Shown piece after piece: positions 1-64,000 of a DNA stretch of 64,000 nucleotides; within the stretch, counting starts at the first letter, position 1; each line of letters begins with the position of its first letter. The notes below the pieces were generated by a model. The model ran no database searches and was not told where the DNA came from. It worked only from the letters and a program-made list of their open reading frames with translations. The translations under genes were made by a program, and so were the position numbers. The DNA is from Rhododendron vialii (taxonomy: Eukaryota; Streptophyta; Magnoliopsida; Ericales; Ericaceae). The DNA is taken from NCBI RefSeq assembly GCF_030253575.1, contig NC_080569.1, forward strand, positions 6,738,001 to 6,802,000. Reading direction: 5' to 3'.

Positions 1-678
1 TTTTGGAATTATGGATTTGAAATTCTGTCTCTGTGCACGGTTTTCGATAAATTTTCTCATTATTTTTATTTTTTCATCTATCTCTCTTCACCCAGTATCC
101 AAAATTCCAAAATTAAAATCTTAAAACGAACATGGTCTAGTTTATGTCACTCTCAATATATAACAAATTACCTTCGGATTCCTCTCAGGCAAATCCCAAA
201 GCATTCTTGATAATCGAATAAAATAAAGGAGAAATGACGGCTCATGACGTATTTTAATAATTAATATCAGTTAATGACATGTTGAAAATATTTGTTAACG
301 TTGAAAATATTCTTAGCGGATATTAATTATTAAAACATGTCTCATTTTCCCTAAAATAAGTAGCACAATTTTCAATACAAACAGGATTAGGATAGAATCT
401 GCAGCATGGGGAGATGGTTCTGCAGAGTACTGTTCAAGTTGGTACGTAGAGATCGATCGGCAGCTAGCTCAGCTGTTCTCGATCTCTAAAATGGAACTCG
501 AGTACTCCAAAATAGTCCAATGGTCTAGTCTTTTCCACTACTGTCGTAATTTGGCCAGGACAGCACAGCTAAGAGTACGTACCTTCACAAAATAACAACT
601 GCGGCATAGCTAGCAAACTTAACCGAGTACCTTCGGGACATCATGCGGTACAGTAATCCGGGAGATTTAGGACAATCA
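1..678. other. Intergenic, nothing recognised
   Basis: AT-rich stretch without a credible exon, RNA gene or repeat boundary. A GATC-rich, CAGCTAGCTCAG-containing patch near 445-480 has no assigned role. Confidence 0.5.
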
Positions 679-1259
679 AGGCCTATTTGGACGTGGTATT
701 GTAAAGTGGTGTTATGTTATCTCCTTTTAACATTTGGGATCCATCCTTATACCCTGTTTGGGATCTTAAAAGGGAGGGGGTATTCTCTAATCGGAGGATT
801 CCACTATACCAGCTAACACCGGCTGAGGGAGTATTAGCCATGGGCTACCCTTGACCGGTTGCTGTCGAATCCCCCCAAATTCCCCTCTTTTTCAAAAAAC
901 ACTTCAAAACAAATTTTAATTTTTTATACTTATTAAATTAATTAATTTCATTGAATTTTGTAATTTTATATTTAATTTAATGATTAATCTAATTTAATAT
1001 TGTACAAGGGCAAAAGAGTCATTTAATAACTTTTTTACATCATCCGCCTTTCCTTATACTCCCTATTAGTCTTCCATCCAAACAAAGTATTGTTTAATCC
1101 CCTTTCTTTAATATCTCATCCAAACAACCTACTATTTAATACCCCCTTCATAAATATCACATCAATGTGGGCCATCCCTTATTAACCAATACCCCATACT
1201 ATCCAATCCCCCTATTACATAACACCTCCAAACCTAATCCTGCATCCAAACGAGCCCTC
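679..1259. mobile_element. Candidate TIR DNA element (non-autonomous)
   Basis: The left end (AGGCCTATTTGGACG) and the inverted right end (GAGGGCTCGTTTGGATG on the other strand) match as terminal inverted repeats around about 580 bp of pyrimidine-biased, non-coding sequence. No transposase ORF is present and I could not fix a target-site duplication, so the superfamily is open. Confidence 0.45.
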
Positions 1260-1465
1260 AAAGTACAGTAGAAACTAGAAAGACACAAAAAAAGGTAGGG
1301 CCAAATGTACAAAGCCTTACTGCTCTCCCTTGTAAACCATCAGCCCAATTATTGGGATTATTTTTATTGGTGAAATGGGATTATTGTGTAGTTATATTTA
1401 GGTGTAACGAAATCGTGATTCCAACTCATTTGGGGAGAAAATGTACCCTTTTGTAAGCAGCTAGC

Positions 1466-1745
1466 CGTGCTACTCACACATATTTGTTGCACGATTTTTT
1501 TCGGAGCTCACACAAATAATTTGATTTCGTTCATTAGTTTTGAAATATTTTTTTGAGTGACCCTGTAAAAAATCAGCCCAATATGACCCACTTACATATA
1601 TCTTATTGAGCTGGATTTTTATGGGATTGCTCAGAAAAATATCTTTAGATTAATGAACGGATCGGATAATTTATGTGGGATCCTAAAGTGAGCCTCCCAA
1701 AAAAAATTGTGCACAAATCTGTGGAAAAAATATGTGCCATCAATG
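1466..1745. mobile_element. MITE family A, diverged copy
   Basis: An imperfect inverted repeat whose arms carry the family blocks CACACAAATAAT, CGTTCATTA, CTGTAAAAAATCAGC and their complements (GATTAATGAACGGATCGG, ATTTATGTGGGATCC). The same ordered blocks recur in the well-preserved copy at 29399-29789 and the weaker one at 49006-49390. No coding capacity. Confidence 0.6.
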
Positions 1746-1820
1746 TTTTCGTTTTGTAAATGAGTTGGAGTGAAAGAAAGAAAAGGAAAGAAAAGGAAAG
1801 GAAATTGACACCGTTTCCCA

Positions 1821-2631
1821 GGACACGGGGGCTCTGCTGTCCAAAGGGCGCAACAGCCCCTACCCAGACCACTAAAACGGCAACGTTTTGGTTAAAAAAA
1901 AAATATTTACCATCAATTTGCAATTCTATGGAATAGAAACGTGATTATGAGAGCCTTAGAGACAAAATTTGATTATGTCTCTTCAGAATAATATGATCAG
2001 AATAATAAGATCTTCACACCAGTTCAAACGAATTAAAAATTGGAGTACTTAATTTTTTAACTATATTTTTTAATATATAAATGGTCCCAAAGAATTAAAT
2101 ACTCAAAATTTCACTCCGTTTTAAATCAGTACAAAGATTTTCTTATTCTTATCATAGTATTCTAAAGGGTCATAATTAATTTTTGTTTATAGAGCTCTCA
2201 TAATCACATTTCTGCTCCATAAGGTCCTAAATAAATAACATATACCTAATATGAGAGCCCTAGATATAACAATAAATTACAACCCTTTAGAATAATATGA
2301 TAAGAATAACAAGATCTTTGCACCGATTCAAACGGAGTGAAAACTTGAGCACTTAATTTTTTTGAGACCGTTTATATATTAAAAAATATGGTTAAAAAAT
2401 TAAGTATTCTAATTTTTAATCCGTTTGAATGGATGTGAAGATCTTATTATTCTGATCATATTATTCTAAAGAGACATAATCAAATTTTGTCTCTAAGGCT
2501 CTCATAATCACGTTTCTGCTCCATAAGATTGCAAATTGATGGTAAGTATTTTTTTTAAAACCAAAACGTTGCCGTTTGAGTGGTCTGGGTAGGGGCTGCT
2601 GCGCCCTTTGGGCAGCAGAGCCCCCGCGTCC
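1821..2631. mobile_element. Foldback element, nested palindrome
   Basis: An 811-bp element that is almost entirely a palindrome. The outer termini are GC-rich inverted repeats (GGACACGGGGGCTCTGCTG at the left, its complement at the right), followed by AAAACGGCAACGTTTTGG on each side. Inside lie two consecutive roughly 300-bp units bounded by GAAACGTGATTATGAGAGCC and GGCTCTCATAATCACGTTTC, and each unit is itself an inverted repeat. Flanks share GTTTCC, a possible degraded target duplication. The same GC-rich terminus bounds the element at 29212-30756. Non-coding. Confidence 0.75.
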
Positions 2632-5402
2632 GTTTCCTGAGATGCAGATTCTTTTAGGCCCCGTTTTGTCAAGATTTTTATTTTTTAAGTACTTACTTTC
2701 CGTTTTACGAGACAGATCATTTTCTCACAATATATCACATTCGATTCAAAAAATAAGTTTTTATTTTCCTTAGCAGAACGCGGCCTTACAGGATGTATAT
2801 TCTACTCGGGGTACGAATTCTTTTCCCATTCTTTCCCTCATATCCCCCACCCCAAAGGGCCCAAACCAATATTGCAACGGCCAGTATTGAAAACTGTCCA
2901 TTTCAAAGGGGCCCAAAGCCCAACCAAGCAATCACTGGTCCCGTACGTCAATCCATTGTGCATTAGTATTCTCTTAGAGAGAGCTAAAACCCAAACAACA
3001 GGCCCATTGCTACCCTGCAGGTAAAATTTCATGCCAACATTGCAGTTATTGTGTTATTTTTTTCCCCAGACCTAATGTACAAGTAAAACTACAAAAAGTC
3101 CTATTTTTTTGCAGTGTCGAATATAATTTCGAAGAACATTGGATGGTTATTGTGAAGTTCTATTGCACGAGTCCCTCGTAGCTTTCTGCATTTGAATTTT
3201 TATCTGTTTCCATTCTTAGTTTTATGAAGTTACATCGACATAAAATTAGTGAAATGTGCATCCAAAACTTTCTCCTTGGTTGGAAAATAGGGTTGAAGGG
3301 ATAACTTTTAACACTATATGATAGCTCAAATAATGGTTGCTATTATAATGAAACTTTCACACGCAAATAAGGGTTTGCATCATGACATACCTTTTCATTT
3401 ACTTCCAAGAATTGAGCTAAATTAACGAATCACAAAGTTGAAAATAGTAACATATATACCTGATATTTGAGGTTAGGTAAAATAGGCTTAAGGCCACATG
3501 GCACGGAGTAGGAGACAACATGAGCTGGAGTTTGTCTAGTACAATATGATTAGTGGGCCGCTAAAAGATCATTTGCAATAACCAAAAGTTTACGTCCACT
3601 GCTCAACATTCATCCCTCATCCTATTGTTCTCAATTTCACCGTCCAAAAGTATTTTAGATGGTTCGGATTTTAAAAGACTATTCCAGGGAAAAGTTTAAC
3701 TCTTTTGGAAGAGTCTTTCATGGAGGAGTTTTTTTTAAATTTGAACCATTGATTGCCGAGACTGACGGTGAGATGTTGAGCGGTGGGCATAGCACCGCTA
3801 CTGCAATAATTAGTTTCATTTGCTAGTATATTTTGGGCCCACAACTTTTATTTAAACGGTCATTTTGAAAACCTCCCTCAAAAGATTATTCATGCAAAAA
3901 TTAGCTTCAAGAAAGGGGAGGGGCTTGTATGGAACGGAATCTAAAAGCATCTCTAACGCGCAAATCTTTATTTTGAAGAATGAAAATATTTCTTACTCAA
4001 GCAGTTTATATAGAGAACATAAATATTCATACACACTGCAACCTAAATTCTTCGTTATCGATCATCTCAATCTAATTTTCAAAAAAAAACTTTCATTAAT
4101 TTCTCTTCAAAATTAAACTGAAAGCGAAATACCCTACGAACTAACGGGTCCAGTGGGACTATCGGGTCCTTTTATCATCTCCATACGCATTTCTTTTCCT
4201 TTTTTTTTTTTTTTTTTTAAAGAATTATTGAAGAGATGGAATCTTAGTTCTTTCGGCCATAAGGCCCATTTCAATGCGTTCCATACTACTATCTTATTAT
4301 CCAAATGGTATGTATATTGAACTTGTTTATCCCTTTGTGCTGTAATTTACATTTGACTTCATTCATGGTTTCCATATTATTTATTTTGGTATCAGTACTA
4401 TTTTTTTTTCCCTATGTGAAATATGCATGCGACAGCATGCTGTCGTTGACATTTTTCATTCCCTCCCATACAAGTTGATAAGAACAAAGAGATGCAGAAT
4501 ATATATATCATGCATGCCCACGTCAATTCAGAAGAGAATATTCAGTGCTGCGTTATTCACAGCCGTTCATACCGAAAATAACACCAATTAATAATTGAAT
4601 GTATCCAAGCTCGGATTGTTTAGTTTGACCGACAAAAATAACATTTTATTATTAAGGGAAAGAGGATTCCAACCAAAAGTTGGAAAATACAGATGGGACA
4701 AAACCCAATACATCTGATGGCCTAAAAAGCCCAGAGAGTACAAATAAAGCTCGAAAACCCAGAGCGTTGATCTTGTTAACAAGCTCCAATTATTAACCTC
4801 TCCAGAATTTCATATAGCTTGGATTATTAATGTTAGCAATTTTCTGTTGGTGGGCTAACATAGATCATAAAATTAAATATTAGTACATGTTGCCGAATAA
4901 GGCTTGAGTAATGTCGGTATTACCCATTAGTTGTGATCGTTCAATTAATGTGACTTGGTAATAGACACATATTTATTAGCACGTATTTGGGTCATATCAC
5001 GTGCGTTAAGCGGTACGGGCTTATTTTATATATGTGTATAGACCAATTAAAAAGGGCCCAATATGATTCCATCTATTATGATGGGCTATGATGAAATCAT
5101 GTCTTATAAATATGTGGTTAAGGTCTCCCCTCCAAATCCCAACATCTTTTTCATACGTCCCATCTTTGTGTGAGACATAAGGTCAGGACAAGAGAACACT
5201 AAGGTTTTCATCCTCCACGGCATACAACAGGTACGCATCCAGTATAATTTTTCTTCAATGATTTGACATGGTATCTTGGGTTTAGGGTTTCTTTATGAAA
5301 TCCTACATATTAAACATAAACGTGATGAATTTTGCATGCAGTACAAACTATTCGATCCAATCCCACATAAAAACTTCATTTGATCAGGAAATTAAAAAGA
5401 TA
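2632..5402. other. Intergenic, no gene seen
   Basis: About 2.8 kb of AT-rich sequence. A short inverted-repeat fragment at about 2655-2788 (AGGCCCCGTTTTG against GAACGCGGCCTTA) and a poly-T run near 4200 are visible. Short ORFs here have no domain or coding character. Confidence 0.5.
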
Positions 5403-5772
5403 TACTCCCTTAGTCTCATTTTTTTTGGTCTTTTTCGATACTCGTGTCATTTTTTGAAACTCTTCTATCTCCCAATTTATAATATTTTTCATACTTTTGA
5501 AAACTTTATATTATAGATCTGTATTGCATATTTTTGGTGATTCATATTGGAAGATATAATGTCTTGTTTGTTTCCCTTTTTGAAAAAAAAAATTCAACTA
5601 AAAAAATACTCATTACCTATGCTTCCAATCATTACTCTCCACTCATTACTTCTACTTCTAATCATTACTCTCATGAAAAATTTCTAAAAAATTCATCCAA
5701 ACACAGTATAAGAGTTTAAAAAACAACATGAATATCAAAAAAGTCCAAAAAAAAAAAGGGATGGAGGGAGTA
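5403..5772. mobile_element. Stowaway-like MITE
   Basis: Bounded by TACTCCCTTAGTCTCA at the left and GGGATGGAGGGAGTA at the right, diverged forms of the CTCCCTCCGTCCC terminus common in plant Tc1/mariner-like MITEs that insert at TA. About 370 bp, non-coding. Confidence 0.6.
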
Positions 5773-5840
5773 GTAATTAATTCTTTCTTTTCCCGAAAAC
5801 ACAAGTAGTATGGCTAGAGAAAATCGTCTTAATCCACATA

Positions 5841-6555
5841 TGGGGTGTTTGGATACCTCCTTTTCACATTTTCATTATCTCATTTTTCAGTTTTGATTGT
5901 TTGGCTCCTCATTTCAAAACTCATTCCCAGAAAACACATTCACCGATTTTGCGTTTAGAGGCAAGAAGTGAAAAGGAGCCCAAGAGGTCCTTTTTGCATT
6001 TTGGGCTTTTCCCATTTTCTATTCAATTACCAAAATACCCTTACTAAAATTGGGTAATTACATACAATCCTTCTCCTCTATTCCAGACCTGTTCTTTGCC
6101 ACCACACACGACTGTTGAAGAGAGAAAGAGCAGACGAAAGCTGAAGAAAAGAGAAGCCGATCTAACCTCGTGAGAAATCCTCACCCATTTTTAATCTCGT
6201 CGAACACCCTTTGTAGTAACTGTGAGTTTGATTTCAGGAAAAATAAGTGGGTTTCTCTCAAATTTGAGTTACAAATAACTACCTCCAAAGATTTGTGGTT
6301 TCGTTTTCTCTCTCATCAGTGGTTCTCGTTAATTATCAAACAAACTAAACAATTATTTATACACATTCCCATAAAAAATAATCAAGGGCAATATGGTAAA
6401 AAATCAACTCATAATTCATTTTCATCACATATCTCCCTAACACTACTCCTATTGCAAAATGTATTCTGCATTTATCATCCAAACACTCTATCATATTCAA
6501 AATACATTCTAACCATAATTCAAAAAGTCAAAAAGTGGGCTGCCAAACACTCCCA
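5841..6555. mobile_element. Candidate TIR element
   Basis: TGGGGTGTTTGG at the left is mirrored by CCAAACACTCCCA at the right, 715 bp apart. The interior resembles exon-like GA-rich sequence near 6110-6165 but has no protein I recognise. A target duplication is not evident. Confidence 0.45.
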
Positions 6556-8439
6556 TAATGTCCCCAAAACGTGGATAATGGAGTACTTAGCTATCACATG
6601 CAGTTACTGGAACAATAAAAATAAAAAGGAAAATAAAATAAAATAAAATAATGCGGATATGGGAGTAGAAAGAGACAAATAATCTTTGTAAAATTGGCGA
6701 TCATACATATTCTAACAAGTGGATGGTGTTGATCTTCACGCATGTGACCGCCTAGCTCCCATGGGCCTCTCCAATCTAATGGGGTACTTATGGTCCACTG
6801 CTCACAGCACAGCACTATCATGAGGAAGGTGTTTTCCTTTTACACCTAACTTTCACCAACCATCTGATATCCCTCTCGGATGAGGACTCTGAGAACAAGG
6901 CCAAATTTGGTGCAGTCAGGACGAACCTTCGACCTAACCCCCTCCTGCCTAGCCAAAAAACAAAAACAAAAACAAAAAACAAATAGACCCTCAACCCTTT
7001 CCTCTTTCCTAGCTACAGTATTTCCCTAATTTCGACGGTTAATTAATATTGATAAAAAAACAAAATAAAAAAAAACAAAAAACAAAAAACTCTGGATAGT
7101 GGATACACTTACACTATATGTAGTCCATTGACTGGTGCTCTATAGGCCATGGCCAACTTTAGTTTTTAAATACTTCCTTGGTCCTAATTAATTTATTGGT
7201 TCCTCTTCGGAATTCAAATTTATTTAGGTAACACAATCATCACACTTTTCATGCTTTTATTTTCTCTTTTTATCCTTCAAATTTCAAAACGTCACCATTG
7301 CATTGTCAAATATGGTCTTTAATTTCAAAAAGGAAGACTAAATTAGTAAATTCATCAATTTTTGCCGATTACTTTCATTCATGGATAATATTTTTAGGAC
7401 ATCAACAAGGGTCAGATGGGACTAAAATTTTGGGATGAAGAGTACTAAATAGCCACCGATCATTCTATACTGTCGGATCGTACATCTGACGGCTCAAATC
7501 ACGCGCAGCACCGCGTTATGCACAACACACACCCCGGGTTTGGAGGATTGTTATAGATGCCGGCCAGCTGCCAAGTATGCCATTTGCAGAAGTCAAGGCC
7601 AATCAGCTAGTCAAATGCCTCCACCGTTGTCTGAATAGTGGTTGCAAGCTTATTAATTTATCTAACTTTCCAAAGAATACGATCCTTAACGACTGTGGAC
7701 CTGTTGTTTGCAAAAAACTCGTAAGCCCCATTTTAGAGGCAGGCAAATGGCAGCATCCCAAATTGGCATAAAAGAATTTTAGTGACATAGTTCTGCTTTA
7801 CCAAAATCGTTTTTTCTCCCCGTTTTTGTGCCTTCCCTATGTTATGTTCACATTAGTTTTCCCGCACATCTTCTAATTTTGAAGTCGTGAAACTAATGAC
7901 CGGTTAAATTCTCAAATGGCCCCGACGTTTAAAATGTTTGGTCTCCGTGTAATTCGAACCTACGACCTCACGAAGGACACATATTATTTGTTTTCTAATG
8001 TCAAATAAGCCAAACTCGTCGGGTTTTTTTCCCCCCTTTATTACAAACAACAAACCGGCCTCTAAAAATGAAACACGGTTTCTTCTTCTTGTAATAAGAG
8101 TGATCACATGGATACCGTGATCGAAAGATTAAACAAAAAAAAGCTAACACGTTGGCACGGTGTAAAACCGTGTCTCCCTTTTCTCCTGCTTCTAGGTGTC
8201 TCTCATTCATTGTACACGTGTCGACTAAGTATAGGCGATTCAAATTCATCAAACGCTTAAATCACGCATATTGAATCAAATTCTCAACCACCTGACTATA
8301 ATAACTTAGTCAAACAACGCCCATAGTTGCAGAGAGAGAGAGAAATTTCCGCTAAGCGACTACTTCTCAGGCCATTCCGTTTAAAATTCTCCTGAAAGCC
8401 GACATTAACTCCGTTCGGTCTCCGGAAGATCGCAACCCC
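6556..8439. other. Upstream region of the CIPK gene
   Basis: No gene recognised. A tRNA-like B-box motif (GGTTCGAATTAC) lies on the minus strand around 7950-7962, consistent with a SINE fragment. The last 150 bases include a GA repeat (8332-8342) and are probably the 5' leader of the kinase gene. Confidence 0.45.
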
Positions 8440-10170
8440 ATGCCGGAGATCGAACATGTACCGACCGCCGCCGCCACAACGAGAATGGACAACAGCAACG
8501 GTTTGTTCGGCAAGTATGAGCTCGGGAAACTCCTCGGCTGCGGCGCCTTCGCCAAGGTGTACCACGCCAGGAACATAGCCACCGGCCAGAGCGTCGCCGT
8601 CAAGGTTATCAACAAGAATAAGATTGCCGGCACCAATTTGATGTCTAATGTCAAACGCGAGATCTCCATCATGAGCCGGTTGCGCCACCCCCACATCGTC
8701 AAGCTCTTCGAGGTATATATGATTCTTGGTTTAAAGTTTTCGAATGCACAATTCATCATTTCCATTACCTACTGTTTTGGAGTTTGACCTACTAATACTA
8801 TGAAATTCAAATACATCCGTACTCTTCTGTTAACTGAATTCTAAAATAATAAAAAAAAATCTACAAAAAAAAAAAAAAAAAAGAACGGACGGAAGATACA
8901 AGAAGAATTTTTTATTTCTCGAAAAGAGCAGATGTTGGAACTTTGGTTAAAATTAATGAATCGTTAAAAATAATTGATTAAATTTCCAACTTTTTTTTTT
9001 TTGTAATTTGTGGGAATTATTATACTACCCATCCCTACAATTGTTCATCTACTGATTCTTATCCATGTCAAAGTTTAATATGTCCAATGATTTTAATAAT
9101 TGCGCCTCTTAATCAGCCTCCTCTTATGATCTGAATTTTTACAGGTACTCGCCACCAAGACCAAGATATACTTCGTAATGGAGTTTGTAAAAGGCGGCGA
9201 GCTCTTCGCTAAAGTCGCCAAGGGGCGCTTCAGCGAAGATCTCAGCCGTAAATATTTTCAGCAATTGATTTCTGCCGTCGGGTACTGCCACTCCCGCGGC
9301 GTCTTCCACCGCGACTTGAAGCCAGAAAACCTTCTCCTCGACGAGAACGGTGACTTAAAGGTGTCCGACTTCGGGCTCAGCGCCGTGACGGACCAAGTCC
9401 GCCACGACGGCTTGTTGCACACGCTCTGCGGCACGCCTGCTTACGTGGCCCCCGAGATTCTCGCGAAGAAAGGGTACGATGGGGCGAAGGTGGACGTGTG
9501 GTCATGCGGAGTCATCCTGTTTGTTTTGACGGCTGGTTATTTGCCCTTCAACGACCCCAATCTTATGATGATGTACAAGAAGATCTACAAAGGAGAATTC
9601 CGGTGTCCCAAATGGATGTCGTCTGATCTCAAACGGTTCCTCTCTCGTCTCCTGGATACGAATCCCGCGACGAGAATAACTGTTGATGAGATTATACGGC
9701 ACCCATGGTTCAAAAAGAACTACAAAGAGATTAACTTTTACGAGGAAGAATTATTCGATGAAAAGATCGAGAAAGAAGACGGGTGTGATGGGACACTAAA
9801 CGCGTTTGACCTGATATCGTTCTCGTCCGGGTTGAATCTGTCCGGGCTCTTCGATAACTCGGCCGACGCGGTCGACAACGAGCGGCTCGTGTTGGCCGAG
9901 TCGCCCGAGAGAGTCATCGAGAAAGTTGAGAATATTGTGAAGGTTGGGAACGTTGGTAGGTTGAAGAGGAAGAAGGAATGGGGGTTGGAGTTGGAAGGGC
10001 TGAATGGTAATTTGGTGATGGCCTTGGAGGTTTACCGGTTGACTGACGATTTGGTAGTTGTGGAGATTAGGTGGAAAGCGGGGAGTGCCGGTTTGTACAA
10101 CGAGGTGTGGACGAATAAAATCAAGCCGGAGCTCATTTCCTCACCGGGAGCCCCGGTTCCCGGTAGCTGA
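8440..10170 (+). CDS. CIPK11: CBL-interacting protein kinase (CIPK11-like, SnRK3)
   Basis: Serine/threonine kinase of the SnRK3/CIPK family, activated by calcium-bound CBL sensors and acting on ion transport and stress responses. Exons are 8440-8712 and 9145-10170, with a 432-bp GT-AG intron between codons, giving 432 aa, the usual family length. Visible: glycine loop ([10 protein letters not shown], 31-40), ATP-binding Lys55, HRDLKPEN with Asp147, DFG at 166-168, the [15 protein letters not shown] activation segment, and the CBL-binding NAF motif at 310-312 followed by a C-terminal regulatory domain. The MPEIE start matches my recollection of Arabidopsis CIPK11, as does the [19 protein letters not shown] stretch. 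Relatives in this clade are usually intronless, so the intron is unusual. Family certain; ortholog number from memory. Confidence 0.93.
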
Positions 10171-10208
10171 TATAATTTATGTGGCCAGCATATATGATTG
10201 CTACTTGT

Positions 10209-10284
10209 ATCATTTTCCCTTAAATTATGTGTTTTAATGAGTGGGTATCATTTTCCCTTAAATTACGTGTTTTAATGAGTGGGT
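10209..10284 (+). repeat. 38-bp tandem duplication in the CIPK 3' flank
   Basis: Two adjacent 38-bp copies starting ATCATTTTCCCTTAAATTA, differing at one site (ATGTG versus ACGTG). They begin 39 bases after the kinase stop codon, so probably lie in its 3' UTR. Confidence 0.85.
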
Positions 10285-11529
10285 TCGGTTCGGTGTTTGT
10301 GCTGTCGAGTTTGTACATTAAACAATAATATGACCGAGATAGAATCACGATCTCAGAAATCCGGTCCAAAGAGACAGGTTTTCGAGATAGACCATCCCCT
10401 CTAATAATCATAGCTATTGAAAACAAAAACATATATGGCCGAGTTTTTTTCTATATTCTTAACCGGAATAGTATCATATTGTATCTGTATGTTTTTCTTT
10501 GTGAAAAGCTTCAGGCATTTAGATAATAAAGACAACGAAATGAAGAGGAAAAAAAATTGGAGAATACGTGCAATCAAGTTCTTGTGTAAGATTAGCTTGG
10601 TTTTTGGGTTTTTCTTTTTCTTTTTCTTTTGTGTGGTTAATGGGTTCCGCTGTATTTTGGATGCTATGTGTGTTGGAGTACTATGCAATCGTGTCTATTG
10701 TTTTTTTTAGTGTTTTATTAATTTTTCTGGTTTGTTCGTGTTTTTAATTCCACGTATTACTGGAGGTGTAGTAAGCAACAGCTAGCTTATTAGTGGTTTA
10801 ATTAATGAGTGAAGGGATCTTTGAAGAATGACAATTAAGTTGTCGATTCGGTGTTATACATTCGTGACAAACAGGTGAAGTGGCAGAACTTGGTTCTTAG
10901 TTTAAATATTTATCGCATTCATTGAATGTGACTAAAAAGCTATTCATTCATTGAATTTGAATGTGACTAAAAAATGGGTGTCGTTGGTTACAACTTACAA
11001 GAAAGTCAAAATAAGATGCGTGTTGTATATCGTTCTTGTCTTCATCTTCGCATGATACCGGGAGATCCATCGTATATTGTAAAAAGCCGTTGCTAAAAGT
11101 AAATATGAGTTGGAACCATATTTATATTAACCTAAAATATATACATGTCTATTGCACATATTAAAACAAAATAACATGTTCTAATAAATAAAAGTATTGT
11201 GCATTGCATCATAAATCGAGAAGATAAAATAAGTTTAGAAACATACATAGTTTTTTTTTTTTTTTTCTCTCTAAAAGTACTGAATTATAAGTACGTAACG
11301 CATGATATGTGATCACAAGATTTTTTTAAAATGGATACGTTTAGAGAACGCATCGATTTTAGCTCCAAAAGGGTCGAATCATAAGATACATATCGTGAGT
11401 TGTGAAACTTCAATAACACTGCTGGTTGAATAAGAAGAAGCATAGAAGTTGAGCGACGGCTAATATTTTGTGGCTCGACTGAGATCATCAACTAGAACCG
11501 TAATAAAGTGGAGGTGGAAACCAATACCG
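10285..11529. other. Intergenic, no gene seen
   Basis: AT-rich. A partial direct repeat of TTCATTGAATGTGACTAAAAA occurs around 10915-10975. No coding sequence recognised. Confidence 0.45.
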
Positions 11530-11740
11530 ATATTGTCAACGGGCTTGTAACCCAATAACACTTTTCACCTCTTTCGCATTGAATGTAAGAGGGTTCAATT
11601 CTTGTCATGAACGCGAGTGCTTGATTTGGGAGATGATGGTCTTTGGACTTGCTCCACCCGTATGCCGCTTAATTAGCAGTACTTCGTCCTTATCTTTTTA
11701 GAAGTAGGCTAGACATTTTGAGTGACAAAAAAAAAATCAA
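11530..11740 (+). mobile_element. Candidate SINE
   Basis: A box-A-like segment (CTTGTAACCCAATAACAC) is followed about 50 bases later by a box-B-like GAGGGTTCAATTCTTG, the internal promoter layout of a tRNA-derived SINE. The unit ends in an A-run near 11727-11736. No ORF. Exact ends uncertain. Confidence 0.5.
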
Positions 11741-12579
11741 TACAGAAGTTGTCATCCTTATCTTGAAGAATCCCGTGCCGAAGGAATTCCAATATGGGCC
11801 TGTAACCTCTGTTTGTGCCTTTTGGAACACCATTCGGAAGCAGAACCAATTCTAATTCAAGGTGGGCCTTATAACGAGGCAACGTATTTGTTGATATGTT
11901 GTTGGGCCTTGATTTTTACTATCACAACTTAAAAATCTAGAAATACAATCTTTGCTCTCTTCCGGTAAATAGTTTGAGAAAATCTTGTTTACAGAGCAGA
12001 TGTAAAACAAGTGTTTACAGAACTCAATCTCGGCTGTCCAAAAGTGTTTTGAACGCTTTAACGGTAATAGATTATCTAACCGTTAAAAGATTATTTTCAA
12101 TTCGGGCCGTCCAATGCACAAACAGACAGCTGAGATTACTCAACTCCGTAAAAAGCCGCTTTGCAGCAGCTTCGTAAATGAGTATATAGTTTTACTCGCA
12201 CTCCAATGAACGCTTGTATTGTACTCCGCACCTAATTACCACACAAAAAAAAAAAAAAGGTCTGAATTTTTGGCTTATTTTTATCTTTATTCAGGAAATT
12301 GTGAGTTTCAATTATAATTTTTCACTTTTTTGATTACTCTTGAGATGAATCAATAATTTACAAAACTTTGACGCAAAACTAAAGAATGCAAAACCTTTTT
12401 GGAGTAAAGACAAAGAAAAGCTAAGTGATTTTTCTTGTGCCAAAATAGGCTAATTAAAGGGATAGGAAAGAGAAATGTGATTTTCCCAAAGAAGTATCCC
12501 CTCTCTTCTTCGATTATCTTTGTGACCAAAGATATATTGCGATTGCGATTGCATTGCTCACTAGCTAGGCAGGACAATA
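11741..12579. other. Intergenic, no gene seen
   Basis: No exon recognised. The part at 11960-12180 holds paired segments on the theme CTGTCCAAAAGTG / CCGTCCAATGCAC, possibly an old MITE. A poly-A run lies at 12245-12258. Confidence 0.4.
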
Positions 12580-12584
12580 TATAA

Positions 12585-12998
12585 TGTTGTGCCGAACACG
12601 AAATTGAGAATACAACAAATCAACAAGCGATAAACAAGAACACAATGATATACGTGGTTCCGTTCAAGCACAAAGCAAGAACGTACTCCACGGGGAAAAG
12701 AGCAAGAGGATTCACTATAAACGGGGAGAGAAACAAAGAGCCGGCTATACCCGTAACTCTACTTGAAGCACCAAACAGATATCTAGGGACAAATCTCTGG
12801 TGGAACCCAAAAGGGAGACACAAACCCTTGGTGGAACCCTAAGAGCATAAACAAAATCCTAATATCTAAGCCCTTGAACAAAAGACCATAACCCTAGGAA
12901 CCCCCAAGGTCCCTATTTATAGGAAAACACTAAATAAACCTAAACCAAATAGGAAAAGGAATCCTAGTCAATTTAGGAATTCTAGTCAATTTCCAACA
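12585..12998 (-). repeat. 3' LTR of the Copia TR-GAG element
   Basis: Direct repeat of 14628-15041. It contains TATAAATA on the minus strand (in CCTATAAATAGGGACC), the likely LTR promoter core. Confidence 0.93.
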
Positions 12999-13094
12999 AA
13001 TCTCCACCTTGACTTGAATTCCATCGAATTCAACACTATAGGCAATCCTCTCCTTTAATCGCTCATCTCCCCCAAAAGCCCCCCCACGGGGCCA

Positions 13095-14552
13095 TCACCA
13101 ACGGCACAAACGAGTAAGGCTCAAGCACACCTGCTTGACCTTGTAAACGCGACTCAGGAAACCCAGCCGCACATGCCTCCAAATTGAGCCTCTATCTTCC
13201 AACGGGCACCTCCCACCCAACGCATCCCTCCCGAATGCACTCGAAGATCTGCTCAAACTCCACACGGAGTTAATTACCGACTCTACCACAGAGTTAAAAA
13301 CCCAACACTGAGTCAACCTCGAATTCACCGATGAAGAACCCAAAGATGTAGCACCCACAATCGTACTACCATCAAGCACATAGAGGTTATTCGATTTCCG
13401 ACCCTTCATCAAAACACGAGCACCCTTCAAAACCCTCAAGACTCCACCTTCAGCGGTATGCTTCCAACCCAAAGAGTCAAGAGTACCCAAAGAGATAAGG
13501 TTCCTCTTCAAATTTGGTATATGTCGAACACCAAACAACGTCCTCACAAACCCATCATGCATTCTGACTTTAATTGTTCCAATCCCAACAATTCTACAGG
13601 ACATGTTATTCCCCATAAGAACTGTACCACAGCTGACCGATTCATAAGTATCGAACCAATCTTTATTCGGACACATGTGGTAAGAACATCCGGAGTCCAG
13701 AATCCATTCGTTATTCGAACAGACATCACCGACACTCACAGAAAGAACCATAAGTGAATCGTCGGAATCTTCTTCAACAATACCAGCAACAACCTTCTCT
13801 TCAAAATTATCCTTATTTTTCAACCTAGGACAATTTCTCACCATGTGCCCATATTTCCTACAGTAAAAACACTTTACTTCCTGATTTGTGGAACGAGAGC
13901 CAGAAACCCCTCTACTGCCATAATCCCTCTCAGAAGTTCTTCCTTGCACCATCAAACCCTGAGCATCAAAATCACCACCCTCACCGGATACTTTTTTCCT
14001 CAATTCTTTCGAATACAAACTAGACTTAACGTCCTCCATGGAAATCGTATCCCTCCCGTAAAGTAGGGTAGTAACAAAATGCTCATAAGATGCAGGCAAA
14101 GAACATAACACAATAAGGGCTTGATCTTCATCATCAATCACAACATCAATATTTTTTAAATCCATAATAATTCGATTTAACTCATCTAGATGGTCTTTTA
14201 CGGGCGTACCTTCCCTCATACGAAACGTATAAAGGCGCTGCTTCAAATACAACCGGTTGGTAAGAGACTTCGTCATATAGATGCTTTCCAACTTCAACCA
14301 AATACCGGCAGTAGTATCCTCCTCCCCGACCTCGCGAAGCACATCATCGGCTAAACACAACTGAATCGAACTGAGCGCCTTCGCATCGAGATCCTCAAAC
14401 ACACTATCCTGCATATCAGCAGGCTTCTTCAATTTTCCTAACAAAGTCTTGTGTAATCCTTGTTGAACAAGCAAAGCCTTCATCTTAATACGCCATAAAC
14501 TGAAGCTAGTGCTCTGCCCATCGAACTTCGCAATTTCGAAACGAGTCGCCAT
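13095..14552 (-). CDS. Copia-type Gag with protease-like motif
   Basis: A single 485-codon ORF with no internal stops. The start (MATRFEIAKF) follows the LTR and primer site; an in-frame ATG at 14714 lies in the LTR and is unlikely to be used. Order of parts: Gag region at about 1-210 with YLKQRLYTFRMREG and LCSLPASYEHF motifs, a CCHC zinc knuckle (CFYCRKYGHMVRNC), a retropepsin-like DSGCS active-site motif, then a Gag-pre-integrase segment (NLISLGTLDSLGW to NNLYVLDG). After that the protein runs into about 80 unfamiliar residues and stops; integrase and reverse transcriptase are absent. It would package element RNA in virus-like particles. It may be translated, as the frame is intact. Confidence 0.88.
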   Translation of the reverse strand: MATRFEIAKFDGQSTSFSLWRIKMKALLVQQGLHKTLLGKLKKPADMQDSVFEDLDAKALSSIQLCLADDVLREVGEEDTTAGIWLKLESIYMTKSLTNRLYLKQRLYTFRMREGTPVKDHLDELNRIIMDLKNIDVVIDDEDQALIVLCSLPASYEHFVTTLLYGRDTISMEDVKSSLYSKELRKKVSGEGGDFDAQGLMVQGRTSERDYGSRGVSGSRSTNQEVKCFYCRKYGHMVRNCPRLKNKDNFEEKVVAGIVEEDSDDSLMVLSVSVGDVCSNNEWILDSGCSYHMCPNKDWFDTYESVSCGTVLMGNNMSCRIVGIGTIKVRMHDGFVRTLFGVRHIPNLKRNLISLGTLDSLGWKHTAEGGVLRVLKGARVLMKGRKSNNLYVLDGSTIVGATSLGSSSVNSRLTQCWVFNSVVESVINSVWSLSRSSSAFGRDALGGRCPLEDRGSIWRHVRLGFLSRVYKVKQVCLSLTRLCRW

Positions 14553-14627
14553 TGAAACGATCACCAATTGCACAATACGCAACAGAAAACAAAAGCCTCG
14601 GATTGAAACCTGGCTTTGATACCAATT

Positions 14628-15041
14628 TGTTGTGCCGAACACGAAATTGAGAATATAACAAATCAACAAGCGATAAACAAGAACACAATGATATACGTGG
14701 TTCCGTTCAAGCACAAAGCAAGAACGTACTCCACGGGAAAAAGAGCAAGAGGATTCACTATAAACGGGGAGAGAAACAAAGAGCCGGCTATACCCGTAAC
14801 TCTACTTGAAGCACCAAACAGATATCTAGGGACAAATCTCTGGTGGAACCCAAAAGGGAGACACAAACCCTTGGTGGAACCCTAAGAGCATAAACAAAAC
14901 CCTAATATCTAAGCCCTTGAACAAAAGACCATAACCCTAGGAACCCCCAAGGTCCCTATTTATAGGAAAACACTAAATAAACCTAAACCAAATAGGAAAA
15001 GGAATCCTAGTCAATTTAGGAATTCTAGTCAATTTCCAACA
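14628..15041 (-). repeat. 5' LTR of the Copia TR-GAG element
   Basis: 414 bp, same as 12585-12998 except for three transitions. As the 5' LTR of a minus-strand element it should drive transcription of the Gag ORF. Confidence 0.93.
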
Positions 15042-15046
15042 TATAA

Positions 15047-16804
15047 AACTATCGACTTTGATGGGAATAGCTAGGAGACATTGCGGCTACTTAAAGAATA
15101 AGAGATATATTGCGATTGTCATCGCGAATGAGTATGAAATATATCACCATCTTGGAAAACCAACAATTTGTAAATTGATGTCATTATGAGTTTTAAAACC
15201 CTACTACCTATTTTTTGTTCAATTTTTACAAATATTGAATATAAGCAGCAGAAAATATGAATGTGAGTTTTGGGGTTCTTTTACAAATTAATAATAAGAG
15301 AGTATAAAGAACATTACAGTCAGTTTTGAAATGGAGATAGAAGCCGAATACCATGTTGGCATATTTACAACAAAAATAGACTAAAATTGGATTAATACCC
15401 AACTACTTTCTGTGCCTTTCACTTCAAAACCTAAGACATCATTATGTTCATGGAATACATTCATCTTAAAAGGGTGAGAGGTCGTCCACTGTCTACAACA
15501 CCCGAAGTTATGGTTTTCAAAAACTTCATATATGTTAATTTTTTTCCTCTCGACAAAATGAGAAATTTATTAATCTTTAAAAATGAATTACAAAGACTAA
15601 ATGGACTCAAGGCAAGACTGCGAACAGCCACCAAAGACCCAAAGGCAAAAATAACAAGACTCTACGAGGGTGGCAAGAAATTAATCAACCAAAGCAAAGA
15701 ACAAAGACACCCACAACCTCTGCTCCAGCTCCAGTACAAAATAGACTAAAAACTCCCCAAAAAAAAAAAAAAAAACAGCAGCAACACAAAACAAAAACAG
15801 CACCGGAAAAGCCCCTCGATCACTTTGAACCAGATAGGATGGAGAGAAAGCTACAGCATCAACTTAAAAAAAAATAAACCATCATCAACACTAACAGAGA
15901 ACTGACCCTGAGTTAAAGCTTGCGTTGCGGTCGCTTTAGGCCTCCAAAAAAAAATTGAATTTTAGGGGCCCCTCCAACTTTTTTACTCCTTATAATAATC
16001 CAACAAAATGACCTCATTCTTTTATTTTAGCTTTAAGCCTCTGAAAAATCAGGACCGGCTCTGCATACTAAATAAGTGTAATTAAGCACTTGAAGTTTTT
16101 TACTAGTACCTTCAATGGTCGAAGTATACCTGTTTTTTTAGTAAAGAAAAAGGAGGGTGCGACTTCTTAGCCACATTAATAGGGGTCAAACCATAACTGA
16201 GGGCTCCATTGCCTTTCATCTAAAGCAAGTGTTAAGCACTTGAAGTTTTTTAGTACCTCCAATGGTCGAAGTTTTTTTCCCTTTTTAGGTCTCCCTCCTT
16301 ATCCTACACCTACTTTGATATCAACACTAACATAAAAAATTATGTTTGAAAGTTTGTCACCAAAAGGGAAGCAAATACTCTAGGAGGGAGAAAGAAAGAA
16401 AATCCAAAGAAGTGAACGAAATAATCTTTCCACTTTGGATATAACGATTATTTGTACGTAATGCCCTCTCGCATGTGAAACACTAAATGCCAAGAAGATT
16501 CACAACTGGCTAATAAGTTAGTCGTTGGGATAATTACCGCGGAAATCAAGAAATGACAGAGTTATAAATACGTAAGAGTGAGAGAAGGTCGGCCCTGTAC
16601 ATTTTTCTGTGGGCCTTGTAATTTTTATTCAACCATGCATGGGACAATGGTCTTATGCACCAAGTTTTGCAGTAACTCCACTACTAATTAAATTACTCAC
16701 AATCTCATGATCACGTGAGGATTTCGAAATATATGAATCTTGAATCATGAATGAGTAGTAATTGGAAGTGACTATGTACATTTGTATAATTGTGTGTGTA
16801 TAAG
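15047..16804. other. Intergenic, no gene seen
   Basis: No coding sequence recognised. A roughly 40-bp segment (AGCACTTGAAGTTTTTTA... to ...AATGGTCGAAGT) occurs twice in direct orientation near 16084-16123 and 16232-16270. An A-rich tract lies at 15758-15790. Confidence 0.45.
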
Positions 16805-17167
16805 CTTCTAATAAGAGCGCTCTTACCGTATTACGGTAAGGGCTTTCCATTTTCTTCTCTTTTCCGACCGAATTTTGATGATCCGAGCCGCTCAATGTGT
16901 ACAAAACGTGATTTTAAAGGTACCCGGAAGAAATCAGCAAAAAAAAGGACTGGAAAAGGCTTGATTTGAGTAGTTTTTATTTGAACCGTTCGATAAAATA
17001 CAAACAAAAACTGCTCAGATCAAGCATTTTTCGGTCTTTTTTTTGCTAATTTCTCGCGACTACTCTTAAAATCACATTTTAAACACATTGAGCGGCTCGG
17101 ATCATCTCAAATTGGTTGGAAAAGGGACGTCCTTACCGTAATACGGTAAGGGCGCCCTTATTAGAAG
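16805..17167. mobile_element. Inverted-repeat MITE with palindromic tips
   Basis: A 363-bp foldback: the left arm from CTTCTAATAAGAGCGC is mirrored by the right arm ending GCGCCCTTATTAGAAG, with roughly 85% arm match by eye (GATGATCCGAGCCGCTCAA and its complement are shared). Each tip contains a small palindrome, CTTACCGTATTACGGTAAG. No coding capacity; no clear target duplication. Confidence 0.75.
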
Positions 17168-17864
17168 TTTTGTGTGTATATATATATATACAAACCTTAG
17201 GTGCAAAAAAATCCTTCACCAATATTTTCTATGACTAAAATATTTATTTTTATTGACTTTTATTTTTACTTGTTCAATTCATCTCGATCGACTGCAGAAC
17301 ACCATAGCTACTCCGCAATTTTCCCCATTTTTTTTAACATAATAATACAGTACTATATGTGTTTGTTGTTCAAAAAGTCAATATATATCTAGCTGCAATT
17401 AGAATTAGTCACACGTGGGCAGCTTTGAAAGAGCTGGCATAATTCTCTCTAATTCCCAGTTTTTTTTCCCTGGGCTGTCCGGGTCAATTTATGCGTATCT
17501 TAACTAATTCACCATCCAGTCTAGTCAAAGGCAAATCAATCCACGATGAGACTAAAATTCACAAAAGAAATTACTTTTCAATGGTCTAATCTCATAATCA
17601 AACCCTGATCAATTTTGCACCAACCAAGGAACCAGATGAGCTAATTTCCTCTCTCTTCTCTCTATCCATTCAAAGCCGTACTAATATTAATATCAAAAGT
17701 CCTGTACCCTTTCCTTTCATATCTCTTAGCAATTAAAAAAGTAATCGCTGACCTACTTTTCTTAACTTGTTATATTACCTTGCCTTTTAAGCACTCTTTC
17801 CCCTCCTTTCTGATTCTCCTTTCCTTCTTCTCCCACCTCTTCAACTCCATAGTAGCATGCCTGG
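17168..17864. other. Upstream region of LBD15
   Basis: Probable promoter and leader of the LOB-domain gene. A fragment at about 17466-17515 (TGTCCGGGTCAATTTATGCG) resembles the tail of the SINE family at 38782 and 60912. TA repeats lie at 17175-17190. I cannot fix a TATA box. Confidence 0.45.
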
Positions 17865-19560
17865 ATGTCCAGAGAAAGGTAATTACCTGTTTTTCTCCAT
17901 TTTAATTTCGTAGAAGATTCATGCAATTAGAACCCCCCCTCCCCTTTTTTTTTTTTTCTTTAGTTATTTTAGTTTTGTTATTTGTTGACTTTTTGTTGGC
18001 CGGAATTGGTTTAGGGAGAGGTTTGATGAGATAGGAAGGAGGATTAATAAGAGAGAGAGGGATGCATCGATAATAACATCTCAACAAATGGGAATTAATG
18101 GAAGCAATGTTTTGGGGACGACGAACTCGTTGACGAACACAATAACACCTTGTGCGGCGTGTAAGCTGTTGAGGAGAAGATGCGCGGAAGACTGCCCTTT
18201 CTCTCCCTATTTCTCACCACTTGAACCCTACCGATTTGCCGCCGTTCACAGAGTCTTCGGTGCCAGCAACGTCTCCAAGATGCTCATGGTATATATAAAT
18301 TTCCTAGATTCTAAGCAATCGTTATCGTTTTGTGTTTCAGAATTTCAGAAATAATTTTAGGAGAGAGCTTTTTAGAACACAAACGCTCCTCATTTTGAGG
18401 ATGTTTTTGGCTTCTTTTGAGAATTTAGAAGCTTGGGGTTCTTTTCGCTGTTTTGAAAGTCGTTCTATATCATACATAAAAGAAATCCTCAAGAATAAGA
18501 TTCAAAATCTATCGACAGAACAGGTTCAAATAAGGATTACAAAAAAAAAAACCCTAATCTAATTCATAGCCGCGGCCTAGCTCTTTTATCCAAAAAGTTG
18601 AAGTGCGACCAAAATACGATTTATGGGATGAATATAAAAGCGGTGGTCATCGACCAAGACCATTTACTGTTTTTTTCCAATTTCTTGTCTAGCAGACTAG
18701 TGCAAGATATTAACTTTAAAGTGAATAGAGAAATTAACATGGTATCTATCTGCCATTGAGTTTAGAAGAGTGCAAGAAATGAATATTACTAGTACATAGG
18801 AAAATTTGCTTCTGATTTTGCTACTACTCTTTAGTACTCCTTCCGTCCCAATTTGTTTGTACACTTTTTGACTTTTAAGTGTCCCAAAATATTTGTCCAA
18901 TATGAGTTTGACTTGTTAAAATTTCCTTAATGCCCTTTCTCTTTCAAAAAATAATGTATTGGAGAATGTCCACTCCCATTTAATGCTAGGAAATTGAGGG
19001 GTATTCTTGAAAAATCAAAACTCTTAAAGAGCAATCATTATGTTCCCTTAAAAAGTTGATTTTTTAAAAATGGACAAACAAATCGGGACGGAGGGAGTAT
19101 TTTTTTTCATGGGTATTAATGTTAATTAGTGCTGTATAATTAGGAGGTACCCGAGAGCAAAAGAACGGACACCGCGAATAGTTTGGTTTACGAAGCAAAT
19201 GTGAGGCTCAGGGACCCTGTGTACGGATGCATGGGTGCAATCTCAGCTCTACAGCAAGAGGTTGATTTGTTTCAAGCAGAACTTAATGCAACGAGGACTG
19301 AGATATTGAGATACAGATATAGAGAAGCTGCTAACAACAACAATGTTATCGCTAGCGTCGGCGCTTCCAGTAGTACTCCTCATGCTCCTAGTTTAGTCTC
19401 GACCGAGGCTGCTCCCGCGTCTCCTCCTCCTCCAGTACTACTGCCGCCTCCACCGTCTGTTATGGTTTCTTCTTCTTCTTTGTACACGTCCCCGGCAACT
19501 ATTGCAATGGTATATAACCACATTCCGAGTAATATTAGCGTCCCATATGATCTTGACTAG
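17865..19560 (+). CDS. LBD15: LOB-domain transcription factor (LBD15-like)
   Basis: Plant-specific class I LOB-domain DNA-binding protein, nuclear. Exons are 17865-17878, 18015-18288 and 19144-19560 with GT-AG introns (234 aa). The first exon is 14 nt and codes MSRE plus two bases of Arg5; it is supported because the spliced N-terminus MSRERERFDEIGRRINK closely resembles my recollection of Arabidopsis LBD15. A start at 18088 (Met30) would lose this conserved part. Domains: C-block CX2CX6CX3C (PCAACKLLRRRCAEDC, 50-65), GAS block (FAAVHRVFGASNVSKML, 79-95), DPVYG (about 120), a leucine-zipper-like segment, then a Ser/Pro-rich tail. The family works in organ boundaries and vascular or secondary-wall regulation. 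Intron 2 hosts a Stowaway-like MITE. An out-of-frame ATG at 17857 lies 8 nt upstream of the start. Confidence 0.92.
18835..19099. mobile_element. Stowaway-like MITE in LBD15 intron 2
   Basis: A 265-bp element bounded by TACTCCTTCCGTCCC and GGGACGGAGGGAGTA, with TA at both borders. This terminus is typical of plant Tc1/mariner-derived MITEs. It ends 44 bp before the exon-3 acceptor. Confidence 0.88.
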
Positions 19561-19970
19561 AGAGAGGATATATATATAAGTAGATTTTGTAAACCTATTG
19601 GGTCTCTCGTTTAGTCTTCGCGTTGTTTGGATTCAACTCCATTTGAAGGCCGAGAAAGTCGTTTAATTTCTTTAACATTTTCTCGACAGCCAAACGGAGC
19701 AGTACTACAACTTCAAAGCACTTCTTTGGATAGTTTGTTTCTATTTAATTACAGTAATTTGTTGGTTATTTCCTCTCTTACCTATATATGTTAGATATTC
19801 TTGTTAAGACAGTTACTATAAGTACTATTGCTTATGTTCAATGAGTCCCACATTACACAATGTGTCCTTAATTCTTAAGGGTACTTTTGGGTCTGTATTT
19901 GAATTTTAAGAATTGTAGGTCGTTCCGTTGAATATTGAACTCTTTGAAGTACCCAAAAAAATACTGGTAA

Positions 19971-20211
19971 TACTCCCTCCGTCCTTTTTTTGACTTTTCA
20001 TTGTTCTAAAATGTTTGTCCATTTTGAAAAGATCTGGAAAGAAAATTCTAAAAAAATACCATTTTACCCTTCTTTCTTAATTTGAAGTGACATCTAAAAT
20101 TTGAATTGAAGGAGATTTGTGGAAAGTCAAACTTTTTAAATTGTAATGATTATATTCCTTCACTAAATAAGTTGAATTTTAATTTTCAAATAAATTGGGA
20201 CGATGAGAGTA
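19971..20211. mobile_element. Stowaway-like MITE
   Basis: Bounded by TACTCCCTCCGTCC and GGGACGATGAGAGTA, 241 bp, about 400 bp after the LBD15 stop. The same family as the copy inside LBD15 intron 2; the right end is diverged. Confidence 0.75.
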
Positions 20212-20431
20212 ACAAAGTAATGCAAAGATCATTATAGTATGTGGTGGATAATTGGTGGTTGTGAATTCGTATACACTTCTACTATTTGAGATTCCAAAGA
20301 TCATTGAAGATTGCCCATCGCTTGAATGCTGTAACATGAATTCTTATTTTTCACCTCTTGCATTTTCACCTGTTTATTCGAGATAATGATTCCAAAATGG
20401 TCTGGCCGTAACATTTTTTGTACTAGTTCAT

Positions 20432-20829
20432 TGACGCAGCGGAATTCACGAAAGACTAATTAGCGTATTAGTTCAAACGAGATAAACAACTCGTCGCAAC
20501 GAGCAATTCTTGCGCACAAGAAAGAAAGAGAGAATCTCTGAATATTATTAATAAAAAGCTTAAAAGTTTTTAATAATTGAATAACTTACACCCCTATTTA
20601 TACTAGTAGGAGTCCTATACTAGTAGGAGTCCTAACAATAAGATAATTACTTAAAATGGAGACCAAGCAAAACAATACTTGTAAAGTTGTAAACAAAGAC
20701 TAACAAAATTAAAAGACTAATAGGAATATACCTAAACAAATGGCATTAAAAGGGGAATTCCTAAAACGAATAATTCCTAGAATAAAGTTTCCTTAATATT
20801 GAAATTTTCTAAATTTTTGTTCTACATCA
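20432..20829 (-). repeat. 3' LTR of the Gypsy TR-GAG element
   Basis: Matches 22112-22482 with substitutions plus a short duplication of TACTAGTAGGAGTCCTA. It contains TATAAATA on the minus strand. Confidence 0.9.
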
Positions 20830-20879
20830 GTCTCATTTTCTTCAAAAGAACTCGACCTCAAGTTCTCATTAGGAATCTG

Positions 20880-22076
20880 TCATCTTCCATGCCAAAGAAA
20901 CAGGTACTTAGAATACTTCAACTCATTTCTTATCTTGAAATAAAACTTCAAGAAAAAGTGTATTTGCAAAGATTGTTTCTCAGCATGCCTTAACTTGTTG
21001 ACAAGATTCACTAGATGAATGTTGGGAACCCAATCAAATTGTTGCACTCCAAGAAAATCTACAACTAGAACCTTATGTTGAAGTTGCTGGTTCTCTAGAC
21101 TTTGATTTATTATAGAGTTGGTTGGCACTCCTTTGTTAGAAAATCGAATTTCAGCAATAACCATATTTTCTTGTAATGTTGTAGTCAACTCCATTGTGGA
21201 TGATTCATCAAGCCCAAACGCACAAACCTCCAATGCAATATTCTTTTGTTCCTTTGCAACCGCATCGGAAACAATTTCAGTATCCTTTTGCACACAAGTA
21301 TCGATGTTAATTTCGTCTTGACCTTCAACTTCAATTTTGACCTCTCCCACGGCTTCTACAATAATTTGTTCTGCATGATACTGTTTTGGCCTATATTTTT
21401 CCTCCAACAATTTCTCATAATTCCTTGGTAAAAATCTCTCCATCATATATTTTTTAATTCTGTACCATGCATAAATTCGACGCTTGCCCAATCGATCTTT
21501 TAGAAATTGCATATCTAGCCACCATCGTAGCGCTGGTCCCGTAAGCTTCACTAACAAATACCTTCACATTTGTTCTGTTGGAATTTTTGCACACTCGAAG
21601 GAATCTTCGATGTTTAGAATCCAATCCAAATGATCTTCAAAAAATTAAAGACCACTAAATTTTGGCAAATTATCGTAATACCTGAAATTTGGTTGTCGCT
21701 GTATCGACTGATAAGCATTATGGTTCTCGAATAGCTCGCCTTCAAATTTATTCCTACTATCGTAATAATAATAAGAATATCCTCTGGAGACGTTATGGTG
21801 AATAGGTTGGTTGCGGAAAAATCCCTCAACGCGGTTCCTATTCTGGTTAGGAGGTTGGCGATGGGCAAATCCCAATGCGCAATCCTTCTCAACCCTTTCT
21901 GGCCTTTGGCGATTTTGTAGAGTCAACCCCTGCAACATCTCACGGATCTCAGCGAACTGAGTGTGGGTATCCTGACGGATCTCGGTCGACTGTGCTTGTT
22001 GATCCTCCACCATCTTCCTTAGGTCAGCAAGCCCACGACCAACGTCAATGGGTGTGTCTTCTTCTGTGTTTGGTGC
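20880..22076 (-). pseudogene. Gypsy-type Gag, broken by two stop codons
   Basis: Reads in one frame from MAPNTEEDTPIDVG (22076) to a stop at 20880, interrupted by TAA at 21645-21647 and TGA near 21564-21566. Between the stops the frame still reads Gag-like sequence (EDHLDWILNIEDSFECAKI), and after the second comes the conserved Gag core LTGPALRWWLDMQF and RFLPRNYEKLLEEKY. An Arg/Gln/Tyr-rich segment follows the N-terminus. No frame change is needed, so these are two nonsense substitutions in a Retrotrans_gag-type protein. It would have bound element RNA. No zinc knuckle is seen. The region after about 21360 on this strand is divergent and unassigned. Confidence 0.82.
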
Positions 22077-22111
22077 CATTGAACCAGACAAAGCCTTGCT
22101 CTGATACCACT

Positions 22112-22482
22112 TGACGCAGCAGAATTCACGAAAGACTAGTTAGCGTACTAGTCCAAACAAGATAAACAACTCGTCGCGACGAGCAATTCTTGTGCACAAG
22201 AAAGAAAGAGAATCTCTGAATATTATTCATAAAAAGCTTAAAAGCTTTTAATAATTGAATAACTTACACCCTTATTTGTACTAGTAGGAGTCCTAACAAT
22301 AAGGTAATTACTTAAAATGGAGACCAAGCAAAACAATACTTGTAAACAACCACTAACAAAATTAAAAGACTAATAGGAACATGCCTAAACAAGTGGTATT
22401 AAAAGGGGAATTCCTAAAACGAATAATTCCTATAATAAAGTTTCCATAAAATTGAAATTTCCTAAAATTTTGTCCTACATCA
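22112..22482 (-). repeat. 5' LTR of the Gypsy TR-GAG element
   Basis: 371 bp, partner of 20432-20829. Followed on the minus strand by the initiator-Met tRNA primer-binding site. Confidence 0.9.
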
Positions 22483-22487
22483 TTCAT

Positions 22488-24126
22488 GCTGTTTTAATTT
22501 TTTTTAAAAGGTTTTATTCAACAATGTTCACTATTTGATGTGTACTGGTACTGTTGCAATAGGAAACGTGGGATTGCTTCTTCATTTCAGTAGTTTGATA
22601 AATTATAAGTTTGAACTAGCTTGTGCACGTACGTACCTTATCTAATTTCACAATCTTGAAGGTAACAAACGATATATAAAACTCTAGTGGATCCAAAAGT
22701 AACGGTGAAAGTCGAAAGGCAACCTCGGGAGTAAGTCCCTTATTAATTTGTTGCTATACTCTCACTAACCAACCTTGGAATTGACGATCTAGGTATCTCT
22801 TTCTCATTTATGACTGAGAAAGGAACTTAATAATGGATTGGTAATGGTGGTAGCTAGGAGATGTGTACTTGGACATCAGTTTGCGTTCACCTCGACCGAT
22901 TCTAGAATTCTAAAAATAACGACCGGATATAACTTCCAGTGACCTCAAACTTCGAGAAATCCATACAGTACGTCCAGGTAGTTTATTCTAAAGAACCCCA
23001 AACAAGTATTCTAATTAAGCACTAGTAGTACCATAGAGTTTGTGCCGTACGTATATATGATCAAATTTTTAATTTGTCAAAATGCCAGCAAGGTTTCCTT
23101 TGCGTGTGGATCATATATATATAGTACAATATATTAGCAGGATTTTAATATGCATGAATGAAATAATAATGGGTAACTCCACAGTTGTAAACACTATATC
23201 CAACAGAACAGACTATAGAATGGTATTGGAATTCTATTGGCTTTACGTCGTGGTTGCTTGTACTAGTCGCATATATATAACTTTGTCTGATATTATTATT
23301 CAATATTAGACCACCAATCCCAAAATTTTACACTAAACAAGTGCTCAAGGAGACTTTTTGGACATTGCTTCTTCTCCCCCAACCAACCTCCCTCCAAAGA
23401 CCCTCAATTTTCCGCTCTTTAATTAACACATGAGGTTTTTGACATCGCTGATCAGGATAGCTAGAGCATTTTCAATACACGTACTCTCTGAAAACGACTC
23501 TTAAGATGGACGGACAAATAACTACAAGTGTTGATTTAATTTTAATTTGTGTGTCAAGAAATTGCTAACTTAACTTAGAAGTATAAGGTGTGGTCCGGTG
23601 GAATAGGTAAATTATGGTTATCAAAAAGTAAAATAAAAAAGAATAGCGAGATTTTTATTATTATATAATATGTAAGAGAGTATAAACATGGAGTCTCTCT
23701 CTTGCACTTTCTCTCTCACACGGTCACACCCTCAGCTCCCATGTGGATTGCAAGAGCTTACTTAGGGAGCCCATTGGAGATGATATATACGAACTCCTAT
23801 TAGCTTTAGAATATGTAAAGCCTGAGACAGACTTTGAACAAGCTAGCTCGATTGAGAAGTAATCTGTCATGGTCCAATAGCATGAAAATGATGGATTCCT
23901 TATTTGAATTGACACCCTTAAAAAAAAAAAAAATTATAAAAAGAAGATTGTTACCAAACTAGCTCCAACAATCATTTGTAGAATCAGCTTGGAAGGTTAC
24001 TGACGACTTTGACTTATTAATCGCACGCACAAAATAAAAATAATCCTTGCTTAATTAATTTGCACCAACAACGTAACTCGGTATAGCTCAATTGTACTGT
24101 TCATATTATAGGGCTTAACTAGTTCC
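22488..24126. other. Intergenic, no gene seen
   Basis: About 1.6 kb of AT-rich sequence with no supported exon or element boundary. Confidence 0.45.
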
Positions 24127-24592
24127 AATGTGTGGTAAGACTAGACGAGACGAGACAAGATTAGAAATGAAACGGATCGAGACGAGACAAGATTAGAAAT
24201 GAAACGGATCGTGAGATGGTAGATGCAGCACCTATAGAGAAGAAGTTGAGGGAAAATAGGCTAAGGTGGTTTGGGCATGTCTACCGTAAACCAGGAAATG
24301 CAATAGTTAAGAGAGCGGATATGATAGCTTTTAGTAGTAATACTACGGGGAGGGGTAGACCTAAATTGACATTAGATGCTGTGGTACGCAAAAATATGAG
24401 TATAATGAGTTTGTGTGAACAAGTGGCCCTTGACAGAGCTCAATGGAGGAAAATGATTCATGTAGCCGATCCTAAGTGGTTGGGACATAAGACTCGGTTT
24501 GGTTTGATTTGGTTATCTTGATTTCGAAATAGATAGAGCAGCTAACTGCTGGTGGAGTCAATCCGTAACTCAAAAAATAAATAAATAAATAA
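24127..24592 (+). mobile_element. 5'-truncated LINE, reverse-transcriptase C-terminal tail
   Basis: Translation gives MCGKTRRDETRLE, then after a small duplication MVDAAPIEKKLRENRLRWFGH, GRGRPKLTLDAVVRK and ALDRAQWRKMIHVADPKW. This is the characteristic end of plant LINE-type reverse-transcriptase ORFs. It is followed by a short 3' UTR and an AAAT-repeat tail at 24570-24592, as expected of a LINE 3' end. Everything upstream of the tail is missing, so it is a dead-on-arrival insertion. A 32-bp tandem duplication (24149-24180 and 24181-24212) breaks the protein near its start. Confidence 0.88.
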
Positions 24593-24641
24593 AATCTTAG
24601 CGAACGACGGATTTGACTATTATTGGGCAGAATTCCTTTAA

Positions 24642-24784
24642 CAATCATTCTACCATCACACCCAATCACACACCCACACTCTCAATAAAGGTGGAGCCCG
24701 CACACACTACACACCCAGTATGTGTGGGACCCACCCTTAATGTGAGTGTGGGTGTGTATTTGGATGTGGTATTAGAATTATTGT
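24642..24784. mobile_element. Small inverted-repeat element
   Basis: CAATCATTCTACCATCACACC at the left is mirrored by GGATGTGGTATTAGAATTATTG at the right, with CACACCCACACTC against GAGTGTGGGTGTG further in. The 143-bp unit folds into one long hairpin. It starts about 50 bp after the LINE tail. Confidence 0.65.
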
Positions 24785-26244
24785 TCTTTTAAACATTAAC
24801 ATTCTCGATCTTAATAGTATATGTTTTTTGGCTGTCAAATTATGAACATCAAAATATGTCGGTAGACCATGTCTAGAGATTTTCGCGTCTTAAGATTTTC
24901 AAGGAATCCAACTGTTAAGAATGCATGAGAATAAACATATGGTGGGTACAAATTCAAAATTTGGGGTGTCTTTGAAATCTTCCTTGCCACAACAAATTTC
25001 TTTTGTCATGCACCTTGAGTATAGTCCACTATAGTGCAATGATCGAGATGAAATTTATGCTGTTTCGATATACTTGCATAATTTACTTGCATAATTTGAG
25101 CTTTATAAAATTGTTGTCCCGTGGTGGTCTTCTCTTCTTCCCCATTTTTCCATCCCTTTTTGTTCTGGCGCCGTTGCATATTCTTTGTTCGTGCTGTGAG
25201 CAGCGACAGATCTTAGAATTGTATGACGATTTTCTTTAATAAGGGTCGACTACCCGTCAAGTGTCCCACACAAAGGATCCAATCCGTTCATTGTTTGTGA
25301 AATAATTTTTTGAGTTGGCTTTCAAAATATCAGTTCAATCGAAATAACTCTAATTAAGTGTCATTGGCATTTGAGATCCTGGATTCTTAATGTAAAATTG
25401 AAAGATGAGATTAAGGACAACTTGAAAAATTGTTGTAAAATTAATGAACAGCTGGGATCATTTGTGTGATGCCAATTCTGTGCAAGAGAGATCTGTACCC
25501 GTAGAACGGTTCAAAGTTAGAATCCTAGATATATCCCTCCCTCACTATGAGGCCTCACGGATTGCAAAGCAAACGAGGTAGATTTCATCAATTTGACCCA
25601 GTTTGGAAATGGTGTGAAACAGATCTACTACCGTTCCCTTGGCCCGAGCCAAATTCGGGGTCCTTCAATATCTAACCCACAAAGTCCCCGAGTTATTCGC
25701 ATGGTTTGTCAAAGAGCCCAACAGAAGTGAACGGATACATGAGAGCTCCTTGAGGGGGCACAGTATAATGTTGTGCTTGATGTGATGGAGATTTGAGCTA
25801 CAAGTGAAATACTACAAGAACTTAAACGAGAAAAGGATATCATTGTTCCAATTGCATCGAAGAGCAGGCTAACAGTTTTCTATCCATGCATGAGCTCGAC
25901 GAGCTCTACGCGGTGAATGTCTCCGATCGTCGGACCGATGCCGGAAAAGTCTCGCCGGAGGCCGTGCAGCACGCTGTGCAGCATGAAGCTGCACAGCACA
26001 CACTCCCTGTCCTACGTTACGGAGACTTTAAGATGCAAGCCAACCCACACGGGTAGCCCAGCAGATACAAGGGAGAACTTTGAAACAAACCATAAATTTA
26101 AACGTCTAAAGTTTGACAATGTGTTCCGTTACTTGCCGTGTGTTAGTGGTCGTAGGAGTTCCAGGTTTATTTCGACGAACAAATTTACATTGTTAAAACC
26201 GTTAACAGAATAAGGTAAACCTAAGTTGCAGCCTTTCGGACAAA

Positions 26245-26314
26245 GTCAAAATTGTACTAGTATTTTCTTCAACCAACTAGTCAAAATTGTACTAGTATTT
26301 TCTTCAACCAACTA
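26245..26314. repeat. Perfect 35-bp tandem duplication
   Basis: Two identical, adjacent 35-bp copies beginning GTCAAAATTGTACTAGTATT. Identity suggests a recent duplication. Confidence 0.92.
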
Positions 26315-26363
26315 ATAATTTTGACAAGCCTTTTTTTCTCACCAAGGTGTTACGCAGTAATAG

Positions 26364-26536
26364 CACTGTGAAACTTAGAATGAGTCATACTTTTTTTTTT
26401 TTTGCTCGGCTAGAATGAGTCATACTTGGATGTGTCAAGGGCAGATGTGTTAAAGCAAGATCCAAACACTGTGAAACTTAGAATGAGTCATACTTGGGTG
26501 TGTCAAGGGCAGATGTGTTAAAGCAAGATCCAAACG
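26364..26536. repeat. Direct repeat of about 70-100 bp
   Basis: The segment CACTGTGAAACTTAGAATG through GCAAGATCCAAAC occurs twice. The first copy is interrupted by a T-run plus a second GAATGAGTCATACTT, so it looks like a duplication followed by an insertion. Confidence 0.85.
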
Positions 26537-26763
26537 TATATTAACATTTTCCCTTGCAAACAGGAAAGAATTCAAGCATGTAGAACAATTCGTACTCCAA
26601 ATTGAGTTTCCCCCATTACAGCAAACAATCCGAAGCTAATCAGAGAAGAAAGCTGCAAATCAAAACCCTTTTCTTTGGCAACAGCAAAACTTTGGAATTG
26701 AGTCCAATATTCGGTTGTCGTCTAGATTTTAACCCATGGATTAGGAAACATACCATCCAATCG

Positions 26764-27485
26764 TTACTTGTCAAACTCCCAGATGACACCACCATCCTCT
26801 GCATTGAAAAACCATAGTTAGAGAAAATGCCTATCGACAACTCAGAAGTCTGCAACTACAGAACATGGCAGTATGAAGATTCCTGATCAAACAAAAAATA
26901 ATCTTGACTAGCTTGCACACGAACTTGAGGTCCCTACATTCTCCCTTTTGTGATCACCACAAGTGAACGGATAGCATAAGAAACCGTAAATAGATAACAT
27001 GCCCCTATTGATGCCATCTAACTTCCACAGATGTGTTACTACCATCAGACACCAGACTGCCAAGCATTGTAATGGCCAACCAACATTTACTCAGTTCTCT
27101 AGAGTTGAATTTGACTTGGCTATTTAATTCAGATGGGTATCTTGTGATTATAGGACAACAGATGTCTAGGGGTCGAATCAAAATATTAAACCACTAATTA
27201 TGTGTGGGAATGGATGGGTAATGGTATACCTTTGACCTTCTTCTTTATCCAGACCTCCAACAGCATCCCAGCACCAATTCCACCAGCAATCCATGCCCCG
27301 TAAAAGGCAATGGCAGAGGGTATTGATCTCCGAGGAAGAAAATAGCAATCAGGAATTTGCCTAATCTTTCGTGGCAGCCGTTTCTTTATCACTGGCCCAG
27401 TGCTGGGCTCATTCTGCACATCAAAACTACGCATATTTTTCCAGTCCATTGCTTTAAATGGATCTTTAGGCTCTTCAGTAGCCAT
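26764..27485 (-). CDS. Small conserved single-membrane-pass protein, candidate complex I subunit
   Basis: Exons 27230-27485 and 26764-26798 (35 nt) on the minus strand encode 96 aa; the 431-bp intron is GT-AG. Reading through the first donor would give a spurious C-terminus (GIPLPIHSHT), whereas splicing gives KKVKEDGGVIWEFDK, which I recall as the conserved end of this plant family. The N-terminal half is charged (MATEEPKDPFKAMDW, PVIKKRLPRKIRQIP). One membrane helix spans about 56-80 (SAIAFYGAWIAGGIGAGMLL). Arabidopsis relatives, from memory, are annotated as ESSS/NDUFB11-like subunits of mitochondrial NADH dehydrogenase; this identity is a recollection, not shown here. No cleavable presequence is obvious. 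A leader intron is possible, with a GTAATTTCG-type donor near 28437. Confidence 0.8.
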
Positions 27486-29211
27486 GAGAGAAAACTAGAT
27501 CCTTCAAAGACTTAATTCTGCAATGGAGTAACAGATGGAAGAATCATCATATGTATGAGAAGAAGAGCCAAAAAGAATGATAGTGATGATCAAACCTCAA
27601 ACTTGAGACACTGAAATGCACGTCCGCACGCTAAAACACAGATAGACAAACAAAAATACAAGAGATTTAAGTAACACATTTAGCTTTTGAGGAGAGATTC
27701 ATTGGCATAAGAAACCATACGCAAAATGCACTTAGGCTGCTTGTGAGCATTCAGTTCATACTACTAGGTCCCGAATAAACTCCAAAGGAAAGTACTCTAC
27801 ATATGATAATGACAGCAGCTGGAATATAAGAAATCTCAACACAGTGTCTCTCGTGTGATTGCAAACGAAATCTCCATACCCAATGTCTTTAAAAACATGT
27901 TTAAGTATTAGGAGTGAGCAGAAGACCATAACGTCTACCAATTTTTTGAATAATGGAAGCTGGAAAGCCTAGAATGGAGAATGGCCAAGTGAATTGATAC
28001 AATGTGTTTGTATTACTGACTCTCCTTTACCATAGATAGAAATCACAACTAAACGTTCATAATCAGTCAGAGTTATAAATATCAATACCAGTTAAGTATC
28101 CGAAAGCAACTCAAATCTGAAGGGGTAATGACTACCCCAGAAACAGATAGGCGAACACATGGAGTGCAACCTTAGAACAAAAGGGGATTTCACACCATGA
28201 GTGAGTGATTACCATGACCGAATTAATTACGAGATAAATTGAACTTCATAATCAAATCAATGGTTGATAAGAGGACGTCAGATTCCTCTCTTCCTCAAAT
28301 TATCAAAACAAATTTTAAGCCTTAAATTAAAAGCGAGTTACGCTTTCCTCTATGTTTCTGTCATTTCTCTCAACAACAAAAAGAGGGGAATAGAATTGCT
28401 GGTAAATGGAAAAGAATGGGAAGAATCGAAATTACCAGACGGCCTCGATCGACGTAGTAGGTGTTGATTGGATACTCAATTAATCAATCTGCTACTAAGA
28501 GTAGTATTTCACCATCTGAACATCAATGGGATACTCTATACTCGAACCCTAGAACATAACGAGTTGGGCCCGTTTGGGTTTCTTTTGTTTTTAAAATTCG
28601 GATGTCCGGCTAGTTTACGTGCATCACCTTCGTTAGTTTTCAGCTAGTTTATGTGCACTTCCATAAGTTTTGGAGAATAATTTCAACATTCACGGGTTTC
28701 AAAAAAATAATCATTATCATATTTCTCTTTTCAATTATTATCCTATTTCTCCAATTATTACTTTCATTTCTTTATTTATTTATTACTCCTCTCTTCAATC
28801 ATTATCTTATTTCTCTCTTCACCCACTACCCAAAGATGAAAACCAAACATAGATGCCGCCTCTTTGCGTACGTCAATCCTTCCTCAGACCCCGCAATGGC
28901 GGGAGCCTCGTCCAATGAATTTGCCCTTTTACTATCGGAAAGCCAATTAAAGCTCCGTATAATCTAACTCCGTAGAAATTGGAGTAATATAGTTAGATTA
29001 ATTGGATTAGCATGTTAAAAGATGAGTTAATATTGTTAGATTACGTGCAACCATTACCGAGGAGGCGAAAATCTCTTCGCCATTAGTCTCAAATCTTGAC
29101 ACCAAGCCAACCCTTTGGGTTCTGTTTGGGTCTTCGATGAATTGAGCTTTATGAATTTTGTATTTTATTATGTCAATTTTATGTCTCTCTATTTGGGTTC
29201 CAGATTGGGAA
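27486..29211. other. Upstream flank of the small membrane-protein gene
   Basis: Probably contains its 5' UTR, perhaps with a first leader exon near 28440-28560. No other coding sequence is supported. The 28690-28830 part is TC-rich. Confidence 0.45.
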
Positions 29212-29398
29212 GACTCGGGGCTCTGCTGCCCAGTGAGGACAGTAGCTCCTACCCACACCCTCGAAACGAGGTAGTTTTGGGAGAAAAACTTCTAGGTCCT
29301 CTTTTCATCAAAACGACGCAGTTTTAAGGCAAAACTGCTGGTCCTCCCACACCTCAAAATGATCCTGTTTTGAGGCAGAAGTGCTGGGTTTTTTTTTC

Positions 29399-29789
29399 CA
29401 GTAATGCTACACACACAGCATTTATGCACAGATTTTGTGCACAGATTTGTTGTGGGGCCCATTACGGGTCCCACACAAATAATCCGAGCCGTTCATTAAA
29501 TGTAAAACATTTTTTCAAGGGCCTCCACAAAAAATCAGCTCAATCCGATACCTATAAGTGCTTGATTTAATCATCTAACTTTTCATTATTCTGAAATTTG
29601 AATGAAAAGTTAACTGATTGAATCGAGCATCTGTAAGTATCGGATTGAGCTGATTTTTCATGGAGGCCCTTGAAAAAATGTTTTACATTTAATGAACGGC
29701 TCGGATTATTTGTGTGGGACCCGTAGTGGGCCCCATAACAAATCTGTGCACAAAATTTGTGCATAAATGCTGTGTGTGTAGCATTACTG
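29399..29789. mobile_element. MITE family A, best copy
   Basis: A 391-bp near-perfect foldback bounded by CAGTAATGCTACACACACAGC and its complement. Arms match over nearly their full length, so this copy is young. Both flanks are T-runs, so the target duplication is ambiguous. It lies inside the larger foldback element at 29212-30756. Confidence 0.88.
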
Positions 29790-30350
29790 TTTTTTTTTTT
29801 TCCCTGGGATCTGATAAACTGAAACCAGTAATAGTAATGGTTTTTCTCCACATTGACATATAAGTAATGGTTTTTCCCCTCCCCTTAACCATGGCATTTG
29901 AAACATTGAAGAAAAAGAATTGAGACCAGAAAATCACTGATTTGGCATTTGGGAAAGTCATGACAACCACAAGAACCCAGCTACAAAACACAAGCTATAA
30001 ACAAAAAGAAAATGTAGGATGAACTCAAACCTTAAGAAACTTGGTTGAAGAACCAAATGAACAATACACAGACTCGAAGAACAATAGACCAAAAAGGAGG
30101 AACCCATTGGCAGGATGACATATACCATAGAAAAAAACAGAGTGGAAGAACAAGGTGGGATGACATACCATAGTGCTTGTTTCCGCGGCTTGCGGTGGTT
30201 GAGCGGTGGTGGATCGATCAGAAGTAGAAGGATTTGACGATGGGGAAGCAACCACAGTTGATGAGGGAGAAGGAGGAACTAGAGTCGACGAGAGAGAAGG
30301 GGGAACCCATTGGCATTTTGGCCGGAGAAGCAGATGATTAGAGGGATTAA

Positions 30351-30559
30351 GCTCTGTTTGGAACTTAGAAAGGAAAGGAAAAGAAAAGAAAATTAAAAAA
30401 ATTTCCCTTTCATTGTTTGGTTAGAAAAGAAAGAGAGAAGAAAATAAAAGTTTTTAATTCGGTGAGTAGTAAATTTTCCCTCATATTTTCCTCTCATTTT
30501 TCTCTTCTTTTTTTTTTTTCCTTTCCTTTCTTTTCTTTTCTCTATGTTCCAAACAGAGC
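30351..30559. mobile_element. Short inverted-repeat unit, GCTCTGTTTGGAAC ends
   Basis: GCTCTGTTTGGAAC at the left and GTTCCAAACAGAGC at the right enclose complementary AAAGGAAAGGAAAAG and CTTTTCTTTTC tracts, forming a 209-bp hairpin. Confidence 0.7.
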
Positions 30560-30756
30560 CGGGGGAACCTGTTTTTACGGCTTTTGGCTTTAACAATCGA
30601 AACTACGTCGTCTCAGTTTTAGAAAAGGGAAAAACGTGTGCCAAACGGAGCCCTTACCAAATGAGAAGAAGACCAGTACTTTTCCCCTCAAAACTGCATC
30701 GTTTTGAGGTTGTGGGTAGGGGTTGCTGTCCCCACTACGCAGCAGAGCCCCGAGTC

Positions 30757-31317
30757 CGCCTTATATACCCACAGAAGAAAAAGTTATCGTTTTTTCACTT
30801 CCCTTCCCTTTTTTGTCTTTAGCAATCATTGGGGATTAGATCCATATTAGTACTATTTGCCTTTTTATTTCTCTATATAAACAGGATGATCAAACAATTA
30901 AAAAAAACAAAAAATGGTTCAATTAAAAATTAAAAAAAGCACAAAATCTATTGTTAGACACTCCAAACAAAACCTCGGGAGTGTTTCTTTTATTCCCAAA
31001 AAAATACAAAATATATTCAGTTAAGAAATGAAAGAGATTTGTGTCCCCACTTGTTTATTACTAAAAATCGAACAATAATGCAAACAACTCACTCCTAAAC
31101 AATGTTTAATCGAACAATAATGCAAACAACTCTCAAAAATCTAACCAGTATTTTGCCATGATTAACTGTTTGACTAAATAGTTCTAACACCACTAGTTTA
31201 ATAAGTGGGTCTATCCTAATCTATTGCTGGACATCATCATGAAAAAGATATGATCCACGAAATTTTATTGTGGGACCTTCTTCCCATTCTCTTGCGAACT
31301 GAACCAGTATGTTGATT
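30757..31317. other. Intergenic, nothing recognised
   Basis: AT-rich, with a short direct repeat (AATCGAACAATAATGCAAACAA at about 31065 and 31111). No gene. Confidence 0.45.
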
Positions 31318-31618
31318 GACCAACCGGGACTAACTCAGTTGATCAGAATTCTTGCATATTACTAGAAGATCAGGAGTTTAAGTCTTTCCATCTGCATATG
31401 GGTGTTCTTTCCTTTATATTTCTTGGGGTTATTTCTCCCATTAATGAGGCTTATAGTTGAGTTGAGCTTTGTGATTCCTTTGATGGATTTATTTCAATTG
31501 TTGGGTTTGGTTATCCTTTGGACTCTCACACAATGGATATAGTGTCCCGTGATTTATATTTTGTACTTCATACATGATGTAATAATCTCTTCTACTGATT
31601 GCCAAAAAAAAAAAAAAC
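31318..31618 (+). mobile_element. Candidate tRNA-derived SINE
   Basis: Box-A-like GGACTAACTCAGTTGATC, box-B-like AGGAGTTTAAGTC about 40 bases on, a unique body of about 230 bp and a terminal A-run (31605-31618). This fits a complete SINE of about 300 bp. Confidence 0.65.
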
Positions 31619-31919
31619 CAATATGTTGATTAAGTATTCTCAAAGCCTTTCTAAGGTTTAAGATAGGGAAATGATATTGGCACTCCAAAAATTGATGCTG
31701 GAGCTCCAAAATCAATGTAATTTCAAAGCCATTTTCTTTTGTTTTTGGAGTGCCTGCATTAATTTTTGGAGTGCCAATATCATTTCCCTTAAGATATTCT
31801 ATGCCAATAATTAACTTCAAGTCCAACCATAGTCTCATGATTCTGTAAATGGTATGTGCTCCTATACTCAATTCTTGTACCACGCTTACACTTTCAATCA
31901 ATTCAAAAGGCCCTAATGT

Positions 31920-32158
31920 CCTGTTCCCGAACATTAAATAAGTACTTACTTTTTAAGAAAACAATTTCAAGCTAAAAAATGATAGGCTTATTGAAATCTA
32001 AAAATACGCAATATAGATCTTGTTTGAAAGATCTTATTGAGATCTTTAATACGGTGCAAAAAAAAAATTTTTGAAAAATTATTTTTCATTTACATTATTT
32101 TTGAATTTAAAAATGTGAAATAAATACTTATTTTTTAAGAAGGTATTCTGGAACGGGC
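31920..32158. mobile_element. MITE family C, copy 1
   Basis: A 239-bp inverted repeat with ends CTGTTCCCGAAC and TCTGGAACGGGC and internal CTTTTTAAGAAAAC / TTTTTTAAGAAGG arms. The same unit occurs in the opposite orientation at 36014-36250. Confidence 0.7.
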
Positions 32159-33491
32159 TTTAAAGGGCATCATCACTGCATTGAAAGTTGTACGAGTTTT
32201 GGGAAGCAATTACTCCATATGTTAAATTTTGGATTGTAGATTACAATTTTGGCAAATGATTTTGTCACTCTCCTATTTGTTAACATCACTCCCCTTCTTG
32301 TTTTTATTAGATGAATTTATTGGAACACCCTTGCACTTTATGATACCAAAAAAGTGCAAGGCTTTTTTAGTAAATTCACTTAATAAAAGGCAAGGACATT
32401 TCAGTAAATTCACATAATAAAAACAAGAAGGAGAGTGGTATTAACAAATAGGGGAGTGACAAAAATCAGCTGCCCGCAATTTTTTGAATTACAATGAGAA
32501 TTTGTAAAAGTGGTTGGATGATTTCTGTAGAATAGATGTAGTATAAACATTTTGTGAATGCAAGTATGATCAGAATTTCAAAAGGAAAAAAGAAAGGGGG
32601 GAAAAACTCCCCAGATGTGATTTTTGAATTTTGTTTTGTCTACTTCATTTTTCAGAATGCAAGTTTGACAAAAATATATTCTAAAACTAGCTCTCAAACA
32701 ACCAAAATGCAAAACCTTATCTGGCATTACTTGGGCGACCAAACACCCGCAGTACACTTTTGCAATTTCCTTTCAATTGGTTTGAGACACTGGAAGAGCT
32801 AAAGAAGAGTGTGGTGACTCATTCAGTCCAATACTTGAAAGCCCCAAGAGAAACCTTTCCATTCTTGGGCACTCGATACTTGGTCATAAAGAAAATCTCC
32901 AAGTAGCATGCTTATGAAACTAAAATCAGTAATATAGCACCTCATGTTGCCAGGCACAGTTGCAAAAAATAAACATAATTGAAATGTACTTGCTGCATTC
33001 CACACTAGGCTATTTATAAGAGTTCCGATCCATTTTTGAACTACTTGTACTACAAATCAAACTTTAACATCAAATTTGCGGTCCATTCGTATCAATACCT
33101 TCTGAGCAAGTTCCAAAATTGTGAACTGTTTTTGCAATGTGATAAATAGCTATAAAACCAGCACCAGAAAAACCTAGGATATACTACATTTAGTTAAAAC
33201 TAAAAATTTCCATAATGAAGCTAATGAGTTCATGCAAAAGAAGAAGAAAAAAACGCAAAATGTCAGAGATTGTCATACAAGATGAAGATTGTTCTTACAA
33301 CAAGAAAGCCCCAATTCGACAAAAATTCTTCTGTTTGGCTCCGGCCTAATATCTGCTTGCCCTATGTCCATCAGGTTCAGAAAGTCGATCCCGAAGATAT
33401 GTACAGGAGCGAATGATTCAAGCCAATCATAAATTGAGTGCAGAACACAACCGGGCTGAACCAATCTTAGTGACAAAGTATCCGGTAGATT
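32159..33491. other. 3' flank of the WRKY gene and intergenic
   Basis: No supported exon. The part next to 33491 is probably the WRKY 3' UTR. Confidence 0.45.
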
Positions 33492-35316
33492 TCATGTGGT
33501 CGCAGATTGGGATAGTAACCTGGGGTGGTTATGCTCCCCTTCGTAAGTAACAATTAGCATCGCCGGGTCCTCCAAGCACCTCTCCACATGTTTCCTTGCG
33601 GGGCAACCCCTCATGCTGCTACACTTATAGTATCCCCTGCAATATGAGGACTTCTGTAAGCCACACAATTCATACATATGTATAACGAAAACCATCAGGT
33701 TAATGGTGAAGAATTGGTGGCTTAAACACATGAGGATTACAATAGCAAGGACAATGGCTTTACCTTGATTCTCGATATGGCACCCAATATGAAGGAAAAA
33801 TAAAAATCTTACAAGCAACAGGAGAATAAAAGTTTTTGAAATGTTTGAAGAATTAAATCCCTCTCCCCTGCGGGGCTAGTAACCAAAATTAAGTTATGAA
33901 TCATTTATCTCAAAGCACTACTTCCCTAGCTTAAATTTGTTCTCTCAATGACAAAGCACATGGTAACTTCAAATAGTGGTTCGAGAACCTTCACACTGCC
34001 AGAAAGGAAGTGTAAAAAATACATCCCAAAAGCAGCCAACAAATTTTAACTACAACGACTGCAGTCCTGCACTATAAAGACCCGAGAAGCAGAAAGAAAA
34101 TACAGTATGGGGCATGTGTGTGTAGTTGCCTCATGGGAGGGTAGTTCTGTTGGTTACAGGGGTACGGTTGTTAGATTATATGATCAAAACACTCACTGCC
34201 ATTTGAAAAAAAAGGCATGCATCTCACAAACACCAAATAGAAACTATAATCATTGCTCCTAAACTAGTCACATGACTCACATCACATACAACTAGAAATT
34301 TAATACCTAGGGTGTGGAGAGCCCTTAATTGGCTTCTGCCCATACTTCCTCCACGAATACTCATCGGGAGGAATATCCGCAAGCTTGTTACTGATAGCAG
34401 GTACCTTGATTGATCTCTTCACCCTATGTTTCCTGTCAAGATAATGCAACAACCGGAACGATTACAAGCTATAAATGGCTGAGGCACTTAATAACTAACA
34501 TAAACAAATCCAATCAAAGTTGAACCTTTTCTTTGAACAGTGGCATCGACCACTACTCCCACATTTCACGCTCCCATCATCTCCCCTTGCAGAGCATCTT
34601 CTCTTATGTTGGTGAGAAATCTGGTCAGAAGAGCCAGCTGCACCAACTAAATGGAAGCCATTCCCATCCAAATTAGCAACACTACTCCCATCTATGCTCA
34701 ATGAGGAGATAAAAGATCTAGTCGATGACATGGTAGGTGTGCACGTAGAGCTATCGAAATTCAGATTAATGCCGCTATTGTTGTTGCTTCGACGGAACAT
34801 CATTTCTGCTTGTTGCTTCAACTTTTGCTGCTGCTGAAGCTGGATCATGTGCTGTTGCTTCTGCTGCATCTGAAGCTGGAGGAAATTACGGTAGTTCTGC
34901 GGTGTTTGCTGAACAATTTGCAGAGGGTTTTTCTCACCATCCACACATGGGGTTCCCAATGTAAGAGAGCTTTTAACACTTGAACCCATCATTTCTTGAA
35001 ATGGGTTTTCAAGGGAAGTCCTCTGCTGTAGAAACTGAATAGGTTTTGGTTGATGATCTGTTGTTTTGCTCGTTGGGTTCTCTAAGAGGAGGCCTGGGGG
35101 GAAAGAGTTTTGAGTTTTCTTGAACTTTCTTACTCTAGCATGACCCAATCCAGTGTTGAGAAGTGAAACAACTCTCTTAAACCTGAATACAGCCTCCCCT
35201 GTTTCTACCATTAAATCCCTAAGCTGAATCTGATCTTTTTGGGGCTGAGATAAAAGCTTAAGAACTCTATGGCTACACTCTACTGCTGCTCTATTAGCTT
35301 CTTCAACCTCCTCCAT
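33492..35316 (-). CDS. Group IId WRKY transcription factor
   Basis: Nuclear DNA-binding protein that recognises W-box promoters; group IId members bind calmodulin and act mainly in defence and stress. Exons are 34526-35316, 34307-34432 and 33492-33636 on the minus strand, 353 aa, GT-AG introns of 93 and 670 bp. The intron splitting the WRKY domain falls inside the Arg codon before GYYKC, the position typical of groups IIc-e and III. Features: calmodulin-binding/HARF-type segment ([21 protein letters not shown], about 49-69), Gln-rich tract at about 145-170, basic pre-domain region ([19 protein letters not shown]), WRKYGQK at 291-297, and the zinc finger C311-X5-C317-X23-H341-X-H343. The start [13 protein letters not shown] and the C-motif suggest the WRKY21/39/74 branch, from memory. 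All key residues are intact. Confidence 0.95.
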
Positions 35317-36013
35317 CTCACCCTCAAAAACAAGAAAAACCCTAATTGACTGAACCCAGTAGACTCAAACCAAAGAACAGCAACAACAACAACAACAACA
35401 ACAACAACAAAAAAGGGCTCAAAAGTCTATCTCAATCATTCATAAACTAGTAAAAATGAAAATCAAAACAGTAAAGAAATTATTTTGTCGACTGGGTAGG
35501 CGAAAATGGATCAGAGAGAACAAACCCAGAAAGAGATTTAAAATAGAACAGTTTCGATTAAGAAAATTGCGAGATCATTGACAGTTCTAGAGGGGGAGAG
35601 AGTGAAAGAACAAAGAACAGACCTTCAAACTTACCGCAAAGACAAAAAAGAAAAGAACAGACGTTCGTTGAGCTGTCAAAACCCTAGATTCTTCAAGCAG
35701 CTGGGTAGGGTGAGAGGTTGGAAGGAGTGAAAGAGAAGACTTTCGACTCCCCAACGAATTCACACTCCCGAAAGAGTACAAAGATACGATCTTTTGACAT
35801 TGATTATATTTGTCCTAGACAGAGAGCATTGGAGAACTACTGCAGTACTCCCAATGGAAGAGAGAGAGAGAGAGAGAGAGAGGCGCATTAAAATAACCTG
35901 CGCACCAGAGAGAAAACTCTGAAGCAGAACTGTCGTCTCTGTCACAGATTTCAAGGTGGGTCCAACCAAAGACCTCGTTATTCCCCTTTTATTCAACTTT
36001 GCTAGAACTTTTA
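35317..36013. promoter_or_regulatory. WRKY 5' leader and promoter region
   Basis: Includes the CAA repeat and a (GA)n microsatellite at 35860-35881 of the kind common in plant 5' UTRs. A leader intron is possible. No TATA box could be fixed. Confidence 0.4.
35384..35409. repeat. CAA microsatellite in the WRKY 5' leader
   Basis: (CAA)n of about 26 bases, read as (TTG)n on the WRKY coding strand, about 70 bp upstream of its start codon. Confidence 0.9.
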
Positions 36014-36250
36014 GGCCCGTTCCAGAAACCTTCTTAAAAAATAAGCAACTTATTTCACATTTTCAAACTCAAAAATAATATAAATCAAAAATAATTTTTT
36101 AATTTTTTTTGCATCGTATAAAAGATCTCAATGAGATGTTTCAAACAAGATCCATATTGCATATTTTTAGATTTCAACAAGCTCATAATTTTTGAGCTTG
36201 AAATTGTCTTCTTAAAAATAAGGGGTTTTTTTCTGTTCTGGAACGTGGTC
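36014..36250. mobile_element. MITE family C, copy 2
   Basis: Ends GCCCGTTCCAGAA and TTCTGGAACG enclose the same AT-rich body as 31920-32158 in reverse orientation (shared AAAGATCTCAATGAGAT and TTTCAAACAAGATC). Confidence 0.7.
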
Positions 36251-37018
36251 TTAATGTGTGCGGGACTCATTTTCTACGTGAGTATGCAATCATTATTTAA
36301 ATCACATACATTCATATAAACATTTTACACAATTTCATATTTTTTGGTAGGACGCACACATACTAGAAGTGTGGTGTGTATGAGCCATAATGTGAATGCA
36401 AGTAAATTTATATAAGTATTTGTGATTGTAGAATGATTGTAAATATGAATGTGTGTTTATTATTTCAAGTCTCTGGATTATTACGTGGCAGTATCCCAAT
36501 AATATTAAATAATAATACACAATGTTACATACACTCCAAGCCACACCTCGTGTGGGCCCCACATATATATTCAACAATGTTATATCCACACTTACATATC
36601 ACTCATCTTTCACATATGTGCCGACCTCACACATATATGAGAGATGAGTGATTAAGAAATAGTCGGTAGAAATGTACCTAAACGTATATATATTTAATTA
36701 ATTATGAAATAAATCACACATATATATATATATAAAAAGAGATGCGTGGTTGAGGAGTGATCTGTACGAGTGTTGTCGCATCCCATATAGCCGTTGCAGA
36801 AGCCAATGAAACCAAGATGACCACGCGTAAAGTGGCGTGATAAAGTTGACCCGTAGACCGAGGCTGTGCTTTTGCTTTGCTTTGCTTTGCTTTTTCAATG
36901 GGCCATCGGGCTACGCTTATCGTGCGCCTTAAAAAACAAACAATTGTCTCTGCTGGGATGACAAACAAAACAAAGAAGCAGGACCCGCTTTGTGGCCGTC
37001 GTTGACTTAAAGTGGAAA

Positions 37019-37051
<33 letters not shown>

Positions 37052-37301
37052 GTAGACCAGTGGGGAACTATGAATGCTCATGGAATGAGCGAAATTTGGA
37101 AGTGTTTATGAGTTATTGAGATATTGAGTTTGGTTATTGGTAAAAGTTGTTAAATTTAATTATGAAATGAGTGAAATTTGGTTATTTGCTAAAAAACTTA
37201 TAACTTTGCTTGTTACAATGTGAGAGTGTATTTTTGAGCATTGTTGTTAAATTTATTTATCCACGCTCATTTGTTTATTACAATGTGAATGCTTTAAACA
37301 T
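36251..37301. other. Intergenic with simple repeats
   Basis: Contains a hairpin at about 36596-36652 (ATCACTCATC against GATGAGTGAT), a TA run near 36720 and a (CT)n microsatellite at 37020-37049. No gene seen. Confidence 0.5.
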
Positions 37302-37640
37302 AGAGTTGCAAACGAATCAAACAGCTCAGCTATGAGCTTGTTAAGACAAGGGCTTAGCTTGGCTTGATTCATCTAATGATCGAACCGAGTTCGAACTCAA
37401 AGTTTAGGCTAGTTTACTAAAAGATCCGAGCTCTGCACTCAATGGGTCAAGTCAAATGGCCAAAGCTCGTCTCGTTTGTATAGGCTGATTCTTTTAAAAG
37501 GGGTCGTTAAGTAAAATCAATTAGGCTTGTCTCGTTAAAGGCTTGTTCGCCGGGCCCGAGTTTGAGTTTTAGGCTTGATTAGCAAACGAGTTGAGCTCGA
37601 ACCTTACAAACTTGGCTCGATTCGACTTGTTTGCATCCCT
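37302..37640. mobile_element. Candidate hAT-like MITE
   Basis: Ends AGAGTTGCAAACGAATC and GACTTGTTTGCATCCCT are inverted, a form common in plant hAT-type MITEs, around a GAGCTTG/GCTCGA-rich body. A related unit sits in GAUT6 intron 2 (50109-50440). The target duplication is not clear. Confidence 0.55.
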
Positions 37641-38781
37641 TCAGAAAAAGGGTTGTGTCCCTTCGGAAAAAGGGTTGTGGTAAAATTTTGGAATAAGCTC
37701 CAATTTGGACCAGCTAATTGTCCAACTTCTCCATCCTATTAAGTAGCATTTTCAAAAAACAAATACCAACTTATAATACGTTCTAGCATTTATGTTCTAT
37801 ATATGACACTTTGAAGATGTTGTTGTACTTGACTCCATCCGTCCCAATTTAATAATATTTTTTGGGAGTTCGTGTAACATTTGAATTAATTATATCTTGT
37901 AATTAATAATATTATATGTAATTTTAAAATTATTGTATTATAGAACTAATCGATATTCATCTAACAAGACACATACTATATATAAAATTTATTACCAATT
38001 TAAAGATATAACTAGTTTTTTTATCTGGTTAGAATAAAACGAAAGACTATTAAATTGGGATAGAGGAAAAAATAGTAACTAAAAGATAAGTATTAAATTG
38101 CTGAGCAAAAAAAAGAAAGAAAGATAAGTATTAAATTGCATTTATAAGTCAGGGTACAATAATCCGTTCCTAATAGTACTACTCATTGTTCCAAGTTCTC
38201 AACAACCAAACTAGGCTTATTTTAATTTGTCTTTGCTTCCCAAAGGCAAATAAATAAAGCATTACGAAAAGTAATTTAATTTGGTTGTAAACAAAAAACA
38301 CAAAAACAAAAAAAGAAAAAGGAAAAGACATATCAGTCAAACAAAAAAGAAGAAGAAGGAAACGACGTTATCAACCAGTCAGTGGCACTATTGACTACAC
38401 ACAAAAAAAATGAATAGATGAGGTTTTACCAACAAAAAAAACAAAAAAACTGTTCCTGTAATTGGAACAAAACAGGGAAGCAAATAACGTTAAATAATTA
38501 TTTTCCTCTCTTCTGATAAGTTTCGAACACCTTTTATGTCGCCCCGTCACCAATACCCATTTTAGTACCAAATCATTGATTAAATAAAAAGATACTGTAC
38601 ATTGTATTCACTTTGTCCCAGGTTCCCACCATAAACAATCAATCTGTCGTTGTAATCTAAGAATTTTTGCTTTAAATTACTTTTAATAAAACTACTATTT
38701 TCTTATGAGCTGTTAATACCATCCTTTCATCAATGTAATCACCTGTACGTGCTCCATTACTTAATTGACTGAAAGCAGGAA
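37641..38781. other. Intergenic, possible Stowaway-like MITE
   Basis: A diverged Stowaway-like unit is suggested at about 37831-38066 (GACTCCATCCGTCCCAATTT against AAATTGGGATAGAGG). The remainder is A-rich with no exon seen. Confidence 0.45.
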
Positions 38782-38985
38782 AGCCTCGAAGGGTTAGTCC
38801 AGTTGATTGATGAGTTTGCTCTCTACGCAACTGATCAGAGTTTGATTCTTGGGATCAGGCCGCAAGAAAGTACTATTTTATTTTGTGAATTCTATTGTTC
38901 CAGCGCAGATGATATGCTTTTGACCAGACTAAAGAGAGAATTAGTTGAGATGCACGTTAATTGATCCAGACACCCCGTTGAACCA
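38782..38985 (+). mobile_element. tRNA-derived SINE, copy 1
   Basis: Box-A-like GGTTAGTCCAGTTGATTGATG and box-B-like GATCAGAGTTTGATTCTTGG are about 35 bases apart, followed by a body ending GATCCAGACACCCC. The unit at 60912-61113 has the same order of blocks, and fragments of its tail appear near 17470 and 62935. Confidence 0.7.
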
Positions 38986-40331
38986 AACCAAAAGGCAGGA
39001 AAAGTGGAGAATAGTAGTAGTACATCACACTCCCTTATGCCTTGTTTGTTTTACTTTGTATTTTTCAAATGGTCTTACTATTGTCAGCCCACTGGGCTGA
39101 CGATAAACACACTGAAAGACAAGAAAAATACGTATTTCTGTGCACTTTTTACATCCTTTTTACATCGTCAGCCCATTAGGCTGATTTTAGAACTTTCCTT
39201 TTTCAAAAGATTCCCTCTATTTTCAATCATTTTCTTCTCTATCTCTCTCCACTTATTTTGCTGCTCTAATAATTTTTTTTTCAAAAACTCTTCCAATCAA
39301 AGCATTAATAAGGCACATGAAAACGAACACTTTTGCCTTTTTGCATGGGGCTAAAAAGCAATGGTGGTGTGTCTGTGTATTGGGATCATGAGACACTTAA
39401 ATGGAATAAAGGCATGGCCATGATTATTGGAACCAGGAATCGTACAATACTGAAAAGCAAAGCATTGGATTTTGTATGGTTTGGGCTCTTTTCATGTTTA
39501 AATGGTAAATGGCAAAAGCCAAAAGGAGAGCACCCCACGAGTCCAAAGATATGAAACATTTACTATGAAAGAAAATAACATGAGGGGTGGTCCCAGCTGG
39601 CAAACTGCTGCAAATGTTTAAAAATTTTCAAGTTAGCCAAAGTAAAACTTGCCCAAAAAAAATGTTATCAGCAAATAAGCAAACAAACAAATAAAATGCA
39701 TCGCGAATCGGGATGCTGTGCCTGTGAATAATAACGCTACTGTTTCCTTCTTCTGATATATCAGCTCGTTCGAGGGCCTGGGGAATAGATATAAACAGCC
39801 CGAGAAATCCCCCTTTCATTAGGGGACATCGCTATATTCTGACAGCTACCTTCTTACTTGATTGAACGGACTCTTTTATTTGTTACTTCCTCTGGCTCAA
39901 GGGCAGCTTCCTCGTTACTGGCTAAAGACCTTCAACAGCTACCTTCAAGGAATAAAAAAGGGCTGGCCTGTCAAGAGTCCAGTTCCTTCGCGAATGAAGT
40001 TCAGAATCAACAAGGGTTCGTAGAACGAAGGGAGTGTACAACTGGGGGCAGGAAATGTGTCTTTCGGTACACCAAATGGAAGCATAAATGTCGGTTTTGG
40101 TTTCACTGCAGCACCCAAAATAATTTGTTTCCATTTCATAGCATACCATGTTGATTATGTAAGTTGCATCTTTGGAACTGTTTACAAGTGTTATTCCACT
40201 TGTCGCCTTTTAGGTTCGAATTTCTTCCAAGTTCCTGTCTATCAGAGACAGTGGCGACTAAATATTGTTTGAACTTTAAAAAAAAAAAAAAGGATTCGAT
40301 TTTCAAGTGCAGTCACAAGAATAGGATACCT
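38986..40331. other. Intergenic, no gene assigned
   Basis: GTCAGCCCACTGGGCTGAC at 39087-39105 is a palindrome, echoed by GTCAGCCCATTAGGCTGA at 39168. If the exon-like segment at 40332-40430 is real, part of this stretch could be its 3' UTR. Confidence 0.4.
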
Positions 40332-40430
40332 TCAGGACCATGTGAATCGTGACGAGAGCATAAAGATGATGCTGTTGAGCTTCTCCACTTTCTTAGCATC
40401 CTGTGCTTGGTCTGTCTTGAACTTTAGACG
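40332..40430 (-). pseudogene. Isolated exon-like fragment, unidentified
   Basis: On the minus strand a polypyrimidine acceptor (TTTCCTCCTTGCTATAG) is followed by 32 codons and a stop. The peptide RLKFKTDQAQDAKKVEKLNS, then IIFMLSSRFTWS, is hydrophilic, charged and protein-like, unlike the surrounding AT-rich sequence. I find no companion exon within 2 kb upstream and do not recognise the family. It could be the last exon of a decayed or transposed gene, or chance. Confidence 0.3.
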
Positions 40431-43160
40431 CTATAGCAAGGAGGAAATAATATCATCAGCTGAAGCAGTATTCTAAAAGTACAGTACTCAAAACTCTTGA
40501 CAATATAACACGTAATCATCGAGAATGAAACAAGTTTAGAGGTTTAGAGCTAAATTTTTCATCACGTACATACAAAGCAATCCAAAAGAATGAGAGAATT
40601 ACTGTAAGAGCATGAGATCTGTAATGATATCATGCTTAACCAGGAAATGAAAGCCCACGCTTGATGTCTGGCATTGCTAAAAAACGTAGCAACAAAATCA
40701 TACCAAGAGGTTACAACCAGTCATGCAACTACCGCCATGCCAATACATACCCGACATGCTATGATCATAGTTCAAGGAAAGAAAAACAGTTCCAAAGCGT
40801 CCAGAACTTAACAAACTGTCATGTCACATGACGACAAGTTGGATGGAGTTAATTCAAATCTGCATAAGAAGTTCCATCAAATACGTAAAATTCCTTCGTT
40901 CCCTCTGACAAATAGTTCATTTCAATTTTGAAAACCATAAGGTTCGTATCTCCAGTATATCTAGGTTATCACATCCAGATATTGTCATCTGTCATCTTGC
41001 AAACTGCTATTCCTCAATCACAATATTACACTATTCCCCAAGCAACACTTATTCATATGATGCCCGCAATAAGCTGTTCCACCAGTTTACATTGAACACA
41101 CATGACAAGAAAAGTTCATGATTAACATAGCTTCAGAATTGCATAAAGTTGTATAGATGGCAAAGCATGTGTTTGCTTATCTGTCTTTGCCATCAATGCA
41201 ATTCAACACAGCCTTGTCTTATTTTTACGGTGTTACAAAGATGCTTTAATTAGTTCATCCATTAGCAAGGCCCCAAAAAGGCTTTGGGCTGATGTGAATG
41301 TAACCCTCTTTTTTCAGGCATGCGAACAGCATGTTAAAGTATATATACGAGTCCAAGCATGACATTAACAAAGTTAACCTTGATATCATGTTGCCTCTAC
41401 ACCTTTTTTGGCTTTTCACTTATGCTCATGTCTATATGTTTGTACATTCTCCTGGAGTTAAAATCAAGACCTTCTGCCCGTCCAGGGTCACAGATTCGCA
41501 AGCAGAATGACATGCAACTAAAGTGGAGATTCAATTCTTTGCACGGCCAGTGCATTTGGTATCAATCATCTTGTCCGCACTTTGACTAACCTTCAAACTA
41601 GTGTGAATCTGTGATAAGATTTAAATGCAGAAACTGAGAATCAAAAGCCTTGCCATGGAAAAGCAGACTCTGCAGCCTGTAGATTGACTACTTTATAAGT
41701 TTATATGGACTCGGGGGGAGGGTAGTGATCTGGAGGATTAACTTTCACTTATTTTGGTGGCCAACAAGCAGAGGCAACGGCATGTTAAGAGTTGTGGGGC
41801 CGGTCGACCCCATGGCAACAAAAAAATTCCCTATTATTATGTTTTCACAAGTTACAAATGGACCTTAGCGTTGGAGAATATTGATTTTTAGCTAAAATCA
41901 CATAATTGTGAATGAGAAATTGACTATAAAAGTGTCTACTCCTCTTTTCCCTTCCCCTTCCCCCCGTGGGTTCCATACCCGTGTGCAGCGGCGGGAGAGG
42001 ACGGTCATGGTACTATTTCAACTCACTTTCTTTGTTTTTTCATATTTTTTCCTTCCGTCTCCCCAGATCAACAACTTGTCGTCTGATTTATGAGAGTTTT
42101 GTCTCTCGTTTTACGAGAGTTGTTAGTTTTGTCTTTGGACGAATTTTGTCTACAGATCGGGGTTCTCTCAGTCGAGGTTGCTTTACAACGATATCTGTGC
42201 TTCAGCGTTCTATCCCTACACGATGTCTTTGGCGGGGCAACTCGTGGCGGCTTGATAGATCTGTAGTTCTTGGGAGTTCATTGGTGCGTTCATCATTGGT
42301 TAGAGTGCATTTGATCGTTTGAGTATTTGGTATTTTTATCCTTAGCTTTGCATTTTTTCTCATTTGAGACTCCTAATTAGATGTTAGGCAGTTTAAAAGT
42401 ATCACTGTTGCATTAGGCCATACTTGAGTTAGGATGAAAGATATCGATTGCCTTGTGATTTACTCGTTTTTATTTGTTAGACGATTAGTTTGGTTTTGTC
42501 CAAATTTTTTGTAACGATCTCCGTTTTGTAAGTGTCGCTTGACATTTATCAATACAATCTTCTCATTTTTTACGGAAAAAAAAAAAAAACAAACAAACAT
42601 TGATAGATGGGGAAAAAATCCCACATTTGTGGGGCAAGTAAAAATATTTGGGTACATATGCCCCAAGTGGAACATAATGGCTGGGTCCTAAGGGCACCCA
42701 AGTTTTGTAGGAGGAGAGGGCATGGATAATGTGGGTTTTGGCCTATCTTATTTGGTTTTGTTCCTACATACTCAACTAAGTGATAAAAATTAAATTTCAT
42801 GTTTTTGGGGTTTTAATTTTTTTCACATTTGCTAGTTTCTTGTCAATTTTTTTTGTGAATTATTCGTTTATTTCTATGAGAGAAATTGAAAAAGTTAAAA
42901 ATTATAATTCTAACCCTTTTTTTTTATTTTAACTATTCAAGTTTCGGTCTGGGTAACGGTGCTACGTAGCCCTCCTTAAGCAATTATTCTAATAGTTCAA
43001 TATGAAGCCACGTGTTCCCAATTTCAACTTTTTACTTTATCTATGACAAGATGTGTTGCCAGAATCTGGTTTTTGACAAGCCGTAATGGTGGGAGGGTAA
43101 ATATACAATTTTTAGCCTTTAGCCTTTGATTTTACTTTCATGTGAGTAAAGTAACACAGA
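40431..43160. other. Intergenic, with a possible retroposon 3' end
   Basis: No gene recognised. The segment from about 41940 to 42590 is less AT-rich and ends CAATACAATCTTCTC followed by a run of A (42576-42589), like the 3' end of a retroposed transcript or LINE. I could not place its 5' limit or any protein. Confidence 0.35.
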
Positions 43161-43561
43161 AAGTCTACAGTTACCGATCGGGAAATTCCGATCGGAATCC
43201 CGACGTCCTGTTAGACACTCTCCGGTTACCGGATGGCCGATCCGATCCGTCCAATAATTCTAAAAAAAAAACTGAGTGGGCTCGCGCGAGAATAAATGGC
43301 ATCCGACGTATGTAAGTAGCCGATCCAAGTACTTCTTTTTTGGCCCATCCAAACACTCCGTTTTTGGCCCATCCAAACACAAAAATGGAGTGCTTGGATC
43401 GGCCACTTGCACAAATCGGATGCCGTTTATTCTCGAAAAGGCCCACTCGGTTTTTTTTTTAGAATTATTGGACGGATTGGATCGACCGTCTGGTGGCCGG
43501 AGCATGCCCGGCAAAGAGTTGGGATTCCGATCGGGATTTCCCGATCGATAACTGTAGACTT
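43161..43561. mobile_element. Long-arm foldback MITE
   Basis: AAGTCTACAGTTACCGATCGG at the left is mirrored by CCGATCGATAACTGTAGACTT at the right. Complementarity continues through AATTATTGGACGGAT, CGCGAGAATAAA and CATCCAAACAC towards the centre, giving arms of about 180 bp in a 401-bp unit. No clear target duplication. Open frames on both strands merely mirror each other. Confidence 0.85.
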
Positions 43562-44400
43562 ACTCAAAGTATCATATGTGAGTATCATTTTTGAAACAGA
43601 AAACTCTAGGACCACCTCACACACTAATCGTATGTGTCCACTGTATGGTTAGTGGGGTTCACTCCGAGTTTTCAAAAATATAGAAAAATACTTATAAATT
43701 TTAAAATAATTGTTTATAGACCCTGTAAAAAATCAGTTCAAACAAATATGGATAGATATGTTTTCTAAATTCGTAAGAACGAATTGAAGAGTTGAGTAGT
43801 TTAATTTTGCAAATCCCCCTACCTCAAAAGAGGAGAAAAAAAGAGTGTGATTATAAAATGAAGAGTGAAAATCAATTACCTATAATTTTTGGATTAATCA
43901 CCTGTCTCAATGATAGTGGTCTAAAAAGTAAAAAAAATAAAAAATTATCAAAAGCAAAAAAAGTTCCCTTAACATGAAAAACAATATGAAACAACCGTTT
44001 TTTTTTCTTGTCTTCTATTAACTTTTTTCCACATAGTCAATATTGTTATATTTTTTTAATTCAACTCGCTGAGACAAATGAATAATCCAAAAATTACGAC
44101 AAAAAACTACAAAAATTATAAAAAGTAAAAATTACCAAAAATAATCTTAAATAAAAAAAGTTAGAAAGAATGGACTTGTGCACTCCACATATACATCAGA
44201 TTGTGTGAAATTCAATTCGAATACATGAATAATCGGAACCACTTAATTTATTTTGAATTTTTTTTAATAATCTCTCAAAAAAGTTAGCTCAGTAGAGACA
44301 GATGAGGGCTTAGATTGATTTTGTGTTCCATTTCTTGACAAAAAAAAAAATTTTGAACAAAGACTCGAAACTAGGGAATTAAGGAATTGGGGGATGGTGC
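43562..44400. other. Intergenic, nothing recognised
   Basis: Very AT-rich. A half-copy of MITE family A (CTGTAAAAAATCAG) is suggested near 43721-43740. Confidence 0.45.
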
Positions 44401-44564
44401 TGTGCAGTGGTGTGTGCAGCACCATGCTGCGCACCTTCGAGCTCTCGGATTGTGCATCCGACGACTCGGATCTCATCTTGGTAATGAACGACTCTCAATC
44501 GTTGGTTGCTGAGATGAGATTCGCTAGAAGTTGCGCAGCACGGTTCTGCGCAAACCACCGCACA
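44401..44564. mobile_element. Small GC-rich inverted-repeat element
   Basis: TGTGCAGTGGTGTGTGCAGC at the left is mirrored by GCGCAAACCACCGCACA at the right, with CTGCGCACCTT against AAGTTGCGCAGCA inside. The 164-bp unit ends 25 bp before the Mutator-like element's target duplication. Confidence 0.65.
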
Positions 44565-44597
44565 AGACGAACCCAAAGTCATACCAGATTAACAAAA

Positions 44598-44740
44598 GGG
44601 CAAATTTCACTGACCTCCCCTGAGATTTCTGACAAGTGCAGGAACCTCCCCTGAAGTTTATGAAATGACACGGCCCTCCCTTGCTTTTGCTGACAATACC
44701 CATATTCCCCCCTTGTGTTACTATTTCGTTAAAATCCTAA
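44598..44740 (+). repeat. Left TIR of the MULE
   Basis: Begins GGGCAAATTTCACTGACCTC; inverted partner of about 48215-48366. Confidence 0.88.
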
Positions 44741-45315
44741 TAGAAGTTGTAGATTTTCTGATGATGTCACCATTATTTAACACAAACATACCTATTTTGC
44801 TCTCCATTAGTCAATCCACCCATTTCATTCTTCATATTGACAAAAAAATTAACCACTCATGTGGTATGCACTATTGGAACCTAGGATCAGAATCTTCAAC
44901 GCATGATTGGACCAATTGGTCTTGGAAATCTAATTCTTGGATGATAGTAGTTAGAACAAAGTCTAAATGGAATACGAGACATTTTAAGTGAACAATAGCA
45001 TTTTTGGCTCGATACAAGAAAAGGTATTGTTGTAATTTTTTCCCCGAATTTTAAGTTACGGGTTTTAGAGAAAATTTTGGGTGACGAGCGGGTAGCACGT
45101 GGTGGTATCCATCGACGATCACAACTGTCCAAACGTATTTTGGATGACTCAGATTTATTCCCTCTGTCTCCCCTCACCCCACCACTCTCTCTCCTTTTTT
45201 CTCTCTCTAAAATTTGGATCGTCCAAAACACGTTTGAACAACTGAGATTGCTGCTTAGCCTTCAAACCTCGCCTTCAAATAAGGTTGAGAAAAACCCCAA
45301 GCGTAGGGCTAGATC

Positions 45316-47055
45316 GTCGGTAGCATAATAAACCGATAAGACCGGGATCGTACCCACAGAGAATCGAAAATAGCTTAATCGGATTGTAGGTTTTATAAGG
45401 TGGATTGTGGCGTTTAAGACGGCCAACTTGGATTTGCTTTTAACGGTGGAAAGGCTAAAACAACAAATTAGATAAGAGATTAACAAACTAAAAGAGGCAA
45501 GTCTAGGGATCATCTAACCTTTGACGTAAGCCGTTACTGGTTCTCGATTTAACTCAGGTGAGAGTTACGACCGCATGCTCACGCCTGGAGAATTTAGCTT
45601 TAATGACTTCGTTTATCGAAAGATGTGATTAACCGGAATTAAATCAACCTATTTTTGCTAATGTATCTAACACGTAGGAGGCCATGAGCTCTCAATATGC
45701 CACTTGCCAAGACCGCTTGACTAAACGACATACTAAGGAGTTAACGCCTCTCGCTTAGACCAAAGTGGCTAGGTTAATGAAATTCCGAAAACCATGATTT
45801 TAAGCCCAAAGGTTTGAGAACCAAATAACCACCTAAGTCTTTGGGAAAGAGTAGCCCAAGACTTAGCCAAAAGACTACTCACACATATTGAAAATACTAA
45901 AAATTATGCTAAGAATTGAAAACATGATTAACCGATAAAAACGGAAATAAACTTGATATTCACAAAGATCTAAAGAGTAGCTACAACTTTAATAAACGAG
46001 AAAATATCAAACTAGGAATTAAACTTACAAGTATTGAAGCTTGAAACTAAGAACAACAATGGAGAAAAACTAGAGAGAAAACTAATTTAGAACATAAAGT
46101 AGATATGAGATAAAGTGGGAGAGATAGGTATTTATACAACTCAACTTCTCTTCCAACAAATATCCTACAAACATACTATAAGTAGCAACTATTCCATAAA
46201 TGCAAGGTTGAAAAAGCAACAAATATTTGGCCGAAGGCTCCCCGTATCGATACAGATTATGCAAAGTATCGATATTACATCGCTAAGCTGAAAAGACCAA
46301 TTTCCTGTAACGCGCCCGTATCAATACGGTTTATGGCCGAATCGATACGGAACTCTCTGCTTGCCCAATTAACCAACGCGTATCGATATGGCCCTTAATC
46401 CGTATCGATACGCAGAGCTTATCTTCAAAAAGGAAAGCTAGCCTCCAAAACTTGACACCCGACGGCTCCCAGCAGCTTCCACAGTTTCACAGCACCTTAT
46501 TTTCATTCTCTAAACTTAAGTAAAAACTACATTTTAAATCTTTTTTTTACCTTTTCTTTACTTTAATTTATTTAATGAAAATAAGAAAGTACTCCCCATT
46601 TGAAAATAATGGCATTACCAGAATTTTAAGATTCTAATTAAATCAAAATGTCAATCCCCCACTTTTAGTGTAAAATGGAAAACTGCACATTTTTCTCAAG
46701 AGAAAATGGATCAAAACATGACCTTACTCTTCAAATAAAACCTTGTAACTTTGTAGTTACTCTTAGAAAAATTCAAGGATCAATTACCGCCATTTTTAAT
46801 CTCGAAAATTGATACTTTTTCAGAAAGTCATTTTTCCATACTTAGGACAGATTTTAAGGGCCGACAGGGTCTTCGGGTACTTGGAAGCATCCGGAGCATT
46901 CCTAGCGTTGAAATGCGCCTTATTTGCACGTTTTACCTGAAAACACTAAAAACACACATTACGTGCAATATCGTTATAAAAGCTAAACAAACGCAAGTTA
47001 AAGCAACATAAAACGGAACTAGTCACACCAAATATCTACAATATTGGGTGCTCAT
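45316..47055. mobile_element. Long non-coding repeat nested in the MULE
   Basis: A 1.7-kb block unlike the rest of the MULE. It opens AGCATAATAAACCGATAAGACCGG...ATCGTACCCACAGAG and closes ATATTGGGTGCTCATTA. From memory, sequences of this form recur as dispersed LTR-type repeats in plants; a solo LTR or non-autonomous retroelement is the best guess. No ORF of note. Ends are approximate. Confidence 0.4.
46240..46425. repeat. Cluster of ATCGATAC palindromic motifs
   Basis: Six near-copies of GTATCGATAC-type sequence in three pairs (CGTATCGATACAG / AAGTATCGATATT; CGTATCAATACGG / GAATCGATACGG; CGTATCGATATGG / CGTATCGATACGC), each pair about 30-40 bases across. They lie inside the nested repeat. 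Confidence 0.75.
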
Positions 47056-48214
47056 TAATTGCCGACGGGGTACACCACGTGTGTGGTACCCGCCTAGCAC
47101 CTAAAAACTTCTCGAGGTTTTAGTTTTACATAAAATAATTACAAATCCCTCCTTATTTTTCACATGTTTCGCCAAAAAAAAAAAACCTCATCTATTGTCT
47201 TCCTTTCTTTCACTTTCTCTTTTAATCAAATTGAACATGTTTAGTCATTCAACTCAACTATGGGTACAAACAGGTTGGGCACCAATTGAGTATAGATTTG
47301 TGTGTGGGGTCCACCTCGGGTTTCACACAAGTAATCCGAGTTATTCTTTTATTTTACAAAAAAAAATTAGCTGCCTTGTAAAGAATCAACTCAATCGGAT
47401 AATCGTAAATACTTGATACAATAGTCTAATTTCTGTTCAACATTCATTAATTTCAGGATCCTGAATGACAAAGTGGACAATCGATGAAGCATTTACGGCT
47501 GATAAAAAAAATTATGATGTTAAATTTTATAATTATGATATTTTTATTCGTCTTTTCTAAATTTTTGTAAGATTGATGTCAATTTTTTTGGTTTAATTAT
47601 TGTCACTACAAAAAGATTATTAAAAAAAAATTATGACCAAAAGTATAAAAAAGAAACATTGAGACAAAAAAAAACTGCTTTTTTTGTCTTTACCGTCGTT
47701 CTATCCAAAAAATTTAACTTTTCTAATTCTTCTTGTTGAGATCAATCATTGCTAATAAAATTTTAGCAAAAGACTAACCAAGGAATTGCAAAAAATAAAT
47801 ACGGTAGAAAATACCGGACCAATAATTGAGGAAGGACAAGACGTTAATGCATGCAAGTATTACAAACTAATAAATGCATTCGTTTGTAAAAATATCAGTT
47901 TCTGTTACATACTCCGAAAAATTATTTTCTTTTTAATTTCTGTAATTAGGCCATATGGCAAACAAAAAACACAACGAAAAGTAATACTCCGTACTAAAAT
48001 ATTATTCACGTATTAACTCTTGATACATCTCTTCACCAATGACAAGTAATTATGTAAGTTACTCTAATATGATTAAAATATGAATTGCGACATAGAAAAA
48101 GGAAAGTAAAAATCAGTTGAGCCTAAGTTCTTAATCAACTGTTAAGCTTGTACAGTACGAGTAATCATCTTTTCGTTTGTGTGCCTTCAATATAAGGGTG
48201 TCATAGTCATTTTA

Positions 48215-48366
48215 TTGTTAAAGTTAACGCCATCCTGGGCAAGTTGATGGGAGGGGGAATATTAACATTGTCAGTAAAAATAGGGGAGGGCAGTGTAATT
48301 TCAGAAACCTAAGGGGAGGTCTCTGGACTTGTCCGAAACCTCAGGGGAGGTCAGTGAAATTTGCCC
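48215..48366 (-). repeat. Right TIR of the MULE
   Basis: Inverted partner of 44598-44740, ending with the complement of GGGCAAATTTCAC. Confidence 0.88.
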
Positions 48367-48375
48367 TTAACAAAA

Positions 48376-49005
48376 AAACAAAGAAAGATAAAAAAGAGCA
48401 GCTTTTGGGGTTTAAATAGGAGAGAGAGAACTTTTCATAGCAAACACAAGGAATAATAAAAAGGGCTAAAAACGTCATTTAAGTGTGCAAGGTAAAGAAC
48501 TTCTGCATTCCTCTGACTTGGAAAAGACACTTGCAAATTGCAATTCATTATTTTCAATGGGCCCACATAGGAGGTGCTTTGATGCACTGGTTAGCATATT
48601 TGCCTTCTAGCACTTTCAGCCTAGTTTTTTTTTGTGCTAAAAGCTTGATATTTTTAAAAAAAATAGATAAAAATAAATTTTTTATTTTTTCGATTTCTCC
48701 CGTTGAGACAAACCTACAATTTCAAAATTTTGATTCAAAACTAAAAAATACGACACACAAACCCAAACTCCTGAAATGGAAGCCAGCATCCTTAGTCAGC
48801 AATTGTCTAGGTGAGTTTAGTAAGTAAAATTACCCTCTTGCCATTCCTAAAAAAAAATTTAAAATAAAAAAAATTTAAACAAAAACGAAATAAACCTTAG
48901 GCTTTTTTGGAAGGGGAATTAATATCCACTCCTTTTGTTTTTGTTTTTCAAACTCGAAATAAAAAATATATATATATATATATATATCAATTCCCTTTTA
49001 GAAAA
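48376..49005. other. Intergenic, nothing recognised
   Basis: AT-rich with a TA dinucleotide run at 48967-48987. No gene. Confidence 0.5.
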
Positions 49006-49390
49006 CAGTCCTGCTACACATACAGCAATTTGTGAATAAATTGTGCATAGATTTTGTTGTGGGGCCGACTACGGAACTCATACAAATCATCCGAGCCGTT
49101 CATTAAATGTAAAATATTTTTTCAAGAGTCCCTGTAAAAAGTAAGCTCAATTCAATTCCTATAGTTGTTTCATCCAACCATCTAAATTTTTATTCAGATT
49201 TTCGGATAATGAAAAGTTATATGATTTGATCGAGTATCTATAGGTATCAGATTGAGATTATTTTTTACGAGAACCCTTGAAAAAATATTTTATATTTAAT
49301 GAACGGCTCAGATAATTTGTGTGAAATTCATGATGGGCTCTACAATAAAACTGTGCACAGATTGTAGGTATGTGTAGACTTTCTGTGTAG
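49006..49390. mobile_element. MITE family A, older copy
   Basis: Shares ordered blocks with 29399-29789 (CTGCTACACA, GTTGTGGGGCC, CCGAGCCGTTCATTAAATG, TTAATGAACGGCTC) but arms are diverged. It lies about 400 bp upstream of the GAUT6 start codon, so may lie in its promoter. Confidence 0.75.
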
Positions 49391-49753
49391 AAAAAAGGCC
49401 TAAATTTTTGATTCACCATCGACATCCCGTCACCGTCATGTACGTCTCACGGTCCCACCGCCAAAACCGTCACTCATCGTCATTCAAAATCTCCACGCGA
49501 ACACCAAGGTATAAAAGTCCCCACCAAAATCAAATCAAATCAAAATCAATAATTACTAGCGTCAGTCACCACCAACGTTACACCTGTCTCTCCTCCATCA
49601 GCGCTCTCTTTCTCTCTCCTAAAAACCACGAACTATTGTCGGTCGGACGATTGCTTTCCCATTCACAAAAGCAGAAGGAAAGAACACGACGAAAACCCTA
49701 ACTCTCCACGCGGAAGAATCGTATCTCTATCCATCTAAAAATCCACACGAGCG

Positions 49754-49792
49754 ATGTTTGAGATCGTTGGGTTCATCTGCAGGAGAGATTGA
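49754..49792 (+). promoter_or_regulatory. uORF overlapping the GAUT6 start codon
   Basis: A 12-codon upstream ORF (MFEIVGFICRRD) ends in TGA whose last base is the A of the main ATG (TGATG). This arrangement can couple termination to reinitiation. Whether the transcript includes it depends on the unknown transcription start. Confidence 0.6.
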
Positions 49793-52700
49793 TGAAGCAG
49801 GTCCATCGATGCACGAGGATACTCATCCTCTCTTTGCTCTCTGTCTCCGTCTTCGTCCCAATCTTCCTTCTCTCCAACACGCTTAGACATTTCAATTCAG
49901 GTAACGAACGGATAACGATCATGTCTTGAAAAGATCTTATCGTTTCTTTGTCGGTTTTATTAGTTCGTTTTTGTTTGTGAGTTAAGTATTTGATTGAATT
50001 GGTATTATGTTATTGCAGAATCGGAAGAATATATTGCAGATTTGTCGACGATTGTATGAATCTCTGTTTCCCTCAAAATTGTTTTTTGTTTGGTTGGTTG
50101 CACAACAATAGGGCGGATATGCGAACAAGCTACTCGAGTTATTTTTAAGAACTCTTTTAAGATTGGATTGTTTCATAAAAAAAAATCAAGCTTGAACATT
50201 TTTTTAAAGCTTGTTATGCTTTCAAATCAAGTTCAAACAAGTTACTACTCTACTCGTTTGGGTTGTGACTTGTGATGTATAAAAGTTGAAGCTACTCGAG
50301 ATCGGCTTGGTTGAAGCGCGCTCGAGATTGGGTCGTCTTACAAACAAGCTATTTTTTAGCTTGTATCGGAGCTCGTTAAGTTTTCAAACTAAGCTTGATC
50401 AACTAACTAACAGGCTTGTTCAACATGTTTATCACCCCTACACAGAATCCAGATGAAAATGAATTCGAAAACGCTGAACTATTTTCACGATGTTATTTTG
50501 TGTTTGCCAAAAGATAGAGGATTCACTTTAACTTAACCAAAATACCTGTTTCTGTTATTCTCCTTCCACATCTTAGTTTGTTGAGTTTTAAAAGAGAGAA
50601 AATTTGAAGACCCCGCAACTGCTGGAAAAAAAAGAAGCTAAACTACCATATACATTTTCTTTGCAACCGACAAGAACATGGAGTTTTATCCTAAAGTAGC
50701 TTATTGGCTATTCGTTTTTGTGTTATTGGGAGCAGAAATACAGGACAGATGCTCTCAAACTGACTGCAATCGAGAAGGTACTTTCAATTTGGTTGGGTCT
50801 GTTGGATGACAGTTCTACCTATTTCGTTTCTTACTTTATTGGGATTGCGTGCTTCGGTGTAGGAAGAAGGTGAAAACATCGAAGAACCGCCACTAATTGT
50901 GTACAAAGATGGAGATATTAGTTCCGTGGTTACCAATACTGCGGACAGGAGTAACATGTTTGACCAATCTGGAAATGCCAAAGGAAGCACAGATTTATCT
51001 GAAAGAAATGGTTTGCGTCATTGTTATGTCTTTCTTTCATTTGTTTGCAGTTGTCTTATCAGTAATCTTATGGTTTTTCTTTGGCTTCAACCTTAGGTAC
51101 TAATCAGGACACAAAGGAAGATTATCAACAAATTCAGCTGGAGAAACCATCATCAGTAAGGGGGAAAACGGAATATCTTGAGCAATAGTACATATTTATC
51201 TCCTCATATCCTACACCAATGAAACTAGATAAAGAAGTTTATTCTTTCGTTTGATTATCGTCAGATACGCTAGTAGTGCCTAAACCAATCCATGACGCAT
51301 GCATAGCATAAGTGGAATTGTGAAGTAGTTCTAGTCTTTGCAGTCTGCTTATTTACAGGTTCTGTTTCACAGGAACAATTGAAACAGCCAACAGTTCCAC
51401 AGAGCCCGGATGTGCAGTCACAAACAAGGAGGGTGTTAGATGAGAAGGTAAAAGAGATGAAAGATCAGTTGATCAGGGCCAAAGCATACTTGAAATTCGC
51501 ACCACCTACTAGCAACTCTCAATTAGTCAGAGAGCTGAAACTACGACTTAGAGAGTTGGACCGAGCTCTTGGTGACTCCAGAAAGGACTCGGATTTGTCT
51601 AGGGGGTAAACTTCTAAGCTTTGTTCTTTTCCCTTTTAGTCTCAGAGTTGTAGATGTTTGTTGAAATGATGATCGCATATGTTATTCGTAAAACCCCATC
51701 CCATAGGCTGGAATACTGGTGACAAAAAATTGCCGATCAAAAAAGAAAAATTACTGGTGTCAAATGTTTGGTGTGGGTGAAGCCCTGTCATAGTTGTCAA
51801 AGGCGATGAAAGGTGATGCCTAGGTGAGAGGCTCCTGAAGGTGATGGATTGTCGGCTTGATGGGTGCAAGGCGAGGTGACTTCAACTAAACTCTGCCTAG
51901 GCGTTGAGGCGACAAAAGGCTCACCTTTTTCAAACTCAATCACAGCCGTAGGATTTAATTGTTTATGTTGTTAACCTTAAGTGATTGAGTCACCAGGTAA
52001 GCGAATCGCAGTCGATCTCTGTATCTCCAACAACAGTAGTCAATCTCTGCAGCAAAACTCTCTCTCTATTTCATCTTTTCTACTGAAGAATTTAGTCGAC
52101 TTCATCTGTCTCTCTCTCAATTGCAGCAACGATCAACTCTCCCTCTCTCTTTTCGACTGCAACAGAGTTCTCTTGACTTCATCTGATTTTAACAGTTTAG
52201 TTCTTCTCTATGTGAGAATTGTTGACTATTTGACATTTGGTGGATGTTTTTATTGATCTCTTGGATGATACACTTTCTAATATTCATTGGCTTAGTATTT
52301 CTTATTTGAAGTATTAGTGTATGCTATTTTTGCTATTTTTCTAGTTTAGGATCGCCTCCCTTCAAAAAGGCTTTCGCCTCGGAGCGCCTTTCTCCCTTGA
52401 CACCTATGAGCCCTGTTTAGAAAATATTCTATTTTTTTGGCGCCGTACCAGTTCTTATCCAGTTGAGGAGAGAGTATGATTTGACGGTGCATTTTCCATT
52501 GAGTGCCTATTTCTCACCCAATTACTCGATTGACTTAATGTGGAAATCAACAAAAGTTGTATATTTTACTCAAGAAAATGTGAAGGATTACATATCTTGA
52601 AGGCAATAGACTTTATGAAGCTTATCTAATGCATATTATGGGTACATCTCCACTCCTAGAAGAAGATATGCAATTGGAAGACAGAGACACAAGAATTGTT

Positions 52701-55279
52701 TCTTCCCTTTTCTTTTTTTGTTGGTAAACCTTTTTTCTCCCCCTTCAAATTCGCGTTTTTCTCATATTGGATAACAATTTTATGCCCCGAGATGGGTACT
52801 TGGGAGATCCCACCTACCTAGATAAGCTGATCAAGGTAAAGGGACGCATTGTGTTTCTTAGTTCTTCATATAGCTATAATGAAATGCCCCTTGACTATTA
52901 AATTTGATGGTGCTAGACCTAAGTTGGATTAGTTGGGGTCATCAACGATGTATAACTGGGTAACTGAGTGCCATTGACATGTCTACTGCTTGGTCTAATT
53001 GCCCACCATCTCATCTAAGAAACTGTTAACTTTTCAGTGCTTTGCAGAGGATGAGAGCCATGGAGGCTACCTTGTCAAAAGCCAGCTGTGTGTATACGGA
53101 CTGCCCCGCCATGGCCACAAAACTCCGTTCTATGACCCACAATACAGAGGAACGGGCCCGTACACTGAAGAATCAAGTTGCATTTCTTCTTCAGCTAGCT
53201 GGAAGGACAACCCCCAAAGGCCTGCATTGCCTGTCCATGCAGTTGACCACTGAATACTTTGCCCTGCAGCCCAAGGAGCAGGAGTACCCTAATCAACAGA
53301 AAATGCTTGATCCCGACCTCTATCACTTTGCTGTTTTCTCTGACAATGTTTTGGCTTGTGCTGTGGTTGTGAACTCGACGATTTCCACCTCCAGGGTAAG
53401 CTTCCTGAGGTTTATTTGTTGCCATATAATGTCTAGAGCATACTTCAGAGCGTTCTCTTCTATTCCAGATATCATTTCACCCATGTATAGCTCTCACATC
53501 AGCTTCAGATTTTTCCTTTAGATATGAACCTATAGTTTGATGTGTCAATGGTGTCGATGTAACTGGAAAGCAATATGATTAGGTGATGAGATGAAGGGAC
53601 TGGACTGAACATTTGACACAAGTCGAATTATTTCTGATGACAATGAATGTCGGAACATGCACATTGCAGCAATTAGGTTTGTTCGTGAAACCTAAATATA
53701 CAAAAAGTAGAAAGTCCCTAGTTGCCCTGTGCCATCACATGTTAGCTAATAGCATGAGAATTGCAAGTGAACTGTTTGATAATCTATATGGACACGTGTT
53801 GTTAAGTCTTTCTTAAAGCAAAGTTTGTACATGCTGATGACACATTGAGTTCTGAACAATCTTTGCTTTGCAGGAACCAGAGAAGATAGTCTTTCACGTA
53901 GTGACGGATTCTCTAAACCTCCCAGCAATTTCGATGTGGTTCTTATTAAACCCTCCTGGTAAATCTGCAATGCAGATCCAGAGCATAGACTCTTTTGAAT
54001 GGTTGTCAGTGAGGTACAATGTAACACTGGAGAAGCAGAACTCCCATGACCTAAGATACACCTCTGCACTGAACCACCTTCGTTTCTATCTGCCAGACAT
54101 GTTCCCTAATCTGAATAAGATCTTGCTACTTGACCATGATGTGGTAGTACAAAGGGATTTGACACAACTTTGGAGCGTCAATATGAAGGGGAAAGTAAAT
54201 GGAGCAGTGGAGACTTGTCAGGAAGGTGAACCCTCATTCCGGCGGATGGATATGTTCGTGAACTTTTCAGACCCATCTATTGTAAATAGGTTTGATCGCA
54301 ATTCATGCACGTGGGCTTTTGGACTGAACGTGTTTGATCTTCAAGAGTGGAGGAGACGAAATCTAACTGGTGTCTACCACAAATATCTCCAATTGGTATA
54401 GTTCAATCTTCAAACCTTTTCTTATAAGTTACTCTCATGCTATCATTTACCCGCGGGATTCAAGCTATTTTTCTGTTGACTTGTCAGGCTAGACTGCGAG
54501 AGTACTCGCGTACAGTATTGTCAATTCTCGTTGGATCCTTTTGTATTTATGGAGATTATTTTCCGTGTTCCTAGATCTGACAATGTTTTTGTATGTCGTT
54601 GCTTTCTTATTGACACTTAGTTCACTCAAACGTTAACTTCCTCTCCTGCCCTCTAAAGAAAATACAATGAGATGTAGCGGAAGGGAATCGGAATTTGCGA
54701 TTAGTATGGGAGTACAGCTCCACCACGTTAGTTGCGTGGTACTTACAAAGTTGCGTTGCAGCTTTCATTTTTTGTAACCTGACATTTGATGTTTGATTCT
54801 GTTTCTCATATGTTGGGATGCTTTCGAGTCTAGGTTACATTCATTTTAGGTCATGGGTTTGTTCTTGCTCATTAATAGAACTCTACACATGGCTCTTTTT
54901 TGTCTTCTAATGGTGTAATATAGTTCATACGATTTCTCTTTTATAATGAGCAATTGAACACAAAGAAGTATGCTAACTACGGTTTCCATTGGGGTCGATG
55001 CAGGGATATGTAAGGCCGTTGTGGCTGGCAGGTAGTTTGCCGTTAGGTTGGGTTACCTTCTACAACTACACAGTGGGTTTGGACAGGACGTGGCATGTAC
55101 TTGGGTTAGGTTATGAATCCGGTGTCAGGAGGGGAGACATTGAACAAGCAGCAGTGATACACTTCGACGGGCTTATGAAGCCTTGGTTGGATATTGGGCT
55201 TGAGATATACAAGGAATACTGGAGGAAACATGTCAACTATGAAAGCCACTTTCTCCAACAGTGCAATATACATCCATAA
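49792..55279 (+). CDS. GAUT6: GAUT6-like alpha-1,4-galacturonosyltransferase (GT8)
   Basis: Golgi type II membrane enzyme of family GT8, related to the GAUT1 homogalacturonan synthase; it would add galacturonic acid from UDP-GalA to pectin. Nine exons: 49792-49900, 50019-50053, 50736-50777, 50863-51010, 51097-51155, 51373-51605, 53038-53395, 53874-54395 and 55004-55279, all GT-AG, giving 593 aa. Exons of 35, 42 and 59 nt are joined by phase and by resemblance to recalled Arabidopsis GAUT6 (KYRTDALKLTAIEK, KAYLKFAPPTSNSQLVREL). A signal anchor spans about 9-28. Catalytic features: LLLDHDVVVQRD with the DxD at 415-417, LPLGW at 514-518, and HFDGLMKPW from His555. The stem region (60-170) is variable. 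Introns host a hAT-like MITE and a 620-bp element. The exact GAUT5/6 assignment is from memory. Confidence 0.94.
50109..50440. mobile_element. Candidate hAT-like MITE in GAUT6 intron 2
   Basis: TAGGGCGGATATGCGAACAAGC at the left is mirrored by GCTTGTTCAACATGTTTATC...ACCCCTA at the right. Flanks CACAACAA and CACAGAAT match at 5 of 8 positions, a possible decayed target duplication. The body shares GAGCTTG-type motifs with 37302-37640. Confidence 0.55.
51781..52416. mobile_element. hAT-like non-autonomous element in GAUT6 intron 6
   Basis: Ends CATAGTTGTCAAAGGCGAT and its inverted counterpart at TTGACACCTATG enclose 620 bp (51789-52408). A perfect 8-bp duplication, AGCCCTGT, flanks it at 51781-51788 and 52409-52416, the hAT signature. 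AGGCG-rich segments lie near both ends. No transposase. Confidence 0.85.
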
Positions 55280-56113
55280 TTAAAACCTACACCAGGAGAT
55301 GCCTGAATTTTGACCCGCTTTACCACAGATTCGTTGCTCTTTTGATCGAGGAACTGCATATAATTCTTTTTCTCATTCTTCCACAATTTTGCTGTGGAAT
55401 TTTGACTGCATAATTGGCGCCGAGTCAAATACTAGCTATAATAGGGATAAAAAGGGAGTCCTTTACAGTTAGTTAATCTGCAGGTACTTGTATGTACATA
55501 ACTCATAATAGGTGAATTCGATAGGAAATTTATATGACCTGATTCTTTGTTTTTCAAGTGATATTGAAACCAATCATATTGCTGCAAGAATATACTATTG
55601 TCATGTGCTTACACTCAACAGGTTCCAGTTTGCTTTTGTGGCCAAGGCCCGTGGCTACATTTTTTGGCTGAAGTTGGTCGAAAGTGGGATTAGAAACCAA
55701 ACAATGCTGTCGATATTGTCTCGCATCTACTACCCTGAGTTGTGTATTTCTCTACTTGAAAGTGTAACAGTGTTTGAGTGATTATAGTCAGTGCCCAGTG
55801 GTCATTGCCAAGAGATGTCCCAATCACATTTATGTGATGGTGAAAAGAGTTGGGCCATCACGTGGCAATGCTTCAGGAATATTGAATAATTTTTCTTGTT
55901 TGAGGCAAGATCTGATCTGAATGATGAGCATAGTCCAAGTTCCCGTCTTTGTTTAATAGAATGAAGATTTTGGAGGAGGCATTTGAGTTCAAACACGAAC
56001 AAATTGGTTCAAGATCCTTATATATATTCCAATCAAACTTCACATTAACTTCAGAGGTTTCATAAATTTCTATCGTTTACTAAAGTATAAATTTACACAA
56101 GCTTGATTCGATT
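55280..56113. other. GAUT6 3' flank
   Basis: Probably includes the GAUT6 3' UTR. No other gene seen. Confidence 0.45.
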
Positions 56114-56280
56114 AAAGCTCAAATTCGACCAATAAATTCAAACATTATTCGTAACTTGTCAAATTTTAGAATCAAACTTGAAAAACTACAACTTGTCAAA
56201 TTTTGTAGTTTTTCAAGTTTGATTCCAAAATTTGACAAGTTACGAATAATGTTTGAATTTATTGGTCGAATCTGATCTTT
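56114..56280. repeat. Near-perfect 167-bp hairpin
   Basis: Arms of about 77 bp pair almost completely: AAATTCGACCAATAAATTCA at the left against TGAATTTATTGGTCGAATCT at the right, and ACTTGTCAAATTTTAGAATC against GATTCCAAAATTTGACAAGT nearer the centre. The loop is about 12 bases (CTTGTCAAATTT). No open frame. It could be a young MITE or a small-RNA precursor. Confidence 0.85.
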
Positions 56281-56842
56281 AAGTAATTGGTACACATAAG
56301 TAATTGATTTCCTAATAAACGCTATCATTTGTTTATAACTGAATTGTGTTTTTTTTTTCTTTTTCTTCCTGTAGGTGTATTTACGATATCACCTTTTCTA
56401 TAAATCAAAAAAATTAAAAAATGAACGGATAATGTTCGTAACATCATAGTACTTAATAGTTGGGCAGGGGTTGGGTGAATCCCGGTTCCTTTAAGAAAAA
56501 TAAAAATTAATTTTTTGAATTAAAGGTTTAAGTATTACTCCTTGTGAGAGAATGTATTGTCTTATAAAATAAATAAAAAATAAGAATATCTCGTAAAATA
56601 AAAATAAGTACTTAAAAAATAAAAATATTAGCAAATCTAAGATAATAAAACCCCGGTTGCCGAGAAAACAATAACCCGGAATTCTGGTGCTTCCTCCCAC
56701 ATGTGTCCTCCGTGTGGAACCCATATACAGAGAGAATGAAGTATATTGTTCATATACTTTGTAAGTATTGAATAATTTTTGCTCCCGGAAACCGATGTAC
56801 TCTTCCCCACAGCTACCCCTGGCCCGTGTGCCCACCTCCGCC
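56281..56842. promoter_or_regulatory. Probable BLOS1 upstream region
   Basis: AT-rich, with a GC-richer leader from about 56775. An upstream ATG at 56797 reads in frame into the BLOS1 exon, but family relatives start near the ATG at 56843. No firm promoter motif. Confidence 0.4.
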
Positions 56843-58386
56843 ATGGACAGACCCGAATCCGGAGGACTCGAATCGTCTCTGCTCCAACTCATCAACGATC
56901 ATCACCACCACTCTCTCTCAACCCGCGAACACGCCGGTGAATGAGTTCCCCTCTCTCTCGTCGTCTTATTAAATATTCATAAGTTTTGGATCTACTGTTT
57001 CTTAAAAAAAACTGACTGGGGCTTTTTTTTTTTTTGGTGATTTCTTATTGGGTGGTTGGGGGTAAACAGAGAAAGCGAAGAAGGCGGCAATTAGGAGTGC
57101 GGTGCGGGTGTCGGATCTGCTGGTGGATGCAGTGAACGGAGGAGTCCAAGAATCGTTCGTGAACGAGAAGCGGATCGAGCTGGAAATTAGGGCACTGGCG
57201 GTTACCGTCGTGCGTTTTGCCAAGCAGACCGACCAGTGGCTTGCGGCTTCTCATACCATCAACACTGCTGTCAAGGTCCACAATTTCGTTATCCAACCAC
57301 TTTCTGTAGTACAGACGCTTGAGGTTTATCTAATTTTTACGTGCTTAGAATCTTTTTGTATTTCGTGGCGTTTTAATCTTCTTGTTTTAGTCTGGAATTG
57401 GAGCTGTAGATTAGAGCATCTCCAACCCTTATTCATATTTTAACTTAAACTAAGTAAAAGCTTCATTTGGTTAGCACTCCAATGGGTAAATCCAAATCGA
57501 AGTACCAATTTAAGTAAAAGTTGCATTAACGGCGTGAATGCGTGATTGTGATTTTTTATTATTATCAGAAGCACAACTTGCATTCAATAAAGCAGATATG
57601 GAGGTACAACCAAGCCCGAAACACCAACGATATACAATAAACACGAAGAGACGAACTTATGTCTAAATCCTAAACGCGAGCCTCAAACTCTCTACTTAAC
57701 CGACAATAAAATTCGGCAGCTAAAAATTAGAAGAGGGGAAATTTTGGGGGGAAAAGTGATTTGAGAGAAAGATTTCCCTTTTGTTGTTATCTTCGGTTTT
57801 ATTTAGGACTGGTTGTTTGATTTTATCAAGGGTGAAAATTAGAAGAGGCAGCTGAACCGCACTGTTTGTAAAAAGGTTTTTTTGATAACTGAGCGTGTCT
57901 GGGCTAAGCATACACGCGCCTGACAGCTCAACTAATCCTGTTGGCCAATGTGATTGTTCAATTTCGTATTATATGATGCATGAAAAATGAAAATTAGGGG
58001 CAAAATTTACGGGGATAAGCTGTTTGTTATGTGGATATATAGAATGCTGATGTATATGGTTAGGTTTCCATAAGAATTTGAACTGGGAACATTGGCTTTT
58101 TCGGTGGGATGTTTTCCGAAACTATGCACTCTAGTCTCCTAATCTCGTTGTTTTGGGAGTGGTGTTTATTAAGCATGTGGTAAGTTCCTGATTCCTTGCA
58201 CTTACATGGCTTTCAATTTACAAAACATTGAAGACATTTGCAGGGGACTGACTGGGTCCTGATTACTGAGATTCAGTGTGGGTGTTGCTTACACAGGAAA
58301 TTGGTGATTTTGAGAACTGGATGAAGACCATGGAATTCGATTGTAAAAGCATCAGTGCCGCGATATGCAACATTCACCAAGCGTAA
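56843..58386 (+). CDS. BLOS1: BLOC-1 subunit 1 homolog
   Basis: Small coiled-coil protein of the BLOC-1 complex (GCN5L1 family); in Arabidopsis it works with SNX1 in endosome-to-vacuole sorting, including of PIN auxin carriers. Exons 56843-56936, 57070-57275 and 58297-58386 (GT-AG) give 129 aa, typical of the family. Recognised blocks: SGGLESSLLQL, KAKKAAIRSAVRVSDLLVD, GGVQESFVNEKRIELEIRAL, VVRFAKQTDQWL and EIGDFENWMKTMEFDCKSI, essentially the whole conserved domain in order. The start MDRPESGG fits relatives; an in-frame ATG at 56797 would add about 15 residues. No membrane segment or signal peptide. It lies about 1.56 kb after GAUT6 on the same strand; no functional link is implied. Confidence 0.95.
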
Positions 58387-60029
58387 TCCCATCGCGAAAT
58401 ATCCATCCTTTGTGTTCATATCCGCAATGGCGCAGTTTATGATCTAAGGGATGAGATTGGCAAAGGTTTGAACAGCTGCAGGATAGATGTTGGTGGTGCT
58501 TTCACTTTCTTTTTTTCTTGCTTCTTTTTGGAATCCAGTGCCCATTTCTCTTTGCGGTAGTTCCTTAAACTAGTGGGGCTGGCTGGCGTTGGTAGTCTTA
58601 GTTTATGCTATTTATGCACGTCTTGGGTATCATGTATTTACGTCGTTTCCAAGCTCAATACCCAACAGAGAAGCAAATTCATGGTGTGAATCGCGAAATG
58701 CTTAATTCTAATTCTTCAATTTATCTTTGATCTTTGTGTTGAGTCATGTTGGACGATGGAGGAGCCTCCCTTCGGTTGATAGTGTTTCAGGAATACCTCT
58801 AACGAAAACGACAAACGACTATTACCCGGAAGCTTGGTTGAAAAACAGAGCCATATGCTACTGTGTGGGGTAAAACCAGGGACTTTGAACCAGGAACTTC
58901 GTCGCCCTGATCAACAACCTCCTTGGCGTAGCGTTGGTTCAAAAAGTTTGCTTTCTTAGCACCGAGAATTACAGACATGGCGTGATGCAACCCAATGAGC
59001 AAAACTAGTTCAATGCTGTCCCCAAAAATTTTGGTTCCAGCATGCGTTGGTCCAAAGAGACAAGAGTTGAGCCCTCGACTGGTCAAGACAATTTGATTTG
59101 TAAATATTATACCAGTTGGATAATTAATTTGAGTCTAAAATTTGATGACCAATGTTTACCCAAAGTACTACTCCAGTATATTACACGGACACCTCAAGTG
59201 TGCCAATTACCAATGATATTTGAGATCCATTCAGTGATGCATGACCTTATAGTCATGGGCAGAAATATGGTCACTATACCTTAGTGTTGCAAAATAATCT
59301 CCGAAAAAAGGACGACAAAAATATTACTACTAATGTGGAAATGCACGATCCTTTAATCTTGACTTTTTTATACTATCAATCTTCAAGAAAACTAGTACAT
59401 TCTTAGATAGAATGACAGTATTAATAAAGAAATAATCAATCAATCATGTGAGAGCCCACAACAACTTAATCAAGCCCAATGCAAAACCTAATAGCAGCAG
59501 ACAAAGAAATAAATGCTCTTATAAAGGAAAAATATTATCAATTCGGACATTCGACAAGATTTGACCCATTGACCTCCCAGTTGCAAATAAGCATGGTCAA
59601 CTTTGGTTTGCTTTCTATCCAATTAAGAAACAGGAGTGTTGAAGATAACTTACCAAAAGGGTTATGCTTTCTATCCAATTAGGGTTTGCTTTCCACTAGT
59701 ACAATCAATTAAATTAAGATACAACAATGTTGAAGATAACTGAGCAAAAGAGGTATTGGATATAAACACTGCGGAACAAGTAAACCTACTTGGCGCTGAC
59801 CAAGGAAGCAAACTCGCAATCAACCGGGAAAGGGCCAACCCATCCGAATTATGTAGGCTTTGCTAGCTCATGAATGTCAAACCAAAGCCGGAGTTCAGTC
59901 CATGATCTCGGGTCGGCCCACCTCGATCGATAATGTACTCAGGCCTGGCCACGAGATTTTGGAGGCTCTAGGTGAATTTTAAAAATGAGGTCTCTCATTG
60001 TTACATGAATATATTAGTCGTTTGATATT
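58387..60029. other. Intergenic, no gene seen
   Basis: Includes the BLOS1 3' UTR. No coding exon or element boundary could be supported. Confidence 0.45.
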
Positions 60030-60225
60030 GTAAGCAAGATAAGCCTAGGGGTGCAGTGGTAGACCCCTTGTAATGTTTTTGGGTATTAAAAGTAATGAGT
60101 TTCAATCTCACCTCCAGCAAAAATGCCATTTTTTTTGTATGTGACCACGCAAAGAGATGGAGAGTCAAACGCACAACCTCGCAGCTAGAAGAGGGGCCTC
60201 CTACCACTGAACCACACTAGCCTAA
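60030..60225. mobile_element. Pair of tRNA-like SINE heads, tail to tail
   Basis: On the plus strand GGGGTGCAGTGGTAGACC (box-A-like) is followed by GAGTTTCAATCTCACC (box-B-like). On the minus strand TGTGGTTCAGTGGTAGGAGG is followed by TGCGTTTGACTCTCC. Two tRNA-derived heads converge within 200 bp. Neither folds into an evident complete tRNA. Confidence 0.5.
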
Positions 60226-60460
60226 TTCAATATTTGAAGGGCCTATTATTGGGCCAAAAATTGAAGAGGCCCCAAGCGGTGGCCTAGAAGCTTATGATCG
60301 AACAGGGCTAGACTTGAATGTACTACATGTATCCATAGACAGAAAAATAGTTTGACTGATGCCATACATCAACAAAAACAATGACGGAACCACGGGTGGG
60401 CTTACGGGGGTTGGGGGCGACGGCCACCCACCCGTAATTATCTAGTACTATTATTTTGTA
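60226..60460. other. Intergenic, nothing recognised
   Basis: Short gap between repeats; no feature seen. Confidence 0.4.
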
Positions 60461-60833
60461 TTAGGCTCCGTTTGTTTTGATGTAAAATATTTTTTCAGAA
60501 AATAAATTTCAAACTTTTATTTTTCAGTGTTTGGTTGGCACTTGAAAATATTTTCAGAAATCAACAAAATAGTGTAAAGAGAGAGAGGGGGCTTAAACGG
60601 TGGAGAGATATGAGATTATTGGAATTGAACGTGGGTCAGAACTGACGATCGAGAAAACTGAGCAATGAGAATTGCAGTAGAAGGCAGTGGGTTCATTTCG
60701 GAAAATAACTTACGGAAGATTTAATGGTAAGTCATTTTCATCCAATTGATGGAAAATATTTTCCTCATTTTTTACACAACCAAACACCGGAAAATAGGTA
60801 AAATATTTTACGTCCAAACAAACGAAGACTTAG
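60461..60833. mobile_element. Inverted-repeat MITE-like element
   Basis: TTAGGCTCCGTTTGTTTTGA at the left is mirrored by CCAAACAAACGAAGACTTAG at the right; TGTAAAATATTTT and AAAATATTTTACG continue the pairing. About 373 bp, non-coding. Confidence 0.65.
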
Positions 60834-60911
60834 TTTTAAACCTATACATGCATGGCCCCGAAACTAATTTGGTATGAAAAATATGACTTAATAAAGAGTT
60901 TTTCATTTTGA

Positions 60912-61113
60912 ACTCCAAGGGTTAGTCCAGGTGGTTGATGGGTATGCTCCTCACACAATTGTTCAGAGTTCAATTACTCAGGTTAGACTAAAAGAAAATA
61001 ATTTCTTGTCAATCCCCTTATACCGGCATGGATGGTATGCCTTCGATCAGATTGGAAAGGCGATAGTCGAGATGCGCGTAAGCTGATTCAGACACACCTA
61101 ACCACCATACAAA
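60912..61113 (+). mobile_element. tRNA-derived SINE, copy 2
   Basis: Same order of blocks as 38782-38985: AAGGGTTAGTCCAGGTGG, then TGTTCAGAGTTCAATTACTC, then GTCGAGATGCGCGTAAGCTG and ATTCAGACACACC. The two copies are clearly homologous but diverged. Confidence 0.7.
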
Positions 61114-63393
61114 AATAAAAACGAGTTGCTCATGTTGTGACCCCCTCGTATAAGAAATTCTGATTCCGTCCCTCAATATAAACCAAAGTTGACATTGGAG
61201 TGCCGTAGACAGGACGCAATATTTTATCAGTCCGAACAATTTCTTCATGATCAAAAACAAAAGAAGTCCAACGCTACCATCCAAAACCAGGCACCTTATA
61301 ATTAGTATTATTTCTTCAAGTTATTACCAAGAAAGCACTTCAACCTTACCTATAGGGCTATAGTTGTTAGCATGATTCAAACTTTTGCCAACTCCCATGC
61401 ATAAATTAACCTCGTATGTAATAACCTAATCTAACGTCAACGAATAGATGAGCTGTGTTTGAGGAATTGACGAAGTAATTTTAATTTTCACAATTCTATT
61501 CACCCAATTCGTAGACCCTAGCTCTTCAGTTTTTTTAACATGTTTTCTTCTTTAACACGGCTTTTTGAGCTTTTAAAACCAATTAATGAATGAATTGCTC
61601 CTCTCTGCTGCTACTTAAAAAGTAAACAAGGAGAATATGTTTTGTTAAGCACCGACAGTTCCACGCGTCAATGATGCAACCCATTGACCAAATAGACAAA
61701 AGAGCAATGCTGCGTACACACACCCCTCTTTAAAATACAACTCCGAACGATTGTGTTCAAAACTATTAGATGCGCACGGATCGATAAACATACGTGCATG
61801 TAACGGTTTCGATCGAATACAGTTTGTGTTTTAAGGGTGTAATCCTAAACTTTTTTGATAGGGAAATTAACTAGTTATTTCCTCGTATTTCTTTAGTAGT
61901 ATTCATGGTTGGGAGTTTATAATTAGCCAATCTTTTCACATCAATAATGTTATGACGATCATTATATTTACGTTATATGACCCGACGCCTCAAATGTGCA
62001 AATTACATGTGGTGCTTTTGAAATCCATTTAAGTGATGTGGTTGGTATCATATATAGCAGTATATCATTTGGTACTGAGAGTACTACTCGCACAATTATA
62101 TATGGTGATCGATCGATCACTATACATTATTGTTCCAAAATAATTAATCTCCCATAAGCAAAACCAAAGAAAAAACAAACATGCATGAAAATACTTGGCA
62201 TTTTGCAGTAGAATAACATTCACAGCCATATATCAAGGGAGTTGCAATAAGGAGAACTACATCTTTTTTTTTTGAACGGCGAAAAGGGTGACTATATATA
62301 TCAACCATATGTGCGAATCGAACACAGTAATTAAATCGAGCCCAATAGAAAACAAGTACTGTAACACTCTATCTGAAAGTGAAAAAACAATGAAAAGCTC
62401 TTATACACGAGAAAATAAGAAATAATAATAATAATAATAATAATAATTTCTTTGACTTTAGCAATATTTGACCTCTCAGTTGAGTTGAGGGTTACATGCA
62501 TGAGTGGTCTGTTTTCTTTTCTTTTTTGTCAATCAAAGGACCAAATCAGTTCATGAATATCCCATACGGCTTCTACAAATAATTCAATGACAAAGTAAGC
62601 CATACAACGGCAATTAATAACCAACTAAAATGAAATTGAATGAGTGGTCTACCTTGGGTACTTTTTCAATCAAATCACAAAAACGAAATTGAATGTAAAC
62701 CCTAGGGAACAAGTAACCTACTTCACGCTGAATAATCAATCTAGAGCAGAAAGGAACAAGTTATTTTATTCCAAAAGTTGCAACTTTTAAATAGTCAACA
62801 ACCGAGTGAATCTCATTTGGGGTGATAAGAGACGGACTCAGGAACGTACTCCCCCAGGCTTAGTCTCTCCCAGTCCAATTTGCAATATTAGAGCTTGACA
62901 CCGGGTAGTTCTATTTTCTTTAATGCAGATGCTCCGGGCCAACTTATGCGTATCAAGTTGGGACAAATTTCACAAATTCCTATAACCTTTTCACACGGTT
63001 ATTCATAAGGTAAGGTGGCTCCAAGAGTTAGGAGCATGAAAAATTGAACCTAGCACTTTAGGAATAAGCAAACCCACTAAAATCCCGCTAAAACCTAGGT
63101 CAAGACCACCGGCCCAATCCTTTGAGGTTAGGGTTATATTCTAATCGTAATAAGACCTCAACATTCGTACGTTCATATATGGAAGATGCATGGATACTAC
63201 AAAGTTCCTTTTGGGTCAAACAAAAAACCAAAATCAAAGTTGCTCTGTTTTTGTTTGAACGACTGACCTTTACTCTACTAAAATAATTGAATGCTCATTA
63301 ACTAACATTATTCCCGATTCCCATTGACTAAAGTTTCCAAGTTTGGTTGCGACAACTGCTCACCAAACCCAGTAAGCTTTTCTCTTTCCTTCC
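61114..63393. other. Intergenic, upstream of the peroxidase
   Basis: No gene recognised. An (AAT)n microsatellite lies at 62423-62447. A SINE-tail-like fragment (CCGGGCCAACTTATGCG) occurs near 62935. Confidence 0.5.
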
Positions 63394-63400
63394 TATAAAA
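63394..63400 (+). promoter_or_regulatory. TATA box of the peroxidase gene
   Basis: TATAAAA lies 87 bp upstream of the start codon, a spacing compatible with a short leader. No similarly clear TATA box was found for the other genes. Confidence 0.65.
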
Positions 63401-63486
63401 GGACGTACATCTCAATCTCCATGATCACACTGCAATTTGAGTTAAAAGCACAATTAAGTCCTTGGTTAAAATTTAAATAGATCACC

Positions 63487-64000
<514 letters not shown>

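Follow-up and report, generated by a model that had tools for sequence, protein, structure and literature searches.

Two LTR retrotransposons of different superfamilies, one Copia-type (12585-15041) and one Gypsy-type (20432-22482), are carried by the minus strand of the window (the whole 64,000-nucleotide stretch that was analysed). Both very probably belong to pol-less families of the TR-GAG or semi-autonomous kind, which probably spread by means of the enzymes of complete elements. Paired LTRs, TSDs and domain matches agree on the presence, superfamilies and strand of the two elements, as originally predicted, and the limits then given to the region (12580 and 22487) are the outermost bases of the TSDs.

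Structure of the two elements and of their surroundings

The features of the region are as follows.

12580-12584, no strand: left copy of the Copia TSD, TATAA (sequence reading)
12585-12998, minus: Copia 3' LTR, 414 bp (LTR pairing)
12999-13010, minus: Copia purine tract, adjoining the 3' LTR (end of the stretch common to the pol-bearing relative L069)
13095-14552, minus: Copia ORF, 485 aa, uninterrupted (Retrotran_gag_2 capsid, zinc knuckle, Pol_BBD, then a tail little like L069)
13143-13330, minus: site of the missing pol, about 2.7 kb (1377-4058 of L069; alignment to L069)
14609-14624, minus: Copia primer binding site, TGGTATCAAAGCCAGG (sequence reading)
14628-15041, minus: Copia 5' LTR, 414 bp (3 mismatches with the 3' LTR)
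15042-15046, no strand: right copy of the Copia TSD, TATAA (sequence reading)
18088-19560, plus: LOB-domain (LBD) gene, exons spanning at least 18088-18288 and 19147-19560, a gene separate from the elements
20427-20431, no strand: left copy of the Gypsy TSD, TTCAT (sequence reading)
20432-20829, minus: Gypsy 3' LTR, 398 bp (LTR pairing)
20709-22079, minus: stretch matching the ORF of the sister copy L012 (456 codons) and running into the 3' LTR (stops at codons 145, 172, 400 and 429)
20830-20847, minus: Gypsy purine-rich tract, adjoining the 3' LTR (sequence reading)
22094-22109, minus: Gypsy primer binding site, TGGTATCAGAGCAAGG (sequence reading)
22112-22482, minus: Gypsy 5' LTR, 371 bp (23 mismatches in 371 aligned positions with the 3' LTR)
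22483-22487, no strand: right copy of the Gypsy TSD, TTCAT (sequence reading)

As in TR-GAGs, both elements have paired LTRs and a TSD, with a primer site and a purine tract beside the LTRs. Both primer sites start with TGGTATCA(G/A)AGC, which we take to fit the plant initiator tRNA-Met; a tRNA gene scan of the window with the bacterial setting found none. The ORFs of the two interiors (1.6 kb for Copia, 1.3 kb for Gypsy) have no match to reverse transcriptase (RT) or integrase, in agreement with the prediction that both enzymes are lacking. The description of the elements as "Gag-only" holds for this absence but not for the rest of their coding content, as the Copia ORF adds a Pol_BBD segment and the Gypsy ORF is broken, with a weak and partial capsid match.

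The PF03195 matches in the two exons identify a two-exon LOB-domain gene between the elements. Its known exons are about 3 kb or less from both elements, which would be in keeping with insertions that matter to the gene, through a regulatory effect or an insertion preference. The adjacency of the two elements had indeed been considered notable, but among the matches listed there is one pair of Copia and Gypsy family members within 10 kb (0.24 expected), one within 20 kb (0.48 expected) and four within 50 kb (1.21 expected). The pair count within 10 kb fits chance, so that a non-random pairing of the two families was rejected and a relevance to the LBD gene is extremely improbable. This gene is taken as a bystander of both insertions.

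The Copia family and its pol-bearing relative

The ORF of the Copia-type element matches Retrotran_gag_2 (positions 1-170 of 172), zf-CCHC and Pol_BBD; a full GAG is thus encoded by a single ORF, as in TR-GAGs, with Pol_BBD as an extra. The interior of the element recurs at 40 scored places with 91-100% identity, 37 of which span the whole 1607-base query bar at most 2 bases. A short LTR-LTR unit was found at 26 of the 30 loci fetched, the scan giving no such pair from the other 4; the LTRs are at least 99% alike at 19 of the 30 loci and identical at 7, and the ORF is uninterrupted in 18 of the 30 copies read. Among the best 88 of 2692 candidates in a search with the ORF, 48 rows (47 places) have 83-100% amino acid identity and none of these 48 lies in a frame longer than 594 aa; another 40 rows have 69-71% identity and 34 of them lie in frames of at least 1000 aa.

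The nearest pol-bearing family found, exemplified by L069, encodes a Gag about 70% alike to that of the Copia family. L069 carries gag, Pol_BBD, gag_pre-integrs, part of rve and RVT_2, and the element of the window aligns to it on either side of the missing pol. The primer sites are alike, the purine-tract stretch is common to both and the LTR ends are similar but not identical, parts of the LTR body showing 69-75% identity. No scored RT lies downstream of the 42 window-type LTR ends with at most two mismatches, whereas one does at 25 of the 56 places with three mismatches; both counts refer to the best 130 of 3535 RT candidates, all of which are 86-100% like L069, so that a helper further removed from L069 would go undetected. 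In a search for the RVT_2 family, the best 150 of 3477 candidates were scored and 116 of these 150 rows were compared by position, which left two places under 12 kb, at 5.5 and 9.2 kb; neither value is the distance seen in L069. As no pol-bearing element with a window-type LTR end was found, the Copia helper is unproven; it is likely to be either the L069 family or a closer one yet unseen.

The Gypsy family and its candidate helper

Alignment to L012 revealed four in-frame stops and no indel in the ORF of the Gypsy-type element, which rules out a frameshift. This ORF has a weak Retrotrans_gag match (positions 5-54 of 97, E 0.02), and a single-sequence fold of a piece of it was uninformative (mean pLDDT 33). 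Retrotrans_gag is not matched by the intact ORF of L012 at E up to 0.1, and the intact ORF of L038, from a related subfamily, has a match over positions 5-58 that is under the curated cut-off; neither ORF matches a zinc knuckle. The open frames of the family therefore include half a capsid domain at most, followed by a C-terminal part that has no Pfam match, and the full GAG in a single ORF that characterizes TR-GAGs is lacking from the Gypsy-type element. The prediction that each element keeps Gag is not supported here, as the ORF of the window is broken and the ORFs intact in 3 of the 13 close sister copies do not include a full capsid domain.

The LTR end and primer site of this element occur together at 147 places in the genome (none for the reversed control). 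Among the 100 of these sites that were listed, 68 have a gag-like match but no RT and 13 have neither with a downstream search range of 6 kb for gag, these numbers being 61 and 20 with a range of 2 kb; 18 have RT only and one (C4:10163092) has both. The RTs of the 18 sites belong to one family, and an RT was read at all three sampled sites that have no gag match. Among 40 scored interiors, 13 are full-length at 92-100% identity. A short LTR-LTR unit was found at 26 of the 30 loci fetched, and no such pair came from the other 4 in the scan.

A complete family (L070-L074) with Retrotrans_gag, zf-CCHC, RVT_1 and RNase H matches and with frames of up to 1586 aa has the same primer binding site (PBS) and the same LTR termini (TGAT(G/A)TAG start, GCGTCA end) as the pol-less Gypsy family, and identity over the last 132 bp of the LTR (its 3' end) amounts to 90-92%. 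Primer site, LTR termini and a conserved second LTR half, the three marks of partnership used in PMC11302176, are thus all present. The ORF of the pol-less family ends with the same motif and in the same frame as the pol of this complete family. The capsid cores are only about 30% alike, so the Gypsy family did not come from the sampled helper by a simple, recent deletion. The L070-L074 family is the likely helper.

Putative origin and mobilization

The most likely origin of the two families, and their likely cycle, are as follows. Each family would have been founded when a complete element lost its pol interior by deletion, part of gag being presumably lost too in the Gypsy line, and the founders would then have multiplied, each on its own branch. 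The cycle would start with transcription driven by the LTR; the RNA of the element would be packaged into particles, the encoded Gag possibly playing a part. Reverse transcription and integration would then rely on the RT and integrase of a complete element whose LTR tips, primer site and purine tract match; which complete family mobilizes which pol-less family is something that we infer.

Alternatively, every copy could have arisen separately as a one-off deletion derivative of a complete element. Compared with L069, about 2.7 kb of pol are gone from the Copia-type element while both its ends align, and the pol-end motif and frame of the Gypsy ORF point the same way, but the copies of each family share one interior and the window-like copies found lack pol. 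These common interiors contradict separate deletions as the source of the copies, which makes this explanation very improbable, although it still applies to the event that founded each family. The original prediction had tied a status of simple deletion derivatives to a genome in which most copies carry polymerase, and this is not what was observed (none of the 48 Copia matches in a frame over 594 aa, and 61-68 RT-less sites among the 100 Gypsy sites listed). Among the matches listed, both families have, like TR-GAGs, been amplified as pol-less families, and their spread is likely parasitic or semi-autonomous.

Selection on Gag

For the proposal that Gag is under selection, the evidence is weak and suggestive at best in either family. 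The ORFs might have been retained because the encoded Gag is needed, either through selection in cis or through a mutualism in which the helper is supplied with Gag, a reading that is possible but somewhat doubtful. In the Copia capsid, one of eight overlapping regions tested, the ratio of nonsynonymous (including stop) to synonymous changes is 13:13 for shared and 61:26 for singleton changes (two-sided uncorrected p=0.065); in the Gypsy ORF, it is 48:27 versus 182:60 (uncorrected p=0.075). The Gypsy gag core has a dN/dS of 0.40-0.49 between subfamilies (kappa 3), the bootstrap intervals of three overlapping pairs all staying under 1. These values and the uninterrupted Copia ORFs favour a need for Gag, but intact ORFs may simply reflect the youth of the copies. 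Furthermore, the whole Copia ORF gives p=0.56, and the trend in Pol_BBD is opposite to constraint (9:0 shared versus 26:12 singleton, uncorrected p=0.087). The dN/dS of the whole Gypsy ORF is 0.79-0.81 (kappa 3), with an interval that reaches 1 in two of three pairs; it is about 1.0-1.1 for codons 226-330, i.e. no constraint, and 0.60-0.62 between two subfamilies for codons 331-408, with intervals over 1. Lastly, the Gypsy helper owns a Gag with a zinc knuckle.

The Gypsy family could also be a pol-less lineage with its own accessory particle protein, made of half a capsid domain fused to the C-terminal part unknown to Pfam. The end of the Gypsy query recurs at 34-60% identity in at least 43 rows, 32 of them stop-free over the matched stretch (150 of 186 rows, counted by hand). 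This reading is unlikely, its odds being lowered by the intervals over 1 for codons 331-408 and the unconstrained codons 226-330; if true, it would mean that pol-less elements have long co-diversified with their helper while retaining a protein of new make-up.

Comparison with known systems

According to the passages of the papers cited below, this arrangement is already known in plants, from TR-GAG and semi-autonomous elements of Arabidopsis, coffee and wheat. AT5TE33540 (ATCOPIA63), a TR-GAG of Arabidopsis, is described as having two LTRs and a single ORF that encodes a 562-aa GAG; not all of the proteins are encoded, the genome contains a complete element that is similar and a new insertion was found in ddm1 plants (PMC8704663). 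The Copia-type element similarly has two LTRs, one GAG ORF and a complete relative in the genome, but its ORF adds Pol_BBD and its movement is inferred from near-identical LTRs only. In its make-up, including the Pol_BBD segment, it seems similar to the semi-autonomous GAG-Pro families of wheat, RLG_Sabrina_SA and RLG_WHAM with RLG_Wilma, reported to keep GAG along with the protease part, to have lost RT and integrase, to be present in many copies and to have few essential motifs in common with the helper (PMC9744471). As described there, these differ in being Gypsy-type and far more numerous.

The non-autonomous centromeric retrotransposons of coffee, which include TR-GAGs, belong to the CRM lineage (PMC5818461); as far as that account goes, they are, like the Gypsy family, Gypsy-type and pol-less beside complete families. 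RLG_Quinta of einkorn wheat, whose helper is RLG_Cereba, is reported to encode GAG and a domain of unknown function but neither RT nor integrase; the two share the PBS, LTR termini and 3' half of the LTR, and their GAG is conserved as a protein but hardly as DNA (PMC11302176). On these points, the Gypsy family resembles RLG_Quinta in its make-up, in the PBS and LTR features shared with its helper and in the pattern of GAG conservation, although Pfam detects half a capsid domain at most in it. Two independent pol-less families and the complete relatives by which they may be driven thus occur in one plant genome, and such sets of families allow the retention of Gag in pol-less elements to be tested through counts of changes over many copies. 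The resemblance of the Gypsy pair to RLG_Cereba and RLG_Quinta suggests that their arrangement is not special to wheat.

Structure and setting of the two elements

In the assembly (532.6 Mb, 13 contigs), the window (C13:6738001-6802000) carries two LTR elements separated by a LOB-domain gene with two exons:

12585-15041, minus strand: Copia-type LTR element, LTRs of 414 bp with 3 differing positions, TATAA target duplication outside
20432-22482, minus strand: Gypsy-type LTR element, LTRs of 398 and 371 bp, TTCAT target duplication

The LTRs of the Gypsy-type element display 23 mismatches on 371 aligned bases. Because LTR divergence is lower in the Copia-type element, its insertion would be much younger than that of the Gypsy-type element, this relative order being drawn from the LTRs. 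The original prediction considered their side-by-side location as notable, but among the listed copies one pair of members of the two families is found within 10 kb when 0.24 would be expected from a uniform spread, so that this location does not stand out.

Upstream of the LBD gene (16802-17170), nested inverted repeats with arms of 51 nt (86%) and 92 nt (83%) resemble a small inverted-repeat transposon. The window also includes:

1821-2631: inverted repeat, arms of 279 nt, 91% complementary
9178-10170: CIPK-like kinase ORF carrying Pkinase and NAF domains
29399-29789 and 49052-49359: two near-palindromic inverted repeats with about 79% similarity to each other, separated by 19.6 kb
34495-35316, minus strand: ORF with a match to the plant zinc cluster (PF10533, found in some WRKY proteins) slightly under the cut-off
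53868-54401: ORF with a glycosyl transferase family 8 match

Coding content

The uninterrupted 485-aa ORF of the Copia-type element matches Retrotran_gag_2 (2e-38), zf-CCHC and Pol_BBD, so that it encodes Gag plus the segment downstream of Gag in gag-pol. The description of this element as Gag-only thus holds for the presence of Gag but overlooks Pol_BBD. The proposal that each element keeps Gag does not apply to the Gypsy-type copy, which has four stop codons relative to the 456-aa ORF of its intact sister copy L012 and only a weak and partial Retrotrans_gag match (positions 5-54 of 97, E 0.02); the ORF is uninterrupted in 3 of 13 close copies (L011, L012 and L014). No Retrotrans_gag match was found in L012 at E<=0.1, and L038, an intact ORF from a related subfamily, has one at positions 5-58, under the curated cut-off. 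Profile searches gave no zinc knuckle match in either ORF. The L012 ORF extends across the purine tract into the LTR.

Two families devoid of polymerase

A search with the Copia interior returned, as the best 40 of 310 candidates (window included), sequences that all match at 91-100%, 37 of them covering the whole 1607 bases minus at most 2. Among the best 88 of 2692 candidates retrieved with the protein, 48 rows (47 places) match at 83-100% identity; none lies in a frame exceeding 594 aa, and the matched part is stop-free in 25. Forty other rows match at 69-71%, 34 of which sit in frames of 1000 aa or more, and a single copy at 68% holds nine stops. Of 30 fetched loci, 26 have an LTR pair about 2.04 kb apart (the scan gave another repeat in the other four); LTRs are at least 99% alike in 19 and 100% in 7. 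The ORF is uninterrupted in 18 of the 30 copies read (window and L040-L068). Two pairs of LTR-end/primer-site places 2044-2045 bp apart (C1:36405972 and 36408017; C4:32037529 and 32039573) resemble tandem copies with one LTR in common.

The Gypsy interior query (best 40 of 267 candidates) returned 13 full-length interiors at 92-100%, including the window, as well as diverged subfamilies. In 26 of 30 fetched loci, the starts of the paired LTRs are separated by less than 2 kb (three loci lack a pair and one has another repeat). The LTR-end/primer-site pattern occurs 147 times in the genome versus 0 for the reversed control. Using 121 RT rows (best of 7476 candidates) and 150 gag rows (best of 797), the 100 listed places out of 147 comprise 68 with gag-like matches only, 18 with RT only, 1 with both and 13 with neither; if gag is sought within 2 kb only, these numbers become 61, 18, 1 and 20. 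Among these listed places and the close Copia rows, polymerase-bearing copies are not the majority, contrary to what was set out as the sign of simple deletion derivatives. The place with both matches (C4:10163092) might reflect nesting, a tandem arrangement or recombination. Three LTR-end/primer-site places on one strand of C5 (11081014, 11082658 and 11084302), spaced by 1644 bp, look like a tandem array of a short element.

Candidate helper elements

L069, a polymerase-bearing Copia relative whose own frame is split, matches gag, Pol_BBD, gag_pre-integrs, rve (partial, under the cut-off) and RVT_2. It is 71% alike to the window element from gag through Pol_BBD and alignment resumes at the pol end, about 2.7 kb of L069 between these two parts being absent from the window element. 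Both share the stretch GGAATTCAAGTCAAGGTGGAGA upstream of the 3' LTR; their LTR starts and ends are similar by eye, and stretches of the LTR bodies match at 69-75%. The family of L069 is both large and homogeneous (each of the best 130 of 3535 candidates matches at 86-100%, and many rows have frames of 1326-1343 aa). It is the likely helper of the Copia family lacking pol. This role falls short of proof, because among 98 Copia LTR-end/primer-site places, L069-type RT (same best 130 of 3535) is absent downstream of all 42 that differ by 2 mismatches or fewer and present downstream of 25 of the 56 with 3 mismatches.

For the Gypsy family, RT was read at all three sampled places without a gag match, the frame being broken in one (L072). 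Of the RT rows (best 121 of 7476), nine match at 100%, and six of these have frames of 1585-1586 aa. The likely helper is a complete element:

C6, L073: matches to Retrotrans_gag, Ty3_capsid and zf-CCHC
C6, L070: matches to RVT_1 and RNase H
C6, L074: match to SH3_Tf2-1, with a sub-threshold integrase C-terminal match

It shares its primer site, LTR tips and a purine-tract motif in the same frame with the family lacking pol. The last 132 bp of the LTRs are 90-92% alike and the Gag start is 81% alike at the DNA level; the capsid cores are about 30% alike, no more.

Selection on Gag

Nonsynonymous (stops included):synonymous changes shared by at least two copies were compared with those found in single copies (two-sided, uncorrected p). 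The hypothesis that Gag is under selection finds no significant support over the whole ORF of the Copia family (47:25 vs 139:62, p=0.56) or the Gypsy family (48:27 vs 182:60, p=0.075). The Copia capsid gives 13:13 vs 61:26 (p=0.065), Pol_BBD 9:0 vs 26:12 in the opposite direction (p=0.087), and p lies between 0.58 and 1 for five other regions, which overlap; Gypsy codons 1-150, 151-260 and 261-456 give p=0.060, 1 and 0.18. For three overlapping pairs taken between two Gypsy subfamilies, dN/dS at kappa 3 amounts to 0.79-0.81 for the whole ORF, 0.40-0.49 for the gag core, 1.04-1.08 for codons 226-330 and 0.60-0.62 for codons 331-408, the gag core being the only part whose intervals stay under 1 in every pair. 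The capsid part may be under constraint.

Comparison with known elements

TR-GAGs are reported in many plants, with one new insertion observed in Arabidopsis ddm1 (PMC8704663). Those of sunflower are transcribed (PMC9784723), coffee has Gypsy TR-GAGs (PMC5818461) and wheat harbors semi-autonomous GAG-Pro families (PMC9744471) and RLG_Quinta, which carries GAG and an unknown domain and for which RLG_Cereba was proposed as driver by its authors (PMC11302176). The two families from the window are a new example of this known TR-GAG or semi-autonomous kind.
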